64,000 nucleotides of DNA from Bacteroidia bacterium. Lineage in GTDB: Bacteria; Bacteroidota; Bacteroidia; SpSt-205. Under the pieces are notes generated by a model that saw only the letters and a list, made by a program, of their open reading frames with translations, made no database searches and was not told where the DNA came from. A program made the translations under genes and the position numbers. This document shows, one piece after another, positions 1-64,000 of the stretch. Positions within the stretch are counted from its first letter, which is position 1. Each line of letters opens with the position of its first letter. Location: assembly GCA_026003235.1 (NCBI GenBank), contig BPGW01000003.1, forward strand, positions 186,001 through 250,000, read 5' to 3'.

Positions 1-605
1 GGTTCCAGAAGGCCCCCCGCCGCCAGCGTATAGGCGCTTTCCGGCTTAGGGAGTTCGTTCAGAATCAGGGGGGTTCGCACGGGACCCGGTCCGATGACCG
101 TCACGGGCACGCCTCGGGGTCTAAGTTCGGCGTCCAGTCCCAAGCTCAGGCCCCGCACACCGAATTTGGTGGCCGTATAGCCCACGATACCCGGGATAGC
201 GGTGACACCCGCTAAGGAAGAAAGGTGAATGAGATGGCCTTTTCCTCTTTCGGCAAAGAGCCGTCCAAAGACCCAAGCGCCATAAGCCAGGCCCATCAGG
301 TTTACTTGGAGCTGTAGGTGCCATTCTTCTATGGGCTGGTGGATGAAAGTGCCTACCCGCATCACCCCTGCCAGCTGGATGAGGATGTCCACTTCGGCAA
401 ATCGTTGAGCGGCCTGCTGCCAAGCTTCCAAGCTGGTCACGTCCAGGGCATACAAGGCGGAACCTCCTGGCACGCCGGGGTAAGTGCGGTGCAGCAAGGC
501 TTCGTCTCGGTCGGTGAGGATCAGATGGAAGCCTTTCTGCCAGAGCAGTCGGGCTGTGGCTTGGCCTATGCCGCCGGCCGCTCCTGTCATCATCGCTTTA
601 GGCAT
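1..605 (-). CDS. SDR-family short-chain dehydrogenase/reductase (3' end outside window)
   Basis: I translated this by hand from the minus strand; the frame stays open past the window edge, so 201 residues are visible. The N-terminal cofactor site TGAAGGIG lies at residues 7-14. The catalytic Ser is about residue 130, and the YxxxK pair is Y143/K147 (YTATK). This is the classical SDR arrangement, an NAD(P)H-dependent oxidoreductase with a Rossmann fold, presumably cytosolic. The substrate cannot be told from sequence. The ATG lies inside the last codons of the upstream FMO-type gene (8-nt overlap, ATGCCTAA), so the two are probably translationally coupled and may act on the same compound. Confidence 0.85.
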   Translation of the reverse strand, partial: MPKAMMTGAAGGIGQATARLLWQKGFHLILTDRDEALLHRTYPGVPGGSALYALDVTSLEAWQQAAQRFAEVDILIQLAGVMRVGTFIHQPIEEWHLQLQVNLMGLAYGAWVFGRLFAERGKGHLIHLSSLAGVTAIPGIVGYTATKFGVRGLSLGLDAELRPRGVPVTVIGPGPVRTPLILNELPKPESAYTLAAGGLLE

Positions 606-1899
606 AGACCCTGCGAGGAAGGGGGTGTTTTTTCACAAGCCGGTCCAGCAAAGCCGCATAGTCGTACCAGTCCACTTCAAGGAGGTGGCGGGGGCTGTCG
701 GCGTACTGTTTCTGATGGGCTTGCCAGGCTTTTTCGGCCTCAGCCGCCGCATCCAGCGGAAGCTTGTACACGCCGCCAATGTACCGGGCTACAAGCGCCG
801 CTTGCTTCTCAGCGAGATTCCATAGGCAACCGTTGGGCTGGATAAGCCCCACAAAAAGCAAAGTCGGCTCCTCCAGGGAGAAAATATTGAGGTAGAGTCG
901 CTTGGTTTTTTCTCCCTGCGGGACCAGCTCAGGGGGCAGGTAAGGAAAAGCGATTTCGTAGCCGGTAGCCCAGATGAGGGTATCGTATTCCTCGCTCTGG
1001 CCGTCTGTGAAGTAAACCCGAGTTCCTTCCAATCGCTCTATGCTTGGCCTTATGCGGATCCTGCCGTGGCGCAGGTGATAGAGGAGTTCGCTGTTGACGA
1101 GGGGGTGGGTGTAAAAGAGCGGATCACGTGGGGCAGGCATGCCATACCGGTTTACCGGCCCCAAAAGAAATCGCAGTGTCAAAGAAGCCATGGGGCGCCG
1201 CAAGAATTTGGGCAAGGGAGCTATGAGATGCTTATAGAGGGCATCGGTTGGCTCTCCAAAGAACCCAAACTTAGGTAAGATGTGGTACCCTCGCCGGATA
1301 GAGAGGTCTACGGATCGGGCTGTGCGCACGGCGTCGGTAGCGATGTCGGCGCCAGAGTTACCGGCGCCAATCACCAGCACCCGACGATGCTGAAGCTGAA
1401 GAGGACTTTTGTAGGCGTGGGCATGGTAACTTTCGCCAGTAAAGGTCCCTGGATAAGAAGGAAGGTAGGGCTTCCAATGATGACCTGAGGCGGCGATGAG
1501 GTATCGGGCCGTGTAGGTGCGTCCCTCACGGGTGGTGACTTCCCAAGCGGAAGCGGTGCGTCGCGCTAAAATCACCTCTTGCCCGAAGTGGATATGTTCC
1601 AGCAGGCCGAATCGTTCTGCGTAGGAGCGAAAGTATTTCTGCACCAGGGTGTGGGGTAGGTAGTCGGGCCAGTCGGTGGGGAAGGGAAAGCCTTCCATTT
1701 CGGAGCAGGCCTTGGAAGTGATGGTCACGAGGGTGGAGTAAGCGCTGGAGTGGCCTTGGGGATCGTCTTCGTAGAGCCAGACGCCTCCCACATCGTGCCG
1801 CTTTTCCAGCGCTATGGCTGAGAGGCCGGCTTCTCGCAAGCGCCTAAGCGCTGCAAGCCCCGAAGGTCCAGCCCCCACTATCAGCGCATCGTATAGCAT
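598..1899 (-). CDS. Flavin-containing monooxygenase (FMO / Baeyer-Villiger-like)
   Basis: The 433-residue flavoprotein has an FAD site GAGPSG at residues 9-14 and an NADPH site GAGNSG at 178-183. Between them, at 153-163, is the FMO fingerprint FxGxxxHxxxY (FTGESYHAHAY), and ATGYE follows near residue 315. The family uses NADPH and O2 to oxygenate soft nucleophiles, or ketones in the BVMO branch; which branch cannot be decided here. The ATG at 1899 lies 4 nt after a TATCTTTG box, supporting that start. It is followed by an overlapping SDR gene, which suggests a two-gene oxidation/reduction unit. Confidence 0.88.
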   Translation of the reverse strand: MLYDALIVGAGPSGLAALRRLREAGLSAIALEKRHDVGGVWLYEDDPQGHSSAYSTLVTITSKACSEMEGFPFPTDWPDYLPHTLVQKYFRSYAERFGLLEHIHFGQEVILARRTASAWEVTTREGRTYTARYLIAASGHHWKPYLPSYPGTFTGESYHAHAYKSPLQLQHRRVLVIGAGNSGADIATDAVRTARSVDLSIRRGYHILPKFGFFGEPTDALYKHLIAPLPKFLRRPMASLTLRFLLGPVNRYGMPAPRDPLFYTHPLVNSELLYHLRHGRIRIRPSIERLEGTRVYFTDGQSEEYDTLIWATGYEIAFPYLPPELVPQGEKTKRLYLNIFSLEEPTLLFVGLIQPNGCLWNLAEKQAALVARYIGGVYKLPLDAAAEAEKAWQAHQKQYADSPRHLLEVDWYDYAALLDRLVKKHPLPRRVYA

Positions 1900-1903
1900 G
1901 CCT

Positions 1904-1911
1904 CAAAGATA
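1904..1911 (-). promoter_or_regulatory. -7 promoter box (TATCTTTG) of the FMO gene
   Basis: A Bacteroidota-type TAnnTTTG element ends 4 nt before the ATG at 1899. Transcription should start at or next to the start codon. Confidence 0.65.
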
Positions 1912-1974
1912 GCTTGGCCTCCTCATGCAAACAAAAGACAGGGCTTTCCCCCGCAAAGTCCGAACTTTACCGGT

Positions 1975-3216
1975 GTGAGGGCTACCTTACCGCCCCTACC
2001 TGAGCGGATGCGTCCGCGCCGGCTTGAGGAGTTCGTGGGACAAAGGCATCTTGTGGGGCCAGAAGCGCTTTTGATCCGCTACCTGGAGGAAGGATATTTG
2101 CCCTCGTGTGTCTTGTGGGGGCCGCCAGGGGTCGGTAAAACCACCTTAGCTCGCCTCCTGGCAGAAAAAGTAGGTCGGCCTTTTTACGCCCTCTCCGCCG
2201 TGAGCGCCGGGGTGGCTGAGGTCCGACAAGTGCTGGCCCAGACCGAGTCTACGCTTTTTTCGCCGGTCCTGTTTCTGGATGAGATACACCGCTTCAACCG
2301 AGCGCAGCAAGATGCCCTTCTCGGCGCGGTGGAGCAGGGCAAAATCACCTTGATTGGCGCCACTACGGAAAATCCTTCTTTTGAGGTGGCCGCCCCTCTG
2401 CTGTCGCGCATGCAGGTTTTTGTGCTGGAGCCTCTCCGGCCTGAAGAGCTCCTGACTCTGCTTGAGCGGGCGCTTAGGGAGGATAAGGTTTTACGGCAAA
2501 AGACCGTTGAACTTGTGGAGGTGGAGGCCCTCTTGGCTTACAGTGGAGGGGATGCTCGCAAGCTCCTGAGTGGGTTGGAGGCGGTGGTGGCCTCGGCTCG
2601 GAGCGAGCCTATTCGGATCACGAACGACCTGGTTCGGGAAGCCCTTCGGCTGCACATCCGCTACGACAGAGCCGGTGAGCAGCATTACGACGCGATTAGC
2701 GCCTTCATCAAGTCGGTGCGGGGTTCTGACCCCGATGCGGCCCTCTATTGGTTGGCTGTGATGTTGGAGGGTGGGGAAGATCCCCTTTTCATTGCTCGGC
2801 GGCTGGTGATCCTGGCTGCCGAAGATGTGGGGCTGGCTGATCCGGCGGCTCTACCCTTGGCTGTGGCGGCCTTTCAGGCTGTGCAGCAAATTGGACTCCC
2901 TGAAGGACGCATCCCCCTCGCGGAAGCCACCCTCTACCTGGCGCTGGCCCCCAAAAGCGTATCCGCTTACCAGGCGCTGGAACGAGCGCTGGAGGAGGTG
3001 CGTCAGCACGGTGCAGCCCCTGTCCCCCTCCACCTACGCAATGCGGTGACCCCCTTGATGCGCAAGTTGGGCTACGGTCAAGGCTACCTGTACCCGCCTG
3101 ACTTCCCGGACGAGAGGCCCTCTCAGCCTTATTTGCCTGACACGGTCAAAGGCCCCTTCTACCGGCCTGGGAAGCTCGGCTGGGAAGCCCACCTTCCCCG
3201 TAAGGAAAACCTCTAA
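1975..3216 (+). CDS. rarA: Replication-associated recombination protein A (RarA/MgsA) AAA+ ATPase
   Basis: The 413-residue AAA+ protein has Walker A GPPGVGKT at residues 49-56 and Walker B LFLDEIH near 100, followed by the sensor-1 segment GATTENPSFE that is diagnostic of RarA/WRNIP1. The N-terminal region (RPRRLEEFVGQ) is also typical, and the length fits the family. RarA acts at stalled replication forks with SSB and the clamp-loader machinery. The first in-frame start is GTG at 1975. No clear TAnnTTTG box precedes it, unlike most single genes here, so the start is less certain than the identity. Confidence 0.93.
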   Translation: MRATLPPLPERMRPRRLEEFVGQRHLVGPEALLIRYLEEGYLPSCVLWGPPGVGKTTLARLLAEKVGRPFYALSAVSAGVAEVRQVLAQTESTLFSPVLFLDEIHRFNRAQQDALLGAVEQGKITLIGATTENPSFEVAAPLLSRMQVFVLEPLRPEELLTLLERALREDKVLRQKTVELVEVEALLAYSGGDARKLLSGLEAVVASARSEPIRITNDLVREALRLHIRYDRAGEQHYDAISAFIKSVRGSDPDAALYWLAVMLEGGEDPLFIARRLVILAAEDVGLADPAALPLAVAAFQAVQQIGLPEGRIPLAEATLYLALAPKSVSAYQALERALEEVRQHGAAPVPLHLRNAVTPLMRKLGYGQGYLYPPDFPDERPSQPYLPDTVKGPFYRPGKLGWEAHLPRKENL

Positions 3217-3297
3217 CCTTCGTCGTCCTTGGCTGGGGCGGTGGGCTTGGGGAAAAGTCTGCGGCCCCTACCTTAGATAAGCCCGCTTCTGGCCCCT

Positions 3298-4395
3298 TCA
3301 GTTGGTGGGTGCGTAATTCCCTAGGCCAAACCCTCCAGCCGAGATGACGTTCGCTTTCAGGTGCAGGATCACCCGACTGTTGAGCGGGTCGTTCGTCTCC
3401 ACGGTGATGGTTTTGTGCTGGAGGCCCGTACGCCCTCGCGAATCAAAACGCGCTAGGATCTCGGTCTCTTGGCCGGGCTTCAGCACTTTTTCGGTGGGTT
3501 CTACCGCCGTGCAGCCGCACGAGGCTTTCACGCTTTCAATCACCAGGTCGCTTTTGCCTTCGTTACGGACCTTGAAGCGATACTCCACCGTTTGGCCTTC
3601 CAGCACTTCCCCGCCATCAAATTCGGTCACAGGGAAAACCGCCTTAGGGGCCCGTGCTAGCTCTTCTGGGCTGTACACGATCTCAAAGCTGCCATTGACC
3701 ACGAGCTGCTTTTCAGGCCCGCCCAGGTCCGTGGTGCGAATCCGCAGAATCTCATAGAAGCCCGACTGATGCTTCCAGCCTGCGGCCCGAGCGGCTTTCC
3801 CATCCAGCTTGATAATTACTTTGCCTTCTTGGCCAGGTGCCAGCGTTTTAGGTGAGAAAGTAGCCTGAAACATGGGCTTGGCTTCCACCAGTTCAATCAG
3901 CTCTACCGGTTGCTGGCCAATGTTCTTCACCTCAAAGGTAACCGAAGGGGTTTCGTTGGATTTGACCGTACCGAAGGTTTGACGGCGTGTAGCCCACCCA
4001 AGCAATCCGTCCACTTCGGAGTATTTCTCGGGCTGGGCGTTTGGGTTGGGCTTGACGGTGCCTTTGATGGTGAGTACGATGGGGGTTTCGCTGGCGCTGT
4101 GTTGGACTGTGATCGTTTTGACGAACGCTCCGGGCCGGCCTTTGGTATCGTACGAAGCCTGCACGGTACCCTGCCCGCCAGGTGGAACCTCCTCTTGGGT
4201 CCAGCTGGGCGTGGTGCACCCGCACGAGGCTTTGACGCTGGTGAGCTTCACGGGTTTGTCCCCCGTGTTGCGAAAGGTGAACGTGTGCACGGCAGGAGGC
4301 CCCTCCACAAGCTCGCCAAAGTCATGTTCCACCTTGTCAAAGGTAATCTGGGCCCACCCCGCACTTATCAGGCAGCCAAGCAGTAGCGTTCGCAT
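3298..4395 (-). CDS. Exported DUF1573-domain protein
   Basis: The 365-residue protein has a signal peptide ending SAGWAQ and at least two DUF1573 (Ig-like) repeats. Each repeat carries the motif CGCTT/CGCTA followed by a Gly-rich turn (PPGGQG, LKPGQE) and an F/YDxxGR strand. A degenerate third repeat lies between them. Such proteins are common in Bacteroidota envelopes and their role is unknown. The frame is open to a GTG at 4410, but a TATATTTG box at 4400-4407 covers that region, so the ATG at 4395, 4 nt downstream of the box, is the better start. It is transcribed divergently from asnS. Confidence 0.85.
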   Translation of the reverse strand: MRTLLLGCLISAGWAQITFDKVEHDFGELVEGPPAVHTFTFRNTGDKPVKLTSVKASCGCTTPSWTQEEVPPGGQGTVQASYDTKGRPGAFVKTITVQHSASETPIVLTIKGTVKPNPNAQPEKYSEVDGLLGWATRRQTFGTVKSNETPSVTFEVKNIGQQPVELIELVEAKPMFQATFSPKTLAPGQEGKVIIKLDGKAARAAGWKHQSGFYEILRIRTTDLGGPEKQLVVNGSFEIVYSPEELARAPKAVFPVTEFDGGEVLEGQTVEYRFKVRNEGKSDLVIESVKASCGCTAVEPTEKVLKPGQETEILARFDSRGRTGLQHKTITVETNDPLNSRVILHLKANVISAGGFGLGNYAPTN

Positions 4396-4399
4396 GCGG

Positions 4400-4407
4400 C
4401 AAATATA
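4400..4407 (-). promoter_or_regulatory. -7 promoter box (TATATTTG) of the DUF1573 gene
   Basis: The box is 4 nt before the ATG at 4395. It decides that start over the in-frame GTG at 4410, which lies upstream of the predicted transcript. Confidence 0.65.
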
Positions 4408-4427
4408 CACAAAAGCCTTGGGTTCTC

Positions 4428-4435
4428 TACCTTTG
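4428..4435 (+). promoter_or_regulatory. -7 promoter box (TACCTTTG) of asnS
   Basis: The box ends 5 nt before the asnS ATG. It is back to back with the minus-strand box at 4400-4407. Confidence 0.7.
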
Positions 4436-4440
4436 CTCCC

Positions 4441-5859
4441 ATGGGTAAGGCTCCTGGGCTGTATGCTCCCGTCCTGCGTGAAACGATAGCCGATCTTTAT
4501 CGGGATCCGCCTTTAGGGCAGCGTCTGGCGGTGGAGGGATGGGTACGCACGCGGCGCACCACCCGGGCTATGAGCTTTGTGGAACTCCAGGACGGCTCCA
4601 CGTTGCGGGCTCTTCAGGTGGTGCTGCCTCATGACCAGGTAGCGCGTGAGCGGATAGAGGCTGACCTGCACACGGGAGCTGGGGTGCAGGTGTGGGGCCA
4701 GCTTGTGGCGACGCCGGACCGCCCCCAGCCTTTTGAGCTGGTGGCCGAGGGGTACCAGCTGTATGGCCCCGCCGACCCCGCCACATACCCCCTCCAGAAA
4801 AAACAGCACTCCTTGGAATTCCTTCGGGAGATCGCTTACCTGCGCCCCCGCACCCGCACTTTTCAGGCGGTCTTCCGCCTGCGAAGCAGCGCTTCTTTCG
4901 CCATTCACCAGTATTTCCACGAACGGGGGTTTGTGTATGTGCACACGCCGATTCTGACGCCTTCGGACTGCGAAGGGGCTGGGCAGCTGTTTCAGGTCAC
5001 GACCTTACCGCTGGGGGCGGTGCCCCGCCGAGCCGATGGCACCGTGGCGTTTGAAGAGGACTTTTTCGGGCGGCCGGCTTACCTCACCGTCAGCGGCCAG
5101 CTGGAAGGTGAAATGCTCGCCATGGGCCTGGGCCGCATCTATACCTTCGGCCCGACTTTCCGCGCCGAGCCTTCTCATACCCCCCGCCACTTGGCCGAGT
5201 TTTGGATGATAGAACCCGAAATGGCCTTCTACGACCTGGAGCGCACCATGGACCTGGCCGAGGACCTCCTGAAGTACCTCATCCGGCATGCGCTCCGCCA
5301 TCACTACGAAGAGCTGGCCTTCCTGACCGAGCGGTATGAACCTTCCCTTCTGGCCGAGTTGGAAGCCACCAAAGAAAGCGCCTTCCTGCGCCTCTCCTAC
5401 ACCGAAGCCGTGGACATCCTGGCCCGAAGCGGTAAAACCTTCCAGTACCCTGTGGAGTGGGGGGCTGACCTGCAAGCCGAACACGAACGGTACCTGGTGG
5501 AAGAGTACGCTCAGCGGCCGGTTATCGTATACAACTACCCTGAGGCGATCAAGGCCTTTTATATGCGGCTCAACCCCGACGAGCGCACCGTGGCGGCGTT
5601 TGATGTGCTTTTCCCCCGTATTGGCGAAGTGATTGGCGGCTCCCAGCGGGAGGAGCGCTATGACCTTCTGCGGCGGCGCATGCAGGCTCGGGGCATGGAC
5701 CTCTCCGCCTATGAAGCCTACCTCTCAACCCGGCGATTTGGTAGCGTGCCTCACAGTGGCTTCGGCCTGGGCTTGGAGAGGCTCCTGCTTTTTTTGACCG
5801 GCCTTACGAATGTGCGGGATGTGATCCCCTTCTTCCGGGCTGCCGGCCAAATGGGCTAA
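4441..5859 (+). CDS. asnS: Asparaginyl-tRNA synthetase
   Basis: This class IIb aminoacyl-tRNA synthetase of 472 residues charges tRNA-Asn with asparagine. An N-terminal OB-fold anticodon-binding domain covers roughly residues 15-110. It is followed by the class II core: motif 2 FRAEPSHTPRHLAEFW near residue 239, and motif 3 GFGLGLERLL near 440. The segment VYNYP...FYMRLNPDERTVAAFD is the asparagine-enzyme version rather than AspRS. Length matches the family. Its stop codon directly abuts the stop of the convergent barrel gene with no intervening base. Confidence 0.96.
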   Translation: MGKAPGLYAPVLRETIADLYRDPPLGQRLAVEGWVRTRRTTRAMSFVELQDGSTLRALQVVLPHDQVARERIEADLHTGAGVQVWGQLVATPDRPQPFELVAEGYQLYGPADPATYPLQKKQHSLEFLREIAYLRPRTRTFQAVFRLRSSASFAIHQYFHERGFVYVHTPILTPSDCEGAGQLFQVTTLPLGAVPRRADGTVAFEEDFFGRPAYLTVSGQLEGEMLAMGLGRIYTFGPTFRAEPSHTPRHLAEFWMIEPEMAFYDLERTMDLAEDLLKYLIRHALRHHYEELAFLTERYEPSLLAELEATKESAFLRLSYTEAVDILARSGKTFQYPVEWGADLQAEHERYLVEEYAQRPVIVYNYPEAIKAFYMRLNPDERTVAAFDVLFPRIGEVIGGSQREERYDLLRRRMQARGMDLSAYEAYLSTRRFGSVPHSGFGLGLERLLLFLTGLTNVRDVIPFFRAAGQMG

Positions 5860-6621
5860 TCACTCAAAAAAGACCTCATACTGGAGGCCTACCTGCAGGC
5901 TTAGAAGCTGGTAGAAGGTTCGGCTGCGCTCTGGCGCATACAGAGGAGGGGCCTCAGGACGAAACCGGTAGCTTTTGTTTTCTATATCTGAGAGGGCGCG
6001 TTCGTAGCCCACTAGGCCCAGGAGCCACACTTGCGGGGCGAGGCGTACCCGCAGCCCTCCGCTCACGCTGAGGGTAGGGACCAGCCGCCGATACATACGA
6101 AGGAGCGCGAGGCGATCGTCGGGGTTCGTGCTCCGGCTCAGGTAGGCGAGGGTGTTTTGGATGATTTGGGGCTGGACAAGGTTGCCGGGCTGGAGGCTGT
6201 CACCCTGGTACTGGAGGTCTGCCTGGGTGAGGAAGGCCAGGCTCGGACTCACCGTCAGAAAAGCGCCCCAGGGACCCTGCGCATACTGGCCTATGAGGGA
6301 TAGCCCCATCCGCAGGTAGTGCAGCCGAACCTGCGCTTGGTAAGAGTCGCCGTTCACGCCCAGGCCGTAGTACGACTGCCCCGCGCTTTGGTACGCTACC
6401 TCTAAGCCAGTGGCTAAGAAAGGGTTCCAGTTCCAAGCGAAAAAACCCACAAGGCCCGCTTTGTAGGTAGGATTCTGGCTCAGGAGAGGGGAAGTGCGTT
6501 CGGTCTGGGAGAGAAAGGCACTGCGCGCCAGCTGCAGACGAGCTCCCATCTGAAGGCCCTGCTGGGCCCATGCCAGCGATACAAGGACCGCATTGCGTAC
6601 GAATACCCCACTCAGCCGCAT
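5860..6621 (-). CDS. Predicted outer-membrane beta-barrel protein
   Basis: I do not recognise a specific family. The 253-residue product has a short signal peptide ending LAWAQQ, then alternating aromatic/hydrophobic strands such as GLEVAYQSAGQSYYG and LGLVGYERALSD. It ends with an amphipathic strand closing in an aromatic residue (LQVGLQYEVFFE), as in small Bacteroidota outer-membrane barrels. I chose the ATG at 6621 because a TATCTTTG box lies 7 nt upstream and the signal peptide begins there, although the frame is open to 6699. It is divergent from the YrdC-like gene and convergent with asnS. Confidence 0.7.
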   Translation of the reverse strand: MRLSGVFVRNAVLVSLAWAQQGLQMGARLQLARSAFLSQTERTSPLLSQNPTYKAGLVGFFAWNWNPFLATGLEVAYQSAGQSYYGLGVNGDSYQAQVRLHYLRMGLSLIGQYAQGPWGAFLTVSPSLAFLTQADLQYQGDSLQPGNLVQPQIIQNTLAYLSRSTNPDDRLALLRMYRRLVPTLSVSGGLRVRLAPQVWLLGLVGYERALSDIENKSYRFRPEAPPLYAPERSRTFYQLLSLQVGLQYEVFFE

Positions 6622-6628
6622 GGATAGA

Positions 6629-6636
6629 CAAAGATA
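6629..6636 (-). promoter_or_regulatory. -7 promoter box (TATCTTTG) of the barrel-protein gene
   Basis: The box lies 7 nt before the ATG at 6621 and fixes that start inside a longer open frame. Confidence 0.6.
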
Positions 6637-6650
6637 GGGATTCGGACTTG

Positions 6651-6658
6651 TACTTTTG
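6651..6658 (+). promoter_or_regulatory. -7 promoter box (TACTTTTG) of the YrdC-like gene
   Basis: The box ends 5 nt before the ATG at 6664. It is 14 bp from the opposing minus-strand box, so this divergent pair shares a minimal promoter region. Confidence 0.6.
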
Positions 6659-6663
6659 CTTTG

Positions 6664-7293
6664 ATGGGAAGGTGGGAAGTGCTGGGTGGCATACCCCACA
6701 AACGGGCCATCCTGAAGGCGGCCCAGGCTTTGCGGGAAGGTAAGCTGGTCCTGTATCCTACAGACACCACGTATGCCATCGGGTGTTTGCTCTCCCAGAA
6801 GGGGGCTTTTGAGACGCTGTGTCAGATCCGGCAGGTGCGGCCTGACAAAAGCTTGTTTTCGGCTTTCTTACCGGAGGTGGGCGCTATAGGCAAGTACGCT
6901 TTAGGGGTGGACACGCCTACTTATCGCCTCTTAAAGCGATTATGGCCGGGCCCTTACACGGTGATTTTGCGGGCAGGGCCGGCTATCCCTCGCCACCTTT
7001 GGCATCGTAAAACCATGGGGTTTCGCGTGACGGATTACCCCATCGTAAGCGCTCTCTTACAGGAAGTAGAGGAACCTATCGTGACGGCGGGCGTGCCGGA
7101 CGGCCAACTTGAACGCTACCTTTCGCAGGTGGCAGAAGCTCTGGATGCGGGGCCTCTGCCGGAAGGACTGCGCACCACCGTCTTAGACCTGAGCGAAGGC
7201 CTAAGCGCCCTCCGAGTCTTGCGTCGCGGTATCGGCCCCCTGACGGGATTGGAGCCCTTCCTCCTGAGCTCGCAGCCTTTCCAGGAAGCGTAA
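6664..7293 (+). CDS. Sua5/YciO/YrdC-family protein (threonylcarbamoyl-AMP synthase-like)
   Basis: The 209-residue YrdC-fold protein has the family start GKLVLYPTDTTYAIGC, then IRQVRPDK, a WPGPYTVIL strand and FRVTDYPI. The family makes threonylcarbamoyl-AMP from Thr, bicarbonate and ATP for the t6A modification of tRNAs decoding ANN codons. The short form with no C-terminal Sua5 domain and this pattern of motifs look closer to YciO than to TsaC, so the exact activity is inferred. TTG at 6661 is also possible; ATG at 6664 is preferred because of the box at 6651-6658. Confidence 0.83.
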   Translation: MGRWEVLGGIPHKRAILKAAQALREGKLVLYPTDTTYAIGCLLSQKGAFETLCQIRQVRPDKSLFSAFLPEVGAIGKYALGVDTPTYRLLKRLWPGPYTVILRAGPAIPRHLWHRKTMGFRVTDYPIVSALLQEVEEPIVTAGVPDGQLERYLSQVAEALDAGPLPEGLRTTVLDLSEGLSALRVLRRGIGPLTGLEPFLLSSQPFQEA

Positions 7294-7499
7294 AAGCACC
7301 TCTCTGGATACCCCCAGATCAAGCTGGCCCGTCTCACCAATGCGTACACACAGGTCCCCTCAATTCAGGGGGCAAGCGAATCGCTCGCCGCTTTCGGGCC
7401 CGGTTTTTCATCTCTTTCTGAAACAAAAAACCCCCGACAGTCCTCCATCTCCGGAGGAGGGTGGGGTAGCTTGTTTGGATTCATTCCAGAGAAAAGTCC

Positions 7500-7507
7500 T
7501 ACCTTTG
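7500..7507 (+). promoter_or_regulatory. -7 promoter box (TACCTTTG) of the HmuY-like/TonB operon
   Basis: The box lies 8 nt before the ATG at 7516. A TTTG lies about 22 bp upstream, at a spacing compatible with the Bacteroidota -33 element, which most other boxes in this window lack. Confidence 0.65.
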
Positions 7508-7515
7508 CCTGCGAT

Positions 7516-8766
7516 ATGCGCTACCCAATCAGACTTGTTACCGTAGCCCTCATGGGGGGCGTAGGCAGCTTTCTTGCTGCGCAGATTTCTGCAGTCCGCG
7601 ACACGATCGTCCTGGGGCCGGGGTATGCCAACCAGGTTTATTACAGCCTACAGAATGGAACGGTAGGTACGGCTCCTGCGGCGGGCTGGCATCTGGCTTT
7701 TGAGATCCCTATACGGGCGGCAGCCGTCCGTGCCAACCACGCAAGAGGCGTCACGGTCTACGCCACAAGCCGCGATACCAGCGGCTGGGCCGCCCTCTCT
7801 CTGAACGACACCACCTTCCGCCTATACAACGACAACTGCCGATGGAGTGTAGGGGCCTTCAACCAGACCGCTACCCCCAATAACCCCTTTGATGTGGGCT
7901 GGGGCAACTACAACCTCACCACCCACATCACCACGGGTGATTCCCTCTACATCGTGGCTATAGGCAGCACCTACAAAAAGCTCTGGATCCAGCGGCTTCA
8001 AGGCACCCAGTACTACCTGCGCACGGCCAACCTGGACGGCTCGCAGGACACCAGCTATGCGGTGGACAAATCGCTGGCTTCTGGGCGTGCCTTCATTTAC
8101 CTGAATCTCCTCACCCATCAAGTCCTCAACCTGGAGCCGGCGGCTTCGGAATGGGATCTGGTTTTCACACCGTACCTGGAGATCGTGTCAGGCACGCCGT
8201 ATCCCGTCACAGGGGTGCTACAAAATTCGCCTGTTCGCACGGCTAAGGTGGTGCTTACTTCCCCAGCGAATCCCGACACCCTCACGCCCAGCGCTTACGC
8301 TTTTGACAGCTGCGCGGCGAGCATCGGCTATGACTGGAAGCGGTTTGACATGAGCGCAAACAGCTTCGTGGTCGCGGATACCGTCTACTACCTTGTGCAA
8401 GATGAGCGGGGCAACCTGTGGCGCTTGCGGTTTCTTCGCTTTGAGGGCAGCAGCACTGGGCGGCTCGTCCTGGAAAAAGCCCTTTTGCGACAAGCCACCA
8501 GCTTGGCCAGCAGGCCGAACGCCGGCAGCTTGGCGGTATATCCCGTGCCTGCGCAGGAAAGCTTCCAGATAGAACTGCCCCAAGTGCCTTTTGCCGGAAA
8601 ACTCACCCTTCTGAACTCCTTGGGCCAAGTGGTGTGGCAGCAGCCTGTTGAGGCTACACAGGCCGTGATGGAGCTTGTCCGTCCGGCAGGCCTGCCCAAC
8701 GGGGTCTATGCGTTTCTCCTGGAAGGGGCAGCGGGCCGCTGGACCGGGAAAATGGTTTTCCAATAA
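7516..8766 (+). CDS. HmuY-like exported protein with T9SS type A sorting domain
   Basis: The 416-residue protein has a signal peptide ending LAAQIS and HmuY-like segments: a WHLAFEI strand near residue 58, WDLVFT near 215, and IGYDWKRFD near 270 followed by YYLVQDERGNLWRLRF. A C-terminal Por-type sorting domain (about residues 337-416) contains YPVPAQESF, LLNSLGQVVW and NGVYAFLL. HmuY of Porphyromonas is a secreted hemophore. Heme binding here is inferred, and I see no proven axial ligand pair. It should cross the outer membrane by T9SS. It is first in a three-gene operon with a heme-type TonB receptor and a second HmuY-like protein that shares IGYDWKR. Confidence 0.8.
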   Translation: MRYPIRLVTVALMGGVGSFLAAQISAVRDTIVLGPGYANQVYYSLQNGTVGTAPAAGWHLAFEIPIRAAAVRANHARGVTVYATSRDTSGWAALSLNDTTFRLYNDNCRWSVGAFNQTATPNNPFDVGWGNYNLTTHITTGDSLYIVAIGSTYKKLWIQRLQGTQYYLRTANLDGSQDTSYAVDKSLASGRAFIYLNLLTHQVLNLEPAASEWDLVFTPYLEIVSGTPYPVTGVLQNSPVRTAKVVLTSPANPDTLTPSAYAFDSCAASIGYDWKRFDMSANSFVVADTVYYLVQDERGNLWRLRFLRFEGSSTGRLVLEKALLRQATSLASRPNAGSLAVYPVPAQESFQIELPQVPFAGKLTLLNSLGQVVWQQPVEATQAVMELVRPAGLPNGVYAFLLEGAAGRWTGKMVFQ

Positions 8767-8767
8767 G

Positions 8768-10927
8768 ATGAAAGTCGGCCGGCTTTTCCTTCTTGTGGGG
8801 GCCGCCTGGGCTCAGGTGCTCTTTCTCCAAGACGAGGAAGGGCATCCTATAAGAGGAGCCCGGCTGCAGCTTACTCCTGCCGGAGGAGCCAAGCCGTTTT
8901 GGGTGGTTTCCGATAGCCTGGGCGGGGTTCAGGCCCCGCCCGGCACCTATCGGATAGAGGTACAAGCGGAAGGGTACTTGCCCTACCGGGAGACGATCAC
9001 CTTACCTGCCTCAGCGCCCGTGGTCCTTGAGAGGCCTGCCTACACGCTGGCAGACAAAGTCATTACAGGCCAGTATGCGCCTCTTGAGGAGCTGCGCAGT
9101 CTATACCCTGTGCGCGTTTTGACTGCGGAGCGCATCCAAGCCCAAGGTGCCCTGTACCTGCCTCAGCTTTTGGCCACCGAACTCAACACGCGGCTGTCCC
9201 AAGACCCTAATCTCGGTACTTTCGCCACCCTTCAGGGCTTGGGTGGGGAGCATGTGAAGGTCCTCATAGATGGGGTGCCTGTCATCGGGCGCGTTAGCGG
9301 AAGCGTGGACCTGGCTCAACTTCCTCTGGCGGAGGTAGAGAGGGTTGAAATCGTGGAAGGCCCCATGAGCGTGCTCTATGGGACCGATGCCTTGGGCGGG
9401 GTGATCAACCTTATCACCCGCCGCAGCCGCTGCCAATGGGAAACCCGAGGGCGCTTTCAGTACGAAGGGGTAGGGGTGTACGATGCAGGCTTTTCTGTAG
9501 CTGGCGGACCCCTCAAGCATCGGCTTCTGCTGGCAGGAGGGCGCTACTACTTTGATGGATGGGACCCCAACCCCCATCGCCTCCGAGCCCAACTTTGGAG
9601 GCCTCGGGAGCAGTACAATGCCCTCCTCTCGTATCAGTGGCGCCCCTCTGACCGCTTCCGTTTGCGCCTGCAAGCCCCTTTCTCGGACGAAACTTTCTTC
9701 AACCTCAAGGAACCTACCCTCACCCCCTATCGGGTCTACGCGCTTGATGAGTATTACTACACTCGGCGTTTTTTACCCTCGGTAGAAGTCACCTACGAAG
9801 CCAGCCCCCGATGGCGATGGGATCAGCAAGCGGCTTGGATGACCTATCGCCGCATCCGCCAGGTGGTCTATAAAGACCTTGTCACCTTGTCGGAGACGCT
9901 TGTTCCTCTGCCTGGGCAGCAAGATTCCACCCAGGAAACCCTTCTCTGGGCTCGGGGTGGGGTTACCTACAGCGGGCAGAAGCTCTCCTGGCAAGCGGGC
10001 CATGAGGTTCAACACACCGTGATGACGGGTGGGCGTATCCAGGGAGGGCGGGCGGAAATGGGAGATTATGCCCTTTGGGGCACGGCTGAGTGGGCGTTTT
10101 TGCCAGGGTGGGCCCTGCGACCAGGCTTTAGGATAGCCTACAACACCCGATACCGGGCCCCTTTTCTGCCGGCCCTCCATGTGCGCTGGAGCCCCTCCCC
10201 AACTTTCTCTTGGCGAATAGGCTACAGTCGCGGCTTTCGAGCCCCTTCCTTGCGGGAACAGTTTCTCTACCTGGTCTTCACCAACCACAACATCCAGGGC
10301 AATCCCAACCTCCGCCCCGAACGCAGCCACCACCTTCACACCAACTTCACTTGGAGCCGCCTCCATAAAGAGAGCCTGTTCCGTTGGCGTTTCTCCGCCT
10401 TTTGGAACGACCTGGAGGATGTGATCCAGCTTGTAATCGTGGATCCTGCGACGCTTTTCACCACTTACTATAACCTTCAGCGCTTTCAAACGCTGGGGCT
10501 ACAGCCTCGCTGGGAGATGCGCTACAAGGCTCTTTATGTCATGGCCGGCGCTACGGCCACTTGGTACAATCGTCAGACCTGGGGCTGGGAAGTGGCAGCG
10601 CAAACCACGTACGAGTGGAAAGGCTTCACAGCAGCGGCCTTCTTTAAGTTCCAGGGCCGTGTGCCTATCTTCCTGGCCCAGGAAGACGGCTCGGTGGCTT
10701 GGCGATGGATAGGGGGCTACCCTTGGCTTGATCTCTCTGTGGGGCGAGCGGTATGGCAGAAGCGCCTTCACCTCACCGCCGGCCTTCGGAATGTGGTGGG
10801 TGTGACCAGCGTCCAGGCCTCCCTCGGAGGAGGCGTGCATACCGGAGATGGCGTCAGCGCCCCGGTAGGCATGGGACGCTATCCCTTCGTGCGGGCCGAA
10901 CTGCATTTCCAAAAGGGCGAACTATGA
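8768..10927 (+). CDS. TonB-dependent outer-membrane receptor, heme/hemophore type
   Basis: The 719-residue receptor has a signal peptide ending GAAWAQV, an N-terminal carboxypeptidase-regulatory-like domain (about residues 20-85), a plug domain (about 110-220, with GLGGEHVKVLIDGVPV and VERVEIVEGPMSVLYG), and a barrel. In the barrel are FRAP and NPNL boxes with a His between them (FTNHN), the signature of heme receptors such as HmuR and HemR. ATG at 8768 is chosen because it begins the signal peptide, 1 nt after the previous stop; the frame itself is open further upstream. The stop overlaps the next gene as ATGA. Confidence 0.9.
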   Translation: MKVGRLFLLVGAAWAQVLFLQDEEGHPIRGARLQLTPAGGAKPFWVVSDSLGGVQAPPGTYRIEVQAEGYLPYRETITLPASAPVVLERPAYTLADKVITGQYAPLEELRSLYPVRVLTAERIQAQGALYLPQLLATELNTRLSQDPNLGTFATLQGLGGEHVKVLIDGVPVIGRVSGSVDLAQLPLAEVERVEIVEGPMSVLYGTDALGGVINLITRRSRCQWETRGRFQYEGVGVYDAGFSVAGGPLKHRLLLAGGRYYFDGWDPNPHRLRAQLWRPREQYNALLSYQWRPSDRFRLRLQAPFSDETFFNLKEPTLTPYRVYALDEYYYTRRFLPSVEVTYEASPRWRWDQQAAWMTYRRIRQVVYKDLVTLSETLVPLPGQQDSTQETLLWARGGVTYSGQKLSWQAGHEVQHTVMTGGRIQGGRAEMGDYALWGTAEWAFLPGWALRPGFRIAYNTRYRAPFLPALHVRWSPSPTFSWRIGYSRGFRAPSLREQFLYLVFTNHNIQGNPNLRPERSHHLHTNFTWSRLHKESLFRWRFSAFWNDLEDVIQLVIVDPATLFTTYYNLQRFQTLGLQPRWEMRYKALYVMAGATATWYNRQTWGWEVAAQTTYEWKGFTAAAFFKFQGRVPIFLAQEDGSVAWRWIGGYPWLDLSVGRAVWQKRLHLTAGLRNVVGVTSVQASLGGGVHTGDGVSAPVGMGRYPFVRAELHFQKGEL

Positions 10928-11895
10928 ACCGAATCCTCAGCTGGAGCCTTGTGATAGGCTTGTTTCTCGCGGCTTGCCGGCGTCCTGAAAAGCCTTGGCC
11001 GCTCCCGCCAGCCAGTTCTCATCGCTTTCTCCAAGCTCACGCCGGTCCTGAGTACGATACGGTGCTCTTTGTGCGGTTTGAGACGGGCGAACTGCACCGG
11101 GTTTTGCGTACCGCTTGGGACCTGGAGCTGAGGCCCAATCCCACCCGGGGCCTATACGAAGTCTGGCTCAATGCGGCCATGTACGCTTTTGCGCTGCCGC
11201 TGTCAGATTCTCTCTGGCAGAGCGTTCAAGCGCCTCCTCAAGACGGATGGCGGTGCGATCTGGCCGATACTGCGGCCTTACCCCCTCTGGCGCCTGGAGA
11301 GCGGCGGTATTTCCTCCTGGATCGCGACCGAGCGGAAGCCTTCTACAAAACCCCCGACCAGCGCTACCGAAAAATAGCCTTGTATTGGGAGGAAGGCCGC
11401 TTGCGCCTCACCGCTTATACGCTTACCAACGACCTTGTGGGGGAGATGGTGCTTTCGCTACCTACCCAGCCTGTGCATTTTTCGCTGGAAGGCGGGCTTC
11501 GGCAGGTGGCGGTGGAGCCCCCTTGGACGCCAGACCTGATCTTGACGCGGTATATCCACCCTTTTTACGACCAGCCAGAGCAATTCCGATGGTATCCGGT
11601 GTTGGGGGCCCTGATAGGCCCTCAAACCGAAGTAGCTATCGTCTCGGCCGCGGAAAAGCCCTTTGAGGAGTTCACCTATGCGGATGCTGCGGCGCGCTCT
11701 TACACCTCCCGTCGGGATGCGATAGGCTACGACTGGAAGCGGTACGACTTCAACACTGGCACGTATACTTTGGATTTCTCGCGTTACTTCGTCTTGCGTA
11801 CAAGCCCCACCTCTTACTACAAGCTGCGCTTTACGGACTTTTACGACACGCAGGGCCGCAAGGGCTGTGTACAGATAGAGTATTCGCCCTTGTAA
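10924..11895 (+). CDS. HmuY-like lipoprotein
   Basis: The 323-residue predicted lipoprotein has the lipobox FLAAC at about residues 14-18. The C-terminal third matches the HmuY pattern: YADAAARSYTSRRDAIGYDWKRYD, then a strand YFVLRTSPTSYYKLRF and FTDFYDTQGRKG. The IGYDWKR(F/Y)D segment is shared with the T9SS protein at the start of the operon, so both ends of the operon encode related binding proteins, one secreted through the outer membrane and one lipid-anchored. A role in ligand capture for the receptor between them is inferred. The ATG overlaps the receptor stop (ATGA). Confidence 0.8.
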   Translation: MNRILSWSLVIGLFLAACRRPEKPWPLPPASSHRFLQAHAGPEYDTVLFVRFETGELHRVLRTAWDLELRPNPTRGLYEVWLNAAMYAFALPLSDSLWQSVQAPPQDGWRCDLADTAALPPLAPGERRYFLLDRDRAEAFYKTPDQRYRKIALYWEEGRLRLTAYTLTNDLVGEMVLSLPTQPVHFSLEGGLRQVAVEPPWTPDLILTRYIHPFYDQPEQFRWYPVLGALIGPQTEVAIVSAAEKPFEEFTYADAAARSYTSRRDAIGYDWKRYDFNTGTYTLDFSRYFVLRTSPTSYYKLRFTDFYDTQGRKGCVQIEYSPL

Positions 11896-11909
11896 CCGGT
11901 TTTTCTCCC

Positions 11910-11917
11910 TACCTTTG
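11910..11917 (+). promoter_or_regulatory. -7 promoter box (TACCTTTG) of tpx
   Basis: The box ends 4 nt before the tpx ATG, inside the 26-bp gap after the lipoprotein gene, so tpx has its own promoter. Confidence 0.68.
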
Positions 11918-11921
11918 GGCC

Positions 11922-12437
11922 ATGGCCGTAACGGTAACGCTAAAAGGCACGGCTTTTGCGCTGGCAGGCTCGCCGCTTCAGCCGGGGCAAAAGGCTCCCC
12001 AAGTGTGCCTTGTGGACAAAAACACCCAGGAAATCTATGCTGGTGGTGCGTTGGGTAAGCCCCAGATTTTGATCACGGTACCCTCGCTTGACACGCCGGT
12101 TTGTGCTGCGGAAGCTCGCAAATTCAACGAAGCGGTGGCGGCTTGGGGGTCCCGCCTGCAGGCCGTAGTGGTTTCCATGGACCTGCCTTTTGCGCAGTCC
12201 CGTTATTGCGAGAGCTATCAGGTGCAAAACCTGGTGGTGGCCTCTGACTTTCGCTATCGGGACATGGACAAGTATGGGGTGGTGATAGCCGAAGGCCCTC
12301 TGAAGGGGATTCTGGCCCGGGCGGTGTTCGTGGTGGATCCGGAGGGCCACATTACTTACACGGAGCTGGTGCCTGAGATTGCCCAGGAGCCGCAGTACCA
12401 GAAGGCGTTAGCTGCCTTGCAGGCGCTTTTATCTTAG
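11922..12437 (+). CDS. tpx: Thiol peroxidase (atypical 2-Cys peroxiredoxin, Tpx)
   Basis: The 171-residue cytosolic or periplasmic peroxiredoxin reduces hydroperoxides with thioredoxin as electron donor. The peroxidatic Cys is C61 in SLDTPVCAAEARKFNE and the resolving Cys is C96 in DLPFAQSRYCE, both exactly as in the Tpx branch. Length matches the family. The 3' end overlaps the convergent tatC stop by 9 nt. Confidence 0.94.
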   Translation: MAVTVTLKGTAFALAGSPLQPGQKAPQVCLVDKNTQEIYAGGALGKPQILITVPSLDTPVCAAEARKFNEAVAAWGSRLQAVVVSMDLPFAQSRYCESYQVQNLVVASDFRYRDMDKYGVVIAEGPLKGILARAVFVVDPEGHITYTELVPEIAQEPQYQKALAALQALLS

Positions 12438-13229
12438 GGGCAGGTAGCGGCGGGCTCGCCGCTCGCTCAGCGCCACCACCAGGATGCTCACTTCATAAAG
12501 CCCCCAAAGGGGTAAAGCCAAAAGGAGCTGGCTTAGCACATCCGGCGAAGGGGTAAGAATCCCCCCTAAGATCACGGCGGCTGCGATGGCGTAGCGCCTT
12601 CCTTTTCGCAGGCCTTTGCTGGTCACAAGGCCCGCCCGACTAAGGCCCCAGAGCAGCACCGGCAGCTGAAACACCAAGCCTACGGCCAAGCAAGTTTGTA
12701 CAACAAGGCCTATCACATCGCCAATACGCCAGATATTCTCAATTTGGGCAGCCAGGTGGAAGCCGGCAAAAAAGTGCATCATGAAAGGCACGAGCACAAA
12801 ATAGCCAAAGGCAACCCCCACAAAAAACAGGAGGGATACCCACAGCACCAGGCCTTGTAGGGCTTTTCGTTCGTGTCGGTAGAGACCAGGCCGCACGAAC
12901 CGCCACAGTTCCCACACCAGGTAAGGGAACCCCACCACCAGTCCAGTGGCCAAGGCCAGGACCATAGCTTTGACGAACTGCTCCGAGGGGTGGGTGGCCT
13001 GCAGACGCAGGGGCCAGGAGGGTGGGCACTCCCCGATTCGGCACAGGAGCCGGGTCGTGGGGAAGTCTGGACGCAGGGGCCCCAACAGCACGCGGCCCAC
13101 CACCCACTCTATCTTCCAGAAAGCCAAGCCTGCGATGGCTATCATGACAAGGATAGGGCGCCACAGATGCCACCGAAGCTCTTCAAGGTGGGCCCAAAAG
13201 GGCATGTCTCGGTCTTGGTCCAAGGGCAT
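12429..13229 (-). CDS. tatC: Sec-independent protein translocase subunit TatC
   Basis: The 266-residue multi-pass inner-membrane protein begins MPLDQDRDMPFWAHLEELR. The segment F(x)xHLxELR is the cytoplasmic TatC signature that recognises twin-arginine signal peptides. Six hydrophobic segments follow, with FVRPGLY(xx)E between TM2 and TM3. The start ATG overlaps the stop of the upstream gene as TAATG, so it is translationally coupled. An internal ATG at residue 9 is a possible alternative. No tatA or tatB is in the window. Confidence 0.93.
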   Translation of the reverse strand: MPLDQDRDMPFWAHLEELRWHLWRPILVMIAIAGLAFWKIEWVVGRVLLGPLRPDFPTTRLLCRIGECPPSWPLRLQATHPSEQFVKAMVLALATGLVVGFPYLVWELWRFVRPGLYRHERKALQGLVLWVSLLFFVGVAFGYFVLVPFMMHFFAGFHLAAQIENIWRIGDVIGLVVQTCLAVGLVFQLPVLLWGLSRAGLVTSKGLRKGRRYAIAAAVILGGILTPSPDVLSQLLLALPLWGLYEVSILVVALSERRARRYLPLR

Positions 13230-14620
13230 TAGAAGCGAAGGTGGTAAATTTGGTAACCATTTTTACCGGGTGGAGCGAAGGCAAGGCAGACCACATCTCG
13301 GGGGCTCAGGTGCACGGAACGCCCAGGCAAAAGCAACATATCGCCGGCGGTATTTTCTGCCAGGTCTTTGGTGAGGGCTTCGCCGGTTTCATGGTTCAGG
13401 AGGTAGGCGCGAAGTTTGCCCCGGCCTGTCCGCTCCGTCAAAAACGCTATCGCCAAGAACGTCTCCTGCATCCCCCACAAGAAAGACACCGCGTCGGGGT
13501 AAGGTTCGCGCTGGCGTTTCTCTATCCGGTAATTCCACTGGAGGGTTAGGCTATCGGCGATTTTCCACCGGCATGCCCATACGTCGTAAGCGAGGTAGGT
13601 TCCGCCACGGCTTCGTTGGTCTTCGTATATCACATAGAAGGCGGAGTCGCCCTGGGCCAGCATAAGGGTGGGGAGAGGATGGATAGGTTCTTTGTAGAGG
13701 GTAAGCCAATCGGTGGGGAAAGAGGCGCGACTCCACTGGATGGTACTGCTATCGGTGAGGGGAAGCGGAAGCCGTCCTACTATCCATCCGCCTACGCCAG
13801 GCCCTTCCAGGGTAGGGAGGTTTTTCTCGGCAGGCACTAAGGCACCCACATAGACGGCTTTAGCCGTGACCCATAGCCAAGGAGAAACCAGAAGGGTATC
13901 AGCGGTAAGGCTCCAAGTGCGGCGCGTGCGAGCTTTGGTATCTTCATAAACCAGCTCTAAAGGCCGGTTGGGCGGCTGGTGGAGAAACCAAAGGTTGGCG
14001 CGGTTGTCGGGATAGGCGCTTAGGACGGGCCCTTCCAAAGGCCAGTCGGCCTGCGAAGCTACTTTCCGAGCACCGCTGCTCCAGAGGGCGTACCACCCTT
14101 GAGGGGGGGAATTCTTACGAGGAGGCGTATACGCATACCACAAAAGGTAAGTGCTGTCAGGGCTGAGGGCTGTCCGAGCTATGGCTTCCGAAGCGGGTCG
14201 GTCGTACACAGAAAGGGGGGTCCACTTAGGCAAGATAGGCGTGCCTTTGAGGTCATAAAACCGCGCTACTTCCTGAATCACCCCCCGCGTGAGGGGATCT
14301 TGGTCATACGAGAGAACTACCACAGCATCCCGTAGGCCTATGAGCCGTAAGGGTTTCTCGCTGCCGGCGGGGGGAACATCTATCGGTTGGGACCACTGGG
14401 TGTAGTATTCGGTATTTAGGCACTCTATGTAATAGCCGGGCTTAGGCTTGTCGGCTGCCCAGTATTCAAGGAAAGCAAAGCGACCCTTTCCTGCGGGGGC
14501 TGGGCTCTGCGGCAAACCTACCTTTTCTACAGCGTACCCCTTCACTTCAATTTGGGTTCGGCTGACGATCCGTTGGGCCCATACCCAAGCTACGAGGCTT
14601 ATGGCTACCCACCACCCCAT
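13229..14620 (-). CDS. Exported protein of unknown function, probably beta-propeller-like
   Basis: I do not recognise a family. The 463-residue product has a signal peptide ending WVWAQR. The rest is a series of short strand blocks containing paired aromatics and Asp-Ser turns (LSPDSTYLLWYAY, GDSAFYVIYEDQR), which resemble propeller blades. There is no sorting domain or lipobox, so it is probably periplasmic. It leads an operon with tatC, but nothing shows a functional link to Tat export. TACCTTTG 4 nt upstream supports the ATG at 14620. Confidence 0.65.
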   Translation of the reverse strand: MGWWVAISLVAWVWAQRIVSRTQIEVKGYAVEKVGLPQSPAPAGKGRFAFLEYWAADKPKPGYYIECLNTEYYTQWSQPIDVPPAGSEKPLRLIGLRDAVVVLSYDQDPLTRGVIQEVARFYDLKGTPILPKWTPLSVYDRPASEAIARTALSPDSTYLLWYAYTPPRKNSPPQGWYALWSSGARKVASQADWPLEGPVLSAYPDNRANLWFLHQPPNRPLELVYEDTKARTRRTWSLTADTLLVSPWLWVTAKAVYVGALVPAEKNLPTLEGPGVGGWIVGRLPLPLTDSSTIQWSRASFPTDWLTLYKEPIHPLPTLMLAQGDSAFYVIYEDQRSRGGTYLAYDVWACRWKIADSLTLQWNYRIEKRQREPYPDAVSFLWGMQETFLAIAFLTERTGRGKLRAYLLNHETGEALTKDLAENTAGDMLLLPGRSVHLSPRDVVCLAFAPPGKNGYQIYHLRF

Positions 14621-14624
14621 GCCT

Positions 14625-14632
14625 CAAAGGTA
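14625..14632 (-). promoter_or_regulatory. -7 promoter box (TACCTTTG) of the propeller-like/tatC operon
   Basis: The box is 4 nt before the ATG at 14620 and only 2 bp from the opposing box at 14635-14642. Confidence 0.65.
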
Positions 14633-14634
14633 TT

Positions 14635-14642
14635 TACATTTG
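14635..14642 (+). promoter_or_regulatory. -7 promoter box (TACATTTG) of the GH114-like gene
   Basis: The box ends 4 nt before the ATG at 14647. With the minus-strand box it leaves 26 bp between two divergent start codons. Confidence 0.65.
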
Positions 14643-14646
14643 TGGG

Positions 14647-15480
14647 ATGGTTCGGGGTTGGGCATGGCTGGTGGTGTGGATGGTCGCGGCAAGCTGCCGG
14701 AAGGAAGCCTCACCGGAGCCAGGGTACAGGTTTGACTACCGGCTGGGGGAGGGGGTAGCCCCGGGTGAAACTTTTCCGCCGGGCATGGTGCTTTTTCTGG
14801 ATGCGTTTGAGACGCCGGACTCGGTGGTGCAAAGGCTGCGTGCCCAGGGTGTGCAGGTGATAGGCTACATTTCGGTGGGCACATGGGAGGCTTGGCGGCC
14901 GGATACAGGGTTGGTCCCCCCTTCCTTACGAGGTAAACCTTATCCCGGCTGGCCAGGAGAATACTTTGTAGACCTGAGGGACACAGCAGGCTTGGCTCTC
15001 TGGATTCGCCGCAGGCTGGATATGCTGCAGGCCAAAGGATTTGATGGGGTAGACCCCGATAACATAGACATCTACACCGCTGAAACGGGCTTTCCTTTGT
15101 CACAGGAAGATGTACTCCGGTTTGTCCGGTGGCTTGCAAGGAAGGCGCACGCCCGTGGACTGCGTATTGGCCAGAAAAATGCGCCAGAACTGGTGGATTC
15201 GCTGGTGGAAAGCTTAGACTTTGCGGTATTGGAGAGCGCTTTTACCAGTGGGATAGCTTCCGCCTACCAACCGTACCGCACAAAAGGCCGTCTCGTCTTT
15301 GCTGTGGAGTACACCGACGAGATGACGGTGCCTACCTTCAAGGCCCGGGTCTGTCCGCAGGCTCGGAAGCTGGGTTACGCCGCTATCCTCAAGAACCGTA
15401 ACCTGGATCGCTGGCGAGGTAAGCTGCCCATAAAGGCCGTTCGCTCTTTTCCGCTACCCCTCTTTCTTATTTACCTTTGA
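14647..15480 (+). CDS. GH114-like endo-alpha-1,4-polygalactosaminidase family lipoprotein
   Basis: The 277-residue predicted lipoprotein has the lipobox MVAASC near residue 17. The GH114 TIM-barrel pattern is present: VIGYISVGTWEAWRPD, then GKPYPGWPGEYFVDLRD, FDGVDPDNIDIY, a TGFPLS loop, AHARGLRIGQKN and a final DFAVLESAF strand. Fungal and bacterial relatives cleave galactosamine-containing exopolysaccharides. The acidic residues at the strand ends (DGVDPDN, LES) fit that catalysis, but the substrate here is unknown. It could turn over the cell's own exopolysaccharide or that of competitors. Confidence 0.82.
   Translation: MVRGWAWLVVWMVAASCRKEASPEPGYRFDYRLGEGVAPGETFPPGMVLFLDAFETPDSVVQRLRAQGVQVIGYISVGTWEAWRPDTGLVPPSLRGKPYPGWPGEYFVDLRDTAGLALWIRRRLDMLQAKGFDGVDPDNIDIYTAETGFPLSQEDVLRFVRWLARKAHARGLRIGQKNAPELVDSLVESLDFAVLESAFTSGIASAYQPYRTKGRLVFAVEYTDEMTVPTFKARVCPQARKLGYAAILKNRNLDRWRGKLPIKAVRSFPLPLFLIYL
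15472..15479 (+). promoter_or_regulatory. -7 promoter box (TACCTTTG) overlapping the GH114 stop codon
   Basis: The box encodes the last codons and part of the TGA of the preceding gene and ends 4 nt before the ATG at 15484. Confidence 0.65.
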
Positions 15481-15483
15481 GGT

Positions 15484-18400
15484 ATGCGTCGTTTGTTTCT
15501 ATGCTTTACGGCAGGGTTGCTGGGGAGCTGTGCAACCGAACAGGACCAAGTTCCTACCCCTTCCTCCTTGGCACCTTCGGGTATTCGTTACCCCGTTTCT
15601 CCCCCGGATACCCTTTTGCGGGGAGATACCTTAACTGAGGTTCTCTCTCAAGCTCCTGCGTTCAGATTGGTGCAAATGCAAAAGGATACCGTCGCTTGGG
15701 ATAGTGTTGGGATGGTATCCCTTTTGTGGGCATTTATGCGGGAAACCGTTCTAACAAATCAGCAATTTTGGGGGGAGCATTTGAGGCCTTATTTCGGGGA
15801 AGGGGTAGAGGTCCGACGAACTGAACTGCCTGTAAAGTTTGTCCGACAACCTTTTCGTTCACCCAAGTTTCAGCAGGCAGACAGGGTACAGATGGCGGAG
15901 GGCACTCTACTGCCGTTTACGCAGGTGACCCCTCCTCTCGGTCAAGTGCATACCTCGCTCCATACGGGGTTGGCAGACAAGCGGGGACGGGTATGGTTGG
16001 CTTCAGAGGAAGGGCTCCATACTTGGACAGGCAAAGGCTTTTTTTCGTGGGGGATTGCGGAGGGGCTCCCTACAGGTACCATTTTTCGCCTGGCTGAGGA
16101 CGGGAAAGGACGCCTTTGGATTACTGGCAGCCAAGGTATAAGCTACTTCTGGGAAGGGCACTTTTATCGGCTGGTAAGCGCAACCTCCGGCGAAGCTGTC
16201 GAGCTTTCCTCCACTTACGTGGTGGCAGACTCTGCAGGCGATGTATTTGTGGGGCTGCGTAGAGATACCAGTACGGCTTCGGCGTATCTCTTTGAGTGGC
16301 ACCAAGAAAAGGGCTATCAGCTAACCTTCCCCGGCTTTCAGCTGTGCCTTCCTTTGCGAAGGGCGGAAGAGGGGCTATGGTGCAGTTGTTTAGCAAGGGG
16401 GACCAATCGGGCGGTGGTCGGGCTGTATCGGGAAGGACGGTTCTACCCGCTCCAAGGGTGGGAGGGGCGGCTCCTGGCCTTAGAACTGTGCGCCGCTCCA
16501 GGTGATACCCTATGGATCGCGAACCGAGAAGGGTTATGGCTCTGGACAAAGGGCAAAAGTGCTTTGGTAGTGCCTGGGAAAGCCTCTCACTTATATCGGT
16601 GGGGAGAGCGCCGACTCCTTTGGCTACACCAAGGCGAGTGGTGGGTATGGACCGGAGAAAAGGCTTTTCCTTTGCCCCTAAACCTCCCCCGAGAACCGCT
16701 TTCGGCCTTGCTTTATCGGCCCTCCCACCGGGAATGGCTCACCTTGAGTGAAAAAGGCAGCATGGGGGTCCTTCACACAGCGGGCCCCCTCGCCATACCC
16801 CTCAGGCATCTCATCGGAAAAGATGAATGGGCTTTTGCTGTGGCCGTGGATTCCAGCCAGCGCCTCTGGATAGGCACAGAACAAAGCGGCCTTTATGTGA
16901 TACATCCCACTGGCCATTGTGAAAAACTATACTTATCTGACCAAAATACTTTGCCAAACTTAGAAAGCATTTACCGCATAGAAGTGCACCCATCGCGAGG
17001 CTTGTGGATCGCTTGGTATGGCAAAGGAGCGGTAAACGCCCTTTTTTCTACCTGGTTGGAACCTAACTCTGTTCAGCTTCAAGCTACCCTTCCTTTTAAG
17101 GAGTCTTTTTACTCTGTGGCTAAGATGCCCCAAAGGGAGCTGTGGTGGCTTACCAATGGAAAAGGCCTCTATGTAGGCCAGCTGGGAAGGAAGCCCCAAC
17201 TTGTTCTGCAAGCGGACTTGACTTCGGGGTTCTTTCGGGATAATCAAGGCCGACTATGGATTGGAGGGAGGAAAGGCCAGCTGTACTGCTGGACGGGTAG
17301 TCACCTTGTGCGGTTTTCTCTGCCAGATAGCCAAGCTTGGGTACTCAGCCTTACGCAAGATCAAGAGGGAAAGCTTTGGGTGGGTACGCATAGCTCGGGA
17401 GTTTACCGATGGGAAGGGGGGTATTGGCGGGCTTGGGGCCGTTCGGAGGGTTTGGCGGGTGCTTTGGTGGCGCAGCTCACCAGCACTGGCCAATGGGTCC
17501 TGGCAGGAACCGAAGCTGGCCTCTCTGTCTTCCAACAGCATACGCAAGGTCCTCCTGTCCACCGCAGAATCTACACAGGCTACTTAGGGGGTGTCAATGG
17601 CGGACGGCTCTACCAAGCGCATGCTTGGCAGCAAAACCCTACGGCCCTCCTTCCTGAGCCCACTTGGCTCTCCGGTATGGGCACTTCCCTCGTCATGATT
17701 CCCCAGCGGATGCTGCCATTGCCCTCGCCTCCTCAGCCCTACTTCGCAGCCATCCAGGTAGGCGAGTCGTTCTGGGCTGCCGAAGGGGAAGAACCGCCTA
17801 CAGCAGGGCCTTTTCCTGCTCCCCTTGCTTTGCCCGCCACCCTGGAGCTGCCTCACGGAGGAGGAGCCTTGCGCTTCGTCCTCGGATACCAAGGGCCCTT
17901 CGTATGGCCCCAGGAAGTAGAGTACAGCTTTCGTCTGGGCGGAGCCGAAGAGGCTTGGAGCCCACCCACCCCTGAAGCCCAAGTGGTTTACCAAAAACTG
18001 GCCCCAGGCACCTATACCTTAGAAGTGCGCGCCCGCTACGCCGGAGGGCCTTGGAGCGAGCCTGTAGCGTATAGCTTTCGGATTTTGCCGCCCTGGTGGC
18101 TTAGTGGATGGGCTTTTCTCGGGTATGGGCTTCTTTTAGCGGCGGGGGTGTGGGGAGTGGTGCGTTGGCGAACCGCCGCCCTACGCCGCCGTGCCCAAGA
18201 GCTGGCCCAAAAAGTCGCTGAAGCAACCCAAGAATTACTTGCAAAAAACCAAGAGCTTGCCGAAAAAAATAGCCTTCTTGAGAAGCAAAACCAGATCATA
18301 TCGGAACAAAAATTTGAAATAGAAGCTAAAAATGCTGACCTCCTAAGCAGCATATCTTATGCCCAGCGCATCCAAAAAGCTTTGCTTCCCTCCTTTTCTG

Positions 18401-19122
18401 TCGTTCAACACTACCTGCCTAATAGCTTTCTTTTCTGGCAACCCAGAGACATTGTGAGTGGTGATGTTTATGGAGTTCAGCTCATCCAAGTAGCTGATTT
18501 GCAGCGGCTGTATCTCCTTGTAGCGGATTGTACGGGGCACGGAGTGCCTGGGGCTTTTGTAAGCCTTCTTACACTTACCACTTTTACGCGCACGCTTACA
18601 GAGTACGGATTGGATAGTCCAGATGAGATTTTTACGCTGATGGCGCACCAGTTGACACAACTTTTACATCCAGATGCGACCACGCAAGTGCGAGATGGCT
18701 TTGAAGGTGTGCTGCTGCAGATGGAGTGGAAAGGTGACCAGATGCGGAAAGAGATTGTCTATGCTGCGGCGCGTTCTCCCTTTTGGTTGGTACGTCAAGG
18801 CGAGGTAATAGAGCTACGAGCCGATCCCTACCCTGTAGGCCCTCCGGAGATAGAGTCGGCGACTCTTCCCACCTTCACCCGACGGAGTGTAGAGCTTCAG
18901 TCAGGCGATTGGCTCTACTTTAGTTCCGATGGCTTTCCTGACCAGATAGGGGGACCTCGCCAACGCAAGTTTGGCTATAAGGCCTTCCGTGCCCTCGTGG
19001 CTGAGCTAAGCTCGCTGCCAGCCCCCCTCCAAGCCCAGCGATTAGCTGAAATCCTCAACGAATGGCGAGGCCCCTTGCCTCAGGTGGATGATGTGCTGGT
19101 GATAGGGTTTCAGGTTCCTTAG
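15484..19122 (+). CDS. Propeller-type sensor with SpoIIE (PP2C) phosphatase output
   Basis: The 1212-residue protein begins with a lipobox-like signal (GLLGSC). It continues with a long beta-propeller of two-component-regulator type repeats (RLWITGSQG, LWIANREGLW, RLWIGTEQSGLYV, KLWVGTHSSGVY), a Y_Y_Y domain (about 775-865, ending SYSFRI/AYSFRILPPWW), and one TM segment (about 870-892). A coiled coil (895-950) and a SpoIIE phosphatase domain (952-1212; IVSGDVYG, VADCTGHGVPGAF, SSDGFPDQ) follow. A periplasmic signal is therefore converted to Ser/Thr dephosphorylation in the cytoplasm, probably on an anti-sigma-antagonist, none of which is encoded nearby. Its stop overlaps the convergent adaptor gene. 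Confidence 0.88.
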   Translation: MRRLFLCFTAGLLGSCATEQDQVPTPSSLAPSGIRYPVSPPDTLLRGDTLTEVLSQAPAFRLVQMQKDTVAWDSVGMVSLLWAFMRETVLTNQQFWGEHLRPYFGEGVEVRRTELPVKFVRQPFRSPKFQQADRVQMAEGTLLPFTQVTPPLGQVHTSLHTGLADKRGRVWLASEEGLHTWTGKGFFSWGIAEGLPTGTIFRLAEDGKGRLWITGSQGISYFWEGHFYRLVSATSGEAVELSSTYVVADSAGDVFVGLRRDTSTASAYLFEWHQEKGYQLTFPGFQLCLPLRRAEEGLWCSCLARGTNRAVVGLYREGRFYPLQGWEGRLLALELCAAPGDTLWIANREGLWLWTKGKSALVVPGKASHLYRWGERRLLWLHQGEWWVWTGEKAFPLPLNLPREPLSALLYRPSHREWLTLSEKGSMGVLHTAGPLAIPLRHLIGKDEWAFAVAVDSSQRLWIGTEQSGLYVIHPTGHCEKLYLSDQNTLPNLESIYRIEVHPSRGLWIAWYGKGAVNALFSTWLEPNSVQLQATLPFKESFYSVAKMPQRELWWLTNGKGLYVGQLGRKPQLVLQADLTSGFFRDNQGRLWIGGRKGQLYCWTGSHLVRFSLPDSQAWVLSLTQDQEGKLWVGTHSSGVYRWEGGYWRAWGRSEGLAGALVAQLTSTGQWVLAGTEAGLSVFQQHTQGPPVHRRIYTGYLGGVNGGRLYQAHAWQQNPTALLPEPTWLSGMGTSLVMIPQRMLPLPSPPQPYFAAIQVGESFWAAEGEEPPTAGPFPAPLALPATLELPHGGGALRFVLGYQGPFVWPQEVEYSFRLGGAEEAWSPPTPEAQVVYQKLAPGTYTLEVRARYAGGPWSEPVAYSFRILPPWWLSGWAFLGYGLLLAAGVWGVVRWRTAALRRRAQELAQKVAEATQELLAKNQELAEKNSLLEKQNQIISEQKFEIEAKNADLLSSISYAQRIQKALLPSFSVVQHYLPNSFLFWQPRDIVSGDVYGVQLIQVADLQRLYLLVADCTGHGVPGAFVSLLTLTTFTRTLTEYGLDSPDEIFTLMAHQLTQLLHPDATTQVRDGFEGVLLQMEWKGDQMRKEIVYAAARSPFWLVRQGEVIELRADPYPVGPPEIESATLPTFTRRSVELQSGDWLYFSSDGFPDQIGGPRQRKFGYKAFRALVAELSSLPAPLQAQRLAEILNEWRGPLPQVDDVLVIGFQVP

Positions 19123-20258
19123 AGGTTTCGCAGCAGGATGGGCTGGCCATCAGCGAGGGTGGAGGCACCGACCGTAACCACCGTATCGCCAGCTGAAAGC
19201 CCCCTCACGGCCGTCTCTCCTCCCTGGGTGGCTATTACTTGGACAGCCTTGCGTTTAGCCAAGCCGCCCTTCACCACATACACATAAGCCGAAGTATCCT
19301 GAAACTGTACCGCCTCCAGGGGCACTGTGAGCGCCTCGGCGAGGTTCTTTTCAGGCAGCCGTACATACGCCACGAGGTTGGGGTGAAGTTGGGCGCTTGC
19401 AGAGGCCGGAAGGTCCCGAATGATCACCGTAACGGTACGGTTGAGCGGATTGACGCTTTGGCTCACGACGGCGATTCGGCCGGAGAAGCGCAGGTCAAGG
19501 TCGGGGATTTCCACTTGCACGGGCAGGCCAGGGCGCACCAAGCGCACATACGATTCAGGCACATCCACCCTGATTTCGGGCTGCCCGCTTCCGATGAGGC
19601 GTATGGCCGGAGCGCCTGGGGCCAGCAGCTCACCTACCCGGATGAAAACAGCGTCCACTCGTCCTGCAAAGGGCGCTCGGATCTGCGCACCCCGAAGCTG
19701 CTCTTGTAAGGTAGCCACCGTCGCTTCCAGGGCTTCTTTGTTGTTTTTGGCGGTCAGGTACTGCACTTCGGCGCCGATGCCTTCTTCGTAGAGCTTTTTT
19801 TGCTTTTCGTAGAGGGTTCGGGCCAATTCCAGGCGGGTCATCACTTCGGCGAGGTTTTTCCGGATCACTTCGGCATCCTGTTCAGCCAGGAGCTGGCCTG
19901 CGGCGACCGACTGGCCTTCCTGCACATAGAGCCTCGTCACGGGAGCTGGGATTTTCGCAGTAAGGGTGACGGCCTGCCGGTTATCCACGCTGCCCTGAAG
20001 CTCCAGGTAAGAAGTGAAAGGGCGCGGCTGGAGTATAGTATACCCTACCGCTACCCTCTTAGCCTGGCCGAAGGTACTATCCTCTGCCTGGATAGCGGCT
20101 TCCAGTTCGGCAATCTGGCTCTGTAGGGTCAGGACTTCTTGGCGGAGTTTCTCCAGGCGGCGTTTCTTTTCCTGGAGAGACAAGCTTTCAGGTTTGGAAT
20201 GCGAGGAGCAGCTCAGCAGAACTAGGCTGGCTGCTACGGCTACGTAGCGGGTCTTCAT
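19119..20258 (-). CDS. Efflux RND/ABC periplasmic adaptor (membrane fusion protein)
   Basis: The 379-residue HlyD/AcrA-family lipoprotein has the lipobox LLSC at about residue 14. The family order is present: an N-terminal coiled coil (EKLRQEVLTLQSQIAELEAAI), a lipoyl half (PVTRLYVQEGQSVAAGQLLAEQD), an alpha-hairpin, the second lipoyl half (IRAPFAGRVDAVFIRVGELL), and a beta-barrel and membrane-proximal region ending in GLSAGDTVVTVG. It lies 11 bp downstream of tolC. The inner-membrane pump expected to follow is absent: the next gene is convergent. It probably works with a pump encoded elsewhere. Confidence 0.9.
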   Translation of the reverse strand: MKTRYVAVAASLVLLSCSSHSKPESLSLQEKKRRLEKLRQEVLTLQSQIAELEAAIQAEDSTFGQAKRVAVGYTILQPRPFTSYLELQGSVDNRQAVTLTAKIPAPVTRLYVQEGQSVAAGQLLAEQDAEVIRKNLAEVMTRLELARTLYEKQKKLYEEGIGAEVQYLTAKNNKEALEATVATLQEQLRGAQIRAPFAGRVDAVFIRVGELLAPGAPAIRLIGSGQPEIRVDVPESYVRLVRPGLPVQVEIPDLDLRFSGRIAVVSQSVNPLNRTVTVIIRDLPASASAQLHPNLVAYVRLPEKNLAEALTVPLEAVQFQDTSAYVYVVKGGLAKRKAVQVIATQGGETAVRGLSAGDTVVTVGASTLADGQPILLRNL

Positions 20259-20269
20259 AATGGCTTAGG

Positions 20270-21610
20270 TTATTCGGTTGGGAGGGTTCCTAAGGCTTTT
20301 TGCCAGTCCACATAAGCAAGGTAAGCCTCCAGCAGAGCGGTGGTGTAGTTGGTCTGGGCTTGTTCGTAGCTGGTTTGGGCTTGGAGCAGCTCCAAGTTGG
20401 AGCCTACTCCGAGTTCGGTCTTGCGGCGGGCGGTTTGGAGCACTTCTTCGGCAAGGGCGAGGTTCCGGCGTTGGATTTGAACGCTGCGCAGGGCGTTCAG
20501 GAGCTGGCGACGGGCGTTTTCGGCTTCCAAAGTCAGGCTCTGGCGCAGCTGGAAGAGGTCATTCTGGTTTTTCTGAAGCTCCAGGCGAGCCTGGCTAACC
20601 TGGCTAGCTCGGCGAAGCCCATCAAAAAGCGGGACTTGGAGCTGCACCCCTACAAAGGCGATAGGGAACCACCGCTTGCGTGTGTCAAAGATATCCAATT
20701 CCCTTCGCTGGGCTTGGGTGGCCAAGCTGCCAATCGCCACGAGCGAAGGAAGGTAGCTGACCTGGTAGCGGCGCAGGTTGAGCTCAAGGGCTCGGCGCTG
20801 CTGAAGCAGGATTTGGTACTCCCATCGGCGGGTGGGGTCAAACCCGGCGGCCGTAAGGGTGTCCGGCAAAAGGGTGAGCAGCTCCTCCGGGGCCAAGGTA
20901 TCGGTCAGCGTAATAGGTGTTTCAAGCGGCATGCCCATCTGCAGTTTGAGGGTGAGGTAGGCTAAGCCTGCCAGCTCCGCAGCTCGGCTCTGCTCCGTGC
21001 GCAGGTTGTTGAGGCTTACTTCCACCCGGTCCAAGTCCAGCTTCTCTGCAAAGCCGTTTTCATAGAGGCCCTTTACCTGGCTGCGAACCAGCTCAAGCTG
21101 CTCCAGGTTTTGGGAGAGAAGGCGAAGCCGTTCCTGGCTCACGAGGGCGGTGTAGTAGGCTTTGGTGACGGCGGCTACGGTTTCGGTCCGGGAACGCTGG
21201 TAGGCCCGGAAAGAAAGCTCTTTTACGGCGCGGGCGGCCTGCAGCCCTACAAAGTAAGTGCCATCAAAAAGCAGCTGCGTGCCGGTCACGCTAAGCTCCA
21301 GGTTGTAGGGCACGCCAAAACGCACGGGGATGAAAGTGCCCCGCGGCGCTCCGAAGAATTCCCCCGGTACCAGCGAGGTGGGAATCTCAATAAAGTATCG
21401 AAAAGAGGCATTTCCGTTCAGTTGGGGTAGGCCTGCAGCGCGCACTTCGGCGATTTTTTGCCGGGCAAGCTCATAGTCCAGATAACTGTTTTGTACAGTA
21501 GGCGAATGGGTCAGGGCATACCGGATGCAGTCTCTCAAGCTAAGCGCTTGCGGCGGGGTTTGGGCCCAGAGCAGGCCTAAAATGAGAAGCAGAAGGCTAT
21601 TTCCTTTCAT
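20270..21610 (-). CDS. TolC-family outer-membrane efflux channel
   Basis: The 446-residue protein has a signal peptide ending LLWAQT followed by the typical TolC start LSLRDCIRYALTHSPTVQ. Two long coiled-coil repeats carry NLEQLELVRSQVKGLYENGFAEKLDLDRVEVSLNN and, in the second repeat, ARRKTELGVGSNLELLQAQTSYEQAQ. This is the trans-periplasmic channel of tripartite efflux. The frame is open far upstream, but ATG at 21610 begins the signal peptide and overlaps the stop of the TetR gene by 14 nt, so it is chosen as the start. Confidence 0.92.
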   Translation of the reverse strand: MKGNSLLLLILGLLWAQTPPQALSLRDCIRYALTHSPTVQNSYLDYELARQKIAEVRAAGLPQLNGNASFRYFIEIPTSLVPGEFFGAPRGTFIPVRFGVPYNLELSVTGTQLLFDGTYFVGLQAARAVKELSFRAYQRSRTETVAAVTKAYYTALVSQERLRLLSQNLEQLELVRSQVKGLYENGFAEKLDLDRVEVSLNNLRTEQSRAAELAGLAYLTLKLQMGMPLETPITLTDTLAPEELLTLLPDTLTAAGFDPTRRWEYQILLQQRRALELNLRRYQVSYLPSLVAIGSLATQAQRRELDIFDTRKRWFPIAFVGVQLQVPLFDGLRRASQVSQARLELQKNQNDLFQLRQSLTLEAENARRQLLNALRSVQIQRRNLALAEEVLQTARRKTELGVGSNLELLQAQTSYEQAQTNYTTALLEAYLAYVDWQKALGTLPTE

Positions 21611-22226
21611 AAGCACGGCGGATAGAAGGGTAGTAAGCTTGTAGCTGGGTTCGCCCTTCTTCGCTGCAGAAGCTGTTGAGCAGCAGGAGAAGGGTTTCGG
21701 CGTAGCTTTCGGCCACCGAGTAGCCGGTCTCCTCCGCAAAAGAAGGGTTGAGCACTACATTCAGCATCACCGAACTGACCCACCGCGTGAGAAAAGTTTC
21801 GGGAGGCAAATCGGGGCGAAAAATCCCCTGAGCTTTCCCCTCCTGAAGGGTGCGAGTCAAATGGGCGTGAATCAGTTCTTGGATGCGGGCCACGATCCGA
21901 GTGCGATGGTGGGATATCAGGCGCCTCAACTCGGTGAAGAGAATGGGATTGATACGCCCCAGCAGGCCGTAGACATAGCTTGCAATGGCGCTGATTCGGA
22001 GCAGGACGTGGCTGGCGTGCGCTTGCCGAAGGGCTTCAAAGTCCTGGGCCACTTGCTGGAGGAAAGCGTCTGCGCTCGCTTCAAAAAGAGCCTCTTTAGA
22101 GGGGAAGTGCTCGTAGAGGGTCTTTTTAGAGATGCCCAGCGCTTCGGCAATCTGGTCCATGGTGGTGGCCCGAAAGCCTTGCTGCAGAAAGTAGCGCTGA
22201 GCCGTCTCCAGGATAGCTTCCCGCAC
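21597..22226 (-). CDS. TetR/AcrR-family transcriptional regulator
   Basis: The 209-residue regulator has an N-terminal TetR helix-turn-helix (residues 1-50: ETAQRYFLQQGFRATTMDQIAEALGISKKTLYEHFPSKEALF) and a helical ligand-binding domain. It is the first gene of the unit TetR-TolC-adaptor and probably represses that unit together with itself. It starts with GTG at 22226. No canonical TAnnTTTG box precedes it, which could fit a repressible promoter of another kind. No palindromic operator stands out to me in the 65 bp shared with the divergent amidase gene. Confidence 0.9.
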   Translation of the reverse strand: MREAILETAQRYFLQQGFRATTMDQIAEALGISKKTLYEHFPSKEALFEASADAFLQQVAQDFEALRQAHASHVLLRISAIASYVYGLLGRINPILFTELRRLISHHRTRIVARIQELIHAHLTRTLQEGKAQGIFRPDLPPETFLTRWVSSVMLNVVLNPSFAEETGYSVAESYAETLLLLLNSFCSEEGRTQLQAYYPSIRRAYERK

Positions 22227-22280
22227 GCTCCAGAAAACGGAAAAAACTCTGAGAAAGTTCCCAGTTTCCTGGGTTTGGGG

Positions 22281-22288
22281 TATTTTCG
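22281..22288 (+). promoter_or_regulatory. Variant -7 box (TATTTTCG) of the amidase gene
   Basis: One mismatch (TTCG for TTTG) from the consensus, 3 nt before the GTG at 22292. The position matches the other boxes. Confidence 0.45.
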
Positions 22289-22291
22289 CTT

Positions 22292-23092
22292 GTGGCTGCG
22301 CAAGAGGGCCTACGGCTGGGTTGGCTTCAGTGGGACCTGGCGTGGGAAGCGCCCGAAGCTAACCGGCAACGGGTAGAGCGTTTGCTGGCGGAGGCCCCCC
22401 CAGCGGATGTTTGGGTGCTGCCCGAGATGTGGAGTACAGGCTTTTCCATGAGCGTGGACCAAGCCGAACCGGAAGGGGGGCCTTCTTTCCTGGCCATGCA
22501 GGCCTGGGCCCGGCACTATGGGGCTCTCGTCGTGGGAAGCCTGCGCGTACGCACCGCAAACGATGTGCGCAATCGCGCGTATGCGGTATTCCCCGATGGA
22601 ACCGCTGTCTTTTATGATAAGCGCCACCTTTTCCGCATGGCGCAGGAAGAGCGCTACTACGCGGCGGGGGATCGTCAGGTGGTTTTCTCGTGGAAAGGGT
22701 GGAACCTGGCCGTGCAAATCTGTTACGATCTGCGCTTTCCTGTCTGGAGCCGGCGGACCGCAGCCTATGCTTACGATGTGCTTATCTATGTGGCGAACTG
22801 GCCTGCGGCCCGCCATGCGCACTGGCAGAAGCTTCTGCCAGCCCGCGCCATTGAAAACCAAAGCTACGCCCTGGGGGTCAACCGCCTGGGACGAGATGGA
22901 AACGGCCACCTTTACGTAGGAGGTAGCGCTTTGTACGACTTTCGGGGCGAGGTTCTACTCAGCTCGGGTCAGGCCGAGGGCGCCTTCGTCCAGGAAATCT
23001 TATTTGCCCCCCTCCAGGCCTACCGAGAAAGTTTCCCGGTCTGGAAAGATGCGGATGAGTTCCAGCTTGGGCTTCCACCTCTTGCCCCCTGA
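22292..23092 (+). CDS. Carbon-nitrogen hydrolase, omega-amidase (YafV/Nit2-like)
   Basis: The 266-residue nitrilase-fold enzyme carries the Glu-Lys-Cys triad: E in LPEMWSTGF near residue 46, K in YDKRHLFRM near 111, and C in VQICYDLRFPVW near 147. The surrounding YDKRHLF and CYDLRFP sequences are those of YafV/Nit2 omega-amidases, which hydrolyse alpha-ketoglutaramate or ketosuccinamate, for example in methionine salvage and transamination repair. It is a cytosolic dimer in known members. The start is GTG at 22292. It is followed at 60 bp by ftsW, which has its own promoter box. Confidence 0.88.
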   Translation: MAAQEGLRLGWLQWDLAWEAPEANRQRVERLLAEAPPADVWVLPEMWSTGFSMSVDQAEPEGGPSFLAMQAWARHYGALVVGSLRVRTANDVRNRAYAVFPDGTAVFYDKRHLFRMAQEERYYAAGDRQVVFSWKGWNLAVQICYDLRFPVWSRRTAAYAYDVLIYVANWPAARHAHWQKLLPARAIENQSYALGVNRLGRDGNGHLYVGGSALYDFRGEVLLSSGQAEGAFVQEILFAPLQAYRESFPVWKDADEFQLGLPPLAP

Positions 23093-23139
23093 CGGGGGTC
23101 AGCTATCCACACAGGGCCCAGGCGGCAGGGTAAGGCCCC

Positions 23140-23147
23140 TACCTTTG
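23140..23147 (+). promoter_or_regulatory. -7 promoter box (TACCTTTG) of the ftsW-ftsZ cluster
   Basis: The box ends 4 nt before the GTG start of ftsW at 23152. It is the only consensus box before ftsZ, so it probably drives the whole division cluster. Confidence 0.65.
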
Positions 23148-23151
23148 GGGG

Positions 23152-24243
23152 GTGCTGGCCTGGATACGGGGAGATAAGCTGCTATGGGTGGTGGCGTTTG
23201 TCCTGAGCGTCATCGGGCTTCTGGTGGTGTATAGCGCCACGGTCGGGCTGGTGTTTCGCTATCATCCCGAAATGCCCGAATACTATCTGGTCAAGCAAGC
23301 CCTTACGGTGCTGCTGGCCCTTTTTCTGGCTTATGGGGTTCATCTCATGGACTATCGGCGATGGGGTCCTCTCTTTGAGTTGTTGTGGGCAGGTAGCGTG
23401 GCGCTGCTGTTGTATGTCTTTTTTCGTGGGGAAGGGGCGCAGCGGTGGCTATATGTGGGGGGCATTTCGCTCCAGCCTTCAGAATTGGCCCGCTTTTCGC
23501 TGTTAGGGCTTCTGGCTTATCGGATGGCAGCGGACCCCGAGCGCCTGCGGAGCTGGGCTGGACTTCTCCCCCTCTTGGTGCGCATAGGTGTAACCTTTGC
23601 CTTGATTGCTCCGCTCAATCTCAGCAACGGCTTTGCTCTTTTGGCGTTGAGCGCGCTTTTTCTCTACATTGGAGGGATGCCTGCGCGGTATCTGCTGCGA
23701 TTGGGGGCAGCTGGGCTGGTCGGGGTGGGGGTGCTCTTTCTGGTGGCGCCTCGGGCCCAAGTGTGGCGGGCTCGTCTGCTGGCCTACTGGGACAAAGCTC
23801 CCCAGCGGGTCACCGGCAGCGACGACTACCAACGAGCCCACGCTTCTCTGGCGGTTTACTCGGGGGGCTTCTTCGGAAAGGGGCCCGGACACAGCACCCA
23901 GCGCTATTACCTGCCCCAATCGTATTCAGACTTCGCCTTTTCTGTCCTCATTGAGGAGTACGGCCTGGTGGGAGGCATCGGGGTCTTGGGGCTCTATGGA
24001 CTTTTTTTGTGGCGCCTGGCCAGCATAGCTACGCTCACGCAGGGCTTTGCTCAGCTGCTGATGATTGCCGCTTTCCTGCAAGTGGGCTGGCAAGTCCTTG
24101 TACATGTGGGGGTAAGCCTGGAGCTGCTTCCCATCACGGGCGTACCGCTGCCCTGGGTAAGTTTGGGCGGTAGTTCTCTCTTTGTACAAGCGCTCACGCT
24201 GGGCCTTTCCACGGCTATTAGCCAAAAAGCCTTACACGGATGA
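23152..24243 (+). CDS. ftsW: FtsW, lipid-II polymerising SEDS protein of the divisome
   Basis: The 363-residue polytopic SEDS protein has about ten TM segments. Family motifs include QPSELAR near residue 112, the large periplasmic loop containing GGFFGKGPGHSTQRYYLPQ, and SYSDFAFSVLIEEYGLVG. The C-terminal SLGGSSL motif is also present. Its position directly before murG identifies it as FtsW rather than RodA. It polymerises glycan strands at the septum with a class B PBP. GTG is the start. The end overlaps murG as ATGA. Confidence 0.93.
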   Translation: MLAWIRGDKLLWVVAFVLSVIGLLVVYSATVGLVFRYHPEMPEYYLVKQALTVLLALFLAYGVHLMDYRRWGPLFELLWAGSVALLLYVFFRGEGAQRWLYVGGISLQPSELARFSLLGLLAYRMAADPERLRSWAGLLPLLVRIGVTFALIAPLNLSNGFALLALSALFLYIGGMPARYLLRLGAAGLVGVGVLFLVAPRAQVWRARLLAYWDKAPQRVTGSDDYQRAHASLAVYSGGFFGKGPGHSTQRYYLPQSYSDFAFSVLIEEYGLVGGIGVLGLYGLFLWRLASIATLTQGFAQLLMIAAFLQVGWQVLVHVGVSLELLPITGVPLPWVSLGGSSLFVQALTLGLSTAISQKALHG

Positions 24244-25322
24244 GCCTGCTGATTGCTGCGGGCGGTACAGGCGGGCACGTGTTTCCTGCCCTGGCGGTGG
24301 CTCAGGCTTGGCGGAAACGCTGGCCAGAGCTCCCGGTACACTGGATAGGGGTAGCTGGAGGACGCGAGGAGGAGTGGGTTCAAGAAGCGGGTTTCCCTTT
24401 TGTAGGTCTGCACGCGGCGGGCTGGCAGCCCCGCCGTCTCTGGCGGAATCTGTCTCTCTTGTATCGCTTGCCCCAGGGTGGGGTAGAGGCCTGGCGGGTG
24501 GTGGCTCGCTGGCGCCCCCGGGTGGTCTTCACGACAGGGGGGTATCCAGGGTTGCTGCCGGGCCTCGTGTCGGCGCTGCGGGGCCTTGCCGTAGCCCTCT
24601 TGGAGCTGAATGTGCACGCCGGCCGCACGATCCGCTGGCTGGCCCGGACGGCCACCGAGGTCTATGGGGCTTTTCCTCAAACTTTGGGCCTTCCGAGGGG
24701 CCATTCGGCTATTTGGACAGGGGTGCCCGTGCGCTTTCAAACCTCCGATCGCAGCCGCTACACCCCTGAGCAGGCGAAGGCTTCTTGGGGCTTTTCTCCG
24801 GATCGCCCCCTCGTGCTGATTTTAGGCGGAAGCCAGGGTTCCTCTGCGCTCAATCGGGCGGTGACGCGCGCTATCCCCACCTGGGTAGAAGCGGGGGCCT
24901 CTGTGCTCTGGCAAACCGGGCCTCATGCCTCTCTTTCAAACAATCTGCCTGCGGTACGGTGCGAGTCGTTCATTCTGGACATGGGGAAGGCTTACCTCGC
25001 AGCGGATGTGGTGGTTTCCCGGGCTGGCGGCTCTACCTTGGGGGAGCTGGCCTGGTGGGGCAAGGCCGCCGTTCTCGTGCCTTCTCCCTATGTGGCCGAA
25101 GACCACCAGCGCCAAAACGCTCGCTACTGGATGGAGAAAGGTGCGGCCAAGATGGTAGAAGAAGCCGATGCAAGGGGCCTGGAAGCTGAAGTGCTTGCCC
25201 TGCTGCAAGATCCCACCCAGAGAGCGCGGTACGAGCAAGCGGCCGCCCAGCTGGGCGGCCCCCACGCCGCCGAAACGATAGCCGAACGGCTCTATCGCTT
25301 GGCTTATGGCGTTTCCGTCTAA
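24240..25322 (+). CDS. murG: UDP-GlcNAc:undecaprenyl-PP-MurNAc-pentapeptide GlcNAc transferase
   Basis: The 360-residue GT28 enzyme converts lipid I to lipid II on the inner leaflet of the inner membrane. The N-terminal glycine-rich loop AAGGTGGHVFP lies at residues 6-16. The second nucleotide-sugar loop LGGSQGSSALN begins near 199, and the UDP-GlcNAc site (SRAGGSTLGEL, then PYVAEDHQRQNA) lies near 260-290. Length and motif order match the family. Confidence 0.96.
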   Translation: MSLLIAAGGTGGHVFPALAVAQAWRKRWPELPVHWIGVAGGREEEWVQEAGFPFVGLHAAGWQPRRLWRNLSLLYRLPQGGVEAWRVVARWRPRVVFTTGGYPGLLPGLVSALRGLAVALLELNVHAGRTIRWLARTATEVYGAFPQTLGLPRGHSAIWTGVPVRFQTSDRSRYTPEQAKASWGFSPDRPLVLILGGSQGSSALNRAVTRAIPTWVEAGASVLWQTGPHASLSNNLPAVRCESFILDMGKAYLAADVVVSRAGGSTLGELAWWGKAAVLVPSPYVAEDHQRQNARYWMEKGAAKMVEEADARGLEAEVLALLQDPTQRARYEQAAAQLGGPHAAETIAERLYRLAYGVSV

Positions 25323-26622
25323 GCTTCGGCTGTGGGGTATTGGCGGGGTGGGGATGAGTGCGCTGGCCCACCATTTCCACCGGCTTGGACACGAAGTGAC
25401 GGGCTACGACCGAGAAGCCTCCCCGCTTACCGATCGCCTGCGCAGCAAGGGCATTCCCATAGACTTTTCGCCGGCGCCTTGGCGGGTAGAAGAGGCCCAA
25501 GGCGTTGTCTACACGCCTGCTATACCCGCTGATTTCCCGGAGTGGGAACCGGTTCGGCGGCTAAAGCAGCCTACTTGGCGAAGGGGCCAGGCTTTAGCCC
25601 AAGTGGTGGCTGACCGTGAAGTGCTGGCCGTAGCGGGTGCGCACGGTAAGACCACCACCACGGCTATTGTAGCTTGGCTTTTGCAGGCATTGGGGGCTCA
25701 GCCTCTGGCCTTCATCGGTGGAGTGGCTCGCAATTTTGACAGCACTTACGTAGGCGGGGACGGCCCCTGGGCCGTTGTAGAAGCCGACGAATACGACCGG
25801 GCTATGCTGCTTTTGTCGCCAGCTCACGCCATTATCCAAAGCGTAGACCCGGACCACTTGGAGGTGTACGGTTCGCCAGAAGGCGTGCTCCAGGCTTATC
25901 GGCAGTTTGCAGCCCAGGTGAAGGGGCTCTGTGTGGCAGCCCAGTCGGTACCGGATTTGGGCAGGCCGCTTCTGCGCTATACCCTGGAAACCTACCAAGC
26001 CCGTGGCCGAGAAGTGGAGTTCGTTTACCGATCGGAGGGTCGGCGCCGAACAGTAGTATGGACTCAAATAGGGCGCCACTTTGCTGAGAACGCCGCAGCA
26101 GCCCTCAGCCTCCTTGAAGCGCTCGGCTGGGACTTTTCTCGGCTTCAGGAAGCGTTGGCCTCCTTCGCAGGGGTAGAACGCCGCCTGGAGCTCTATGAGC
26201 TAAGCGAAGAGTACTTCGTTGTGAGTGACTATGCTCATCACCCTGTGGAGGTTCGGCGTACGATCCAAGCCCTCCGAGAAAGCTTTCCTACGCATAGGAT
26301 TGTAGTAGCTTTTCAGCCCCATCTGTACAGTCGCACGGCTTTTTTTGCTAAGGACTTTGCGCAGGCTTTGTCGCTGGCGGATGCGGTGGTGCTTTTCCCC
26401 ATTTACGCCGCACGGGAATCATCCACACCTGCTGTGACGAGCAAGCTGATTTTCCAACACCTCAAGGTGCCTGCTCAGGAGCACCTATCTTTGACTTTGG
26501 ATATGGAGGCTCTCTCTGCTTACCTAAACAAAAAGCCTGTAGGGTTGGTTTTCTTAGGGGCGGGTGACATCTACCGATTAGTGCCTGAGGCGGTGGCTTA
26601 CTTTCGGGACTGGCTCGTATGA
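25306..26622 (+). CDS. murC: UDP-N-acetylmuramate--L-alanine ligase
   Basis: The 438-residue Mur ligase adds L-Ala to UDP-MurNAc with ATP. The N-terminal nucleotide loop GIGGVGMS is at residues 11-18, the ATP loop AGAHGKTTTT near 110-119, and EADEYDR near 162. The central-domain HHP is at DYAHHPVE. Reading into murG, it overlaps by 17 nt. The sequence fits MurC rather than the recycling ligase Mpl, and its place between murG and ftsQ supports that. Confidence 0.95.
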   Translation: MAFPSKLRLWGIGGVGMSALAHHFHRLGHEVTGYDREASPLTDRLRSKGIPIDFSPAPWRVEEAQGVVYTPAIPADFPEWEPVRRLKQPTWRRGQALAQVVADREVLAVAGAHGKTTTTAIVAWLLQALGAQPLAFIGGVARNFDSTYVGGDGPWAVVEADEYDRAMLLLSPAHAIIQSVDPDHLEVYGSPEGVLQAYRQFAAQVKGLCVAAQSVPDLGRPLLRYTLETYQARGREVEFVYRSEGRRRTVVWTQIGRHFAENAAAALSLLEALGWDFSRLQEALASFAGVERRLELYELSEEYFVVSDYAHHPVEVRRTIQALRESFPTHRIVVAFQPHLYSRTAFFAKDFAQALSLADAVVLFPIYAARESSTPAVTSKLIFQHLKVPAQEHLSLTLDMEALSAYLNKKPVGLVFLGAGDIYRLVPEAVAYFRDWLV

Positions 26623-27308
26623 GGTCTTGGATTAAGGCAGGGGGTAGCCTGGGCCTGGCTGTCCTGGGGTGGGCCGTGGGTGATGGGTACTATAGCCAGC
26701 TGCAGGGGAGGGGCCGGTGGGAGCTCCAAGGAGAAGGCCCTCTGTGGGATAGCGCTTGGGTGGCCCGTCACCTGGAAGCCTATCAGGAAGGCGACGCCCC
26801 CCTTTCCACTTGGCTTTTGTACCGGGCCCTGGAAGAGACTCACCTTTTTGCCCAGGTGCGCTTCAGGTACACGGGCAAAGGGCACGGCAAGGTGCAAGCC
26901 TTTACCCGCAAACCTATGGCTCGGGTGGTGCTGCCGGTGCGTCAGTACTACTTGGACACCGAGGGAAATCGGCTACCTATTGTGCGGCCGCTGAACTTGC
27001 CTGTCCTCTCGGCCCTCAGGTGGGATAGCGTCGCCTTTGCGGCGTTCCTCGCCTGGTGGGAAGCCGCCCCCTTTTACCATCGGGCCTTGAGTTATGCCTA
27101 TCAAGACCCCCGAGGTGTCTGGCAGGCTCACCTGGAAGTGATGCCGGAGACCTTTGTCTTAGGACGTACGGAGGCCTTACCGCGAGCTTTTGACCAGCTT
27201 GACGTATATTTGCGCCTCCTCCAACCTAAACTTGGGGGTTTTGCCTGCAGAGCCGTGCTTCTGCATATTCCTAATCAGATTATTTGCCAAGAAAACGAAA
27301 ACTTATGA
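26619..27308 (+). CDS. ftsQ: FtsQ-like cell-division protein
   Basis: The 229-residue protein has one N-terminal hydrophobic segment (about residues 5-25) and a periplasmic region resembling a POTRA fold, with FAQVRFRYTGKGHGKVQAFTRKPMARV as the strand-turn-strand expected after POTRA. Sequence similarity to FtsQ is weak to my eye, as is usual for this family. Identification rests mainly on its place between murC and ftsA and on topology. It would link the FtsB/FtsL module to the divisome. Start and stop both overlap neighbours as ATGA. Confidence 0.75.
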   Translation: MRSWIKAGGSLGLAVLGWAVGDGYYSQLQGRGRWELQGEGPLWDSAWVARHLEAYQEGDAPLSTWLLYRALEETHLFAQVRFRYTGKGHGKVQAFTRKPMARVVLPVRQYYLDTEGNRLPIVRPLNLPVLSALRWDSVAFAAFLAWWEAAPFYHRALSYAYQDPRGVWQAHLEVMPETFVLGRTEALPRAFDQLDVYLRLLQPKLGGFACRAVLLHIPNQIICQENENL

Positions 27309-28594
27309 GAGAAATATACGCTGTTGTGGACGTAGGCACGTACCAGGTACGTGCCCTGGTAGGTCAGCCCAGCGGGCCTGGACGCGTGAGCGTATTGGGA
27401 GCATCCGCTGAAAAGACGCAAGGGTTTGACGAAAAGGGGGTAGCCAACATAGAGAAGTTTTCTGAGACGCTTCGGCAAGCCCTCAGTCGGGCTGCTCAGC
27501 AGGCTGCCCTCCAGGTGAGCAAAGTATGGGTGACCCTTTCCCATGCGGGTTTGCGGGGGGAGTCCACCCAAGCCATCATCACCTTCCCGCAAGCTGACCA
27601 CGAAATTCAGTACACCGATCTGGAGCGGCTTCGCTTGCAAGCGGTTCAGCGGCCCGTGCCGGAAGGGTTTGAGCTCATCCACGTTATCCCTCAATTGTAC
27701 CACTTGGATCACCGAGAGGGGATCCGCGATCCGCTGGGGATGTCAGGGATTCGGCTGGAGGGGGAATACTACCTGGTGTATGCCCCTAAGGCGCTTTTGG
27801 GGACGATTCGCCGCTGTTTTGAGCGGATAGGGGTCCAAGTGGAAGGCTTTGTCTCGCGCGCCCTCGTCACCGCTGAAGCGACCCTGACGCCCGAGCAAAA
27901 AAGCATGGGCGTAGGCCTTCTGAAGGTAGGGCATCATCATGCGTCGGTGGTTCTGTATCACGAAGGGATTCTCAAGCACTTTGCCACCTTTTCGCTGGGT
28001 TCGTATTGGGTGACGCAGGATATTCGCGAGATGATACGGGGTATTTTGCCCCAGCAAGCCGAGGAGCTGAAAATCAAGGAGGGGGTGGCCTTAGCTTCGC
28101 AGGCGCCGGATTCGGTGCTGCGCTTTCGCCTCAGCGCCCCTATAGAAGTGGTGGAAGTGCAGACTCGTTTCCTGGCGCAGATCATCCAAGCGCGCTTGGA
28201 AGAGATTATCTTGCATGCCGCCAAAGAGATGGAGGAAGCCGGCCTCTTAGACAAGCTCCATGCAGGGCTGTATTTGAGTGGAGGCGGGGTTCAAATGCGG
28301 TATTTTCCCTCCTTGGTGGAGTATGTGCTGGGGCAGCGCGCTTTTGTGGTAGACACCAAGGCCCTATTAGGTCCGGGGCTGGTCCAACCTATCCAATCTC
28401 CTGCCTGGGCTGGCGCCGTTTCTCTCCTGGCGCTCTTGCCCCTGCTGAAGGAATATTTACCCCCGTTACCTCCCCAAGCTTCTTCTGAAAAGGGCAAGGC
28501 CAAGGAAAAAGCCAAAGAGAAAAACCTCCTTGCCGAAAAGATTCGGTCTTTGCTTGCAGACACCTTCAAGATCCCCAAGGACCTGGTTGAGTAA
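27305..28594 (+). CDS. ftsA: FtsA, actin-like membrane tether of FtsZ
   Basis: The 429-residue actin-fold ATPase has phosphate-1 motif VVDVGTYQVRALVG near residue 6, a long 1C domain, the adenosine-contacting YLSGGG segment near 321 and a C-terminal amphipathic helix (AEKIRSLLADTFKI) for membrane attachment. A Lys/Glu-rich low-complexity linker (about residues 398-410) precedes that helix. ATG at 27305 overlaps the ftsQ stop as ATGA, and the upstream in-frame extension lies in ftsQ. It recruits FtsZ to the membrane. Confidence 0.92.
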   Translation: MREIYAVVDVGTYQVRALVGQPSGPGRVSVLGASAEKTQGFDEKGVANIEKFSETLRQALSRAAQQAALQVSKVWVTLSHAGLRGESTQAIITFPQADHEIQYTDLERLRLQAVQRPVPEGFELIHVIPQLYHLDHREGIRDPLGMSGIRLEGEYYLVYAPKALLGTIRRCFERIGVQVEGFVSRALVTAEATLTPEQKSMGVGLLKVGHHHASVVLYHEGILKHFATFSLGSYWVTQDIREMIRGILPQQAEELKIKEGVALASQAPDSVLRFRLSAPIEVVEVQTRFLAQIIQARLEEIILHAAKEMEEAGLLDKLHAGLYLSGGGVQMRYFPSLVEYVLGQRAFVVDTKALLGPGLVQPIQSPAWAGAVSLLALLPLLKEYLPPLPPQASSEKGKAKEKAKEKNLLAEKIRSLLADTFKIPKDLVE

Positions 28595-28611
28595 AAAAAA
28601 TCACCACTTAT

Positions 28612-29913
28612 ATGAGCTTGTCTTTTCCTGCGGAAACACCTCCGCCTATCATCCTGGTGATGGGGGTAGGTGGAGCTGGCGGCAACGCCGTAGCCAACAT
28701 GTTTAACCAAGGGATTGTCGGCGTAGACTTTGCGGTCTGCAACACGGATGCCCAGGTGCTGGCTCGCAACCCGGTTCCCACCCGCTTGCTGATAGGGCAG
28801 AAGCTGACCCGAGGGTTAGGGTGTGGGGCTGACCCTCAATTAGGCCAGAAAGCCGCCGAAGAAAGCCTGGATGAACTGCGGGGGCTGCTGGGGCCTCACA
28901 CCCAAATGGTCTTCCTCACGGCAGGGCTCGGTGGAGGTACCGGTACAGGCGCTTTACCGGTGATAGCCCGACTTTGCCGGGAACAGGGCCTTCTCACCGT
29001 AGCGGTGGTCACCTTGCCTTTTGCTTTTGAAGGGCTGCCCAGGGAAAAAAACGCCTACTTGGGCCTCCAGCAGCTGGAAGGTGCCGTGGATGCCCTTGTC
29101 GTGATCCCCAACGAAAACCTCCTCCGCATCGCCCCCAAGAACATGCTTCAAAAGGAAGCCTTCGCCATGGTGGACAATGTGCTGTATCGTGCAGTGCGGG
29201 GGATCGCCGAAGTCATTACCCGCCCTGGATACATCAACTTGGACTTTGCTGACATCCGCACCATCATGCGCGACAGCGGGTATGCCTTGCTGGGCATGTC
29301 TACCCAACGGGGTGAAAACCGAGCCCTCATGGCGATTGAAGAAGCTCTTAGTTCGCCCCTCCTGGACAATGTAGATATCCGAGCTGCGCGCGGGCTCCTC
29401 ATCAATGTCACCGCTTCGTCGGAAAACTTTACCATTGAGGAGTACCGGCAAATCATGGATCGGGCCTACGAGGCCTTGGGCGGTCTGGAAGTGGAGACGA
29501 ACATCCTTGTAGGGCAGGCCTACGATGAGGAGATGGGGGATGCCCTGAGTGTAACGCTGGTGGCGACAGGATTAGCCCGTCCGGCCTCCCTAAAGCCCCG
29601 AACCTCGCTCAACAAGCGTACCCAGACCGCTGCCCCCCCTCCCCTGGAGCCTCAACTCCCCCTTGATTCTCAGGGCTTGCCTGCTTCTGCTTCGCCGGAG
29701 GCCCCCTCTCCCGCTGCGTATCCCTTGCATGAGCGCTTGCGGGAAATCAAAAAAGACCCCGATGCGCTGCAGCGGCTGCGCAGTTCCCCGGCTATCCAGC
29801 GCATACCTCCCCCTTCCATGCCTCCTCTTTCTTCCACGCGCATAGAGCCGGATCAAGCCACGAATCCGCTTCTGCGGCGAAACAATCCCCGCCTTTACGA
29901 CAACGCCGACTGA
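28612..29913 (+). CDS. ftsZ: Cell division GTPase FtsZ
   Basis: The 433-residue tubulin homologue forms the Z-ring. The GTP-binding signature GGGTGTG is at residues 107-113 and an N-terminal GVGGAGGNAV at about 18-27. T7 loop residues are in NLDFADIRTIM near 206. A Pro-rich linker (about 320-400) separates the core from a C-terminal tail, LRRNNPRLYDNAD. That tail is of the Bacteroidota type ending in a DNxD-like motif, and presumably binds FtsA. It lies 17 nt downstream of ftsA. Confidence 0.96.
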   Translation: MSLSFPAETPPPIILVMGVGGAGGNAVANMFNQGIVGVDFAVCNTDAQVLARNPVPTRLLIGQKLTRGLGCGADPQLGQKAAEESLDELRGLLGPHTQMVFLTAGLGGGTGTGALPVIARLCREQGLLTVAVVTLPFAFEGLPREKNAYLGLQQLEGAVDALVVIPNENLLRIAPKNMLQKEAFAMVDNVLYRAVRGIAEVITRPGYINLDFADIRTIMRDSGYALLGMSTQRGENRALMAIEEALSSPLLDNVDIRAARGLLINVTASSENFTIEEYRQIMDRAYEALGGLEVETNILVGQAYDEEMGDALSVTLVATGLARPASLKPRTSLNKRTQTAAPPPLEPQLPLDSQGLPASASPEAPSPAAYPLHERLREIKKDPDALQRLRSSPAIQRIPPPSMPPLSSTRIEPDQATNPLLRRNNPRLYDNAD

Positions 29914-30371
29914 TGCAGCGCTGGCTTTTGCGGTATGCGCGCTTCTGGCTGACGGCGGCGGAGGCCCGGGCTGAGCTGCTGATAGGCCGGTGGGCTGTAC
30001 GCCTGCTGGTAGGGTTCGCAATAGGGGTAGCCATAGGGGTGGCGCTGCTCTCGGCTACAGCAGCCTTCGTGGCCTGGAAGGGGCCTGTGTGGGGCTGGCC
30101 TTTTACCTTAGCTCTGGTGGCTGCGGTTTGGCTGGGAATAAGCATAGGGGCCGCGTACGTGCTGCCTCGGCTTCTCTATAGGGCCTTCCGGCTGGAAGAA
30201 GCGGCTTATCGGATGCGGCTGGCACGCGCCGGAATGCGCCTCTTAGAAGAAAAACTCCCTCCTACGGAGGCGCCCTTGGCCCCCCTCTGGCAAATAGCGC
30301 TACCCTGGCTGACTAAGTTTCTCCAGCGCTTTTTCCGAAGCCTCCTCAAAAAATGGTTCCCCTTTCTATGA
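29913..30371 (+). CDS. Small membrane protein of the division operon, unknown function
   Basis: I do not recognise a family. The 152-residue protein has two adjacent hydrophobic segments (about residues 28-50 and 57-82, rich in Ala/Gly/Val). Positively charged flanks and a C-terminal amphipathic, Arg/Lys-rich tail (FLQRFFRSLLKKWFPFL) complete it. The shape resembles DUF-type two-TM holin-like proteins common in Bacteroidota. Its ATG overlaps the ftsZ TGA (TGATG), and its end overlaps the GGGPS gene, so it is co-translated with both. Confidence 0.65.
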   Translation: MQRWLLRYARFWLTAAEARAELLIGRWAVRLLVGFAIGVAIGVALLSATAAFVAWKGPVWGWPFTLALVAAVWLGISIGAAYVLPRLLYRAFRLEEAAYRMRLARAGMRLLEEKLPPTEAPLAPLWQIALPWLTKFLQRFFRSLLKKWFPFL

Positions 30372-31102
30372 GCGTGCTTTCAAGCTGGCAGAATGTAGCT
30401 CCCCAGCCTTTGTGGCTTATTGACCCTGACAAGCTGCCGCTTGAGCGGTATGAGGCCGCCGCCGAAGCGTACCTTGCAGCGGGGGGAAGATGGGCTCTCG
30501 TAGGGGGTAGCTTTTTAGCCCAGGCGGACCTCCAGGCCTGGTGCAGCGAAGCCCGAAAGCGATCGCCGCTTTCCCTCGTTCTCTTTCCAGGAAGCCCTCT
30601 TCAGCTTACCCCGGCTGTGGACGCGGTGCTTTTTCTTTTTCTTGCCAGCGGCCGCAACCCCCACTACCTCATTGGCGCCCACGTGGAAGCGGCCCCCCAC
30701 CTCTATCGGTGGCAGATGGAAGTGATCCCCACTACGTACATTTTGGTGGGTTCGCCGGCTGACCTGCGCACGGTGCACTACATCACCCAGACCCTTCCTA
30801 TACCCCTGGATAAACCGGAACTCGTGCAGGCCACGGCGCTGGCCGGGCTCTTTTTAGGGCAACGGGTGGTATACCTTGATGCGGGTAGTGGCGCTTCCAG
30901 GGGCCCTTCTCTTGAAGCTGTAGCAGCTGTGCGGGCCGTGACGCAAGCGCCTCTGTTAGTAGGAGGAGGCATTACCCGCCCGGAGGAAGCTTATCCCCTC
31001 TTTGCGCAGGGCGCTACCTTCGTCGTCATCGGCACCGCCGCCGAGAAAAACCTCTTCTCTCGCTCCGCTTGGGAAGAATTCTTTGCCTTATGCTCGTCCT
31101 GA
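30368..31102 (+). CDS. Geranylgeranylglyceryl/heptaprenylglyceryl phosphate synthase (GGGPS/PcrB family)
   Basis: The 244-residue TIM barrel carries the signature segments PTTYILVGSPADLRTVHY, YLDAGSGASRGPSLEAV and the phosphate-binding loop VGGGITRPEEA/VIGTAAEKN. These match the bacterial group II GGGPS known in Bacteroidota. Those enzymes join sn-glycerol-1-phosphate to a polyprenyl diphosphate through an ether bond, the first step in archaeal-type lipids. Which chain length is used here cannot be seen. ATG at 30368 is chosen because it gives the ATGA overlap found throughout the cluster; the upstream ATG at 30353 is possible. Confidence 0.88.
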   Translation: MSVLSSWQNVAPQPLWLIDPDKLPLERYEAAAEAYLAAGGRWALVGGSFLAQADLQAWCSEARKRSPLSLVLFPGSPLQLTPAVDAVLFLFLASGRNPHYLIGAHVEAAPHLYRWQMEVIPTTYILVGSPADLRTVHYITQTLPIPLDKPELVQATALAGLFLGQRVVYLDAGSGASRGPSLEAVAAVRAVTQAPLLVGGGITRPEEAYPLFAQGATFVVIGTAAEKNLFSRSAWEEFFALCSS

Positions 31103-31240
31103 CGATTTTCCTCTACGCGGTGTTGGGAGACTTAGACTTCAGCCAGGGGGAATGGACCCTTATCGGCGTGAGCGTGCCTAACTACGCTCCCCATCCCCTC
31201 CAGCAGAAGTACCCCCGCTTTTCGGATCCAAGACCCGTCG
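31090..31240 (+). pseudogene. 5' part of a frame-shifted gene (unknown product)
   Basis: ATG at 31090 overlaps the GGGPS stop by 13 nt and begins a protein-like reading (MLVLTIFLYAVLGD..., ending QQKYPRF). After about 31220 this frame becomes Arg/Pro-rich nonsense. The protein-like signal continues in the +1 frame, which is closed upstream by TGA at 31169. The switch lies at or near the T4 run 31219-31222. Removing one T would fuse the parts through RFRIQDPSVLLQMQ, giving a protein of about 276 residues. Confidence 0.55.
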
Positions 31241-31921
31241 GTGCTCCTTCAGATGCAGGCCCTCTGGCAAGGCCGCCCCTTCTACGAAGACTGGTGCGAC
31301 TACCACTACATTCTCAACTTGTACCAAGGCCGGGAACTGCGCAAAACCCTCAAAGTCAACCTCCGTTGTGGGTACATCACCGAGGGGGTGTTTTCGTATT
31401 CGTTTTCTGCAGAGTGGTTAGAGCGCTTTGCGGGTTCTTTTCAGCCGATTGTGTGGTCACGCGTGTGGTTTCGTCGCAACGAGAGCCTCAAGCCCGCCGT
31501 CTCAGCCTTGCTGGAGGTGCCTGAAGTGTTCTTTTATGAAGACCCTCGGCCCTACCTTTTTGCTGGCAAGTGCATTTTGGCGGTGGATAGCGTGCACTGG
31601 CGCACAGACCGGGACTCGCTGTATCAAGCTGTGAAAAAGAAAGTGGAAGCGGCTTTTCCGCCGGGGCGTGTCTATGTGCGACCATACTTTTTCTTTCTGG
31701 ACGATCGGTCGCTTTTGCATTTTCGGTTTGAGGTGTTTTGTGAGAAGGCCGACTATGAGCGCTACGGCCGACAGTTACCCCTAAGCGTAGGGTGGCAGCC
31801 TCATATCCACGAAGGGGAAGCTAAACGGCTTATCCTGGTGGGGGTCAATCGGGAGCGCTTTTGGAAGTACGTTCAGGCTTGGAAACAGCGGCACGGCGGG
31901 GAAGCCGAAACGCCCGAGTAG
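31241..31921 (+). CDS. Uncharacterised protein, 3' part of a frame-shifted gene
   Basis: I do not recognise a family. The visible frame gives 226 residues from GTG 31241 (or ATG 31253). It is rich in aromatic residues with a well-formed Lys/Glu pattern (YEDWCDYHYILNLYQG, YFFFLDDRSLLHFRFEVFCEKADYERYG). It has no signal peptide in this part. The natural N-terminus is probably in the preceding frame. If the frame change is real the gene is inactive; if it is a consensus error the gene is whole. It sits last in the division/GGGPS operon and overlaps the convergent symporter by 77 bp. Confidence 0.6.
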   Translation: MLLQMQALWQGRPFYEDWCDYHYILNLYQGRELRKTLKVNLRCGYITEGVFSYSFSAEWLERFAGSFQPIVWSRVWFRRNESLKPAVSALLEVPEVFFYEDPRPYLFAGKCILAVDSVHWRTDRDSLYQAVKKKVEAAFPPGRVYVRPYFFFLDDRSLLHFRFEVFCEKADYERYGRQLPLSVGWQPHIHEGEAKRLILVGVNRERFWKYVQAWKQRHGGEAETPE

Positions 31922-33275
31922 CTATCCACAAGCCAGCGGCGGTCATTCCTCCTATCCAGGCGATTCGGGCATAGCCCAAGGAGAAGGGAAGAACCTCTTC
32001 TGTAGCCACGGCTAAGATCAGGCTGCCCATCAAAGCCCAGGGAATGCGCCGATGGAGGGGATTAGGTCGGGTTTCAAGGCGGGAAAAAAGGAAAAGCCCA
32101 AGCAAGGGGCCGTAGAGATAGCCCGAAAGCTTGAGGAAGAATCCCAGGAGGTGCCCTTCGCGGGGAATCCAGGTATAAGCCCACAAGAGCCCCCAGAAAA
32201 CCAGCGCCCACATCGCCATGAGCAAGTTTTTGGCTTGGGGGGTTTCGTACCGAGCAGGAAGGAGGTTTCGCAGGGTCACCGTCGTCAAGGCGGTTAGGGT
32301 GCCGTCGGCGCTGGAAAAAGAAGAGGCCGTCAGCCCTACTATAAAAAGCCCCGTCAAAAGAGGCGAATCCAGGTGCCTCACCACCTGGAGATAAAGCTCA
32401 TCCGGGGCGCTTACGGGGATAGCATGGCAGTCTACATACCCCCACAAAAGGCTCCCCAGCCCGAGAAAAAGGATATTCACAGGAAAAAGCCAGAACGCAT
32501 AGAGCAGGAGGTTCTTTTGGGCGTGGCGTAGGGTAGGGAGGGATAGGTTTTTTTGCATTTGGTCTTGGTCCAGGCCCGTCATCGTAAAGGCTATCAGAGC
32601 CCCGCTAAGCACATCCTTCACCCAGAAGTGCGGGCTGGAAGGATGGGTGTCCAGGATTGAGGGGGGTACTGCGCAGGCAAAGGCCCCTTGGCTAAGCAAG
32701 AAATACGCTGTATAACCGGCAGCTCCAACAAAAACGGTGGTTTGGAGGAAATCGGTGTAGATCAAGGCGGCCACGCCGCTGTGCAGGCTATAAGACAAAA
32801 TAAGGGCGAGGGCTATGGCGCTCAGCCAGGGAAAGGGCACCTCAGGCCAAAAAGCTTTGAGTACCCACAAGGCCAGAAAAAGACGAAGGCTACTGCCCAC
32901 TCCGCGCGAAATCAGAAAAAGCAAAGTAGCGGTTTTTTCGGCGGCAGCTCCGAGTCGGTAACGGAAGTACTCATACACGGACGCCTTCGCATGGTGGTAA
33001 TAAAGAGGAAGGAGCACAAAAGCGGTGGCGAGGTAGCCGAATAGATACCCCACCACCACTTGGAGGTAAGTCCAGCCGTCTGTCTTGGTGCTGCCGGGTA
33101 AGGACAAAAAGGTCAAGCCCGAAAGGGCCGTCCCCACCATACTGTAGCTGACCCAAAACCAGTGGGCTTTCCGTTCAGCGGTGTAGAAGGTATCCAACCC
33201 CCCTCGGCTGCGCCGGGCTACCGCGTACCCAATGGCCCACAGCAGACCGACGTAGGCCAGCATGAGCCAGCCCAC
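31845..33275 (-). CDS. Sodium:solute symporter (SSS family)
   Basis: The 476-residue polytopic protein has about 13 TM segments. The SSS pattern is clear at the N-terminus: a first TM, then RRSRGGLDTFYTAERKAHWFWVSYSMVGTALSGLTFLSLPG. The pattern continues in TM3 and in TM8 (FIVGLTASSFSSADGTLTALTTVTLRN, with the Ser pair expected at the Na2 site). The substrate cannot be told. It starts with GTG at 33275, 7 nt after the upstream stop (ATG at 33263 is an alternative). It is the third gene of an operon with a TPR protein and a small secreted protein. Confidence 0.9.
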   Translation of the reverse strand: MGWLMLAYVGLLWAIGYAVARRSRGGLDTFYTAERKAHWFWVSYSMVGTALSGLTFLSLPGSTKTDGWTYLQVVVGYLFGYLATAFVLLPLYYHHAKASVYEYFRYRLGAAAEKTATLLFLISRGVGSSLRLFLALWVLKAFWPEVPFPWLSAIALALILSYSLHSGVAALIYTDFLQTTVFVGAAGYTAYFLLSQGAFACAVPPSILDTHPSSPHFWVKDVLSGALIAFTMTGLDQDQMQKNLSLPTLRHAQKNLLLYAFWLFPVNILFLGLGSLLWGYVDCHAIPVSAPDELYLQVVRHLDSPLLTGLFIVGLTASSFSSADGTLTALTTVTLRNLLPARYETPQAKNLLMAMWALVFWGLLWAYTWIPREGHLLGFFLKLSGYLYGPLLGLFLFSRLETRPNPLHRRIPWALMGSLILAVATEEVLPFSLGYARIAWIGGMTAAGLWIATRAFRLPRRAAVSKPERTSKSAPD

Positions 33276-33282
33276 CGCCCCC

Positions 33283-33756
33283 TCAGTAAATAAGCTGGCT
33301 CATCCCTAAACCTACCAGCTCAACCTTGTTGGTAACGGCTTGCAGGAATAAAATAGCATCCACGATCTGCTTTTTGTCGGCGTAAGGTACGATGGTAGAA
33401 AGTTGAGCTTCTGCCGCTTGGATGTAACTGCGCAGTTCCTCTTCCAGGGTTTTCATGGCTTTTTCGTTAGCTTGGACGGAGGGGATTTTTAGGTCGTTAG
33501 GGCCTTTAGGTTCCAGCTTGGCAAAAGGCAAGTACTGAAGTATCCGGTACAAGCGGGTAAGCTTAGCGATGTAGATGCGAGTCAGTTCAATTTTGTCCAT
33601 TTTTTCCAGGTCGCCAAGCGAATACACAATTGTCGCTCCTCCGGGTAATTGCACGGCAGGTCCACTCTGTTCTCCTGGAGTGGCAGGGTTGCCCTGCGCC
33701 CTGACAAAGGCCACCCACAAGGGAAGCAGCACAAGAGTATAGTGTACGCTACGCAT
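33283..33756 (-). CDS. Small exported protein of unknown function
   Basis: I do not recognise a family. The 157-residue product has a signal peptide ending FVRAQG, a Gly/Pro-rich start to the mature protein and then mostly helices (EKMDKIELTRIYIAKLTRLY, EKAMKTLEEELRSYIQAAEAQL). There is no lipobox, TM or sorting domain, so it is probably periplasmic. It lies between the TPR gene and the symporter with short gaps and is presumably co-transcribed from the TPR promoter. Confidence 0.6.
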   Translation of the reverse strand: MRSVHYTLVLLPLWVAFVRAQGNPATPGEQSGPAVQLPGGATIVYSLGDLEKMDKIELTRIYIAKLTRLYRILQYLPFAKLEPKGPNDLKIPSVQANEKAMKTLEEELRSYIQAAEAQLSTIVPYADKKQIVDAILFLQAVTNKVELVGLGMSQLIY

Positions 33757-33771
33757 AAGCGGTGCAGATTC

Positions 33772-34953
33772 TTAGTTTTTGCTTTGCTGGATGCGGTTCT
33801 TCTCTCGCAGGTATTCCTGCGCCTTCTCGTTCATGCCCAGGTACGTGGTGGTCTGAATAAGGCTCTGAATTAGCTGCAGATCATCCTTGTAGTGTTCGTG
33901 GGCTTTTTCCAGGTGGGGTAGGGCAGAACGGAAATAGTCCTGCATCTGAGCAAAGTACTTTTGCTGAAGCTTCTCATCCTTGGTTTCGTTGTATTTTACG
34001 CTTAGTTCTGCTGCTTGGTTGATGTAGTATGCGCCTAAGTTATAGTGGGCGTTTACGTTGTTGGGGTTGAGCTCAAGGACTCTGCGGTAATAGTGCGCCG
34101 CTGAATCGGGGTTTTCTCGCTCCCAGAGCTGGGCGTAAATGAGCAAGTAGGTTTCGTTTTTGGGGTCGCGCTCTACCTCCTCCCGGAAACGCTCCAGGGC
34201 TTTTTTCTGGAGCTGAGGGTGCTGCAAGTACAGATTGAGCTCGGCGCGGCGGATGTTCTCATCCGAGGGAAACTTGCTTCGGGCCTCCGAGGCGATGGCT
34301 ATCGCTTTGTCCCCCTCTCCTTTCCCGCCGTAGGCGCTGATAAGGGCCGAATACACAAACGGCCCTGTAGGGTCGTTGGGAATCGGTTTTTTCGCAGCTA
34401 AAGCCCGAGCTTTTTCCAGATCCTCTATGGCGGCATTCGTGTCCCGGAGTTGGAGGCTCACCAGCCCGCGTAGCGCATAAGGAGGGTAAAAATCCTTTTG
34501 CCCCAAGTAATCGTACATTTCCAAAGCCCAAGTGAGGTGCTGGCGCGCTTCAGCGGGCTTTTCCTTCTGGAAAAGCTCAAAACCTTTTAGGTACAATACG
34601 CTGGCGGCTTGGGCGGCAATAAGTTTGAGATCCTCGCTGAACTCTTTGGTGGCGTCCAGCTCACGAGCCTTTCGGTGGGCTAAGACGACTTCTTCAAGAA
34701 GGTTAGGGTATTTCTGCAGGACAGCTTGAGGGTCTTTGCTGGACACGAGGAGGCCCATATAAGCCTTGGCACGAAGCATGTACCCTTTGGCTTTGTCTCG
34801 GGGTTTGAGAAGGTCAGGCTGCGCAAACGCTTGGTCCAGAAAGCCCAAAGCTTTCTCAAATTCTCCGTCTTGCACGGCCAGAGCGGCTGAGGTGATTTTG
34901 CTTTTTTGGGCCAGGCCCAACGCCATCAGAAGGGTGATTCCCCATGCTCGCAT
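33772..34953 (-). CDS. Exported TPR-repeat protein
   Basis: The 393-residue protein has a signal peptide ending LGLAQK and several tetratricopeptide repeats, for example the canonical AHYYRRVLELNPNNVNAHYNLGAYY block near residue 315 and YSALISAYGGKGEGDKAIAIASEAR near 205. TPR arrays mediate protein-protein contacts; the partner is unknown. The frame is open to 35112, but TATGTTTG at 34958-34965 sits 4 nt before ATG 34953, which also begins the signal peptide. It is divergent from a second exported TPR gene 39 bp away. Confidence 0.85.
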   Translation of the reverse strand: MRAWGITLLMALGLAQKSKITSAALAVQDGEFEKALGFLDQAFAQPDLLKPRDKAKGYMLRAKAYMGLLVSSKDPQAVLQKYPNLLEEVVLAHRKARELDATKEFSEDLKLIAAQAASVLYLKGFELFQKEKPAEARQHLTWALEMYDYLGQKDFYPPYALRGLVSLQLRDTNAAIEDLEKARALAAKKPIPNDPTGPFVYSALISAYGGKGEGDKAIAIASEARSKFPSDENIRRAELNLYLQHPQLQKKALERFREEVERDPKNETYLLIYAQLWERENPDSAAHYYRRVLELNPNNVNAHYNLGAYYINQAAELSVKYNETKDEKLQQKYFAQMQDYFRSALPHLEKAHEHYKDDLQLIQSLIQTTTYLGMNEKAQEYLREKNRIQQSKN

Positions 34954-34957
34954 GCCG

Positions 34958-34965
34958 CAAACATA
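34958..34965 (-). promoter_or_regulatory. -7 promoter box (TATGTTTG) of the TPR/symporter operon
   Basis: The box is 4 nt before ATG 34953. It rejects the longer in-frame start at 35112. Confidence 0.62.
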
Positions 34966-34980
34966 CGAAAAAAAATGCCC

Positions 34981-34988
34981 TACCTTTG
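34981..34988 (+). promoter_or_regulatory. -7 promoter box (TACCTTTG) of the second TPR gene
   Basis: The box ends 4 nt before ATG 34993 and is 15 bp from the opposing box. Confidence 0.65.
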
Positions 34989-34992
34989 CTGC

Positions 34993-36618
34993 ATGCGGTA
35001 CCTCTGGTGGGTAACATTCTGCGCGGCGGTCCTTTGGGGCCAGAGTCTTTCCGAAGCGGAACAGGCCCTGAGCCGGGAAAACTACGACCGTGTACTGAGT
35101 CTGACCCAGCAAATCTTGTCTGCCAAACCCAAGGAGCTCTACGCGTACTACCTACAGGGCCAGGCCTACCTCGGCCAAGCTCGGCAGCTGGAAGAAGACG
35201 ACCCTCGCCGTGCCCTTCTGCTGAAAAACGCGCGCGAAAGCTTTTCGGCAGCCTTAGAGAAAAACAACAAGTTTGCTTACGGCTATATCGGCCTTGCTGA
35301 AGTAGAGCTGGCTTCAGGCGCATCGGAGTCTGCCAAAAACCACCTCGCCAAAGCCGAAGAGTACGGCGCTTCCGACCCCAAAGCCCTCATAGAAGCTGCA
35401 CGAGTGTATACCCTGCTTGGCGGCAAGTTGGGTACGGATAAGGCCACCCTTTTGCTTTCCAAAGCCAAAACGAAAGACCCCTCCAACTCCGCTATCTTGC
35501 GAGGCCTGGGGGACTTGTGGCTTCAACAAAATGTGCTGGAGCTGGCCATAGACAACTACCAGAAAGCCACCGCCGCCGAACCGCAAAACCCAGAAAACTT
35601 TTATCGGTTAGGTTTGGCCTACGCCAAAGCCAAATCGTACAAAGATGCGGCAGAAGCCTTCCGCAAAGCCATAGAACTGGATCCAGGCTTTGCTCCCGCT
35701 TACCGCGAGCTGGGCGAAATCTATTACCTCGCCCAAAAATACACCCAAGCCAAGGAAAACTACCAGAAATATGTAACGCTCCGTCCCGAACTTCCCGCTC
35801 GGGTGCGCTATGCCACCTTCCTGTATCTGAGCAAAGACTACAAAGCGGCCATTCAGGAAATCCAGGCTGTACTCAAGGATACCTTCAGCTTGACGCTCCA
35901 ACGGCTCTTGGGCTATTCTCTCATAGAAGATGGTCAATATGAGGAGGGCCTCAAAGCCTTACAGCTTTACTTTGACCGGCAAAAGCCAGAAAAAGTTATC
36001 GCCAAAGACTATGCCTTCTATGCAAAGGCGCTGGATAAAGTGGGCAAGGACTCCCTCGCTGTGGTCTACTACGCCAAAGCCATAGAGAAGGACCCTAAAC
36101 TCGGGGCCGACCTGTATCCCGAAATGGCCAATGCTCTCAACACCCTTGGCCGTTACAAAGAAGCCGCCACAGCCCTGGAAAAAGCTATCCAGTATACCAA
36201 CGCTCTCAATCACTATTATGCCCTTGGACGCATTTATTACAAGCTCGGCCAGACAGAAAAAGACTCCACCTACTTCCGCAAAGCCATTGAGGCCTTTACC
36301 TACGTGAAAGACAAAAAACCGGACCTGGTGCCCGTGTATACCGAGTTGGGGCGGTGCCATGCCATGTTAGACCCCGAAAGTCAGGCCGGTCTGGCTAAGC
36401 CTTTCTACGAAAAAGTCGTGGAGCTGGCCCAAGCTGAACCCACCAAGTACGCCAACGACCTGAAGGAGGCTTACGCTTACTTGGGCTATTACTACTACCT
36501 CAAAGAAGACTTTCAAAAGTCGTACGACGCCTACAGCCGTCTGAAGGAGCTAGACCCGCAGAATCCCCAAGCGGCCCAGGCGCTTCCTTACCTGGAAAAC
36601 ATGCTCAAGAAGCGCTGA
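34993..36618 (+). CDS. Exported TPR-repeat protein (541 residues)
   Basis: A signal peptide ending VLWGQS is followed by about 12 TPR units over the whole length. The clearest repeats are NYQKATAAEPQNPENFYRLGLAYAKAKSY, AAEAFRKAIELDPGFAPAYRELGEIYY and the Tyr-rich C-terminal AYLGYYYYLKEDFQKSYDAYSRLKELDP. The protein is presumably a periplasmic scaffold. The in-frame extension to 34906 lies upstream of the promoter box and is unlikely to be translated. DUF4286 follows after 4 nt. Confidence 0.87.
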   Translation: MRYLWWVTFCAAVLWGQSLSEAEQALSRENYDRVLSLTQQILSAKPKELYAYYLQGQAYLGQARQLEEDDPRRALLLKNARESFSAALEKNNKFAYGYIGLAEVELASGASESAKNHLAKAEEYGASDPKALIEAARVYTLLGGKLGTDKATLLLSKAKTKDPSNSAILRGLGDLWLQQNVLELAIDNYQKATAAEPQNPENFYRLGLAYAKAKSYKDAAEAFRKAIELDPGFAPAYRELGEIYYLAQKYTQAKENYQKYVTLRPELPARVRYATFLYLSKDYKAAIQEIQAVLKDTFSLTLQRLLGYSLIEDGQYEEGLKALQLYFDRQKPEKVIAKDYAFYAKALDKVGKDSLAVVYYAKAIEKDPKLGADLYPEMANALNTLGRYKEAATALEKAIQYTNALNHYYALGRIYYKLGQTEKDSTYFRKAIEAFTYVKDKKPDLVPVYTELGRCHAMLDPESQAGLAKPFYEKVVELAQAEPTKYANDLKEAYAYLGYYYYLKEDFQKSYDAYSRLKELDPQNPQAAQALPYLENMLKKR

Positions 36619-36622
36619 AGCC

Positions 36623-36928
36623 ATGCGAATATACGCTGTTCGGGTGGAGATAGAAACAGACGCAGCGGAGGCCTGGCAGCGGTGGATGGTGCATACGCAC
36701 ATTCCGGAAGTGCTCCAGACGGGGTACTTTCGGGGGCATCGGTTTGGGGAAGTGGTAGAGCCGGCCGCCCCCCCTGGCTACCGTACCTTTCTGGTGCTGT
36801 ACGAAGCCGCCACACCTGAGGCTCTCTCAGCTTACTTGGAGAAAGAAGCGCCTCGCCTGCGGGCCGCTTACCCGCCGGAGTTTCAGGGGCGCTTCCGGGC
36901 CGAAAGGTGGATATGGGAGATGCGGTAG
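36623..36928 (+). CDS. DUF4286 family protein
   Basis: The 101-residue cytosolic protein matches the DUF4286 pattern: an opening strand with alternating Val/Glu, W(xx)WM(xx)THIPEVLQTGYF, then RTFLVLYEA and a C-terminal EKEAPRLRAAYPPEFQGRF. The fold is a small ferredoxin-like dimer; no function is known. It is conserved across Bacteroidota. The stop lies inside the next gene, so it is coupled to the flavoprotein. Confidence 0.82.
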   Translation: MRIYAVRVEIETDAAEAWQRWMVHTHIPEVLQTGYFRGHRFGEVVEPAAPPGYRTFLVLYEAATPEALSAYLEKEAPRLRAAYPPEFQGRFRAERWIWEMR

Positions 36929-38031
36929 AACCGGTGGTTATCGTGGGCGCCGGACCGGCAGGGCTTGCCTGCGCTTGGCGCCTAGCCCAACTGGGCTTCT
37001 CGCCCCTCCTCCTGGAGAAGGCCACCTTTCCCCGAGATAAAGTATGTGGCGATGCCCTAAGCGGGAAGGTGGTGGCTTTGGTTCGTAAGCTCGGCGGAGA
37101 AGCGGCGCTGGACCGCCTCTTTGCGCATCCCGAAGCTCAGCCCGCCTCTATGCTGGCTTTGGTGGATAAACGAGGGCGGCAGCTGCGGTTGGCGTTTCCC
37201 CCTCATCGGGGTTATCCCCAGGGCCTTCTCCTACGCCGCTACGCTTTTGACGCTTGGCTGGCTGCGCAGCTCCCTCCCACGGTCCGCTTGCGCACAGGCA
37301 CCGCCGTGAAAGCCCTCCTTCGCCAAGGAAGCCTCTGGCACCTACAGCTGGAAGGGCAGCCCCCGCTCCAAGCCCATTTTGTGGTAGGGGCCGAAGGGGT
37401 GGCCTCGCGCGTAGCCCGTTGGGTAGAGGCTTACCATGGCTTGGGCCGCCCCGTGACCTTTCCCGCTGTGCGAGGGTACGTAGAAACCCTCAGCTCCTCC
37501 GAAGCGCTGGAACTGCACTTTGTGCCGCCGGTCCTGCCTGGGTATTTCTGGGCTTTTCCCATGGGCAAGAGGTGGAATGTGGGCGTAGGAACCAGCCAGC
37601 GAAAAGCCCGCTTGCCCTTGCGGACCCTTTTGCAAGCTCGGTGGCCGGCCGTGCAAGGACTGGCAGGCCACGGGATACCCGTCGCTTTGCAGAAAAGACC
37701 CCTGACCGCGCCGGGCTGCGCCCTCATTGGCGATGCGGCGGCCCTCGCAGACCCCTTCACCGGGGAAGGCATCGGCAATGCCCTCCTGAGTGGCATCCGC
37801 CTCGCAGAAGCCTTAGCGGCCTTTCCCCCTTCCAAGTGGGCCACCTTGGACTTAGCGGCTACCTACACCCATCGCCTTTACAAGGAACTGTCGGCCGAAC
37901 TGCGGATGTCCCGGTGGCTATACCGATTAGCTACGCAAGGCTGGGCCGTAGAAGGGCTCATAGGCATAGCTGAGCGGCATCCGGGGCTGGTTAGGTGGGT
38001 TTTGCGCAGCTACGGCGTGAAGAAGGTTTGA
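36913..38031 (+). CDS. Geranylgeranyl-reductase-family FAD-dependent oxidoreductase
   Basis: The 372-residue flavoprotein has GAGPAG at residues 12-17, the family motif CGDALSGK near 39-47 and the second FAD site GDAAALADPFTGEGIGNALLSG near 272-293. Members reduce isoprenoid double bonds in archaeal lipids, chlorophyll or menaquinone side chains, or oxidise other substrates. Linkage to the GGGPS gene at 30368 in this window suggests ether-lipid or quinone chain reduction, but this is inference. ATG 36913 overlaps the DUF4286 stop by 16 nt; GTG 36907 is a possible start. Confidence 0.85.
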   Translation: MGDAVEPVVIVGAGPAGLACAWRLAQLGFSPLLLEKATFPRDKVCGDALSGKVVALVRKLGGEAALDRLFAHPEAQPASMLALVDKRGRQLRLAFPPHRGYPQGLLLRRYAFDAWLAAQLPPTVRLRTGTAVKALLRQGSLWHLQLEGQPPLQAHFVVGAEGVASRVARWVEAYHGLGRPVTFPAVRGYVETLSSSEALELHFVPPVLPGYFWAFPMGKRWNVGVGTSQRKARLPLRTLLQARWPAVQGLAGHGIPVALQKRPLTAPGCALIGDAAALADPFTGEGIGNALLSGIRLAEALAAFPPSKWATLDLAATYTHRLYKELSAELRMSRWLYRLATQGWAVEGLIGIAERHPGLVRWVLRSYGVKKV

Positions 38032-38050
38032 TAAGAGGGGCGAAAGAGAA

Positions 38051-38081
38051 GGGGGGGCGGCGCCGCAGGCGCCGCCCCCCC
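38051..38081. terminator. GC-rich perfect inverted repeat, probable bidirectional terminator
   Basis: Perfect 14-bp arms, GGGGGGGCGGCGCC at 38051-38064 and its complement at 38068-38081, flank the loop GCA. It lies 20 bp after the stop of the flavoprotein gene and 30 bp before the stop of the minus-strand T9SS ORF. No U-tract follows, so a Rho-independent terminator is inferred from stability and position alone. Confidence 0.6.
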
Positions 38082-38110
38082 AAGACCCCACCACACCCAC
38101 AAAGCTTCCC

Positions 38111-38410
38111 TCACTCCCGCATCAGCTTGCCGCTCCAGCTGTGGCGGGTACCCCGCACTTCAACCGCATAGAGTCCCTGCGCCCACTCACCCGAAGGCAA
38201 GGCCAGCCGACAGCTCCCAGCCCCAAAATAGCCCCGATGGAGCCATACCAGCTGGCCTACGCTGTTGTAAACGCGGGTTTCCACCGAATCCGCTTCAGGC
38301 AGGGAGAAGATAAGCCACGTGCCGCTTCGGGTGGGATTCGGCTCTAACCGCACCGAGAAAGGCTGCCCTTCCAGATTCAGTCGGGCCTCGGCTAAGTTGG
38401 ACTCAAGCAC
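38111..38410 (-). CDS. Orphan T9SS type A sorting domain ORF (possible remnant)
   Basis: The frame encodes little more than a Por-type C-terminal sorting domain: EPNPTRSGTWLIF, then RVYNSVGQLVWLHRG and QGLYAVEVRGTRHSWSGKLMRE. These domains normally end a large secreted protein with a signal peptide. Here there is no signal peptide or cargo: the only in-frame sequence upstream is 7 codons, then the TGA of metE. The start is uncertain (GTG at 38410 is the first listed possibility). It could be the remains of a lost T9SS protein. Confidence 0.55.
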   Translation of the reverse strand: MLESNLAEARLNLEGQPFSVRLEPNPTRSGTWLIFSLPEADSVETRVYNSVGQLVWLHRGYFGAGSCRLALPSGEWAQGLYAVEVRGTRHSWSGKLMRE

Positions 38411-38431
38411 CCGCTGGCCCGGCGTGCTGGA

Positions 38432-40669
38432 TCAGGGAGAAACTCGCATGCGTGCGGCGGTGGCGGCTTGGACCATGTGGCGAAGGGCTGGCGTTACCTC
38501 TTCCCAGCGGCGGGTTTTGAGGCCGCAGTCCGGATTGACCCACAGCAGGGCATCGGGCAGCACCCGCCGAGCCGCCTCTATCACCTGCGCTATGTGCTCC
38601 ACCGACGGGACCGCTGGCGAGTGAATATCGTACACCCCCAGCCCAATCTGCCGGTCCCACTGCGGAAACCGCCGAAACTCCTCCACCAGCGTGCCTTTGC
38701 TGCGCGAAGCTTCAATAGACACCACATCAAAGTCCATCTCCCAGATGTAGCGGAGGATGCTTTCAAACTCCGAGTAGCACATGTGGGAGTGGATTTGGGT
38801 TTCGGGTTTGGCGCGGGAGGCCAGCCGAAAAGCCCGCACCGCCCAGCGGAAGTACGCCGGCCAGTCTTTTTTCTTGAGAGGGGCCCCCTCCCGAAAAGCC
38901 GGTTCGTCAATCTGTATCACCTGAATCCCCGCCGCTTCAAGGTCCTTCACTTCGTCTTGGATAGCTAACGCAATCTGGTAAGCCGCTTCTTCCCGGCTCA
39001 GGTGGGGCGGGGCATAGCTCCAGTTGAGGATCGTGACGGGACCTGTGAGCATGCCCTTGACGGGCTTCTTGGTCAAGGATTGAGCGTAGGCGATTTCTTC
39101 CACCGTCATGGGAGCTGGGCGCCACACATCGCCGTAGATGATAGGGGCCCGATAGACCCGAGAGCCGTAGGAGAGAACCCACCCCTGCGTAGTGATGGCG
39201 AAGCCTTCCAGCCTTTCGGCAAAAAACTCCACCATGTCGCTGCGTTCAAATTCGCCATGGACCAGCACATCCAAGCCCAATTCTTCCTGGTAGCGGATGA
39301 CTTCGGCGATTTTTTCTCGGATGCGGGCTTGGTATTCGGCCTCAGGGACGCGACCTTCTCGGTAAGCTTTGCGCAGGGTCCTCAGGTCTTCGGTTTGGGG
39401 GAAGGACCCGATGGTGGTCGTAGGTAAGGGCGGCAGGTTCAGTTTTTGCTGCTGCAGCTTTATGCGTTCGGCGTAAGGAACCTCCCGCTGGAAGTCCGCC
39501 TCTGTGAGGGCCTGAAGGCGCGCTCGGGTAGGGGGGTGGATGCCGAGGGGTTCTCCCTGCCATAGGGCCTCAGAAGCCGCCACTTCAGCCTGGGCTTGGG
39601 GGTTCCCCTCAAGAGCCTGGGCAAGGGTTCTAAGCTCCATGAGCTTTTCCTTAGCGAAGCTGAGCCGCTCCCAAACCGGCTTGGGAATGTGGGTTTCGGG
39701 GGCTTTGGTGAGGGGTAGAAAAGACAGCGGCGCGCTGGTGGTGAGCCAGATTTCCCGAGCATAGCGGCTAAGCTCTTCCACCTGGGCAGCTTTTTCACGC
39801 AGGTTAGCCCGCCAGACTTGGCGCCCATCTATGAGACCCGCTATAAGCACCTTGTCGTCAGGAAACCCGTATTGTCGGATCGCTTGCCAGTTGGCTTTGC
39901 CGGCCACCAGGTCCAGCGCGATTCCCTTCACGGGCAGCTCCACCAAACGGGGATAAAAGTCCACCGCTTCGTAGTAGGTGAGCAGGTACAGGGGGAAAGC
40001 CTTTAGTTCCTGATACAAGTAGCCCACCAGCGGCACTGGCACTTCGTCAAGCACGAAGGCCGGCTCATGGAGGATAAGGCCCGGTGCGCCAGCTTGCCTC
40101 AGCGCGGCAAGCAAAACCTTGTACGCGGGAAGCAGCTTCTCCGCCAAAGCTTCCATGGCGTCTGGCGAGAGCGGAAGCCCGTCCTTCTTGGAAAGAGCCA
40201 GGAAGGTATAAGGCCCTATCAAGCTGGGCCAGGCGTTTTGCGCCCCCAGCGCCTGCGCCAGCTTGTACTGCTCCACAAAAAACGCTGGGTTAGCAGACAA
40301 AGGCTCATCTTCCCATTCAGGCACCAGGTAATGGTAGTTGGTGTTGAACCACTTGGTCATTTCCAGGGCTGAAGCCCCGCGAGCCATATCAAAGTACGAC
40401 CTCAGTCCTTGATCTTGATAAGGGCGAAACCGTGCCGGAATGAGCCCCAAACCTACAGTCAGGTCCAGCATGGGGTCGTAACGCGACAGCTCCCCGCTCG
40501 GAAACACGTCCGCATACGCCATGTAGGTGGAGAGCCGTTCTTTTTCTACTTCCTCAAGGCCTTTGACCAGGTCATGCTCGGAGATTTTCCCGCTCCAGAA
40601 TCGTTCCAGGAGGGTTTTATACTGCCGCTTTTCTCCCAGGCGAGGGAGGCCGTACGCGAAGACTTTCAT
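38432..40669 (-). CDS. metE: Cobalamin-independent methionine synthase
   Basis: The 745-residue enzyme transfers a methyl group from 5-methyl-tetrahydropteroyltriglutamate to homocysteine. The zinc ligands are visible: HMC within HSHMCYSEF near residue 632, a Glu in the following strand, and Cys in NPDCGLKTR near 716. The TTTIGSFPQT segment near 412 starts the C-terminal barrel. Length and both barrels match the family. A variant box (TACCTTCG) lies 6 nt upstream of the ATG. No cobalamin-dependent metH is in the window. Confidence 0.96.
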   Translation of the reverse strand: MKVFAYGLPRLGEKRQYKTLLERFWSGKISEHDLVKGLEEVEKERLSTYMAYADVFPSGELSRYDPMLDLTVGLGLIPARFRPYQDQGLRSYFDMARGASALEMTKWFNTNYHYLVPEWEDEPLSANPAFFVEQYKLAQALGAQNAWPSLIGPYTFLALSKKDGLPLSPDAMEALAEKLLPAYKVLLAALRQAGAPGLILHEPAFVLDEVPVPLVGYLYQELKAFPLYLLTYYEAVDFYPRLVELPVKGIALDLVAGKANWQAIRQYGFPDDKVLIAGLIDGRQVWRANLREKAAQVEELSRYAREIWLTTSAPLSFLPLTKAPETHIPKPVWERLSFAKEKLMELRTLAQALEGNPQAQAEVAASEALWQGEPLGIHPPTRARLQALTEADFQREVPYAERIKLQQQKLNLPPLPTTTIGSFPQTEDLRTLRKAYREGRVPEAEYQARIREKIAEVIRYQEELGLDVLVHGEFERSDMVEFFAERLEGFAITTQGWVLSYGSRVYRAPIIYGDVWRPAPMTVEEIAYAQSLTKKPVKGMLTGPVTILNWSYAPPHLSREEAAYQIALAIQDEVKDLEAAGIQVIQIDEPAFREGAPLKKKDWPAYFRWAVRAFRLASRAKPETQIHSHMCYSEFESILRYIWEMDFDVVSIEASRSKGTLVEEFRRFPQWDRQIGLGVYDIHSPAVPSVEHIAQVIEAARRVLPDALLWVNPDCGLKTRRWEEVTPALRHMVQAATAARMRVSP

Positions 40670-40675
40670 GCCCGG

Positions 40676-40683
40676 CGAAGGTA
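40676..40683 (-). promoter_or_regulatory. Variant -7 box (TACCTTCG) of metE
   Basis: One mismatch from TAnnTTTG (TTCG), ending 6 nt before the metE ATG. Confidence 0.45.
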
Positions 40684-40706
40684 CGAAAATCCCAACTTTG
40701 CCTGGG

Positions 40707-41603
40707 ATGAATAGAAGCTGGCTCGGGGTTTGGGTGCTGCTGGCGGGGTGTCATCGGGCGCCGGCTTGGCTTGAGGAAGCGCCACTGATTGGGCTGCGGG
40801 TGCGGGACGATGCCGGACGCGAGGTCTACCTTGTGCGTCCCCCTGAACGGGTCGCGTTGGCTGTGCCCGAGGCCGTGCGCCTCTGGCAGGAAGCCGGCCT
40901 TTTCGGTCGGGTGGTAGCCGCCTGTGAAGGCGCCGGAGAAGCTGAACGAGTTTTCTTTCTGCGGTGCGACGATTCGCTGGCCTTGGGGGATGCCCTCTAC
41001 AGAAGCCGACCTGCTTGGGTGTGGGTGGCTTCGCCGCAGGCCTTGCCTCCCTCTACGGCTTTCCCCCTCTACGTCTTCCGGCCTCAGGGGCCCGCCCAGT
41101 GGCTGAAGCACCTTCGCACCCTGGGCCAGGTGTACGACCAGCCTGTGCTCCTGAAACTGGCCGACAGCTTGGAAAAAGACCTGAACCAAGCGATCCAAAA
41201 AACCCAAACCTTGCGCCGGCTCAAGGTAGGGGTGCTTTTGCCGGGCGAACCCCTTCGGTTTCCCTCGCTGGCAGAACCTCTGGCTTCCCTCATAGAGAAG
41301 GCTGGGGGGCAGCTGATCCCGGCAGAAAGCCTGGCCACCACCCTGCCTGAAGTCCTCCTCCTACCGGCAGGCCAGCCCGAACTCGTGAACGATTTCCTGC
41401 GTCTTTATCCGGACGCTTACAGCAGCCCCGCGCTACGCTACAAACGGCTCTTTTCTGTAGAGCGGCAGGTGCTGGAAAACCCCCTTTCTCAGCCGATTCA
41501 GGCGTTTTACACCTTGCTGCGGATTTTGCACCCTGAAGTTAGCCCCTCATCTGAGCCGGCTAATCAGGTACAGCAGCCCGCTCAGGAGGAGGCTCAGCAG
41601 TAA
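40707..41603 (+). CDS. Periplasmic-binding-protein lipoprotein (BtuF/TroA-like)
   Basis: The 298-residue predicted lipoprotein has the lipobox LLAGC near residue 12. The body resembles the class III periplasmic-binding fold used for vitamin B12, siderophores and heme: an opening LIGLRVRDDAGREVYLVRPPERVALA, then the Ala-rich two-lobe arrangement with a long connecting helix (VLLKLADSLEKDLNQAIQKTQTL). A Gln-rich tail ends it. No permease or ATPase is adjacent. Ligand unknown. The frame is open further upstream, but the ATG at 40707 begins the signal peptide. It overlaps DUF2905 by 57 bp. Confidence 0.68.
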   Translation: MNRSWLGVWVLLAGCHRAPAWLEEAPLIGLRVRDDAGREVYLVRPPERVALAVPEAVRLWQEAGLFGRVVAACEGAGEAERVFFLRCDDSLALGDALYRSRPAWVWVASPQALPPSTAFPLYVFRPQGPAQWLKHLRTLGQVYDQPVLLKLADSLEKDLNQAIQKTQTLRRLKVGVLLPGEPLRFPSLAEPLASLIEKAGGQLIPAESLATTLPEVLLLPAGQPELVNDFLRLYPDAYSSPALRYKRLFSVERQVLENPLSQPIQAFYTLLRILHPEVSPSSEPANQVQQPAQEEAQQ

Positions 41604-41768
41604 GCTCGTTCCCAAAGGCAGGTACAAGCGAAAGTTGGGCCGTTGGATTACGATATCGCCGGGGAGGCGAGGCCAAGCGAGGCCCGTTCGGCCGGCCCAC
41701 CACAAGAGAGCCCCTGCCGCTACAAGCCCCAACCCGATGAGCACCAGCAGCCGCCCCAGGCTTTGCAT
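41547..41768 (-). CDS. DUF2905 family two-TM membrane protein
   Basis: The 73-residue protein matches DUF2905: a first TM (LLVLIGLGLVAAGALLWW), the connecting LPGDIVIQRPNFRLYLPLGTS and a second TM ending YLISRLR. No function is known. It overlaps the upstream T9SS gene stop as TGATG, so it is coupled to it, and it overlaps the convergent lipoprotein. Confidence 0.82.
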   Translation of the reverse strand: MQSLGRLLVLIGLGLVAAGALLWWAGRTGLAWPRLPGDIVIQRPNFRLYLPLGTSLLLSLLLSGLLYLISRLR

Positions 41769-42805
41769 CAGCGAAGGAGCACGAAACGATGCCAGCTTGT
41801 CCGCTCCTGCTGCGTCAGACGGAGGAAATACACGCCTTCCGGCAGGGTAGGGGGAAGCTGGAGCCTTCCATCCGGGGGCACTTCCCCTTCAAGGAGCACT
41901 TCGCCGATGAGGCTGCGCACCGCGAAGGTACCCCGAGCCGGTTCTATGTAAAGCACCCCCCGCGTGGGGTTAGGGCCTATCCGGATGGTGCCGCCCGCCA
42001 TAGGAAGGGAGCTGGAGCGATCTTGGTCTTTGTATTGGATAAGAGCAGGGGTAAAGTTGCCTAAAACAAAACTACCCTGGACCCGCAGAAGGGGTATGCC
42101 TTGGCCTGTGCCCAGCCACTCCAGCTCGGTATAGGAAGTGTCACGCCGCTGGACAGGAAAACCTTGGAAATAGACGGTATCCTTCTGGTGCACATCTCGC
42201 CGCAGTCGCAGGCAGGAAAACTGGCCATAAGGCGTAGTAATTTGTCCATACCCATCCGCCTGATGGATGCGGTAGCCTCGCTGGGCGTAGGTGACGGTCC
42301 CAAAGTTCGGCACTTGGAAAGTGAACCGCAGCCAGAAAGTCGTACTGTCCCGATCACCATAATTGAGAGGAAGCACATAGATTTCGTCAGGGTCCTGATA
42401 GCACTGCCAGATGGGTGCGCCATTCACGGTAGCCCCGACGCCTTCTACGGTCATCTTGGACGGACTTTTACGCAGGAAGGCGTACATATCCCGGATAGTT
42501 ACGCCGCCCTGGGAAGGCAGGGAGTCAGCCAGCTTGAGCAGGAGGGCCTGAAGGCTGGCATTGCCGCAGGAAAAACCATACTGCGGCACCTGAAAAGGGC
42601 TCTTCCAATGTACGATGAATTGGGTATCAGCGCTAAGCTGAGAGAAATCCCAAGTGTAATTAGCGCCTGTCGCTAAGAAATCCAGGCCAGCTCGTGGACG
42701 GCTCTGACTAACCAGGTACTCGCTCCCCGCTGAGGGGAGGTCACTCTCTTGTATCTGACTCTGCGCCCAAGCAAGCCCCAGCAGCACAGGCAAAAGGCAT
42801 CGCAT
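41768..42805 (-). CDS. Exported protein with T9SS type A sorting domain
   Basis: The 345-residue protein has a signal peptide ending LGLAWAQS, a cargo region I do not recognise (YTWDFSQLSADTQFIVHW, many aromatic strands) and a C-terminal sorting domain with IGPNPTRGVLYIEP, LIGEVLLEGEV and EGVYFLRLTQQ. It should be secreted and surface-attached or released by T9SS. The frame is open to 42979, but TATCTTTG at 42813-42820 and the signal peptide place the start at 42805. Confidence 0.8.
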   Translation of the reverse strand: MRCLLPVLLGLAWAQSQIQESDLPSAGSEYLVSQSRPRAGLDFLATGANYTWDFSQLSADTQFIVHWKSPFQVPQYGFSCGNASLQALLLKLADSLPSQGGVTIRDMYAFLRKSPSKMTVEGVGATVNGAPIWQCYQDPDEIYVLPLNYGDRDSTTFWLRFTFQVPNFGTVTYAQRGYRIHQADGYGQITTPYGQFSCLRLRRDVHQKDTVYFQGFPVQRRDTSYTELEWLGTGQGIPLLRVQGSFVLGNFTPALIQYKDQDRSSSLPMAGGTIRIGPNPTRGVLYIEPARGTFAVRSLIGEVLLEGEVPPDGRLQLPPTLPEGVYFLRLTQQERTSWHRFVLLR

Positions 42806-42812
42806 ACCTGAG

Positions 42813-42820
42813 CAAAGATA
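42813..42820 (-). promoter_or_regulatory. -7 promoter box (TATCTTTG) of the T9SS/DUF2905 operon
   Basis: The box is 7 nt before the chosen ATG at 42805. Confidence 0.58.
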
Positions 42821-42834
42821 CACCTTTTTGGGAG

Positions 42835-43059
42835 TTAGGGAGGGACGGGATCGTACCCACTTCCCCCCCACGGGTGGCAGCGGCTCAGCCGTCGCAGGGC
42901 CAGCCAGAGACCCTTCAGAGGGCCGTGCTTTTGAATGGCCTCTACGGCATATTGGGAACAAGTAGGGGTGTATCGGCAAGAAGGCGGAAATAGCGGAGAA
43001 ATAGCCCGCTGATAGAAGCGAATAAGCAGGATCAGGCCTTTGCCCAGGAGCTTTGCCAA
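42835..43059 (-). CDS. yidD: Membrane protein insertion efficiency factor YidD
   Basis: The core [36 protein letters not shown] is the YidD signature, with its conserved Cys pair and the closing [13 protein letters not shown]. The family is a small membrane-associated helper of YidC-dependent insertion. With a TTG start at 43059 it has 74 residues, the usual size; the frame is open further, to a TTG at 43140, inside rnpA. It overlaps the end of rnpA, and the set rpmH-rnpA-yidD is the standard order. Confidence 0.85.
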
Positions 43060-43448
43060 GCCTGAAAAAGCTTTCGCATGTCGGTTCGCAGCGCCTCCAG
43101 AGTGGGGAAAACAGGAGCCTTCCAGCTCCAGAGGAGCCAAGCGCTTCCTCCCTGCAGCAGGGAGAGAAAGGAGGGCTTCTCTTGGCGATAAGCCTCGCGC
43201 ATCAGGCGGCGAACCCGATTGCGATCATGGGCTTTGCGAAAAACCCGCTTAGACACAGAAAAAGCCACTTGTATCCGAGGCTCCGCAAGCGCCACCCAAA
43301 AATACAGCCCTCGCAAGCTGAGCGCCTCCCCTTCTTTTTTGGTGCCCAAGCGTAGGAGTGCGCTAAATCGCCGCCGTCCTCGTAGAATCTCGCTTTTAGG
43401 CAGGCGGGTAAGGCTCAAGTTAGTAAGGCTTACCGGCGATCGTATCAC
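43032..43448 (-). CDS. rnpA: Ribonuclease P protein component
   Basis: RnpA binds the RNase P RNA and helps mature the 5' ends of tRNAs. The signature [13 protein letters not shown] is present, preceded by [13 protein letters not shown], and the basic N-terminal [13 protein letters not shown] is typical. The start is unsure: GTG 43448 lies inside rpmH in another frame, while TTG 43418, just after the rpmH stop, gives a shorter protein of usual length. The end overlaps yidD. Confidence 0.88.
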
Positions 43449-43584
43449 TCACGGTGAGGTGATAGCGGCCTTTCCTCCGGCGTCGGGAGAGTACCGCGCG
43501 CCCCCAGCGTGTACGCATGCGGACCCGAAAGCCGTGGGTACGCAACCGCTTCGTGCGGCTGGGCTGGTAGGTTCTCTTCGGCAT
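43420..43584 (-). CDS. rpmH: 50S ribosomal protein L34
   Basis: I translated this by hand. The 54-residue protein starts [20 protein letters not shown] and continues [19 protein letters not shown], the L34 signature with its many Arg/Lys. The C-terminal tail (about 10 residues beyond [11 protein letters not shown]) is longer than the usual 44-46-residue protein. ATG at 43584 lies 4 nt after TACCTTTG. It overlaps rnpA, as in most bacteria. Confidence 0.93.
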
Positions 43585-43588
43585 GGGG

Positions 43589-43596
43589 CAAAGGTA
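43589..43596 (-). promoter_or_regulatory. -7 promoter box (TACCTTTG) of rpmH-rnpA-yidD
   Basis: The box is 4 nt before the rpmH ATG. It suggests that even this ribosomal protein transcript is leaderless. Confidence 0.68.
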
Positions 43597-43615
43597 AGAA
43601 GTTTCTCACCTTCTG

Positions 43616-43623
43616 TACTTTTG
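43616..43623 (+). promoter_or_regulatory. -7 promoter box (TACTTTTG) of the nucleotide-sugar operon
   Basis: The box ends 5 nt before ATG 43629, 19 bp from the rpmH box on the other strand. Confidence 0.62.
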
Positions 43624-43628
43624 CCTGG

Positions 43629-44579
43629 ATGCCCAAACGCGTGCTCATCACGGGCGCCGCAGGCTTTATCGGCTCTCACTTGTGCGATCGCTTCTGGGAG
43701 GAAGGCTTTGATGTGCTAGCCCTGGATAACCTCTGTACCGGCAACTTGGATAACCTGGCCCATCTTTTTGGTCGGCCTCGCTTCACCTTCCTGCACCACG
43801 ACATCACGAACTTCATTCATGTGCCGGGTGAGCTGCACTACATTCTCCATTTTGCTTCGCCGGCCAGCCCCGCTGACTACCTGCGCATGCCTATCCAAAC
43901 CCTCAAGGTAGGGGCCCTGGGCACACATAAATGTCTGGGACTGGCCCGAGCCAAAGGCGCTACCATCCTTTTAGCCTCTACCTCGGAGGTGTACGGAGAC
44001 CCTCTGGAGCACCCCCAAAAAGAAACCTACTGGGGCAACGTCAACCCCATCGGGGTTCGGGGCGTGTACGACGAAGCTAAGCGCTTTCTGGAGGCGATGG
44101 CGATGGCTTACCACCGAACCCACGGCCTTTCCATTCGGATTGTACGCATCTTCAACACCTACGGCCCTCGCATGCGCTTGGATGACGGCCGGGTTCTGCC
44201 TAACTTCATCGGGCAAGCCCTGCGAAATGAGCCTCTCACCGTCTATGGCGACGGCAGCCAAACGCGCAGCTTCTGCTATGTAAGTGACCTGGTGGAAGGT
44301 ATCTTTCGCCTCCTGCTCTATACAGACTACCCTTACCCCGTCAACCTCGGCAACCCCGAAGAAGTCTCTATCCTGGACTTTGCCAAGGAAATCTTAGCGC
44401 TTGTCCCCGAATCCCGCAGCACGATCGTGTTTCATCCGCTGCCAGAAGACGATCCTAAGGTGCGGCGCCCTGACATCACCTTGGCCCGGGAGCTGCTTGG
44501 GTGGGAGCCGCAGGTGCCCCGTCAGGAAGGGCTGCGCCGTAGCATCGCTTACTTTCGTGAAAAAATCGCTGTCGCATGA
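43629..44579 (+). CDS. NAD-dependent sugar epimerase/dehydratase, UDP-glucuronate decarboxylase (UXS)-like
   Basis: The 316-residue extended SDR has the NAD loop [10 protein letters not shown] at residues 8-17 and the UXS marker [11 protein letters not shown] near 80. The catalytic YDEAKR is near 142, followed by [10 protein letters not shown] near 177. These match UDP-xylose synthase (UDP-glucuronate decarboxylase). As the next genes are rfbC and rfbA while rfbB is absent, a dTDP-glucose 4,6-dehydratase role is conceivable but not the better match. ATG 43629 follows a box at 5 nt; the frame is open further upstream. Confidence 0.85.
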
Positions 44580-45148
44580 ACCGCTATCACCATGAGCCCT
44601 TACCTTTAGCCGGTGCTTTCCTTCTGCGCTGGGATCGCTACGTCGACGAGCGCGGCTATTTTGCGGAGCTTTTTCGCACCGAAGTAGCTGAGCGGTTGGG
44701 TTTACCTACTTTCGTCCAAGATAACCTCTCTTTTTCTCGGCGAGGTGTTTTGCGGGGGCTTCATTTTCAGCGTGCTCCTTACGTGCAGGCTAAGTTGGTG
44801 ACGGTGCTTCAGGGCCGCATCCAGGATGTGCTGGTGGATCTGCGGCCTTCTTCTGCGACGTACCGCCAGAGCTATAGTGTGCTACTCACGAGTGAAGGGC
44901 CCCATTGTACCTGGGTGTATGTACCGCCTGGCTTTGCGCACGGCTTTTATGTGCTATCCGACGAAGCGCTGGTGCTCTATCGGTGCTCGGCCTACTATGC
45001 TCCGCAGGTGGATGGGGGCGTGCGATGGGATGACCCCGACCTCCGCATCCCTTGGGAAGTTCCTCCGGGCACCGAGCCTATCCTTTCGCCTAAAGACGCC
45101 GCCTTGCCTCGGCTGAAGGAACAACCTGAACCGTTCCCCGACTTATGA
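44576..45148 (+). CDS. rfbC: dTDP-4-dehydrorhamnose 3,5-epimerase (RmlC/RfbC)
   Basis: The 190-residue cupin enzyme epimerises the 4-keto-6-deoxy sugar at C3 and C5. Family features seen: [13 protein letters not shown], then [16 protein letters not shown] with the catalytic His, [18 protein letters not shown], and [16 protein letters not shown]. It overlaps the UXS-like gene and rfbA as ATGA on both sides. The C-terminus is slightly longer than usual with Pro/Glu. Confidence 0.93.
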
Positions 45149-46017
45149 AAGGCATTCTCTTAGCGGGCGGAGCCGGTACACGGCTTTACCCTATGACGCA
45201 AGTAATCACCAAGCAGCTCCTTCCTGTCTACGACAAGCCCATGGTCTACTACCCGCTTACCACCCTCATGCTGGCTGGCGTGCGGGATATCCTCCTTATC
45301 AGTACGCCGCAGGACATCGGGCATTTTGAACGGCTGCTTGGTGACGGGCGTAAGCTGGGCCTTCGCATCCAGTACACTGTGCAGCCTCGGCCCGAGGGCA
45401 TTGCTCAGGCCCTGATCCTGGCAGAGTCGTTTTTGGCTGGCTCGCCTTGCGTGCTGATCCTGGGAGACAATCTCTTTTACGGCAGCGGAATGCAGGCTTT
45501 TCTGGAAAGCTGCCGCATCTCGGAAGGGGCACTCATTTTTGCTTATCCTGTCCACGACCCCCAGCGGTATGGGGTGGTGGAGTTTGACAAGGAAGGCCGG
45601 GTGCTGAGCCTGGAAGAGAAGCCCCAACATCCGAAGTCTTCCTATGCGGTGCCAGGGCTTTACTTCTACGATGGGCAGGCTCCTGCGCTGGCACGCACCC
45701 TTCGCCCCTCCGCCCGGGGAGAACTGGAAATCACCGACCTCAATCGGCTCTACTTAGAGCGAGGACAACTGCGGGTTCGGGTGATGCCCCGGGGCTTTGC
45801 GTGGCTTGACACCGGCACGCCCCACAGCCTCCTGGAAGCCAGCCTTTTCGTCCAGGTGATTGAGGAACGCCAAGGCCTCAAGATCGGGTGCCCCGAAGAA
45901 GTCGCCTTCCGCAAAGGCTTCATCTCGCTTGAGGAGCTGCGCGACCTGGCCGAACCCCTCGCCAAAACCCCGTATGGTCAATACCTTTTGCGCGTGGTGC
46001 GGGAAGCTCATGGTTAG
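45145..46017 (+). CDS. rfbA: Glucose-1-phosphate thymidylyltransferase (RmlA/RfbA)
   Basis: The 290-residue nucleotidyltransferase makes dTDP-glucose from dTTP and glucose-1-phosphate. The motif GILLAGGAGTRLYPMT is at residues 3-18, followed by KQLLPVYDKPMVYYPL, an LGDNLFYG site near 110 and EEKPQHPKSSYAV near 155. It is the first committed step of the dTDP-rhamnose route; rfbC lies upstream but rfbB and rfbD are not in the window. Confidence 0.95.
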   Translation: MKGILLAGGAGTRLYPMTQVITKQLLPVYDKPMVYYPLTTLMLAGVRDILLISTPQDIGHFERLLGDGRKLGLRIQYTVQPRPEGIAQALILAESFLAGSPCVLILGDNLFYGSGMQAFLESCRISEGALIFAYPVHDPQRYGVVEFDKEGRVLSLEEKPQHPKSSYAVPGLYFYDGQAPALARTLRPSARGELEITDLNRLYLERGQLRVRVMPRGFAWLDTGTPHSLLEASLFVQVIEERQGLKIGCPEEVAFRKGFISLEELRDLAEPLAKTPYGQYLLRVVREAHG

Positions 46018-46786
46018 CGGGGCCTTTCTCTTGGCGCAGCTCTACAGGGTGCCTGATACGGTGCCCTTGGCCGGCGTTTGCACAGCAAAGGCCGTAGGGG
46101 TTTTAGCTTGGCCGAAGGGGCCGGAAGTGCTTAGCTCAGCCCAGCAAGGGACCACCCTCTCCGTGACGCTTCGCTTCTGGGAAGGGCCGGGCTTGGTGCC
46201 ATGGCAATGGGGAACCCAGACCTTTACTACGGTGGTCCAAGCCGGCCCCCTGCCTGAAGACTCGCTCCTACCTCAGGCGGACTTTTCAGTACCTGACCTG
46301 GCTGAAGAAGCCCCCGAGCCTTCCTCTGAAACGCTGTGGGGTTTGTGGCTTGTGCTGGCGGGGGTCATGGTGCTGCTGGTGGCTTTTCCCTTCTTGGTTC
46401 GGCGGCTGCGGCCTTACGGGCTTGCGTTCTGGCTGGCGATTCGGTGGCGCGTCTTTTTGCACCGATGGCACCCCCGAAGGAAGCGGGACCTGGAAGCTTT
46501 TACCCAAGCGGTGAAAAAGCTCCTTTTGCCTCATGCGGACCGGCATCCGGGTAGCCTCCTTCCCCAAGAAGTAGCCCATCTTGAGGGCCCCCCACCTCTC
46601 CGAGAAGCGCTCCAGGCGCTGCTCCAGGCAGAGCATCGCCTTTTCCTGGGTCAGGTCCTTCCTCCGGAGGAAGCCTCCGAGCTGTATAGGCGCACCTGGC
46701 AAGCCCTCCGCACCTGCGCACCTGGTTGGGTACCTTTTCCGCCTCGTACGCTTCTGTTGTATGCCCCTTTGGTGGGAAGCGCCTGA
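46010..46786 (+). CDS. Membrane protein next to a VWA (Bat-type) gene
   Basis: The 258-residue product has a hydrophobic start (residues 4-16), a beta-rich extracytoplasmic part with LSVTLRFWEGPGLVPW, one TM segment (about 111-134) and a cytoplasmic basic/helical C-terminus (KRDLEAFTQAVKKLL and LREALQALLQAEHR). This shape resembles the DUF4381/BatD-like partners that precede BatA in Bacteroidota aerotolerance loci, but I do not claim the family. It overlaps rfbA by 8 nt and the next gene by 26. Confidence 0.55.
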   Translation: MVSGAFLLAQLYRVPDTVPLAGVCTAKAVGVLAWPKGPEVLSSAQQGTTLSVTLRFWEGPGLVPWQWGTQTFTTVVQAGPLPEDSLLPQADFSVPDLAEEAPEPSSETLWGLWLVLAGVMVLLVAFPFLVRRLRPYGLAFWLAIRWRVFLHRWHPRRKRDLEAFTQAVKKLLLPHADRHPGSLLPQEVAHLEGPPPLREALQALLQAEHRLFLGQVLPPEEASELYRRTWQALRTCAPGWVPFPPRTLLLYAPLVGSA

Positions 46787-47641
46787 GTGGCTCCTGCTTG
46801 TTCCTATCTGGCTTGCCTTGATCGGGCTGGCCCTGCGCCTGCGTCTGCGAACAGGCCTCGTGCTGAGAGAAGGAAAGGCCGAGCGCTTTCTCTTCCTGCG
46901 AAGCGCCTTTCCCACGCTCACGGTTGGAGGGGCTCTGCTGCTTGCGACCTTGGCCCTGAGCCGGCCTTACCTTCGCACCACCCGCGCAACCTCCCTACCC
47001 CCCCCTCTGGCTGGTGGTGGATGTCTCCCGCAGCATGAAAGAAAAAGACAAGCTGCCTTCTCGCCAGGGTTTTGTGCTGGATCAGCTTCGCTTGTGGATA
47101 GACTCGCTGGAAGCGGTAAGGCTCTCAGCGCCCATAGGCCTTCTTCTCTTTGGAGAAAACGCCTATGCGGTCCTCCCTCTGACTTCCGATAGAGAAGCGC
47201 TGCGCCATGCGCTAAACGAGCTGAGCGGGGTAGAGGTGGGTAGGGCTACGAACCTAAGTGATGCTTTACGGCTTCTTTTGGAGGTAGCGGCTCCGGGCCA
47301 GGCGGCGCTGATTGTTTCGGACGGCGCCCACAACATCCCCTGGGAGTCGCCCCTTCCTCGCCTGGCTGAGAAACTGAGAGAAAAAGGCGTGGTGCTCCAT
47401 ACCCTTTTCGTAGGAGAAGAAGGGACCCCAGCGCTTCCCCGAAGCGCTGGAGCTTTTAGCCGGTATGGCAGGAGGGACCTATCAGGCTAATCGGCTCGCT
47501 TTAGCTCCGCTCTTGCAGAAAGTCCCTGAGCGGGTGGAAATACCCCTGGTCTCCTGGCTTTGGATGGGGGCCCTTCTTTGTGCCCTGGTAGGACTAGCAG
47601 GCATGGCGATCGGAGGGTGGTTTTCGGTCCTATGTGCCTGA
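46761..47641 (+). pseudogene. BatA/BatB-like VWA membrane protein, two frame changes
   Basis: Three successive frames together encode one protein. Segment 1 (46761 to about 47000) has two TM helices (EWLLLVPIWLALIGLAL, VGGALLLATLAL). Segment 2 (about 47005-47440) has the VWA domain with MIDAS DVSRSM. Segment 3 (about 47441-47641) reads PEALELLAGMAGGTYQ and ends in a TM helix before TGA at 47639. The first change falls in a C8 run at 46998-47005 and the second in C4 at 47437-47440; removing one C at each gives a continuous product of about 292 residues with normal BatB topology. MIDAS proteins of this type belong to the MoxR/Bat system. It could be a decayed gene, phase-variable or a consensus error. 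Confidence 0.75.
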
Positions 47642-48058
47642 AGGGTTCAGCTCGTAAGTGATATGGATACGGCAGCCCGCAGCTTCAAACATCGCCATGG
47701 CGCTGCAGTATTTGGTGCGCGAAAGCTCAATGCTGCGTTCCACATCGGCCGGGGTAGCATCGGGGCTTTCTACCCGAAGGTGTAAGGTAACCGCCGTGAA
47801 GACGCGGGGAAACTCTTCTCTTCGCTCCGCTTGGGCTTGCACCCGGAAGGTGCGCACCGTCTTGCGTTTTTTCTGGAGGATGCTCACGACATCGGCCGAG
47901 AAGCACGCCAGCATGGAAGCCAAGAGACCTTCCATAGGACGGGCCGCCTGATCGGTGCCCCCTACCTCTACAGGAGAATCAAACACCAATTCATGGCCGC
48001 TTTCAGGTCGCACAAGGAAATGTAGCCCTTGACCGGTCCACTCAAGCTGAGCTGTCAT
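47630..48058 (-). CDS. OsmC/Ohr-family peroxidase-like protein
   Basis: The 142-residue OsmC-fold protein has the two redox Cys of the family: C52 in LLASMLACFSADVV and C118 in RTKYCSAMAMF. The order, and Glu/Arg near the first Cys, fit thiol-dependent reduction of organic hydroperoxides. It resembles the YhfA-type branch more than Ohr. ATG 48058 begins the domain; no box precedes it, and the tRNA 15 bp upstream on the same strand suggests co-transcription with the tRNAs. The 3' end overlaps the bat-like gene. Confidence 0.82.
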   Translation of the reverse strand: MTAQLEWTGQGLHFLVRPESGHELVFDSPVEVGGTDQAARPMEGLLASMLACFSADVVSILQKKRKTVRTFRVQAQAERREEFPRVFTAVTLHLRVESPDATPADVERSIELSRTKYCSAMAMFEAAGCRIHITYELNPSGT

Positions 48059-48072
48059 AAGGAGGGGGTAGG

Positions 48073-48145
<73 letters not shown>

Positions 48146-48183
48146 ATGGTTATGTCTATTTCAAGCCCAGCGCTGCGGGCCCG

Positions 48184-48265
48184 TGCCGAAGGTGGGACTC
48201 GAACCCACACGGGAAACCCCACACGCCCCTGAAACGTGCGCGTCTACCAGTTCCGCCACTTCGGC
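48184..48265 (-). tRNA. tRNA-Leu (CAG)
   Basis: An 82-nt tRNA with acceptor GCCGAAG paired with CTTCGGC, a class II long variable arm, anticodon loop TTCAGGG (anticodon CAG) and GGTTCGAGTCC in the T arm. CCA is not encoded. It lies 38 bp upstream of the CAU tRNA on the same strand. Confidence 0.92.
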
Positions 48266-48294
48266 AGCTCGGGGCACAAAGGTACAAAGAATCC

Positions 48295-48834
48295 TCAATC
48301 CCCAGCGGCCCTGATACCCCCTTCCACCTGCGCAAGAAGGGTAGCCAACTCGCGGGCATAGGCCGCGTCAGGCTCGCCTTGGCTTTCCTGCCAGCGAGAT
48401 TGGATATGCATCAGGTGGGCCCGGTAGGGAAGCACTTGCATACCGCAGTAGGCCAGAACCTGCGACAGATGATCCAAGCCGCGGAGATTACCAAAGCGGC
48501 CATCCGAAACGCCCACTAAAGCCGCCAGCCGCCCACGAAAAACTTCTCTCGGAAGCGCATCAATAAATACCTTCACCACCCCAGGAAAACCTCCATTATA
48601 TTCCGGCACTACCCATATCCACACCGAACACTTTTGCAGCATGTAAATTATCGACTCAAAAGTAGCGGAACGAGCACCAAACAAGTCTGAAAAGAGAAAA
48701 TCCCGAGGAAGCGTCTGAAAATCTATAAAGTGGTAAAGGTGTCCTTGCTCTTCCAGCTTGCGAGCCAGATACAAGGCGACTCGGCGGGTGTAGCTATCAG
48801 GGCGGTGGGTGCCTGAAATCAGCGCAATAGCCAT
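48295..48834 (-). CDS. NADPH-dependent FMN reductase family protein
   Basis: The 179-residue flavodoxin-like protein has the phosphate loop [16 protein letters not shown] at about residues 5-20 and the marker [20 protein letters not shown] near 75-95. The family reduces FMN, quinones or azo compounds with NAD(P)H in the cytosol. No consensus promoter box is seen before ATG 48834; the 3' end is 29 bp from the tRNA-Leu. Confidence 0.88.
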
Positions 48835-48883
48835 GCCTGCTTAAACACAAATCCCCTACGCCAACCTACCGCGGCTTTTGTGC

Positions 48884-48891
48884 TACCTTTG
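48884..48891 (+). promoter_or_regulatory. -7 promoter box (TACCTTTG) of the coiled-coil/nuclease operon
   Basis: The box ends 4 nt before the GTG at 48896, which supports that start over an upstream in-frame codon. Confidence 0.65.
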
Positions 48892-48895
48892 CGGT

Positions 48896-49801
48896 GTGCG
48901 AACAGGTATCATTTCTGGGGTTTTGCTGGTCCTGGTAGGCATTGTGGCGGGGGTATTGTACTGGAGGCTGCGAAAAGTGGAAAAAGAAAAAACCGAGCTC
49001 GTTGAGGAAAAAGTGTCGCTTGAAGAAAACCTTCGGGAGCTGGACCAGCGAGTCATGGCCATGCAAAAAGAGCTTGAACGCAAAGACGTAGAGCTGGAAG
49101 AGAAAAACCGCCGCCTTGAGGAGCTGCAAAAACGAGTCCAACAAGCTCAAGCCCTGATACGCAAGTATGAGGAAGAAGGTAAAATTTCGGCTAAGCAAGC
49201 CGAAGAAATGCGCTATAAAACCGAGCAGATGGCGTACTACCTGCAAAAGTACCAGGATCGCATAAAAGAACTGGAAGAGGAAAATCAAAAACTACGCGAA
49301 CGCACAGAGCAGCTGGAAAAAGCGGTAGAGCAGAAAGAAACTCAAGCCCGTCAGATTGAAGAAGAAAAAGAAAAGCTTGCCATCAAAGTAAAGGCAGCCT
49401 CCTATCTTAAGGCCATTGAGTTTCGGTTTGCTCAAGTCAAAGAGAGCGGGAAAGAAGAGTGGGATAGAGAGTTTCGGGCTCGGCGTCTACGCACGCTCAA
49501 AATTTGCTTCCAGGTGCTGGAAAACGAAGTCGCCGAACCCGGAGAAAGGACGGTTTATCTTGTAATTTCCGATCCCACCAATAAAGTCATCACCAATTTC
49601 GCTAAAGGTAGCGGATACTTCACGCTGATGGACACGGAGCAGCCTTTTTCTACAAAGGCGGTTTTTCACTACAATCGGCAGCGCCAAGAGGTATGCGCTC
49701 TCTTTGAACGCCCGGACGAAGAGCTAAACAAGGGCACCTACACCGTAACAGCGTTCTGTGAAGGGGTAGAAATTGGGCGTGGGCAATTCCAACTGAAGTA
49801 G
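48896..49801 (+). CDS. Membrane-anchored coiled-coil protein of unknown function
   Basis: The 301-residue protein has one N-terminal TM segment (about residues 3-24, ISGVLLVLVGIVAGVLYW). A long Glu/Lys/Arg-rich coiled coil (about 27-165) follows, then a C-terminal globular domain of about 135 residues with strands such as KICFQVLENEVAEPGERTVYLVISDP. I do not recognise the domain. It is likely an inner-membrane protein with a cytoplasmic or periplasmic spacer. It abuts the nuclease gene: its TAG ends at 49801 and the next GTG starts at 49802. Confidence 0.7.
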   Translation: MRTGIISGVLLVLVGIVAGVLYWRLRKVEKEKTELVEEKVSLEENLRELDQRVMAMQKELERKDVELEEKNRRLEELQKRVQQAQALIRKYEEEGKISAKQAEEMRYKTEQMAYYLQKYQDRIKELEEENQKLRERTEQLEKAVEQKETQARQIEEEKEKLAIKVKAASYLKAIEFRFAQVKESGKEEWDREFRARRLRTLKICFQVLENEVAEPGERTVYLVISDPTNKVITNFAKGSGYFTLMDTEQPFSTKAVFHYNRQRQEVCALFERPDEELNKGTYTVTAFCEGVEIGRGQFQLK

Positions 49802-50464
49802 GTGCTGTCTGGCTCCCTAAAACAGGCGTTGAAAAGTCGCCTGGAAACTCTCAGCTCCCACGGTAAGAAGCCCATCCTGGTGGTTCCGACCCCCTACATG
49901 GCCCGGGCCCTGGCCGGCCAGCTGGGCTCTGGCTATCTTGTCCAGGACCTCTTCACGTGGGCTGGGAAAAGCTCCCCTGACCGCCGAGAACCTAACCCGC
50001 TTGAACTCTTTCAGATTTTCCGGGAAGCCGTGGCTACATCCTCGGAAGACTCGCAAAACAAAAAAGACAAAGGTGCTGCCCCGGCGGAAGACCCGAGAGA
50101 TGAAAAGGATGTTGCCCTGGCTAAAGACGCGCTCCCTTATCAGTGGCAACTTGCTCAGGTCTGGGCAAAGGACTGGGAGGAAGTCTTGCTCGGCACCTCT
50201 TCTCTGAAAGAAGCCCTCCAATATTGGAGCGATCTCTCAGAACATCAGCAGATCAAAGAAGCTTTTCTCTCATCTCCAACAAGCCCACCAAGTCTCTCAG
50301 CTGGCTGGAGCTCATCCCCATCCCGGCCAAGTCTTCAAAAAATATTCAGGAATTTTGGACAAACTTCAAAAATTTTTTGGATTCTTACCTTGGTCTTTTC
50401 TCAGAGAAGCGGTTACGCTTCAATGAGGAAGCTTTGCAAGAGCTCGTGGCCGAGCGTAAGCTAA
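49802..50464 (+). CDS. N-terminal part of an AddB-like nuclease gene (frame changed)
   Basis: This frame begins at GTG 49802 and reads as protein (KKPILVVPTPYMARALAGQLGSGYLVQDLFTW, then SSLKEALQYWSDLSEHQQIKEAF). After about 50270 it turns into Ser/Pro-rich low-complexity reading, while the frame starting at 50143 takes over. A change of one base between about 50215 and 50330 explains this; the shift is of the kind caused by one missing base. The N-terminal domain would be the inactive helicase-like part of AddB. Confidence 0.6.
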   Translation: MLSGSLKQALKSRLETLSSHGKKPILVVPTPYMARALAGQLGSGYLVQDLFTWAGKSSPDRREPNPLELFQIFREAVATSSEDSQNKKDKGAAPAEDPRDEKDVALAKDALPYQWQLAQVWAKDWEEVLLGTSSLKEALQYWSDLSEHQQIKEAFLSSPTSPPSLSAGWSSSPSRPSLQKIFRNFGQTSKIFWILTLVFSQRSGYASMRKLCKSSWPSVS

Positions 50465-52455
50465 ATGGGGCGCTTTTTCTGCATCTTTACAGTGCGTATC
50501 CCCTTCTGGAGAAGTTAGCCCGGGAGGCTCCCCACAGGGTAGGCTGGAAGGTAGATTCCCTCCGCAAGGCCCTGCCTGAAGTGTGGGCTGACTTTCCTTC
50601 CCCCTCAGAGGCGTGGGATTTCCCTGTCCAAAAGCCTCGGAAGGTTGAGCTGCATACAGGGTCTACGCTCACCCTTGTCATGCGAGAAGCGGCGCGGCAT
50701 ATTGCGACATGGCTGCGCAGCGCCCCTTCCGAAGCTTGCGCGGCCATCTGGTGCCAACCCGAGTCTGAGCCCCTTCTGCGGCATTTTCTTCAAAAAGAAG
50801 GTGTGCCCTCTGAGGCACTTTCCCCCCAAGCTCCCACGCTGTGGGAGAGCACAGATATAGGCCGCTTCCTGCGACCTTATCTACTGAGAGGGCTGGAAGG
50901 ACGACTGGATGCGTGGCCTGCCCCTCCTGCCCTTCCTACCGATCCTCTGCCGGCGGAAGCCTGGGCCCATAAGCTCTACGACATCGCTCGCGAACTTGAG
51001 GCCCGCAGCCCCCTCCACTGGCGCTTTCTGCATAGCCTCTTTCAAGAACGGATTGCGGTTTCTGAGCCTTTCCCCCCCTCGGTGCGTTTGTATATAGGGC
51101 AGCTCACCCAACTGGCAGGCGGGCATTACGACGTGCTCTTTCTGGTAGATCCTCCGGTTGAGCCCCTCGGACCTTGGGCCAGGCCGTCTTTCTGGCTAGC
51201 CTCGCTGCGAAAGCGGTTCTACTCCCCCACCCAGCACAATCGCTTGGCGTGGCGCTTGCAGTCTGTGTTGCTATGGGCTAGCCAAGAGGTGCGGATCTTC
51301 CGGCTGGCCGACCCTACGCGCATACCCCCTATAGAGGAACTGCTCACTTACCACCAAGCCCTTGGCCTCCATGAGGAGTTTGCGTTTGATCCCACAAAGA
51401 GCGCCTCGGTGGCCGTGGCCTTTATGCCTGAGCCTCGCCCCATTGAAGATCCCCCTCCCCAGTCCCATCTTAGAGCGTCCCTATCGCCGTCTCGCGTGAG
51501 CGCCCTTTTCCGATGTCCACGGCGCTTTTACTGGCAATCGGTTCTCCCTCAAGAGGGACCGCCTCAAGAAGCGCTCCTAATAGGACGGCTTATGCACGAG
51601 CTGGTGCGCCGCACCGCAGCCGGTAAAACAGCCTCTTCAGGCCCCATAAAGGCTACTTTAGCTAATCTGGCTTACCGGGGTAGCCGGAGGCGGCTTTTTT
51701 ACCGAGCTGCTCGGTTGCTAAGTCCGGAAGAGCGCCGTCTACTGCGCCGCACCCACAGCTACCGGCTCCTCATGCCCATCCTCGCTGAGGCAAGCCAACC
51801 TCTCCTACAGGCTCTGATTAGGCTTTTACTGCCAGAGACCTACCAGCCACCCCAAACCCCCTCTGCGTTACGCTGGCGCCACTTTAAGGTCAAGCCTCTG
51901 CACACCCATCGTTACCACTTCTATGTGGAGTGGCCGATTCCCCCCTCTTCTCCGCTGCCTTTGGACGGCCGTGTAGACCTCCTGGTTGAAGACCCCTCAG
52001 CCCCTCAGCGGGTTTTGCTGGATTTCAAACAGCGCCTCCCCAGAGAAACCGACCCCGTCAAAGCCTTCCAAGGCTTAGAGGAAGTGCTGCAAGCCCTGCA
52101 AACTCCATCGCCCTTCAAGCCGCCCTCTCATTACGACGAAGCCCTTTTCCAAGTCCTGAGTTACGCCTGGTACCTCAATCAGATTGGCAAACCCGTGGAT
52201 AAAGCAGTCCTGGTTTCGCTTTGGTGGCGTCCCCGACGAAAAGCCGCGCGCCTACCCCAAAATGGCGACAGCCAACCCATGGTAGAGGTCCAGCTGGACG
52301 CCTCCCTCCAAGCCAAGATAGAAGAGCTCTGGACAAGGATTTCCTCCCTCCTCTCTAAAAATGGGATGAAGCCCGCTGATTTTCCCCAGACGCCTGATAA
52401 AGAGACATGCCGGTATTGCGCCTTTGCCCTGTTATGCGATCGCCTGCGGGCGTGA
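50143..52455 (+). CDS. AddB-like PD-(D/E)XK nuclease, C-terminal part
   Basis: The frame opens at GTG 50143, but the protein-like reading starts only near 50290 (SKNIQEFWTNFKNFLDSYLG). The C-terminal nuclease is convincing: GRLMHEL, PLDGRVDLLVEDP, VLLDFKQR (D-x-K) and FQVLSYAWYL. Cys sites in FRCPRRFYW and CRYCAFALLCDR form the four-Cys pattern of AddB iron-sulfur nucleases. With the upstream frame the product is about 884 residues. It would process double-strand ends with a partner helicase (AddA), which is not in the window. A frame change leaves open whether it is active. Confidence 0.75.
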   Translation: MATCSGLGKGLGGSLARHLFSERSPPILERSLRTSADQRSFSLISNKPTKSLSWLELIPIPAKSSKNIQEFWTNFKNFLDSYLGLFSEKRLRFNEEALQELVAERKLNGALFLHLYSAYPLLEKLAREAPHRVGWKVDSLRKALPEVWADFPSPSEAWDFPVQKPRKVELHTGSTLTLVMREAARHIATWLRSAPSEACAAIWCQPESEPLLRHFLQKEGVPSEALSPQAPTLWESTDIGRFLRPYLLRGLEGRLDAWPAPPALPTDPLPAEAWAHKLYDIARELEARSPLHWRFLHSLFQERIAVSEPFPPSVRLYIGQLTQLAGGHYDVLFLVDPPVEPLGPWARPSFWLASLRKRFYSPTQHNRLAWRLQSVLLWASQEVRIFRLADPTRIPPIEELLTYHQALGLHEEFAFDPTKSASVAVAFMPEPRPIEDPPPQSHLRASLSPSRVSALFRCPRRFYWQSVLPQEGPPQEALLIGRLMHELVRRTAAGKTASSGPIKATLANLAYRGSRRRLFYRAARLLSPEERRLLRRTHSYRLLMPILAEASQPLLQALIRLLLPETYQPPQTPSALRWRHFKVKPLHTHRYHFYVEWPIPPSSPLPLDGRVDLLVEDPSAPQRVLLDFKQRLPRETDPVKAFQGLEEVLQALQTPSPFKPPSHYDEALFQVLSYAWYLNQIGKPVDKAVLVSLWWRPRRKAARLPQNGDSQPMVEVQLDASLQAKIEELWTRISSLLSKNGMKPADFPQTPDKETCRYCAFALLCDRLRA

Positions 52456-53354
52456 AAAGCCCTGAAAGCGTTTCTCACCTGCCTGGTCATCTGGCGCTTG
52501 TAGGGCAGACCCTCATCATCTGCGGCGGCTACGTCGTAGGACGCGAAGCCGCGCAGAAGTTTGACCCTCTCCTGCTTACTGGGCTGCGCGCTTGGGGCAG
52601 CGCGCTGATCTACCTTCTTTTGTGGCCCCTTTTGAGAAAAATCAGCCCTTCTCCCTTGACCTGGAGGGAAATGCCCCCCTCCTGGAAAAAACGCCTTTTC
52701 ATCCTCGCCTTGCTGGGCATCTTCTTCAATCAGCTTCTTTTCAACTGGGGCTTGCGCTACACCACGGCGGCCACCACCGCCCTCATCTATGCGCTCACCC
52801 CTTCGGTGGTGTTTTGGTTAGGGGTATGGGTTTTTCATCGAGAACGGCTCCAGGCACAACGGCTCATAGCGCTGGGCCTGGCGTACGCCGGTGTGGTCCT
52901 GGCCCTCTGGCACAACCTCCTGCACAGTCAGAGTGGATGGGGCTGGCTCCTAATCCTGGCCGCGGTGGGCTTTTGGGGCTGGTACCTCAACTACTCGCCC
53001 CCTATCGTGAACCGCCTCGGCCCGATCGCGGTGACGGCTTACATCATGCAGATAGGAGCGCTTCTGCATACCCCCACGCTGGGAATAGGGCTTTTCCGCC
53101 AGAAATGGGAAGAGTTGGGACCAGCAAGCTGGCTAAGCCTGGCTTACCTGATCTTGGGCATGTCGGTGCTGGCCTACTTGCTCTTGAGCGTGGGCTTGAA
53201 GTACCTTTCGCCCACCCAGACGGCGCTTTATATTAACTTGCAGCCCATCGGCACCATGGCCATAGCGGCGCTCTTGGGACAAGAGCCCCTGTCCTGGCAG
53301 CTCGTCTTGGCCGCTCTTCTCACCACAGGGGGTATGCTTCTCTTCCAGCGATGA
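52452..53354 (+). CDS. DMT-superfamily transporter (EamA type)
   Basis: The 300-residue membrane protein has about ten TM segments in two EamA repeats. The first repeat contains LRAWGSALIYLLLWPLL and TTAATTALIYALTPSVVFWLGVW; the second ends KYLSPTQTALYINLQPIGTMAIAALLG and a final Gly/Leu-rich helix. The substrate is unknown. GTG 52452 gives a 4-nt overlap with the nuclease stop, the usual pattern here; ATG 52407 or 52434 are possible starts further upstream. The end overlaps tadA as ATGA. Confidence 0.83.
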   Translation: MKSPESVSHLPGHLALVGQTLIICGGYVVGREAAQKFDPLLLTGLRAWGSALIYLLLWPLLRKISPSPLTWREMPPSWKKRLFILALLGIFFNQLLFNWGLRYTTAATTALIYALTPSVVFWLGVWVFHRERLQAQRLIALGLAYAGVVLALWHNLLHSQSGWGWLLILAAVGFWGWYLNYSPPIVNRLGPIAVTAYIMQIGALLHTPTLGIGLFRQKWEELGPASWLSLAYLILGMSVLAYLLLSVGLKYLSPTQTALYINLQPIGTMAIAALLGQEPLSWQLVLAALLTTGGMLLFQR

Positions 53355-53803
53355 AGGACGACCAGCGCTTCATGGCCTTAGCCCTGGAACAGGCTCGTCA
53401 GGCTTATCAGGCCGGCGAAGTACCCATAGGCGCTGTGCTGACGATTCGAGGACGGGTGATTGCGCAGGACCATAACCGCACTGAAGAACTGGAAGACCCC
53501 ACCGCCCACGCCGAAATACTCTGCCTGTCCGCGGCTACAGCGTTTTTACGCTCTAAGTACCTCCGTTCAGCTACCCTTTACGTGACGCTGGAACCTTGCC
53601 CTATGTGCGCAGGGGCGCTCGCTTGGGCCCAAATAGGCCGCCTCGTGTATGCAGCACCCGATCCAGAACGGGGCTTCACGCGCTACCAACCTGGACTTCT
53701 GCACCCGCGCACACGCTGGGAACAGGGACCTTTTGCCGAAGAGGCCCTGGCGCTCTTACAGCATTTTTTCCGAACTAAACGCCGCTCTACTTCCCGAAAT
53801 TAG
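53351..53803 (+). CDS. tadA: tRNA adenosine(34) deaminase TadA
   Basis: The 150-residue cytidine-deaminase-fold enzyme makes inosine at the wobble position of tRNA-Arg. The zinc site is complete: HAE at residues 53-55 and PCPMC at 82-86. Length and the start [19 protein letters not shown] match TadA. The 3' end overlaps the convergent DUF255 gene by 4 nt. Confidence 0.93.
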
Positions 53804-55836
53804 GCAAGGCCCTGGGTTTTGAGGCGCTCTTTTTCTTCCGCCACCTGCTGCCAAAAAGCCTCCTCTGAATGCACGGGCAGCCGACATGCTCCCCATGTGC
53901 ACAAACACCAGGTGCCTTCTGGGGCTTCTGCGTAGCTTTTGAGCGCAGGAATAGCCGATTCAGGTGAGGCGAGGTAGCCTACCCACCCTATTTTGGGCTC
54001 GTAGCGCTGCCAGAAAGGCAGAAGGTTCTCGCCCCGGTAGATAAGCGCCAAGGGACAGGCCTCTTCAAGCAGCGCCACCTGCAGGAAGTGGCTGGCTAAG
54101 GTAGGGCTCTCAGCCATTTGCCGACGCAGCCGCGCCAAAATCACACGCACTTTCTCCTCGTAGTCGGCCCGCTGAAAATACTTCGCCAGCCGCCAGAGGG
54201 CCTCCGCAAAAAGCGAGTTGGAAGAAGGCGTGCTGGTGTCAAAAATATCCTTGCGCCGCACGGGAAATACCCGCAGGGTTCTGGCAGTAAAGCAGAAAAC
54301 TTGCTCTTTCTCATCGTAGAAGAGGTCAAGACTTTTTTCCATGAGTGCTTGGGCCCGCAGGAGGTAATTTTCTGTACCGGTAACGGTGTACAGGTGAATC
54401 AGCGCCACGATAAAGGCCGCATAATCTTCGGCAAAAGCTTCGCCGTACCATCGGTCTTCTTTGTGGAGGCGTTGTAACGAGTCCGCAGACCCTTCCAGGA
54501 GGGTGTGGGCTGCTTCGCGGGCGGCGTAAAGGTAAAGGGGCTCGCCCAGGGCCTTGTAGGCCTCCACAAGCCCCCAAATAGCGTAACTATTCCAAGAGAT
54601 GATGGCGGCTTCGTCGCGGGGTGGGGGGGTGCGTTGGCTGCGGCGAGCACGCAGGCGCTCGTGCGCTTCTTCCAGGGCCTTTTCTACAGCTTCTACCGAT
54701 ATCTCAAGCCGCTGGGCTACCTCCGTATCAGACAAACTGCGATAAAGAAGGTTCAAGCCTCTTTCCCAGTTACCCTCGGGGCTCACCTCGTAGGCGGTGA
54801 AAAACACCTTCCGCAAGTCAGGCTCGCTCAGGAGCTCCTCCAGCTCCTCAAAACGCCAAGCGTAGTAGGCTCCTTCTTGGCCATCGCTTTCGGCGCTTAG
54901 CGAAGCGGCAAAAAGACCATCCGGCAAGCGCATCTGTTCCAGCAGGAAGGAAGCTGTTTTTTGAATCACCTTTCGGTAAAACAGATTAGGATTGTGGCGG
55001 TAGGCTTCGCTGTAGAGGCCCAGCAGTAGACCGTTATCGTAGAGCATCTTCTCAAAATGAGGAATGCGCCACTGGCGATCTGTAGCATACCGCATGAAGC
55101 CGCCTTCAATAGGATCAAAAAGCCCTCCCAAGGCCATTTTTTCCAGGGTGAGGTGTGTAGCCCGAACCAGCTCGGGCTTTTCAAATAGGAGGCCCGCACG
55201 CAGCGAAAAGAGCCACCGGCTGGGGGTAGGAAACTTCTGGCTGCTCCAGGCCCCCCCCCAAATCCAGTCTACATCACTTAGAAGGCCTTTGAAGGCGTCT
55301 TCCCACGAAATGCGGGAGAGGGTAGGCCCTTCAGGCACCGCCTCCAGGAGGCTGGTATCCAGCTGACGGATGGCCTCGCTAAGGCGACGGGCCATCTCCT
55401 GGACCGTTTGAGGTTCTTGGCGATACAAGTCTGCGATGCGCTTCAGCAGTTCTTTCCAGCGGGGTTTGGGCAGGTACGTCACGCCGTAAAAGGGTCTGCC
55501 GTCGGGCAGCGCAAAGCAGTTGAGGGGCCAGCCCCCCGGCCGACCGCTCAAAAGAATCGCGTCCATGTAAAGCTGGTCTACATCGGGCCGCTCTTCCCGA
55601 TCCACCTTAATGCAGACAAAGTGCTCGTTCATGAGACGAGCTACTTCCCGGTCCTCAAAACTTTCCCGGGCCATAACATGGCACCAGTGGCACGAGCTGT
55701 AGCCAATGCTGATGAGCACAGGTTTGTTTTCGTTCCAAGCCTTCTGAAAGGCGTCCTCTCCCCAAGGGTACCAGTCTACGGGCTGGTGAGCATGCGCCCG
55801 CAGATAGTCGCTTTTTTCGGTTATGAGGTGATTCAT
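53800..55836 (-). CDS. DUF255 thioredoxin-domain protein (YyaL/SPATA20 family)
   Basis: The 678-residue protein has the N-terminal thioredoxin-like domain with the hallmark [16 protein letters not shown] and the CHWC active site at C49/C52 (SSCHWCHVM). [14 protein letters not shown] follows, then an (alpha/alpha)6 barrel resembling an N-acylglucosamine epimerase fold (residues about 220-640). No enzyme activity has been shown for the family. Its ATG overlaps the exonuclease stop as ATGA. Confidence 0.9.
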
Positions 55837-56651
55837 GGCGCAGGATGAGAAGGTTTATGGAGTGCCTGGAGTAGGGATTCTTGCTCTGCGGGAGGCATCT
55901 GGAGACGCACGAAAATTTCTGCGGTGATTCGCACATCCTGAAGGCAATACTGCACGACGGGCGCAAAAACGCTTTCGTCTCCATCTTCCTTCCACCGATA
56001 AAAAGCTTCGCGTATGTCGGTGTGGGTGAGGCTTTTCTGGAAAGGTATCCCTACCGCGTAAGCGAGCATCTCCAAAGGGATATACCGGCCAGATTCCCAA
56101 GAAGTAAAGCTCCATAGGAGCATGGTGTCTATGACCGCAGGGTCCTTGAGTTGCCAGGGTTGGCTATCCTGGGCAGCTCGCCAGAAAGGGGGTAAAGGCA
56201 ATTTATTCAAAACAAGCCGCCGCCCCAGAAAAGGCAAATCAAAATTACGGATGTTGTGGCCGCATACCGCCCACACAGGCTCCTGGGGAGGCGAGCTTAG
56301 GGATTTTTTCCCAAAGCAGTGGGCACTCTTATTCCATTTTTCCACAAAGGCCTGAAGCAGCTTTTCCTCATGGAGGTCTTTGAGGATGATGTTTCTCCAG
56401 CGCCAGTCTGCGCCTTCACGAGAAAAGAACCCCAATCCTATGCACACCACCCGTGAATAGAGTGCATGAATACCGCTTTCCTCAATGAAGAAGGTTTCGT
56501 CGTCACGGTCGTCGGAGGATTTTCTGCGCGAGTTGTACCGATCCAGCCAGTACGTGCGCAAAGGCTCAGGAACCTTTTCAAGTTCGCGATACAACGGCGC
56601 TGTCTCAATGTCCAGGAAGAGTATGCGTTCAATGGGAGGCAGTACAGGCAT
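55833..56651 (-). CDS. DEDD-type 3'-5' exonuclease, PolB-like
   Basis: The 272-residue RNase-H-fold protein has the exonuclease motifs: FLDIETAP (D14/E16) as Exo [13 protein letters not shown] as Exo II, and [15 protein letters not shown] as Exo III. This is the set of the predicted PolB-like exonuclease family found in Bacteroidota. It would act on DNA or RNA 3' ends; the target is unknown. It sits 6 nt after the stop of the large exported gene and upstream of DUF255. Confidence 0.82.
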
Positions 56652-56657
56652 ACCAGT

Positions 56658-59600
56658 TCAGTTGAGTAGGTAAGCTGAAAACCGTTGCAGAAATTCTTCT
56701 CGTTCGGAAGGCTCAGCCAGAATGAGCTGCAATTTAGGTTTGCTGGGGTCTTTGTTGTGATCTTTTTGCTTGTCGGCGACCTGCTTGATTTGGCGGTTCA
56801 GGCCGGCGTCGCTGGTGACCATGCGCACAGTATAGCCCGAATATAGAATAAAGAGCCAGTTGCCTTCGGTAGGTTCCAGGTAGATCGTCAGCACATCGGG
56901 GGCTCGGGTGCGTTCGGCGGGGTTGTAGGGGCCGAAGGCGTATTCCATTTTAGCGGGGCAGTACTTGGCGATCCCTACGCCGCCAATGCCCGCCACCGCT
57001 ACGTCGGCCGTAACAAAGAGCGCCCCCGTAGAGTCACTGCGCCGAAAAGGCACCCGAGCCAGAAGAAGCGTAACAGGCAGTTTCTTAGCAAAAGGTACAT
57101 TGCGGGCCAGCGACGCTCGCTGGGCAGCTTGGATCACTTCGCGGGTGTTTGTCTCAGGCTGCGTGGTGTCCGGATCCAACAGTTCGGCCATCGCCTCAAT
57201 AAAGCGCGGTTCCGTAAATTCCATATCCTGCAAAGCCAAAGCCCAAAGGTTGAACCTACTTCCTATAGCTTCGGCGAGGCTGGAAGGGATATTCGGGAAA
57301 TGGAGGGCAAAAATCAGGTCGGTAGATAGCTTCTGAAAGCGCTGCTCTTCACGCCACATGCCGGATACCGCAAGCTGTGCGCCCTCCGGCGGAAACGAAG
57401 CCGGGAAATTAAGCCGGCCATACGCCGTCGTGATGCGGGAGGCGTCGTTGTACTCTACCCAATTACCCCGGTAGCTTTCCCCGTTGAGTTTCTTCAAGGG
57501 ACCGATACGAAAAGACTTCGTGGCTCGGTCCACCGAAAGCCCGCCTTCCGCCCTTAGCACATCCAGGTCGTCTTTATTACGCCTGGGCTGTAGGAAGTTC
57601 GTGTAAAAAGTGCGGTAAATAGGCACAAAGTGCAGCCCTACGGTGAGTTCTTGTCCTCGGCGGTTTTTCGGGTCTTTGATGGGGATGAAGACGGTATCGG
57701 GGTTGACAATGCCCTCAAAATTGAACCAGGACTCGCGTAAAAATTCATTATCGGACTGGATGCGCACTTCGCCCTTGAAGTACAAAAAGCGGCGGTCAGC
57801 TTGCAGCTCCACCTCGTCGCGGAAAAGAATCCGATCTGTCAACAAAAATTCATCTTCCGTGCGAATCTTCGCCCGCGCCGTAGTAACCCCCTCCTGCACA
57901 AAAATGCTGTCCAGCGTAATAAATTGAGGTTTGCCTTCCACATCGGTATACTTATACTTTCCTCGGGCTGTGTAATCAGAGCCTGACCGAATCACCACGC
58001 GAGCTTCTATGATAGTGTGGTGGTTGAGCGAAGAAGGCGCCTTGATAACAGCGTTTTCTAAAGGAGCTATGCTGCCGTCAGGCTGAAACTCTACACGCCC
58101 ACCTTCCGGAAAGACCGTCGCATCCGCTACGAGAATAGAGTCTACACGATTGGCTTCCACCTTACCCGTATGGAGGTTGTAAAGCAGAACCTGGGTGTTG
58201 AAGTACACATCTTTGCCGCTCTTGCTGCGCCGAACCACGAAGTTCTTGCTTTCATCGCTCACGTGGGGGTTGAGGAAGATTTCACCTGTTTGCCGGTTAT
58301 AGGTACCTTTTCCGAGGGAGGTAGCAATACTTTGCTTTGGAAACTGTATATTCGGTTCGCCTACACGCTGCGAGACAAAGTCGCCTTGGTGGGTTTTGAT
58401 TTGATAATTTAGTTCAATCCCTTCTGCGTAGAAGAGGGTATCCTTGCGGCCTTTGGGGTCTAAGACGGCGAAGCGCGCTTCTACAGCTTTGAAGCTTTCA
58501 GGGGAGAGGGTGAAGCTTTCGCTGGCTACGAGCACGTCCCCCGTCTGAAGGGTTCCCGAAGCCTTGAGCCCTTCAGGCGTATAAAGCAGTCGGCCTCGGA
58601 AGGTAGCCTCTCCTGCGTAGAGCTGGGCCGGTTTGGCGCCGGTCTCCAGTACAGCTTGTCCTTGGTAAGGGTACCATATAAAGCGTAAGTCTTCGGCTTG
58701 GACGGCAGGATACTGGGCCAGCGCATACCGACTTTTAGGCAGGGTAAAACGAGCTTTCTCCGCCATACACGAGTCAAAGTGAAACACAAGCGTATCAGCC
58801 TGTACCTGACCCGTGAGATAATGTATTTCGCCTTTTCCGTGCAAGGCGAAATTATCCATGGCTACGCGCCCATAAAATTTGCCTTTGCCTTTGTAAACGG
58901 CTATCCCTTCCGGAAAAGCCTCCTGGACCCCATAGCTCCCATCAGGTACGACCCTGAGTGTATCTCGAAAAGGCGGAAACACGCTATCTGTGTAAAACAC
59001 CCCGTGAAATTCCAGCCCCAGCATGCTGAAAGTTTCCAGACTGTCAATCATGAAAGGATCCAGTTCAAAGTAAAGCCTGTCTCGGGTATACTGCCTATTC
59101 TGGATGGTGCTGGACTCCCAGTATTTGTAGGACTCTGAGTAGCAGTCCAAGACGCTGTAGTAAGGGATGACTTTTCGGCCGCTTTTGTTGGAGGGCAGGT
59201 CTATGTACACGCAGCCGCTGACGTTTTCTATGCGGAGGGTAGCCAAAGAACGAGCCACCCGAGGAAACTTTCCTTCCCGCAGAAGGGGGTCCCGGTCAGG
59301 CCGAAACTTGAGCGAATCCACGTTGAAGAAAAGCACCTTGAAGTTCTCATAGTCAAACTGCATGCGGGTATCGGGCCAGCTGTAGAGGTCGAGTTTACCT
59401 GCGGCCAGGCGCCCCGCCATGCGCATAGAGCGATTGCCTCGCAGGTAAACTGTGCGTTTGTAGGGAGCTATCTCCACGATATGCGAATCCGCAAAAACCA
59501 CCGCCTCTACGCCTCGGAGCGTGATTTCTTTATTTTGCAGGTCTAAGCGGGCGTTCTCCCCATCGGCTGTATTGGAAAAAATCCGCAAAGCATCGTAATC

Positions 59601-61232
59601 TTTCTGTCCAAAGGCCGCTTGGGCCCAGCGGATGAGCTTAGGCAGGGGCTCTACGATACCGGTCTCAGGGTCATAGCGCAAAAATCCATACGTCTCTACA
59701 TCCTCCAGCCGCATTTGAAGGGGCTTGAGATACCTCTTGACATCTAACCCCTGGCTTTTGAGGATATCGGTATCCAAAATATAAGTACGGACAGCTCTTC
59801 TTCGGGGCTTTTTTTGTTGCTTTTCACGCTCTTGAAGCAGCCGGTAAATAGCTCCAATAGGATTGAGCGGCAGGATGTCTTTGTAACTCTCGTACTCCCT
59901 CTGGTTGAAGTAGTCTATAGACTGAACGACCCCGTACTTACCTCGGGGGTCTATGATGGCGGTGAACCGCATCACCGTATCTCGGAGAGGGTTCCACTGG
60001 ATGGCATCAAAGAGCATTTCCATCTTGTGGTAAGTGCTGTAAAAACCTTGCCTTGTGCGGGGGTTTTTGCGGTTCCGGTTCAGAAGGATGTCCTGGGTAC
60101 TTACGTCGTAAATAAGGTCGGTGACGGGATAAAAAATAGTATCGCCAAAGGGGAGGTAGAGTTCTACGGCGACTTCGTTGGCGACGAGCTTTTTGGGGTC
60201 AAAGGCCAGTTTTTCCAGGTATACGCGCATGACTTCTTTGCCGCGGGCGTACACGCTCAGCTCAGCCAGCGTATCGCCTACCGCCGAGCCGTACTTAGTC
60301 AGTCCACTCAGCGCAAATCCCCCACGATACGTAGTGTTCGGAATAAACTCTTTGATTTCAATCGTGCCCGTGGTCATGCGGAAGCTGGGCGAAGTAGCCT
60401 TGGCCACATCAGAAGGGACCGTAAAATCATCCCAAAACTCTCCCTGCACAGGATGGGGCAAAAACGACGCATAATACAGCGTAGCTCGGGGGCTGTACAA
60501 GCGCCGCACATTCATATCAATCTCAAAAGAATCCATCTCGCAGTACAACTCTGTAAACCCTATACCTAATCGGCTCCAGTCAGCTTTTCCTTTCGTGCCT
60601 ATGAAGCGGCGATTGGTGAGGTTGAGAAAGCCATCAGCTTCACGGATTGTGATGTCTACACCGCCTGTCGAGCAGATGAGGGAGGCCTTACGAAAGAAAA
60701 AGGCAGGCACCTTTTTTTCTTCAAAACTGGCGCTATCGGTGTAAGTATGAAAGCCCAGCCGCGCCTCGGTCTTGTCTATGCGCCAAGTAAACACACTGGT
60801 TTTATTCACGATCCCTTCTGGGCAGAATTTGAGAATCGTTTCCCAGAACTTGGGCAGGTAAGCTGGATTTTGGGCTGCCAAGGTCTCTGAAAGGGCAATA
60901 AACTGGGGCACAGGGGCGCGTACACGGGTCTCAGGGTTTTTGAGGACCAGAGCCGCCTCCACGAACTGCAAAATGTCGGGAAAAGGTTTGAATCCTTTGC
61001 GGTAGAGCCGGCTACCGAGGTCTGCTATAGCTTTTTTCTCAGGCAAGGAGAGGTCGCCGGTTTCCCACGCCGAGTAGAAGGCTTGCGCTCGTTGGGTGAT
61101 GTCTGGCCGCTTGAATCGCTCTAAGGCTTCCTTGAGGGCCAAACCGAAGGCATCCGGTTCTGCCGGCAAGCTCGTGAGCTGGCCCCACAAAAGCGTAGCC
61201 CCCACAACCCCGAGAAAAAGCAAGCGCCACAC
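56658..61232 (-). CDS. Very large exported protein of unknown function (1524 residues)
   Basis: I do not recognise a domain. The product begins with a signal peptide (WRLLFLGVVGATLLWGQ). An N-terminal helical part of about 100 residues is followed by repeated beta-strand segments with the recurring pattern of short strands, charged turns and xxxYxxx motifs (GRVAMDNFALHGKGEIHYLTGQV, GKGTYNRQTGEIFLNPHVSD, ARGKYKYTDVEGKPQFITLD). The repetition resembles beta-helix/OstA-like periplasmic modules, but this is only a fold guess. No sorting domain and no lipobox. TAACTTTG 5 nt upstream sets the GTG start at 61232, although the frame is open to 61271. It heads an operon with the exonuclease and DUF255 genes. 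Confidence 0.7.
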   Translation of the reverse strand: MWRLLFLGVVGATLLWGQLTSLPAEPDAFGLALKEALERFKRPDITQRAQAFYSAWETGDLSLPEKKAIADLGSRLYRKGFKPFPDILQFVEAALVLKNPETRVRAPVPQFIALSETLAAQNPAYLPKFWETILKFCPEGIVNKTSVFTWRIDKTEARLGFHTYTDSASFEEKKVPAFFFRKASLICSTGGVDITIREADGFLNLTNRRFIGTKGKADWSRLGIGFTELYCEMDSFEIDMNVRRLYSPRATLYYASFLPHPVQGEFWDDFTVPSDVAKATSPSFRMTTGTIEIKEFIPNTTYRGGFALSGLTKYGSAVGDTLAELSVYARGKEVMRVYLEKLAFDPKKLVANEVAVELYLPFGDTIFYPVTDLIYDVSTQDILLNRNRKNPRTRQGFYSTYHKMEMLFDAIQWNPLRDTVMRFTAIIDPRGKYGVVQSIDYFNQREYESYKDILPLNPIGAIYRLLQEREKQQKKPRRRAVRTYILDTDILKSQGLDVKRYLKPLQMRLEDVETYGFLRYDPETGIVEPLPKLIRWAQAAFGQKDYDALRIFSNTADGENARLDLQNKEITLRGVEAVVFADSHIVEIAPYKRTVYLRGNRSMRMAGRLAAGKLDLYSWPDTRMQFDYENFKVLFFNVDSLKFRPDRDPLLREGKFPRVARSLATLRIENVSGCVYIDLPSNKSGRKVIPYYSVLDCYSESYKYWESSTIQNRQYTRDRLYFELDPFMIDSLETFSMLGLEFHGVFYTDSVFPPFRDTLRVVPDGSYGVQEAFPEGIAVYKGKGKFYGRVAMDNFALHGKGEIHYLTGQVQADTLVFHFDSCMAEKARFTLPKSRYALAQYPAVQAEDLRFIWYPYQGQAVLETGAKPAQLYAGEATFRGRLLYTPEGLKASGTLQTGDVLVASESFTLSPESFKAVEARFAVLDPKGRKDTLFYAEGIELNYQIKTHQGDFVSQRVGEPNIQFPKQSIATSLGKGTYNRQTGEIFLNPHVSDESKNFVVRRSKSGKDVYFNTQVLLYNLHTGKVEANRVDSILVADATVFPEGGRVEFQPDGSIAPLENAVIKAPSSLNHHTIIEARVVIRSGSDYTARGKYKYTDVEGKPQFITLDSIFVQEGVTTARAKIRTEDEFLLTDRILFRDEVELQADRRFLYFKGEVRIQSDNEFLRESWFNFEGIVNPDTVFIPIKDPKNRRGQELTVGLHFVPIYRTFYTNFLQPRRNKDDLDVLRAEGGLSVDRATKSFRIGPLKKLNGESYRGNWVEYNDASRITTAYGRLNFPASFPPEGAQLAVSGMWREEQRFQKLSTDLIFALHFPNIPSSLAEAIGSRFNLWALALQDMEFTEPRFIEAMAELLDPDTTQPETNTREVIQAAQRASLARNVPFAKKLPVTLLLARVPFRRSDSTGALFVTADVAVAGIGGVGIAKYCPAKMEYAFGPYNPAERTRAPDVLTIYLEPTEGNWLFILYSGYTVRMVTSDAGLNRQIKQVADKQKDHNKDPSKPKLQLILAEPSEREEFLQRFSAYLLN

Positions 61233-61237
61233 GCCGC

Positions 61238-61245
61238 CAAAGTTA
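61238..61245 (-). promoter_or_regulatory. -7 promoter box (TAACTTTG) of the 1524-residue protein operon
   Basis: The box lies 5 nt before the chosen GTG at 61232 and inside the longer open frame, so it argues against the start at 61271. Confidence 0.6.
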
Positions 61246-61366
61246 CCATTTACTCCCTCTCCAGAAAGCACCCCTCCCCTCGCTATGGGATCTCCTCGCC
61301 CGGCCTCCGAGAGGAGAGAATAGCAGCTCCCCTTCCCGATTCAACCTACCCTTAACCCTCTGGCCG

Positions 61367-61374
61367 TATATTTG
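61367..61374 (+). promoter_or_regulatory. -7 promoter box (TATATTTG) of the 651-residue T9SS gene
   Basis: The box ends 16 nt before ATG 61391, leaving room for a short leader, unlike all the other boxes in the window. Confidence 0.6.
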
Positions 61375-61380
61375 CAAAAA

Positions 61381-61386
61381 AGGAGG
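61381..61386 (+). promoter_or_regulatory. Shine-Dalgarno sequence AGGAGG
   Basis: A perfect AGGAGG lies 4 nt before ATG 61391, inside the leader after the box at 61367-61374. It is the only strong ribosome binding site I found next to a box in this window. Confidence 0.7.
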
Positions 61387-61390
61387 TCGT

Positions 61391-63346
61391 ATGAGAACCA
61401 CCCTTTTCTTTGCAGGTGCGGCCCTACTGTGGGCCCAACAAAGTCCCTCTTGGGGACGCGCGCAGATTGATTCGGCGGCCAGCATTATCCCTCGGTATGT
61501 GGTCAGCCCCGTGGCGCAGACCAACACCCGGCTCCCTTACTTTGCGGTGCTGCGCCTCACCGGCTTAGAGCCCAACACCTGGTACCGCTATGTCCCCCGC
61601 ATGGACAATAGTACGACTCCCCCTTCCACCAACAATGTCAACCTGGGCGCCGGAAACCCTATCTTTTACAACGCTCAAACCCAGACGTTCTGGCGGTCAA
61701 CCTCGCCCAGCTTGACCACCTCCGGGGGGTATGATACCATCTTGACCGATGCAAACGGCGAGGCCACTCTCATCTTCGGCCTGGAGCCTACAGGCAACCT
61801 CCGCTTCCGGACCGATGGCGGCAACCAAGTGTATGTAAAAGTTTTCCTGCGCTCTCACGATCCAAACGCCCCCATAGACAGCGCGTATGTGATTGGAGAC
61901 AAGACGCCGATTCAGCCGCTGGCCTTGCGCACCACGGCGGAGGACACGTGCGGGTCCTTCCTGTATGACTCCAGTTTGGCGGCCCCAGGCACCCTCGTCT
62001 TTCTCTACGACAGCTATGGGCCCCATGGCGTAGGCGAGCGGCCGCTCAGTGGTGCGGTCGTGGAGCCCGTAGGCATCGCTTGGCCAGGTTCTATGCTTGC
62101 CGCCTATACGGCCCAGGTAAGTACCCAACAAAAGCGGTACGGAACCCTCATTCCGAATCTCCTCCCCAACGGTGTGCGGGCTATTCACTATTATTCTCTT
62201 TCCTGCCAAAGCGGCATCTTTGACCAGGATGGGGTCTGGCCCTCGGGTATTAGCACGGTGAACCCTAACAATGGAGCCGCCGCCCTCGGCCTGCTCAATA
62301 GCCCTTACCGCCCCTTGCCTCCAGAACCCTCCAACTCCTGCATAAGTCCTTCTATAAACCCTACCACTGGTAGAGTATACACAGGCTACACCCACAGCCC
62401 TATCACCGGCTTTGCGTACGAGATGGTTGCTTGCCTTTCATTTCCATATCTACCCGGGTTTACTACCCTGACCGATAGCACCAGCCCGTGGTCGGGGACT
62501 CTCTACGCCCTATGCCAGCCGAGCTTGTGGGGTAGCTCGAGCGACTCCCTGCCACCGGTATGGCAAATTTTACCAGGTGCTGCTTGCCAGGATCCCTGCT
62601 GGATGTACCAAAGCGTACCAGGAGCCTTTTTCTGGCGGTGCTTCTCCGGTGAGGCGGGCTACCAGGTGCAAAACTTCAACTACTATGACGGCTCCCCCAA
62701 TTACGCTTACCAGACCGTCACCCTCAACCCGCTGCGCGTACCGAAAAAGGTAGAGTGGCAGAGCGGCCTCCCCATGGGTCCAGTAAGCCCTGGTACATTT
62801 CTTAACATTTCTGTGGAGCTGCAGGATAGTATAAGCGCTACTTGGTACAACACTGGGGCTCCCAACTTCTCCTCCTGCAGCCCCAGCGTGACGCTGTATC
62901 TGTATGATGCGCAAAACAACCTCGTAAACACGCTAAATGGCTCTTGGAATTCCATGTCGTTTGGCCCGTACGCCACCTTCTCTTTTTCAGGCTCTTGGCC
63001 GAGCGCGGCAGGGACCTATAAGCTGGTGGTAGGGGATGTGCCCTTCCCGCTTGGGTGCTGCTCGGGGGTGACGGGCGGCTGGGCGCACAGCGACACCGTA
63101 CAAGTCACGGTTAGTTCCACCACCAGCTTGCCCATGCAAGTGCGAGCCGAGGAAAGCGCCTGGCAGGTCACCCTCCCCACCGTGGAAGGGCAACTTCTAT
63201 TGTACGATGCGCAGGGAAGGCGTGTATGGCAGGCCCCCGCTTCTGCTACGGTGACGATCCCTCGGCAAGGGTTAGCCCCCGGCGTCTACACCCTTCTCTG
63301 GCAACACAGCAAAGGCCTCGCTACCCGTAAGCTCCTGCACCCGTAA
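61391..63346 (+). CDS. Large exported protein with T9SS type A sorting domain
   Basis: The 651-residue protein has a signal peptide ending ALLWAQQ. A cargo region rich in Ser, Thr, Gly, Tyr and Pro (about residues 20-570) contains many paired Cys and aromatic residues; I do not recognise its domains. The C-terminal sorting domain (about 580-651) has GQLLLYDAQGRRVW, then LAPGVYTLLWQ. It should be secreted by T9SS. Its leader, with AGGAGG and a -7 box at 16 nt, is unlike its neighbours and may allow strong translation. Confidence 0.8.
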   Translation: MRTTLFFAGAALLWAQQSPSWGRAQIDSAASIIPRYVVSPVAQTNTRLPYFAVLRLTGLEPNTWYRYVPRMDNSTTPPSTNNVNLGAGNPIFYNAQTQTFWRSTSPSLTTSGGYDTILTDANGEATLIFGLEPTGNLRFRTDGGNQVYVKVFLRSHDPNAPIDSAYVIGDKTPIQPLALRTTAEDTCGSFLYDSSLAAPGTLVFLYDSYGPHGVGERPLSGAVVEPVGIAWPGSMLAAYTAQVSTQQKRYGTLIPNLLPNGVRAIHYYSLSCQSGIFDQDGVWPSGISTVNPNNGAAALGLLNSPYRPLPPEPSNSCISPSINPTTGRVYTGYTHSPITGFAYEMVACLSFPYLPGFTTLTDSTSPWSGTLYALCQPSLWGSSSDSLPPVWQILPGAACQDPCWMYQSVPGAFFWRCFSGEAGYQVQNFNYYDGSPNYAYQTVTLNPLRVPKKVEWQSGLPMGPVSPGTFLNISVELQDSISATWYNTGAPNFSSCSPSVTLYLYDAQNNLVNTLNGSWNSMSFGPYATFSFSGSWPSAAGTYKLVVGDVPFPLGCCSGVTGGWAHSDTVQVTVSSTTSLPMQVRAEESAWQVTLPTVEGQLLLYDAQGRRVWQAPASATVTIPRQGLAPGVYTLLWQHSKGLATRKLLHP

Positions 63347-63372
63347 GCTAACGCCCTTCTGAGCCTTTTTCG

Positions 63373-63409
63373 GCTGGGTAGGAAGCACCTTCCTACCCAG
63401 CTATTTTTT
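63373..63409 (+). terminator. Intrinsic terminator of the T9SS gene
   Basis: A perfect 13-bp stem (GCTGGGTAGGAAG at 63373-63385 and its complement at 63389-63401) with loop CAC is followed by TATTTTTT. It is a classic Rho-independent terminator, 27 bp after the stop codon. Confidence 0.85.
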
Positions 63410-63465
63410 GGGTAGGCGCCCCCAGGGCTAGATCAAAGAAGCCAAGAGGCAAGACAGATTGGAGC

Positions 63466-64000
63466 TTAGTAGGTAAAGCGCACGAAAAGGCCGGTGCTGA
63501 GGTAGCGGCCGGTTTCGCTGGCTAAAGCGAGTTCTCCCACCTCTTCTACAGTGGGGGGCTCCAGAAGCTCCCGCACCAAGCGGCGGAGCGTGAGGGGAGA
63601 GAAGGCCGCCGAGTACACATTGAGCAGGAAGAGGCCTTTGTCTGGGGGCAAGAGGGGCCTCAGCTGGGCCAGGAGGGGGGGAAGGTCTTCCTCAAGGACC
63701 CAGCGTCGGTGGTCCGTGCCCGAGCCAAAAGCAGGGGGGTCCAGCAAGATGGCCTCATACCGTTCGCCGCGTCGGACGGCCCGCTGCACAAACCGCCGCG
63801 CATCCTCCACCAGCCACCGAATCGTGGAAATCTGATTGAGTTGGGCGTTGTCGGCGGCCCAGGTGATGGCGCTTCGGCTGGAATCCACATGCGTGACCTG
63901 GGCCCCAGCCAGCGCCGCCACCACCGACGCCGCCCCCGTATACGCGAAAAGGTTCAACAAGCGGGCACCAGGGTGCTTTCGCAGCCAAGCATACAACCAC
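63466..64000 (-). CDS. Class I SAM-dependent methyltransferase, RlmI/RlmK-like (N-terminus outside window)
   Basis: The frame is open past the window edge; about 178 residues are visible. The SAM loop NLFAYTGAASVVAALAG, then VTHVDSSRSAITWAADNAQL, and the catalytic DPPAFGSG motif are those of the RlmI/RlmK-type 23S rRNA cytosine methyltransferases (DPPxF). The N-terminal PUA-like domain, if any, would be outside. It could methylate another substrate. Confidence 0.82.
   Translation of the reverse strand, partial: WLYAWLRKHPGARLLNLFAYTGAASVVAALAGAQVTHVDSSRSAITWAADNAQLNQISTIRWLVEDARRFVQRAVRRGERYEAILLDPPAFGSGTDHRRWVLEEDLPPLLAQLRPLLPPDKGLFLLNVYSAAFSPLTLRRLVRELLEPPTVEEVGELALASETGRYLSTGLFVRFTY

Follow-up and report, generated by a model that had tools for sequence, protein, structure and literature searches.

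The genes for HY1, a TonB-dependent receptor and HY2 form a compact operon of three open reading frames, all on the + strand of the window (the whole stretch of 64,000 nucleotides that was analyzed). Its probable function is heme uptake, in which HY1, with a predicted export by T9SS, and HY2, with a predicted lipid anchor, would serve one and the same receptor as paralogues. The preliminary description had placed HmuY-like proteins on both sides of the receptor in one operon and this layout holds, as the coordinates are right (Table 1) and both proteins match the HmuY family in fold. HY1 and the receptor are separated by a single base, and HY2 overlaps the receptor stop by four bases. None of the neighbouring window genes that were tested is a heme gene. 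At 14647-15480, the window carries a GH114 family lipoprotein-like gene, which adjoins a large SpoIIE-phosphatase propeller sensor at 15484-19122.

Table 1. Features of the operon and its upstream region (window coordinates).
Feature	Position	Strand	Description
Imperfect palindrome TTTGGATT-N-ANTCCANA	7474..7490	+	Putative operator overlapping the -33 region; conserved upstream of HY1
TACCTTTG, Bacteroidota-type -7 box (TAnnTTTG)	7500..7507	+	Downstream of the palindrome
HY1	7516..8766	+	416 aa; signal peptide, HmuY-like body, sorting domain; HmuY fold, predicted T9SS export
HY1 HmuY-like body, residues 24-328	7585..8499	+	VIA-align against seven HmuY-family entries, Z 11.7-14.0
HY1 T9SS type A C-terminal sorting domain, residues 329-416	8500..8763	+	Fold match Z 8.1-8.6; TIGR04183
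TonB-dependent receptor	8768..10927	+	719 aa; N-terminal CarboxypepD_reg-like extension, plug, barrel
Receptor FRAP...His507...NPNL box, residues 490-515	10235..10312	+	Alignment of receptors
HY2	10924..11895	+	323 aa; lipoprotein with HmuY fold
HY2 lipobox cysteine, residue 18	10975..10977	+	C in 26/26 N-terminally complete homologues

Structure prediction and superposition on HmuY, which had been suggested as a check, matched the fold for both proteins, and an unlike fold appeared for neither of them. The HY2 model (mean pLDDT 88.5) gave ten Foldseek matches at E<=0.001, all of them from the HmuY family, and VIA-align placed it on eight HmuY-family entries (Z 10.8-14.2, rmsd 2.8-4.5, 130-152 residues), with the next row at Z 4.9. 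For the HY1 model (mean pLDDT 84.7), VIA-align found seven HmuY-family entries (Z 11.7-14.0, rmsd 3.0-4.2, 132-160 residues); in Foldseek alone, the HmuY entries ranked lower (E 0.002-0.009, probability 0.90-1.00). Using the Pfam HmuY profile (PF14064, cut-off 27 bits), HY2 scores over the cut-off (29.3 bits) and HY1 under it (24.4 bits), and among relatives the profile is detected at E<=0.01 in 27 of 27 HY2 and 14 of 25 HY1 proteins. Besides, the likeness of HY1 and HY2 that had been noticed around IGYDWKR(F/Y)D goes beyond chance, with a BLASTP E value of 2e-8 and a profile-profile match of the C-terminal halves at 99.6% probability (E 6e-25, 120 columns). HY1 and HY2 are ancient paralogues that are inherited together. 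In a quick tree of 81 bodies with SH-aLRT as the only support measure, from which the HY1 sorting domain was removed first and in which labels were given by profile score, one branch divides 41 HY1 from 40 HY2 (SH-aLRT 99).

Each of the two proteins exceeds HmuY by an extra ~130-150 residues. Both halves of HY1 and of HY2 align with HmuY-family N-termini, and the second half of HY1 matches the first half of HY2 moderately (81% probability, 55 columns); these alignments hint at an internal HmuY duplication. We did not accept that HmuY is completely duplicated in tandem within the two proteins, as the half-to-half matches within the proteins are weak (24-26 columns, probability 8-25%). Likewise, the extra segment of HY2 was compared with the Riemerella hemophore RhuH (8xjc), and this assignment was dropped with a match of only Z 4.3 over 75 residues; in the accessible part of their article, the authors of RhuH call it unlike HmuY (PMC11967795).

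The proposed T9SS export of HY1 is supported by i) a C-terminal sorting domain and ii) the T9SS core protein SprA. The last 89 residues of HY1 match the T9SS CTDs of mirolase (Z 8.6), NucA (Z 8.5) and RemA (Z 8.1), and other immunoglobulin-like domains reach Z 9.1 on the same residues. The profile of the type A sorting domain (TIGR04183) gives 19.1 bits on window HY1, under its cut-off of 23, and is found at E<=0.01 in all 25 HY1 homologues. SprA, from which alone the presence of T9SS was judged, is encoded in 11 of the 12 genomes of the window's family, among them that of the window itself (SprA_N 434 bits in G000). The further claim that HY1 is released into the medium is not supported, since type A T9SS cargo of P. 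gingivalis often stays on the cell surface. For the T9SS secretion of Flavobacterium columnare HmuY, Thunes et al. 2022 is said to be the source.

HY2 is predicted to be a lipid-anchored protein, in agreement with the earlier proposal. Its signal peptide ends in the lipobox LAAC with Cys18, and the cysteine is present in all 26 complete N-termini (the partial HY2 of G001, L051/L083, was kept in the alignments and outside the N-terminal counts). According to the accessible text of PMC5080379, the export signal of Bacteroidota surface lipoproteins is C-x-K-(D/E)2. This signal fits HY2 of 11 of 16 relatives outside the window genus and 0 of 10 within it, where C-R-R/K/H-P/A-E-K is found instead. 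HY2 may be exposed at the cell surface, which for the window genus is a tentative assignment, because the window protein has the N-terminus CRRPEK and hence does not carry C-x-K-(D/E)2. The search for axial His/Met pairs found no conserved candidate in HY2: at the residue aligned with HmuY His166 (F276), none of 27 sequences has His and 24 have F or Q, a counterpart of His134 was not mappable, and the alignment has no conserved His, Met or Cys except the lipobox cysteine. This result is not decisive, because HfpY of Flavobacterium psychrophilum binds heme despite a similar divergence. As far as the two papers are openly accessible, HfpY binds heme 1:1 in spite of its low similarity to HmuY (PMC9331221), and members of the HmuY family differ in their heme ligands (PMC6200708).

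The FRAP and NPNL boxes with a His between them, which had been noted in the receptor, are present (FRAP 490-493, His507, NPNL 512-515), and F490, R491, P493 and H507 are invariant in ten of ten receptors, A492 nearly so. We dropped them as a proof of heme, because the receptor scores higher with the B12 profile: the best family profile is TonB-B12 with 107.6 bits, far below its cut-off of 599.7, and TonB-hemin (TIGR01785) gives 88.6 bits, far below its cut-off of 316.85. Together with the high rank of BtuB among the solved relatives of the receptor, these scores would fit an uptake of cobalamin, another tetrapyrrole or a siderophore by means of HmuY-fold proteins. A PD40 beta-propeller gene that follows HY2 in many relatives points the same way, as BtuG is also a propeller. 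Nevertheless, such a substrate is quite improbable: FecCD permeases, which include BtuC, were found in none of the 12 family genomes, which argues against a BtuCD route, and the loci of relatives carry HemS and heme-type ABC genes.

Heme, which had been put forward with reserve, is the likely ligand of the HY1/receptor/HY2 unit, and judged from gene content this assignment can be argued well. Seven relatives' loci, out of 20 regions examined, include a HmuTUV-type importer together with HemS. In L171-L175, the genes are arranged as receptor-HY2-HmuT-HmuU-HmuV-methyltransferase-HemS-ChaN with HY1 divergent nearby; the transport genes encode a periplasmic binding protein, a FecCD permease and a heme-type ATPase, and a HemS/ChuX-type gene follows the methyltransferase. 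The ATPase of L171 reaches 283.5 bits against a heme-transporter cut-off of 261, and HemS and ChaN also pass theirs (the family assignments were made in L171 and transferred to the other four loci by BLAST). G174 (L165) has HY1-HmuT-HmuU-HmuV-HemS-receptor on a single strand, where Pfam confirmed both HemS and the binding protein, and in G117 (L166) HemS-HmuTUV lies on the strand opposite to a complete triad.

Within the window's family, ferrochelatase and ALAD were each detected in 0 of 12 genomes and a heme-copper oxidase (COX1) in 12 of 12, with the controls for ferrochelatase, ALAD and COX1 being positive in 8, 11 and 8 of 14, in that order. In the simplest reading, the family appears to be a heme auxotroph that must import heme: since there is apparently no heme synthesis and heme-copper oxidases are kept, the cells would need heme uptake. 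As FecCD is missing, the inner-membrane step of the relatives is absent in this family. Across the phylum, ALAD is missing in 8 of 17 genomes with HY1, in 4 of 22 that have HY2 only and in 1 of 28 that have neither protein. We did not count this link between HY1 and the absence of ALAD as evidence, because it is confounded by class: each of the 9 genomes that do not belong to the window's class is without ALAD, and the survey has no HY1/HY2-free control from outside the class.

HY1, the receptor and HY2 occur together in 10 of the 12 family genomes. Of these twelve, 8 are at least 90% complete; G011 (81% complete) has none of the three, and G001 has its partial HY2 at a contig end. These genomes are 'Bacteroidia bacterium' MAGs (SKW, SKYB, KatS3mg025), and from the isolate names we presume a hot-spring origin. 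When contigs were scanned with the HY2 alignment, 27 loci were obtained, of which 17 lie outside the window genus and its nearest kin; the set favours close kin because it was found by HY2 peptide patterns. Outside the genus, all 14 non-truncated loci have the order HY1-receptor-HY2; this count leaves out L088 and L095, which are truncated within the receptor, and L100, which is 3.7 kb long. The genes around the distant triad loci were typed in L084, and their types were transferred to the other loci through BLAST clusters; most are housekeeping genes (DnaK, RecO, FBPase, amino acid kinase) and hence give no clue to the ligand.

Among 394 Bacteroidota genomes sampled, full-length HY1 is present in 17. 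HY2 lies within ~4 kb of HY1 in ten of these (G000, G244, G208, G117, G326, G320, G024, G343, G107, G222), elsewhere or on another contig in three (G347, G029, G121) and was not detected in four (G035, G180, G174, G170); 22 further genomes have HY2 matches, some of them weak, without full-length HY1. Receptor and HY2 are divergent from HY1 in five genomes, G208 has HY1-HY2 with no receptor detected, L178-L180 have receptor-HY2 only with no HY1, and in G174 and G170 HY1 stands beside a receptor with no HY2 detected. The triad is therefore recurrent but separable.

Some of these loci contain additional genes. A PD40 beta-propeller protein of about 370-430 aa is encoded after HY2 in 14 of 16 distant loci (L084-L090, L093-L099) and in L161, and in L163 and L164 the propeller gene adjoins HY1 even where neither receptor nor HY2 was detected; it is possibly a fourth part of the unit. 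Each of the five divergent loci encodes, between HY1 and the receptor, another T9SS-sorted protein, of the choice-of-anchor J type (L171 8158-9009, with counterparts in L172-L175). In G326 (L169), HY1 and the receptor are separated by genes for a DNA methyltransferase and a protein of 227 aa at 7090-8782.

For the mechanism of uptake, HY1 would cross the outer membrane by T9SS, while HY2 would be held in this membrane by its lipid. The most likely role of HY1 is to capture heme on the cell surface or farther out; the adjoining TonB-dependent receptor would import the heme, and HY2 may act at the receptor as a second carrier, dock or lid. An ordered relay, in which HY1 takes up heme outside and hands it to HY2 and from there to the receptor, had been suggested before, and its direction is not supported; HY1 and HY2 also occur apart, and HY2 has no conserved His or Met. 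We consider such a relay possible but rather doubtful. It would agree with the presence of a secreted and an anchored paralogue at the same receptor, with the single HY1/HY2 split in the tree and with the conserved gene order outside the genus. It would also agree with the distribution of histidines, as HY1 keeps H59 (21/25), H75 (21/25) and H137 (24/25) at high frequency and HY2 keeps none; HY1 and HY2 are therefore not equivalent. However, receptor loci with HY1 only and with HY2 only argue against an obligate chain. These same loci would be expected if both proteins worked in parallel and each brought heme, or different forms of heme or hemoproteins, to the same receptor with no handover. 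The openly accessible text of PMC12106395 (section 3.1) likewise lists genomes with two or three HmuY homologues. Parallel work can be proposed only tentatively, and it does not account for the conservation of order and pairing among distant Bacteroidota. Rather unlikely, in our estimate, is a third arrangement, in which HY1 carries heme via H59, H75 and H137 of its N-terminal half and HY2 is not a hemophore, serving as a receptor-bound dock for loaded HY1.

Upstream of HY1, the probable heme-uptake operon is preceded by an imperfect palindrome. Among the 182 loci examined, the sequence TTTGGATTNANTCCA occurs only in front of HY1, in the window and in 8 congeners. Allowing up to 2 mismatches, 0.29 matches are expected in the window, and a single site was found, once per strand. 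The palindrome columns are invariant in 9 of 9 aligned upstream regions, and the palindrome is missing in a tenth locus, L047, which is cut near the contig end. A regulator bound to the palindrome may control the operon; we take the shape to be compatible with a Fur box. The motif TAnnTTTG, which we take as the Bacteroidota -7 consensus, stands at -15/-16 in 6 of 9 congeners; it occurs 20 times on the + strand of the window, with 0.0125 expected per 40 bases. Besides, 5 of 9 congeners have a TAnnTTTG box 14-15 bases ahead of the start of the receptor gene, where the window has none; in those congeners it could be an internal promoter.

In comparison with known systems, the locus resembles HmuY-HmuR of P. 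gingivalis (hmuYRSTUV) in the HmuY fold, the lipoprotein and the adjoining TonB-dependent heme receptor. It differs in that P. gingivalis has one HmuY per operon with bis-His heme ligation, whereas here there are two longer paralogues, HY2 has no His at the His166 position and the window's family has no FecCD importer. HmuY of F. columnare (C6N29_01035) combines a HmuY domain with a T9SS sorting domain, as HY1 does; in the accessible text it is reported as T9SS-secreted and, unlike the HY1/HY2 pair, described as a single HmuY, and its deletion caused no growth defect in the media tested (PMC9618737). The receptor HfpR of F. psychrophilum is co-transcribed with a diverged HmuY, similar to the situation here, but the part of the article open to readers describes one HmuY and a DoxX-family gene in between (PMC9331221). 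In the hmu operon of P. endodontalis, a T9SS-sorted protein (POREN0001_0445) is encoded upstream of hmuY and reported to belong to the operon, but in contrast to HY1 the available text describes it as beta-barrel-like and not as HmuY (PMC11208336). The statement that typical HmuY loci have one hemophore is broadly right, while genomes with several HmuY and a T9SS-secreted HmuY are already published. HmuY with HmuR, several HmuY per genome and T9SS-secreted HmuY are known; what is new is that a HmuY with predicted T9SS export and a lipoprotein HmuY are paired at the same receptor, in an operon preceded by a conserved palindrome. We recognised no description of such a pair at one receptor in the openly available literature.

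In its openly available part, the HmuY literature deals mainly with pathogens and commensals of hosts, where each operon has a single lipoprotein HmuY. Our data add a widely inherited three-gene unit with two HmuY types from Bacteroidota that are represented by environmental genomes; one of these lineages apparently relies on external heme. This raises the question how heme passes the inner membrane without a FecCD importer. If HY2 should indeed be a dock for loaded HY1, the operon would represent a dedicated two-part heme delivery in heme-auxotrophic free-living Bacteroidota that manage without this importer. In any case, the locus makes a cooperation between two HmuY proteins at one receptor testable.
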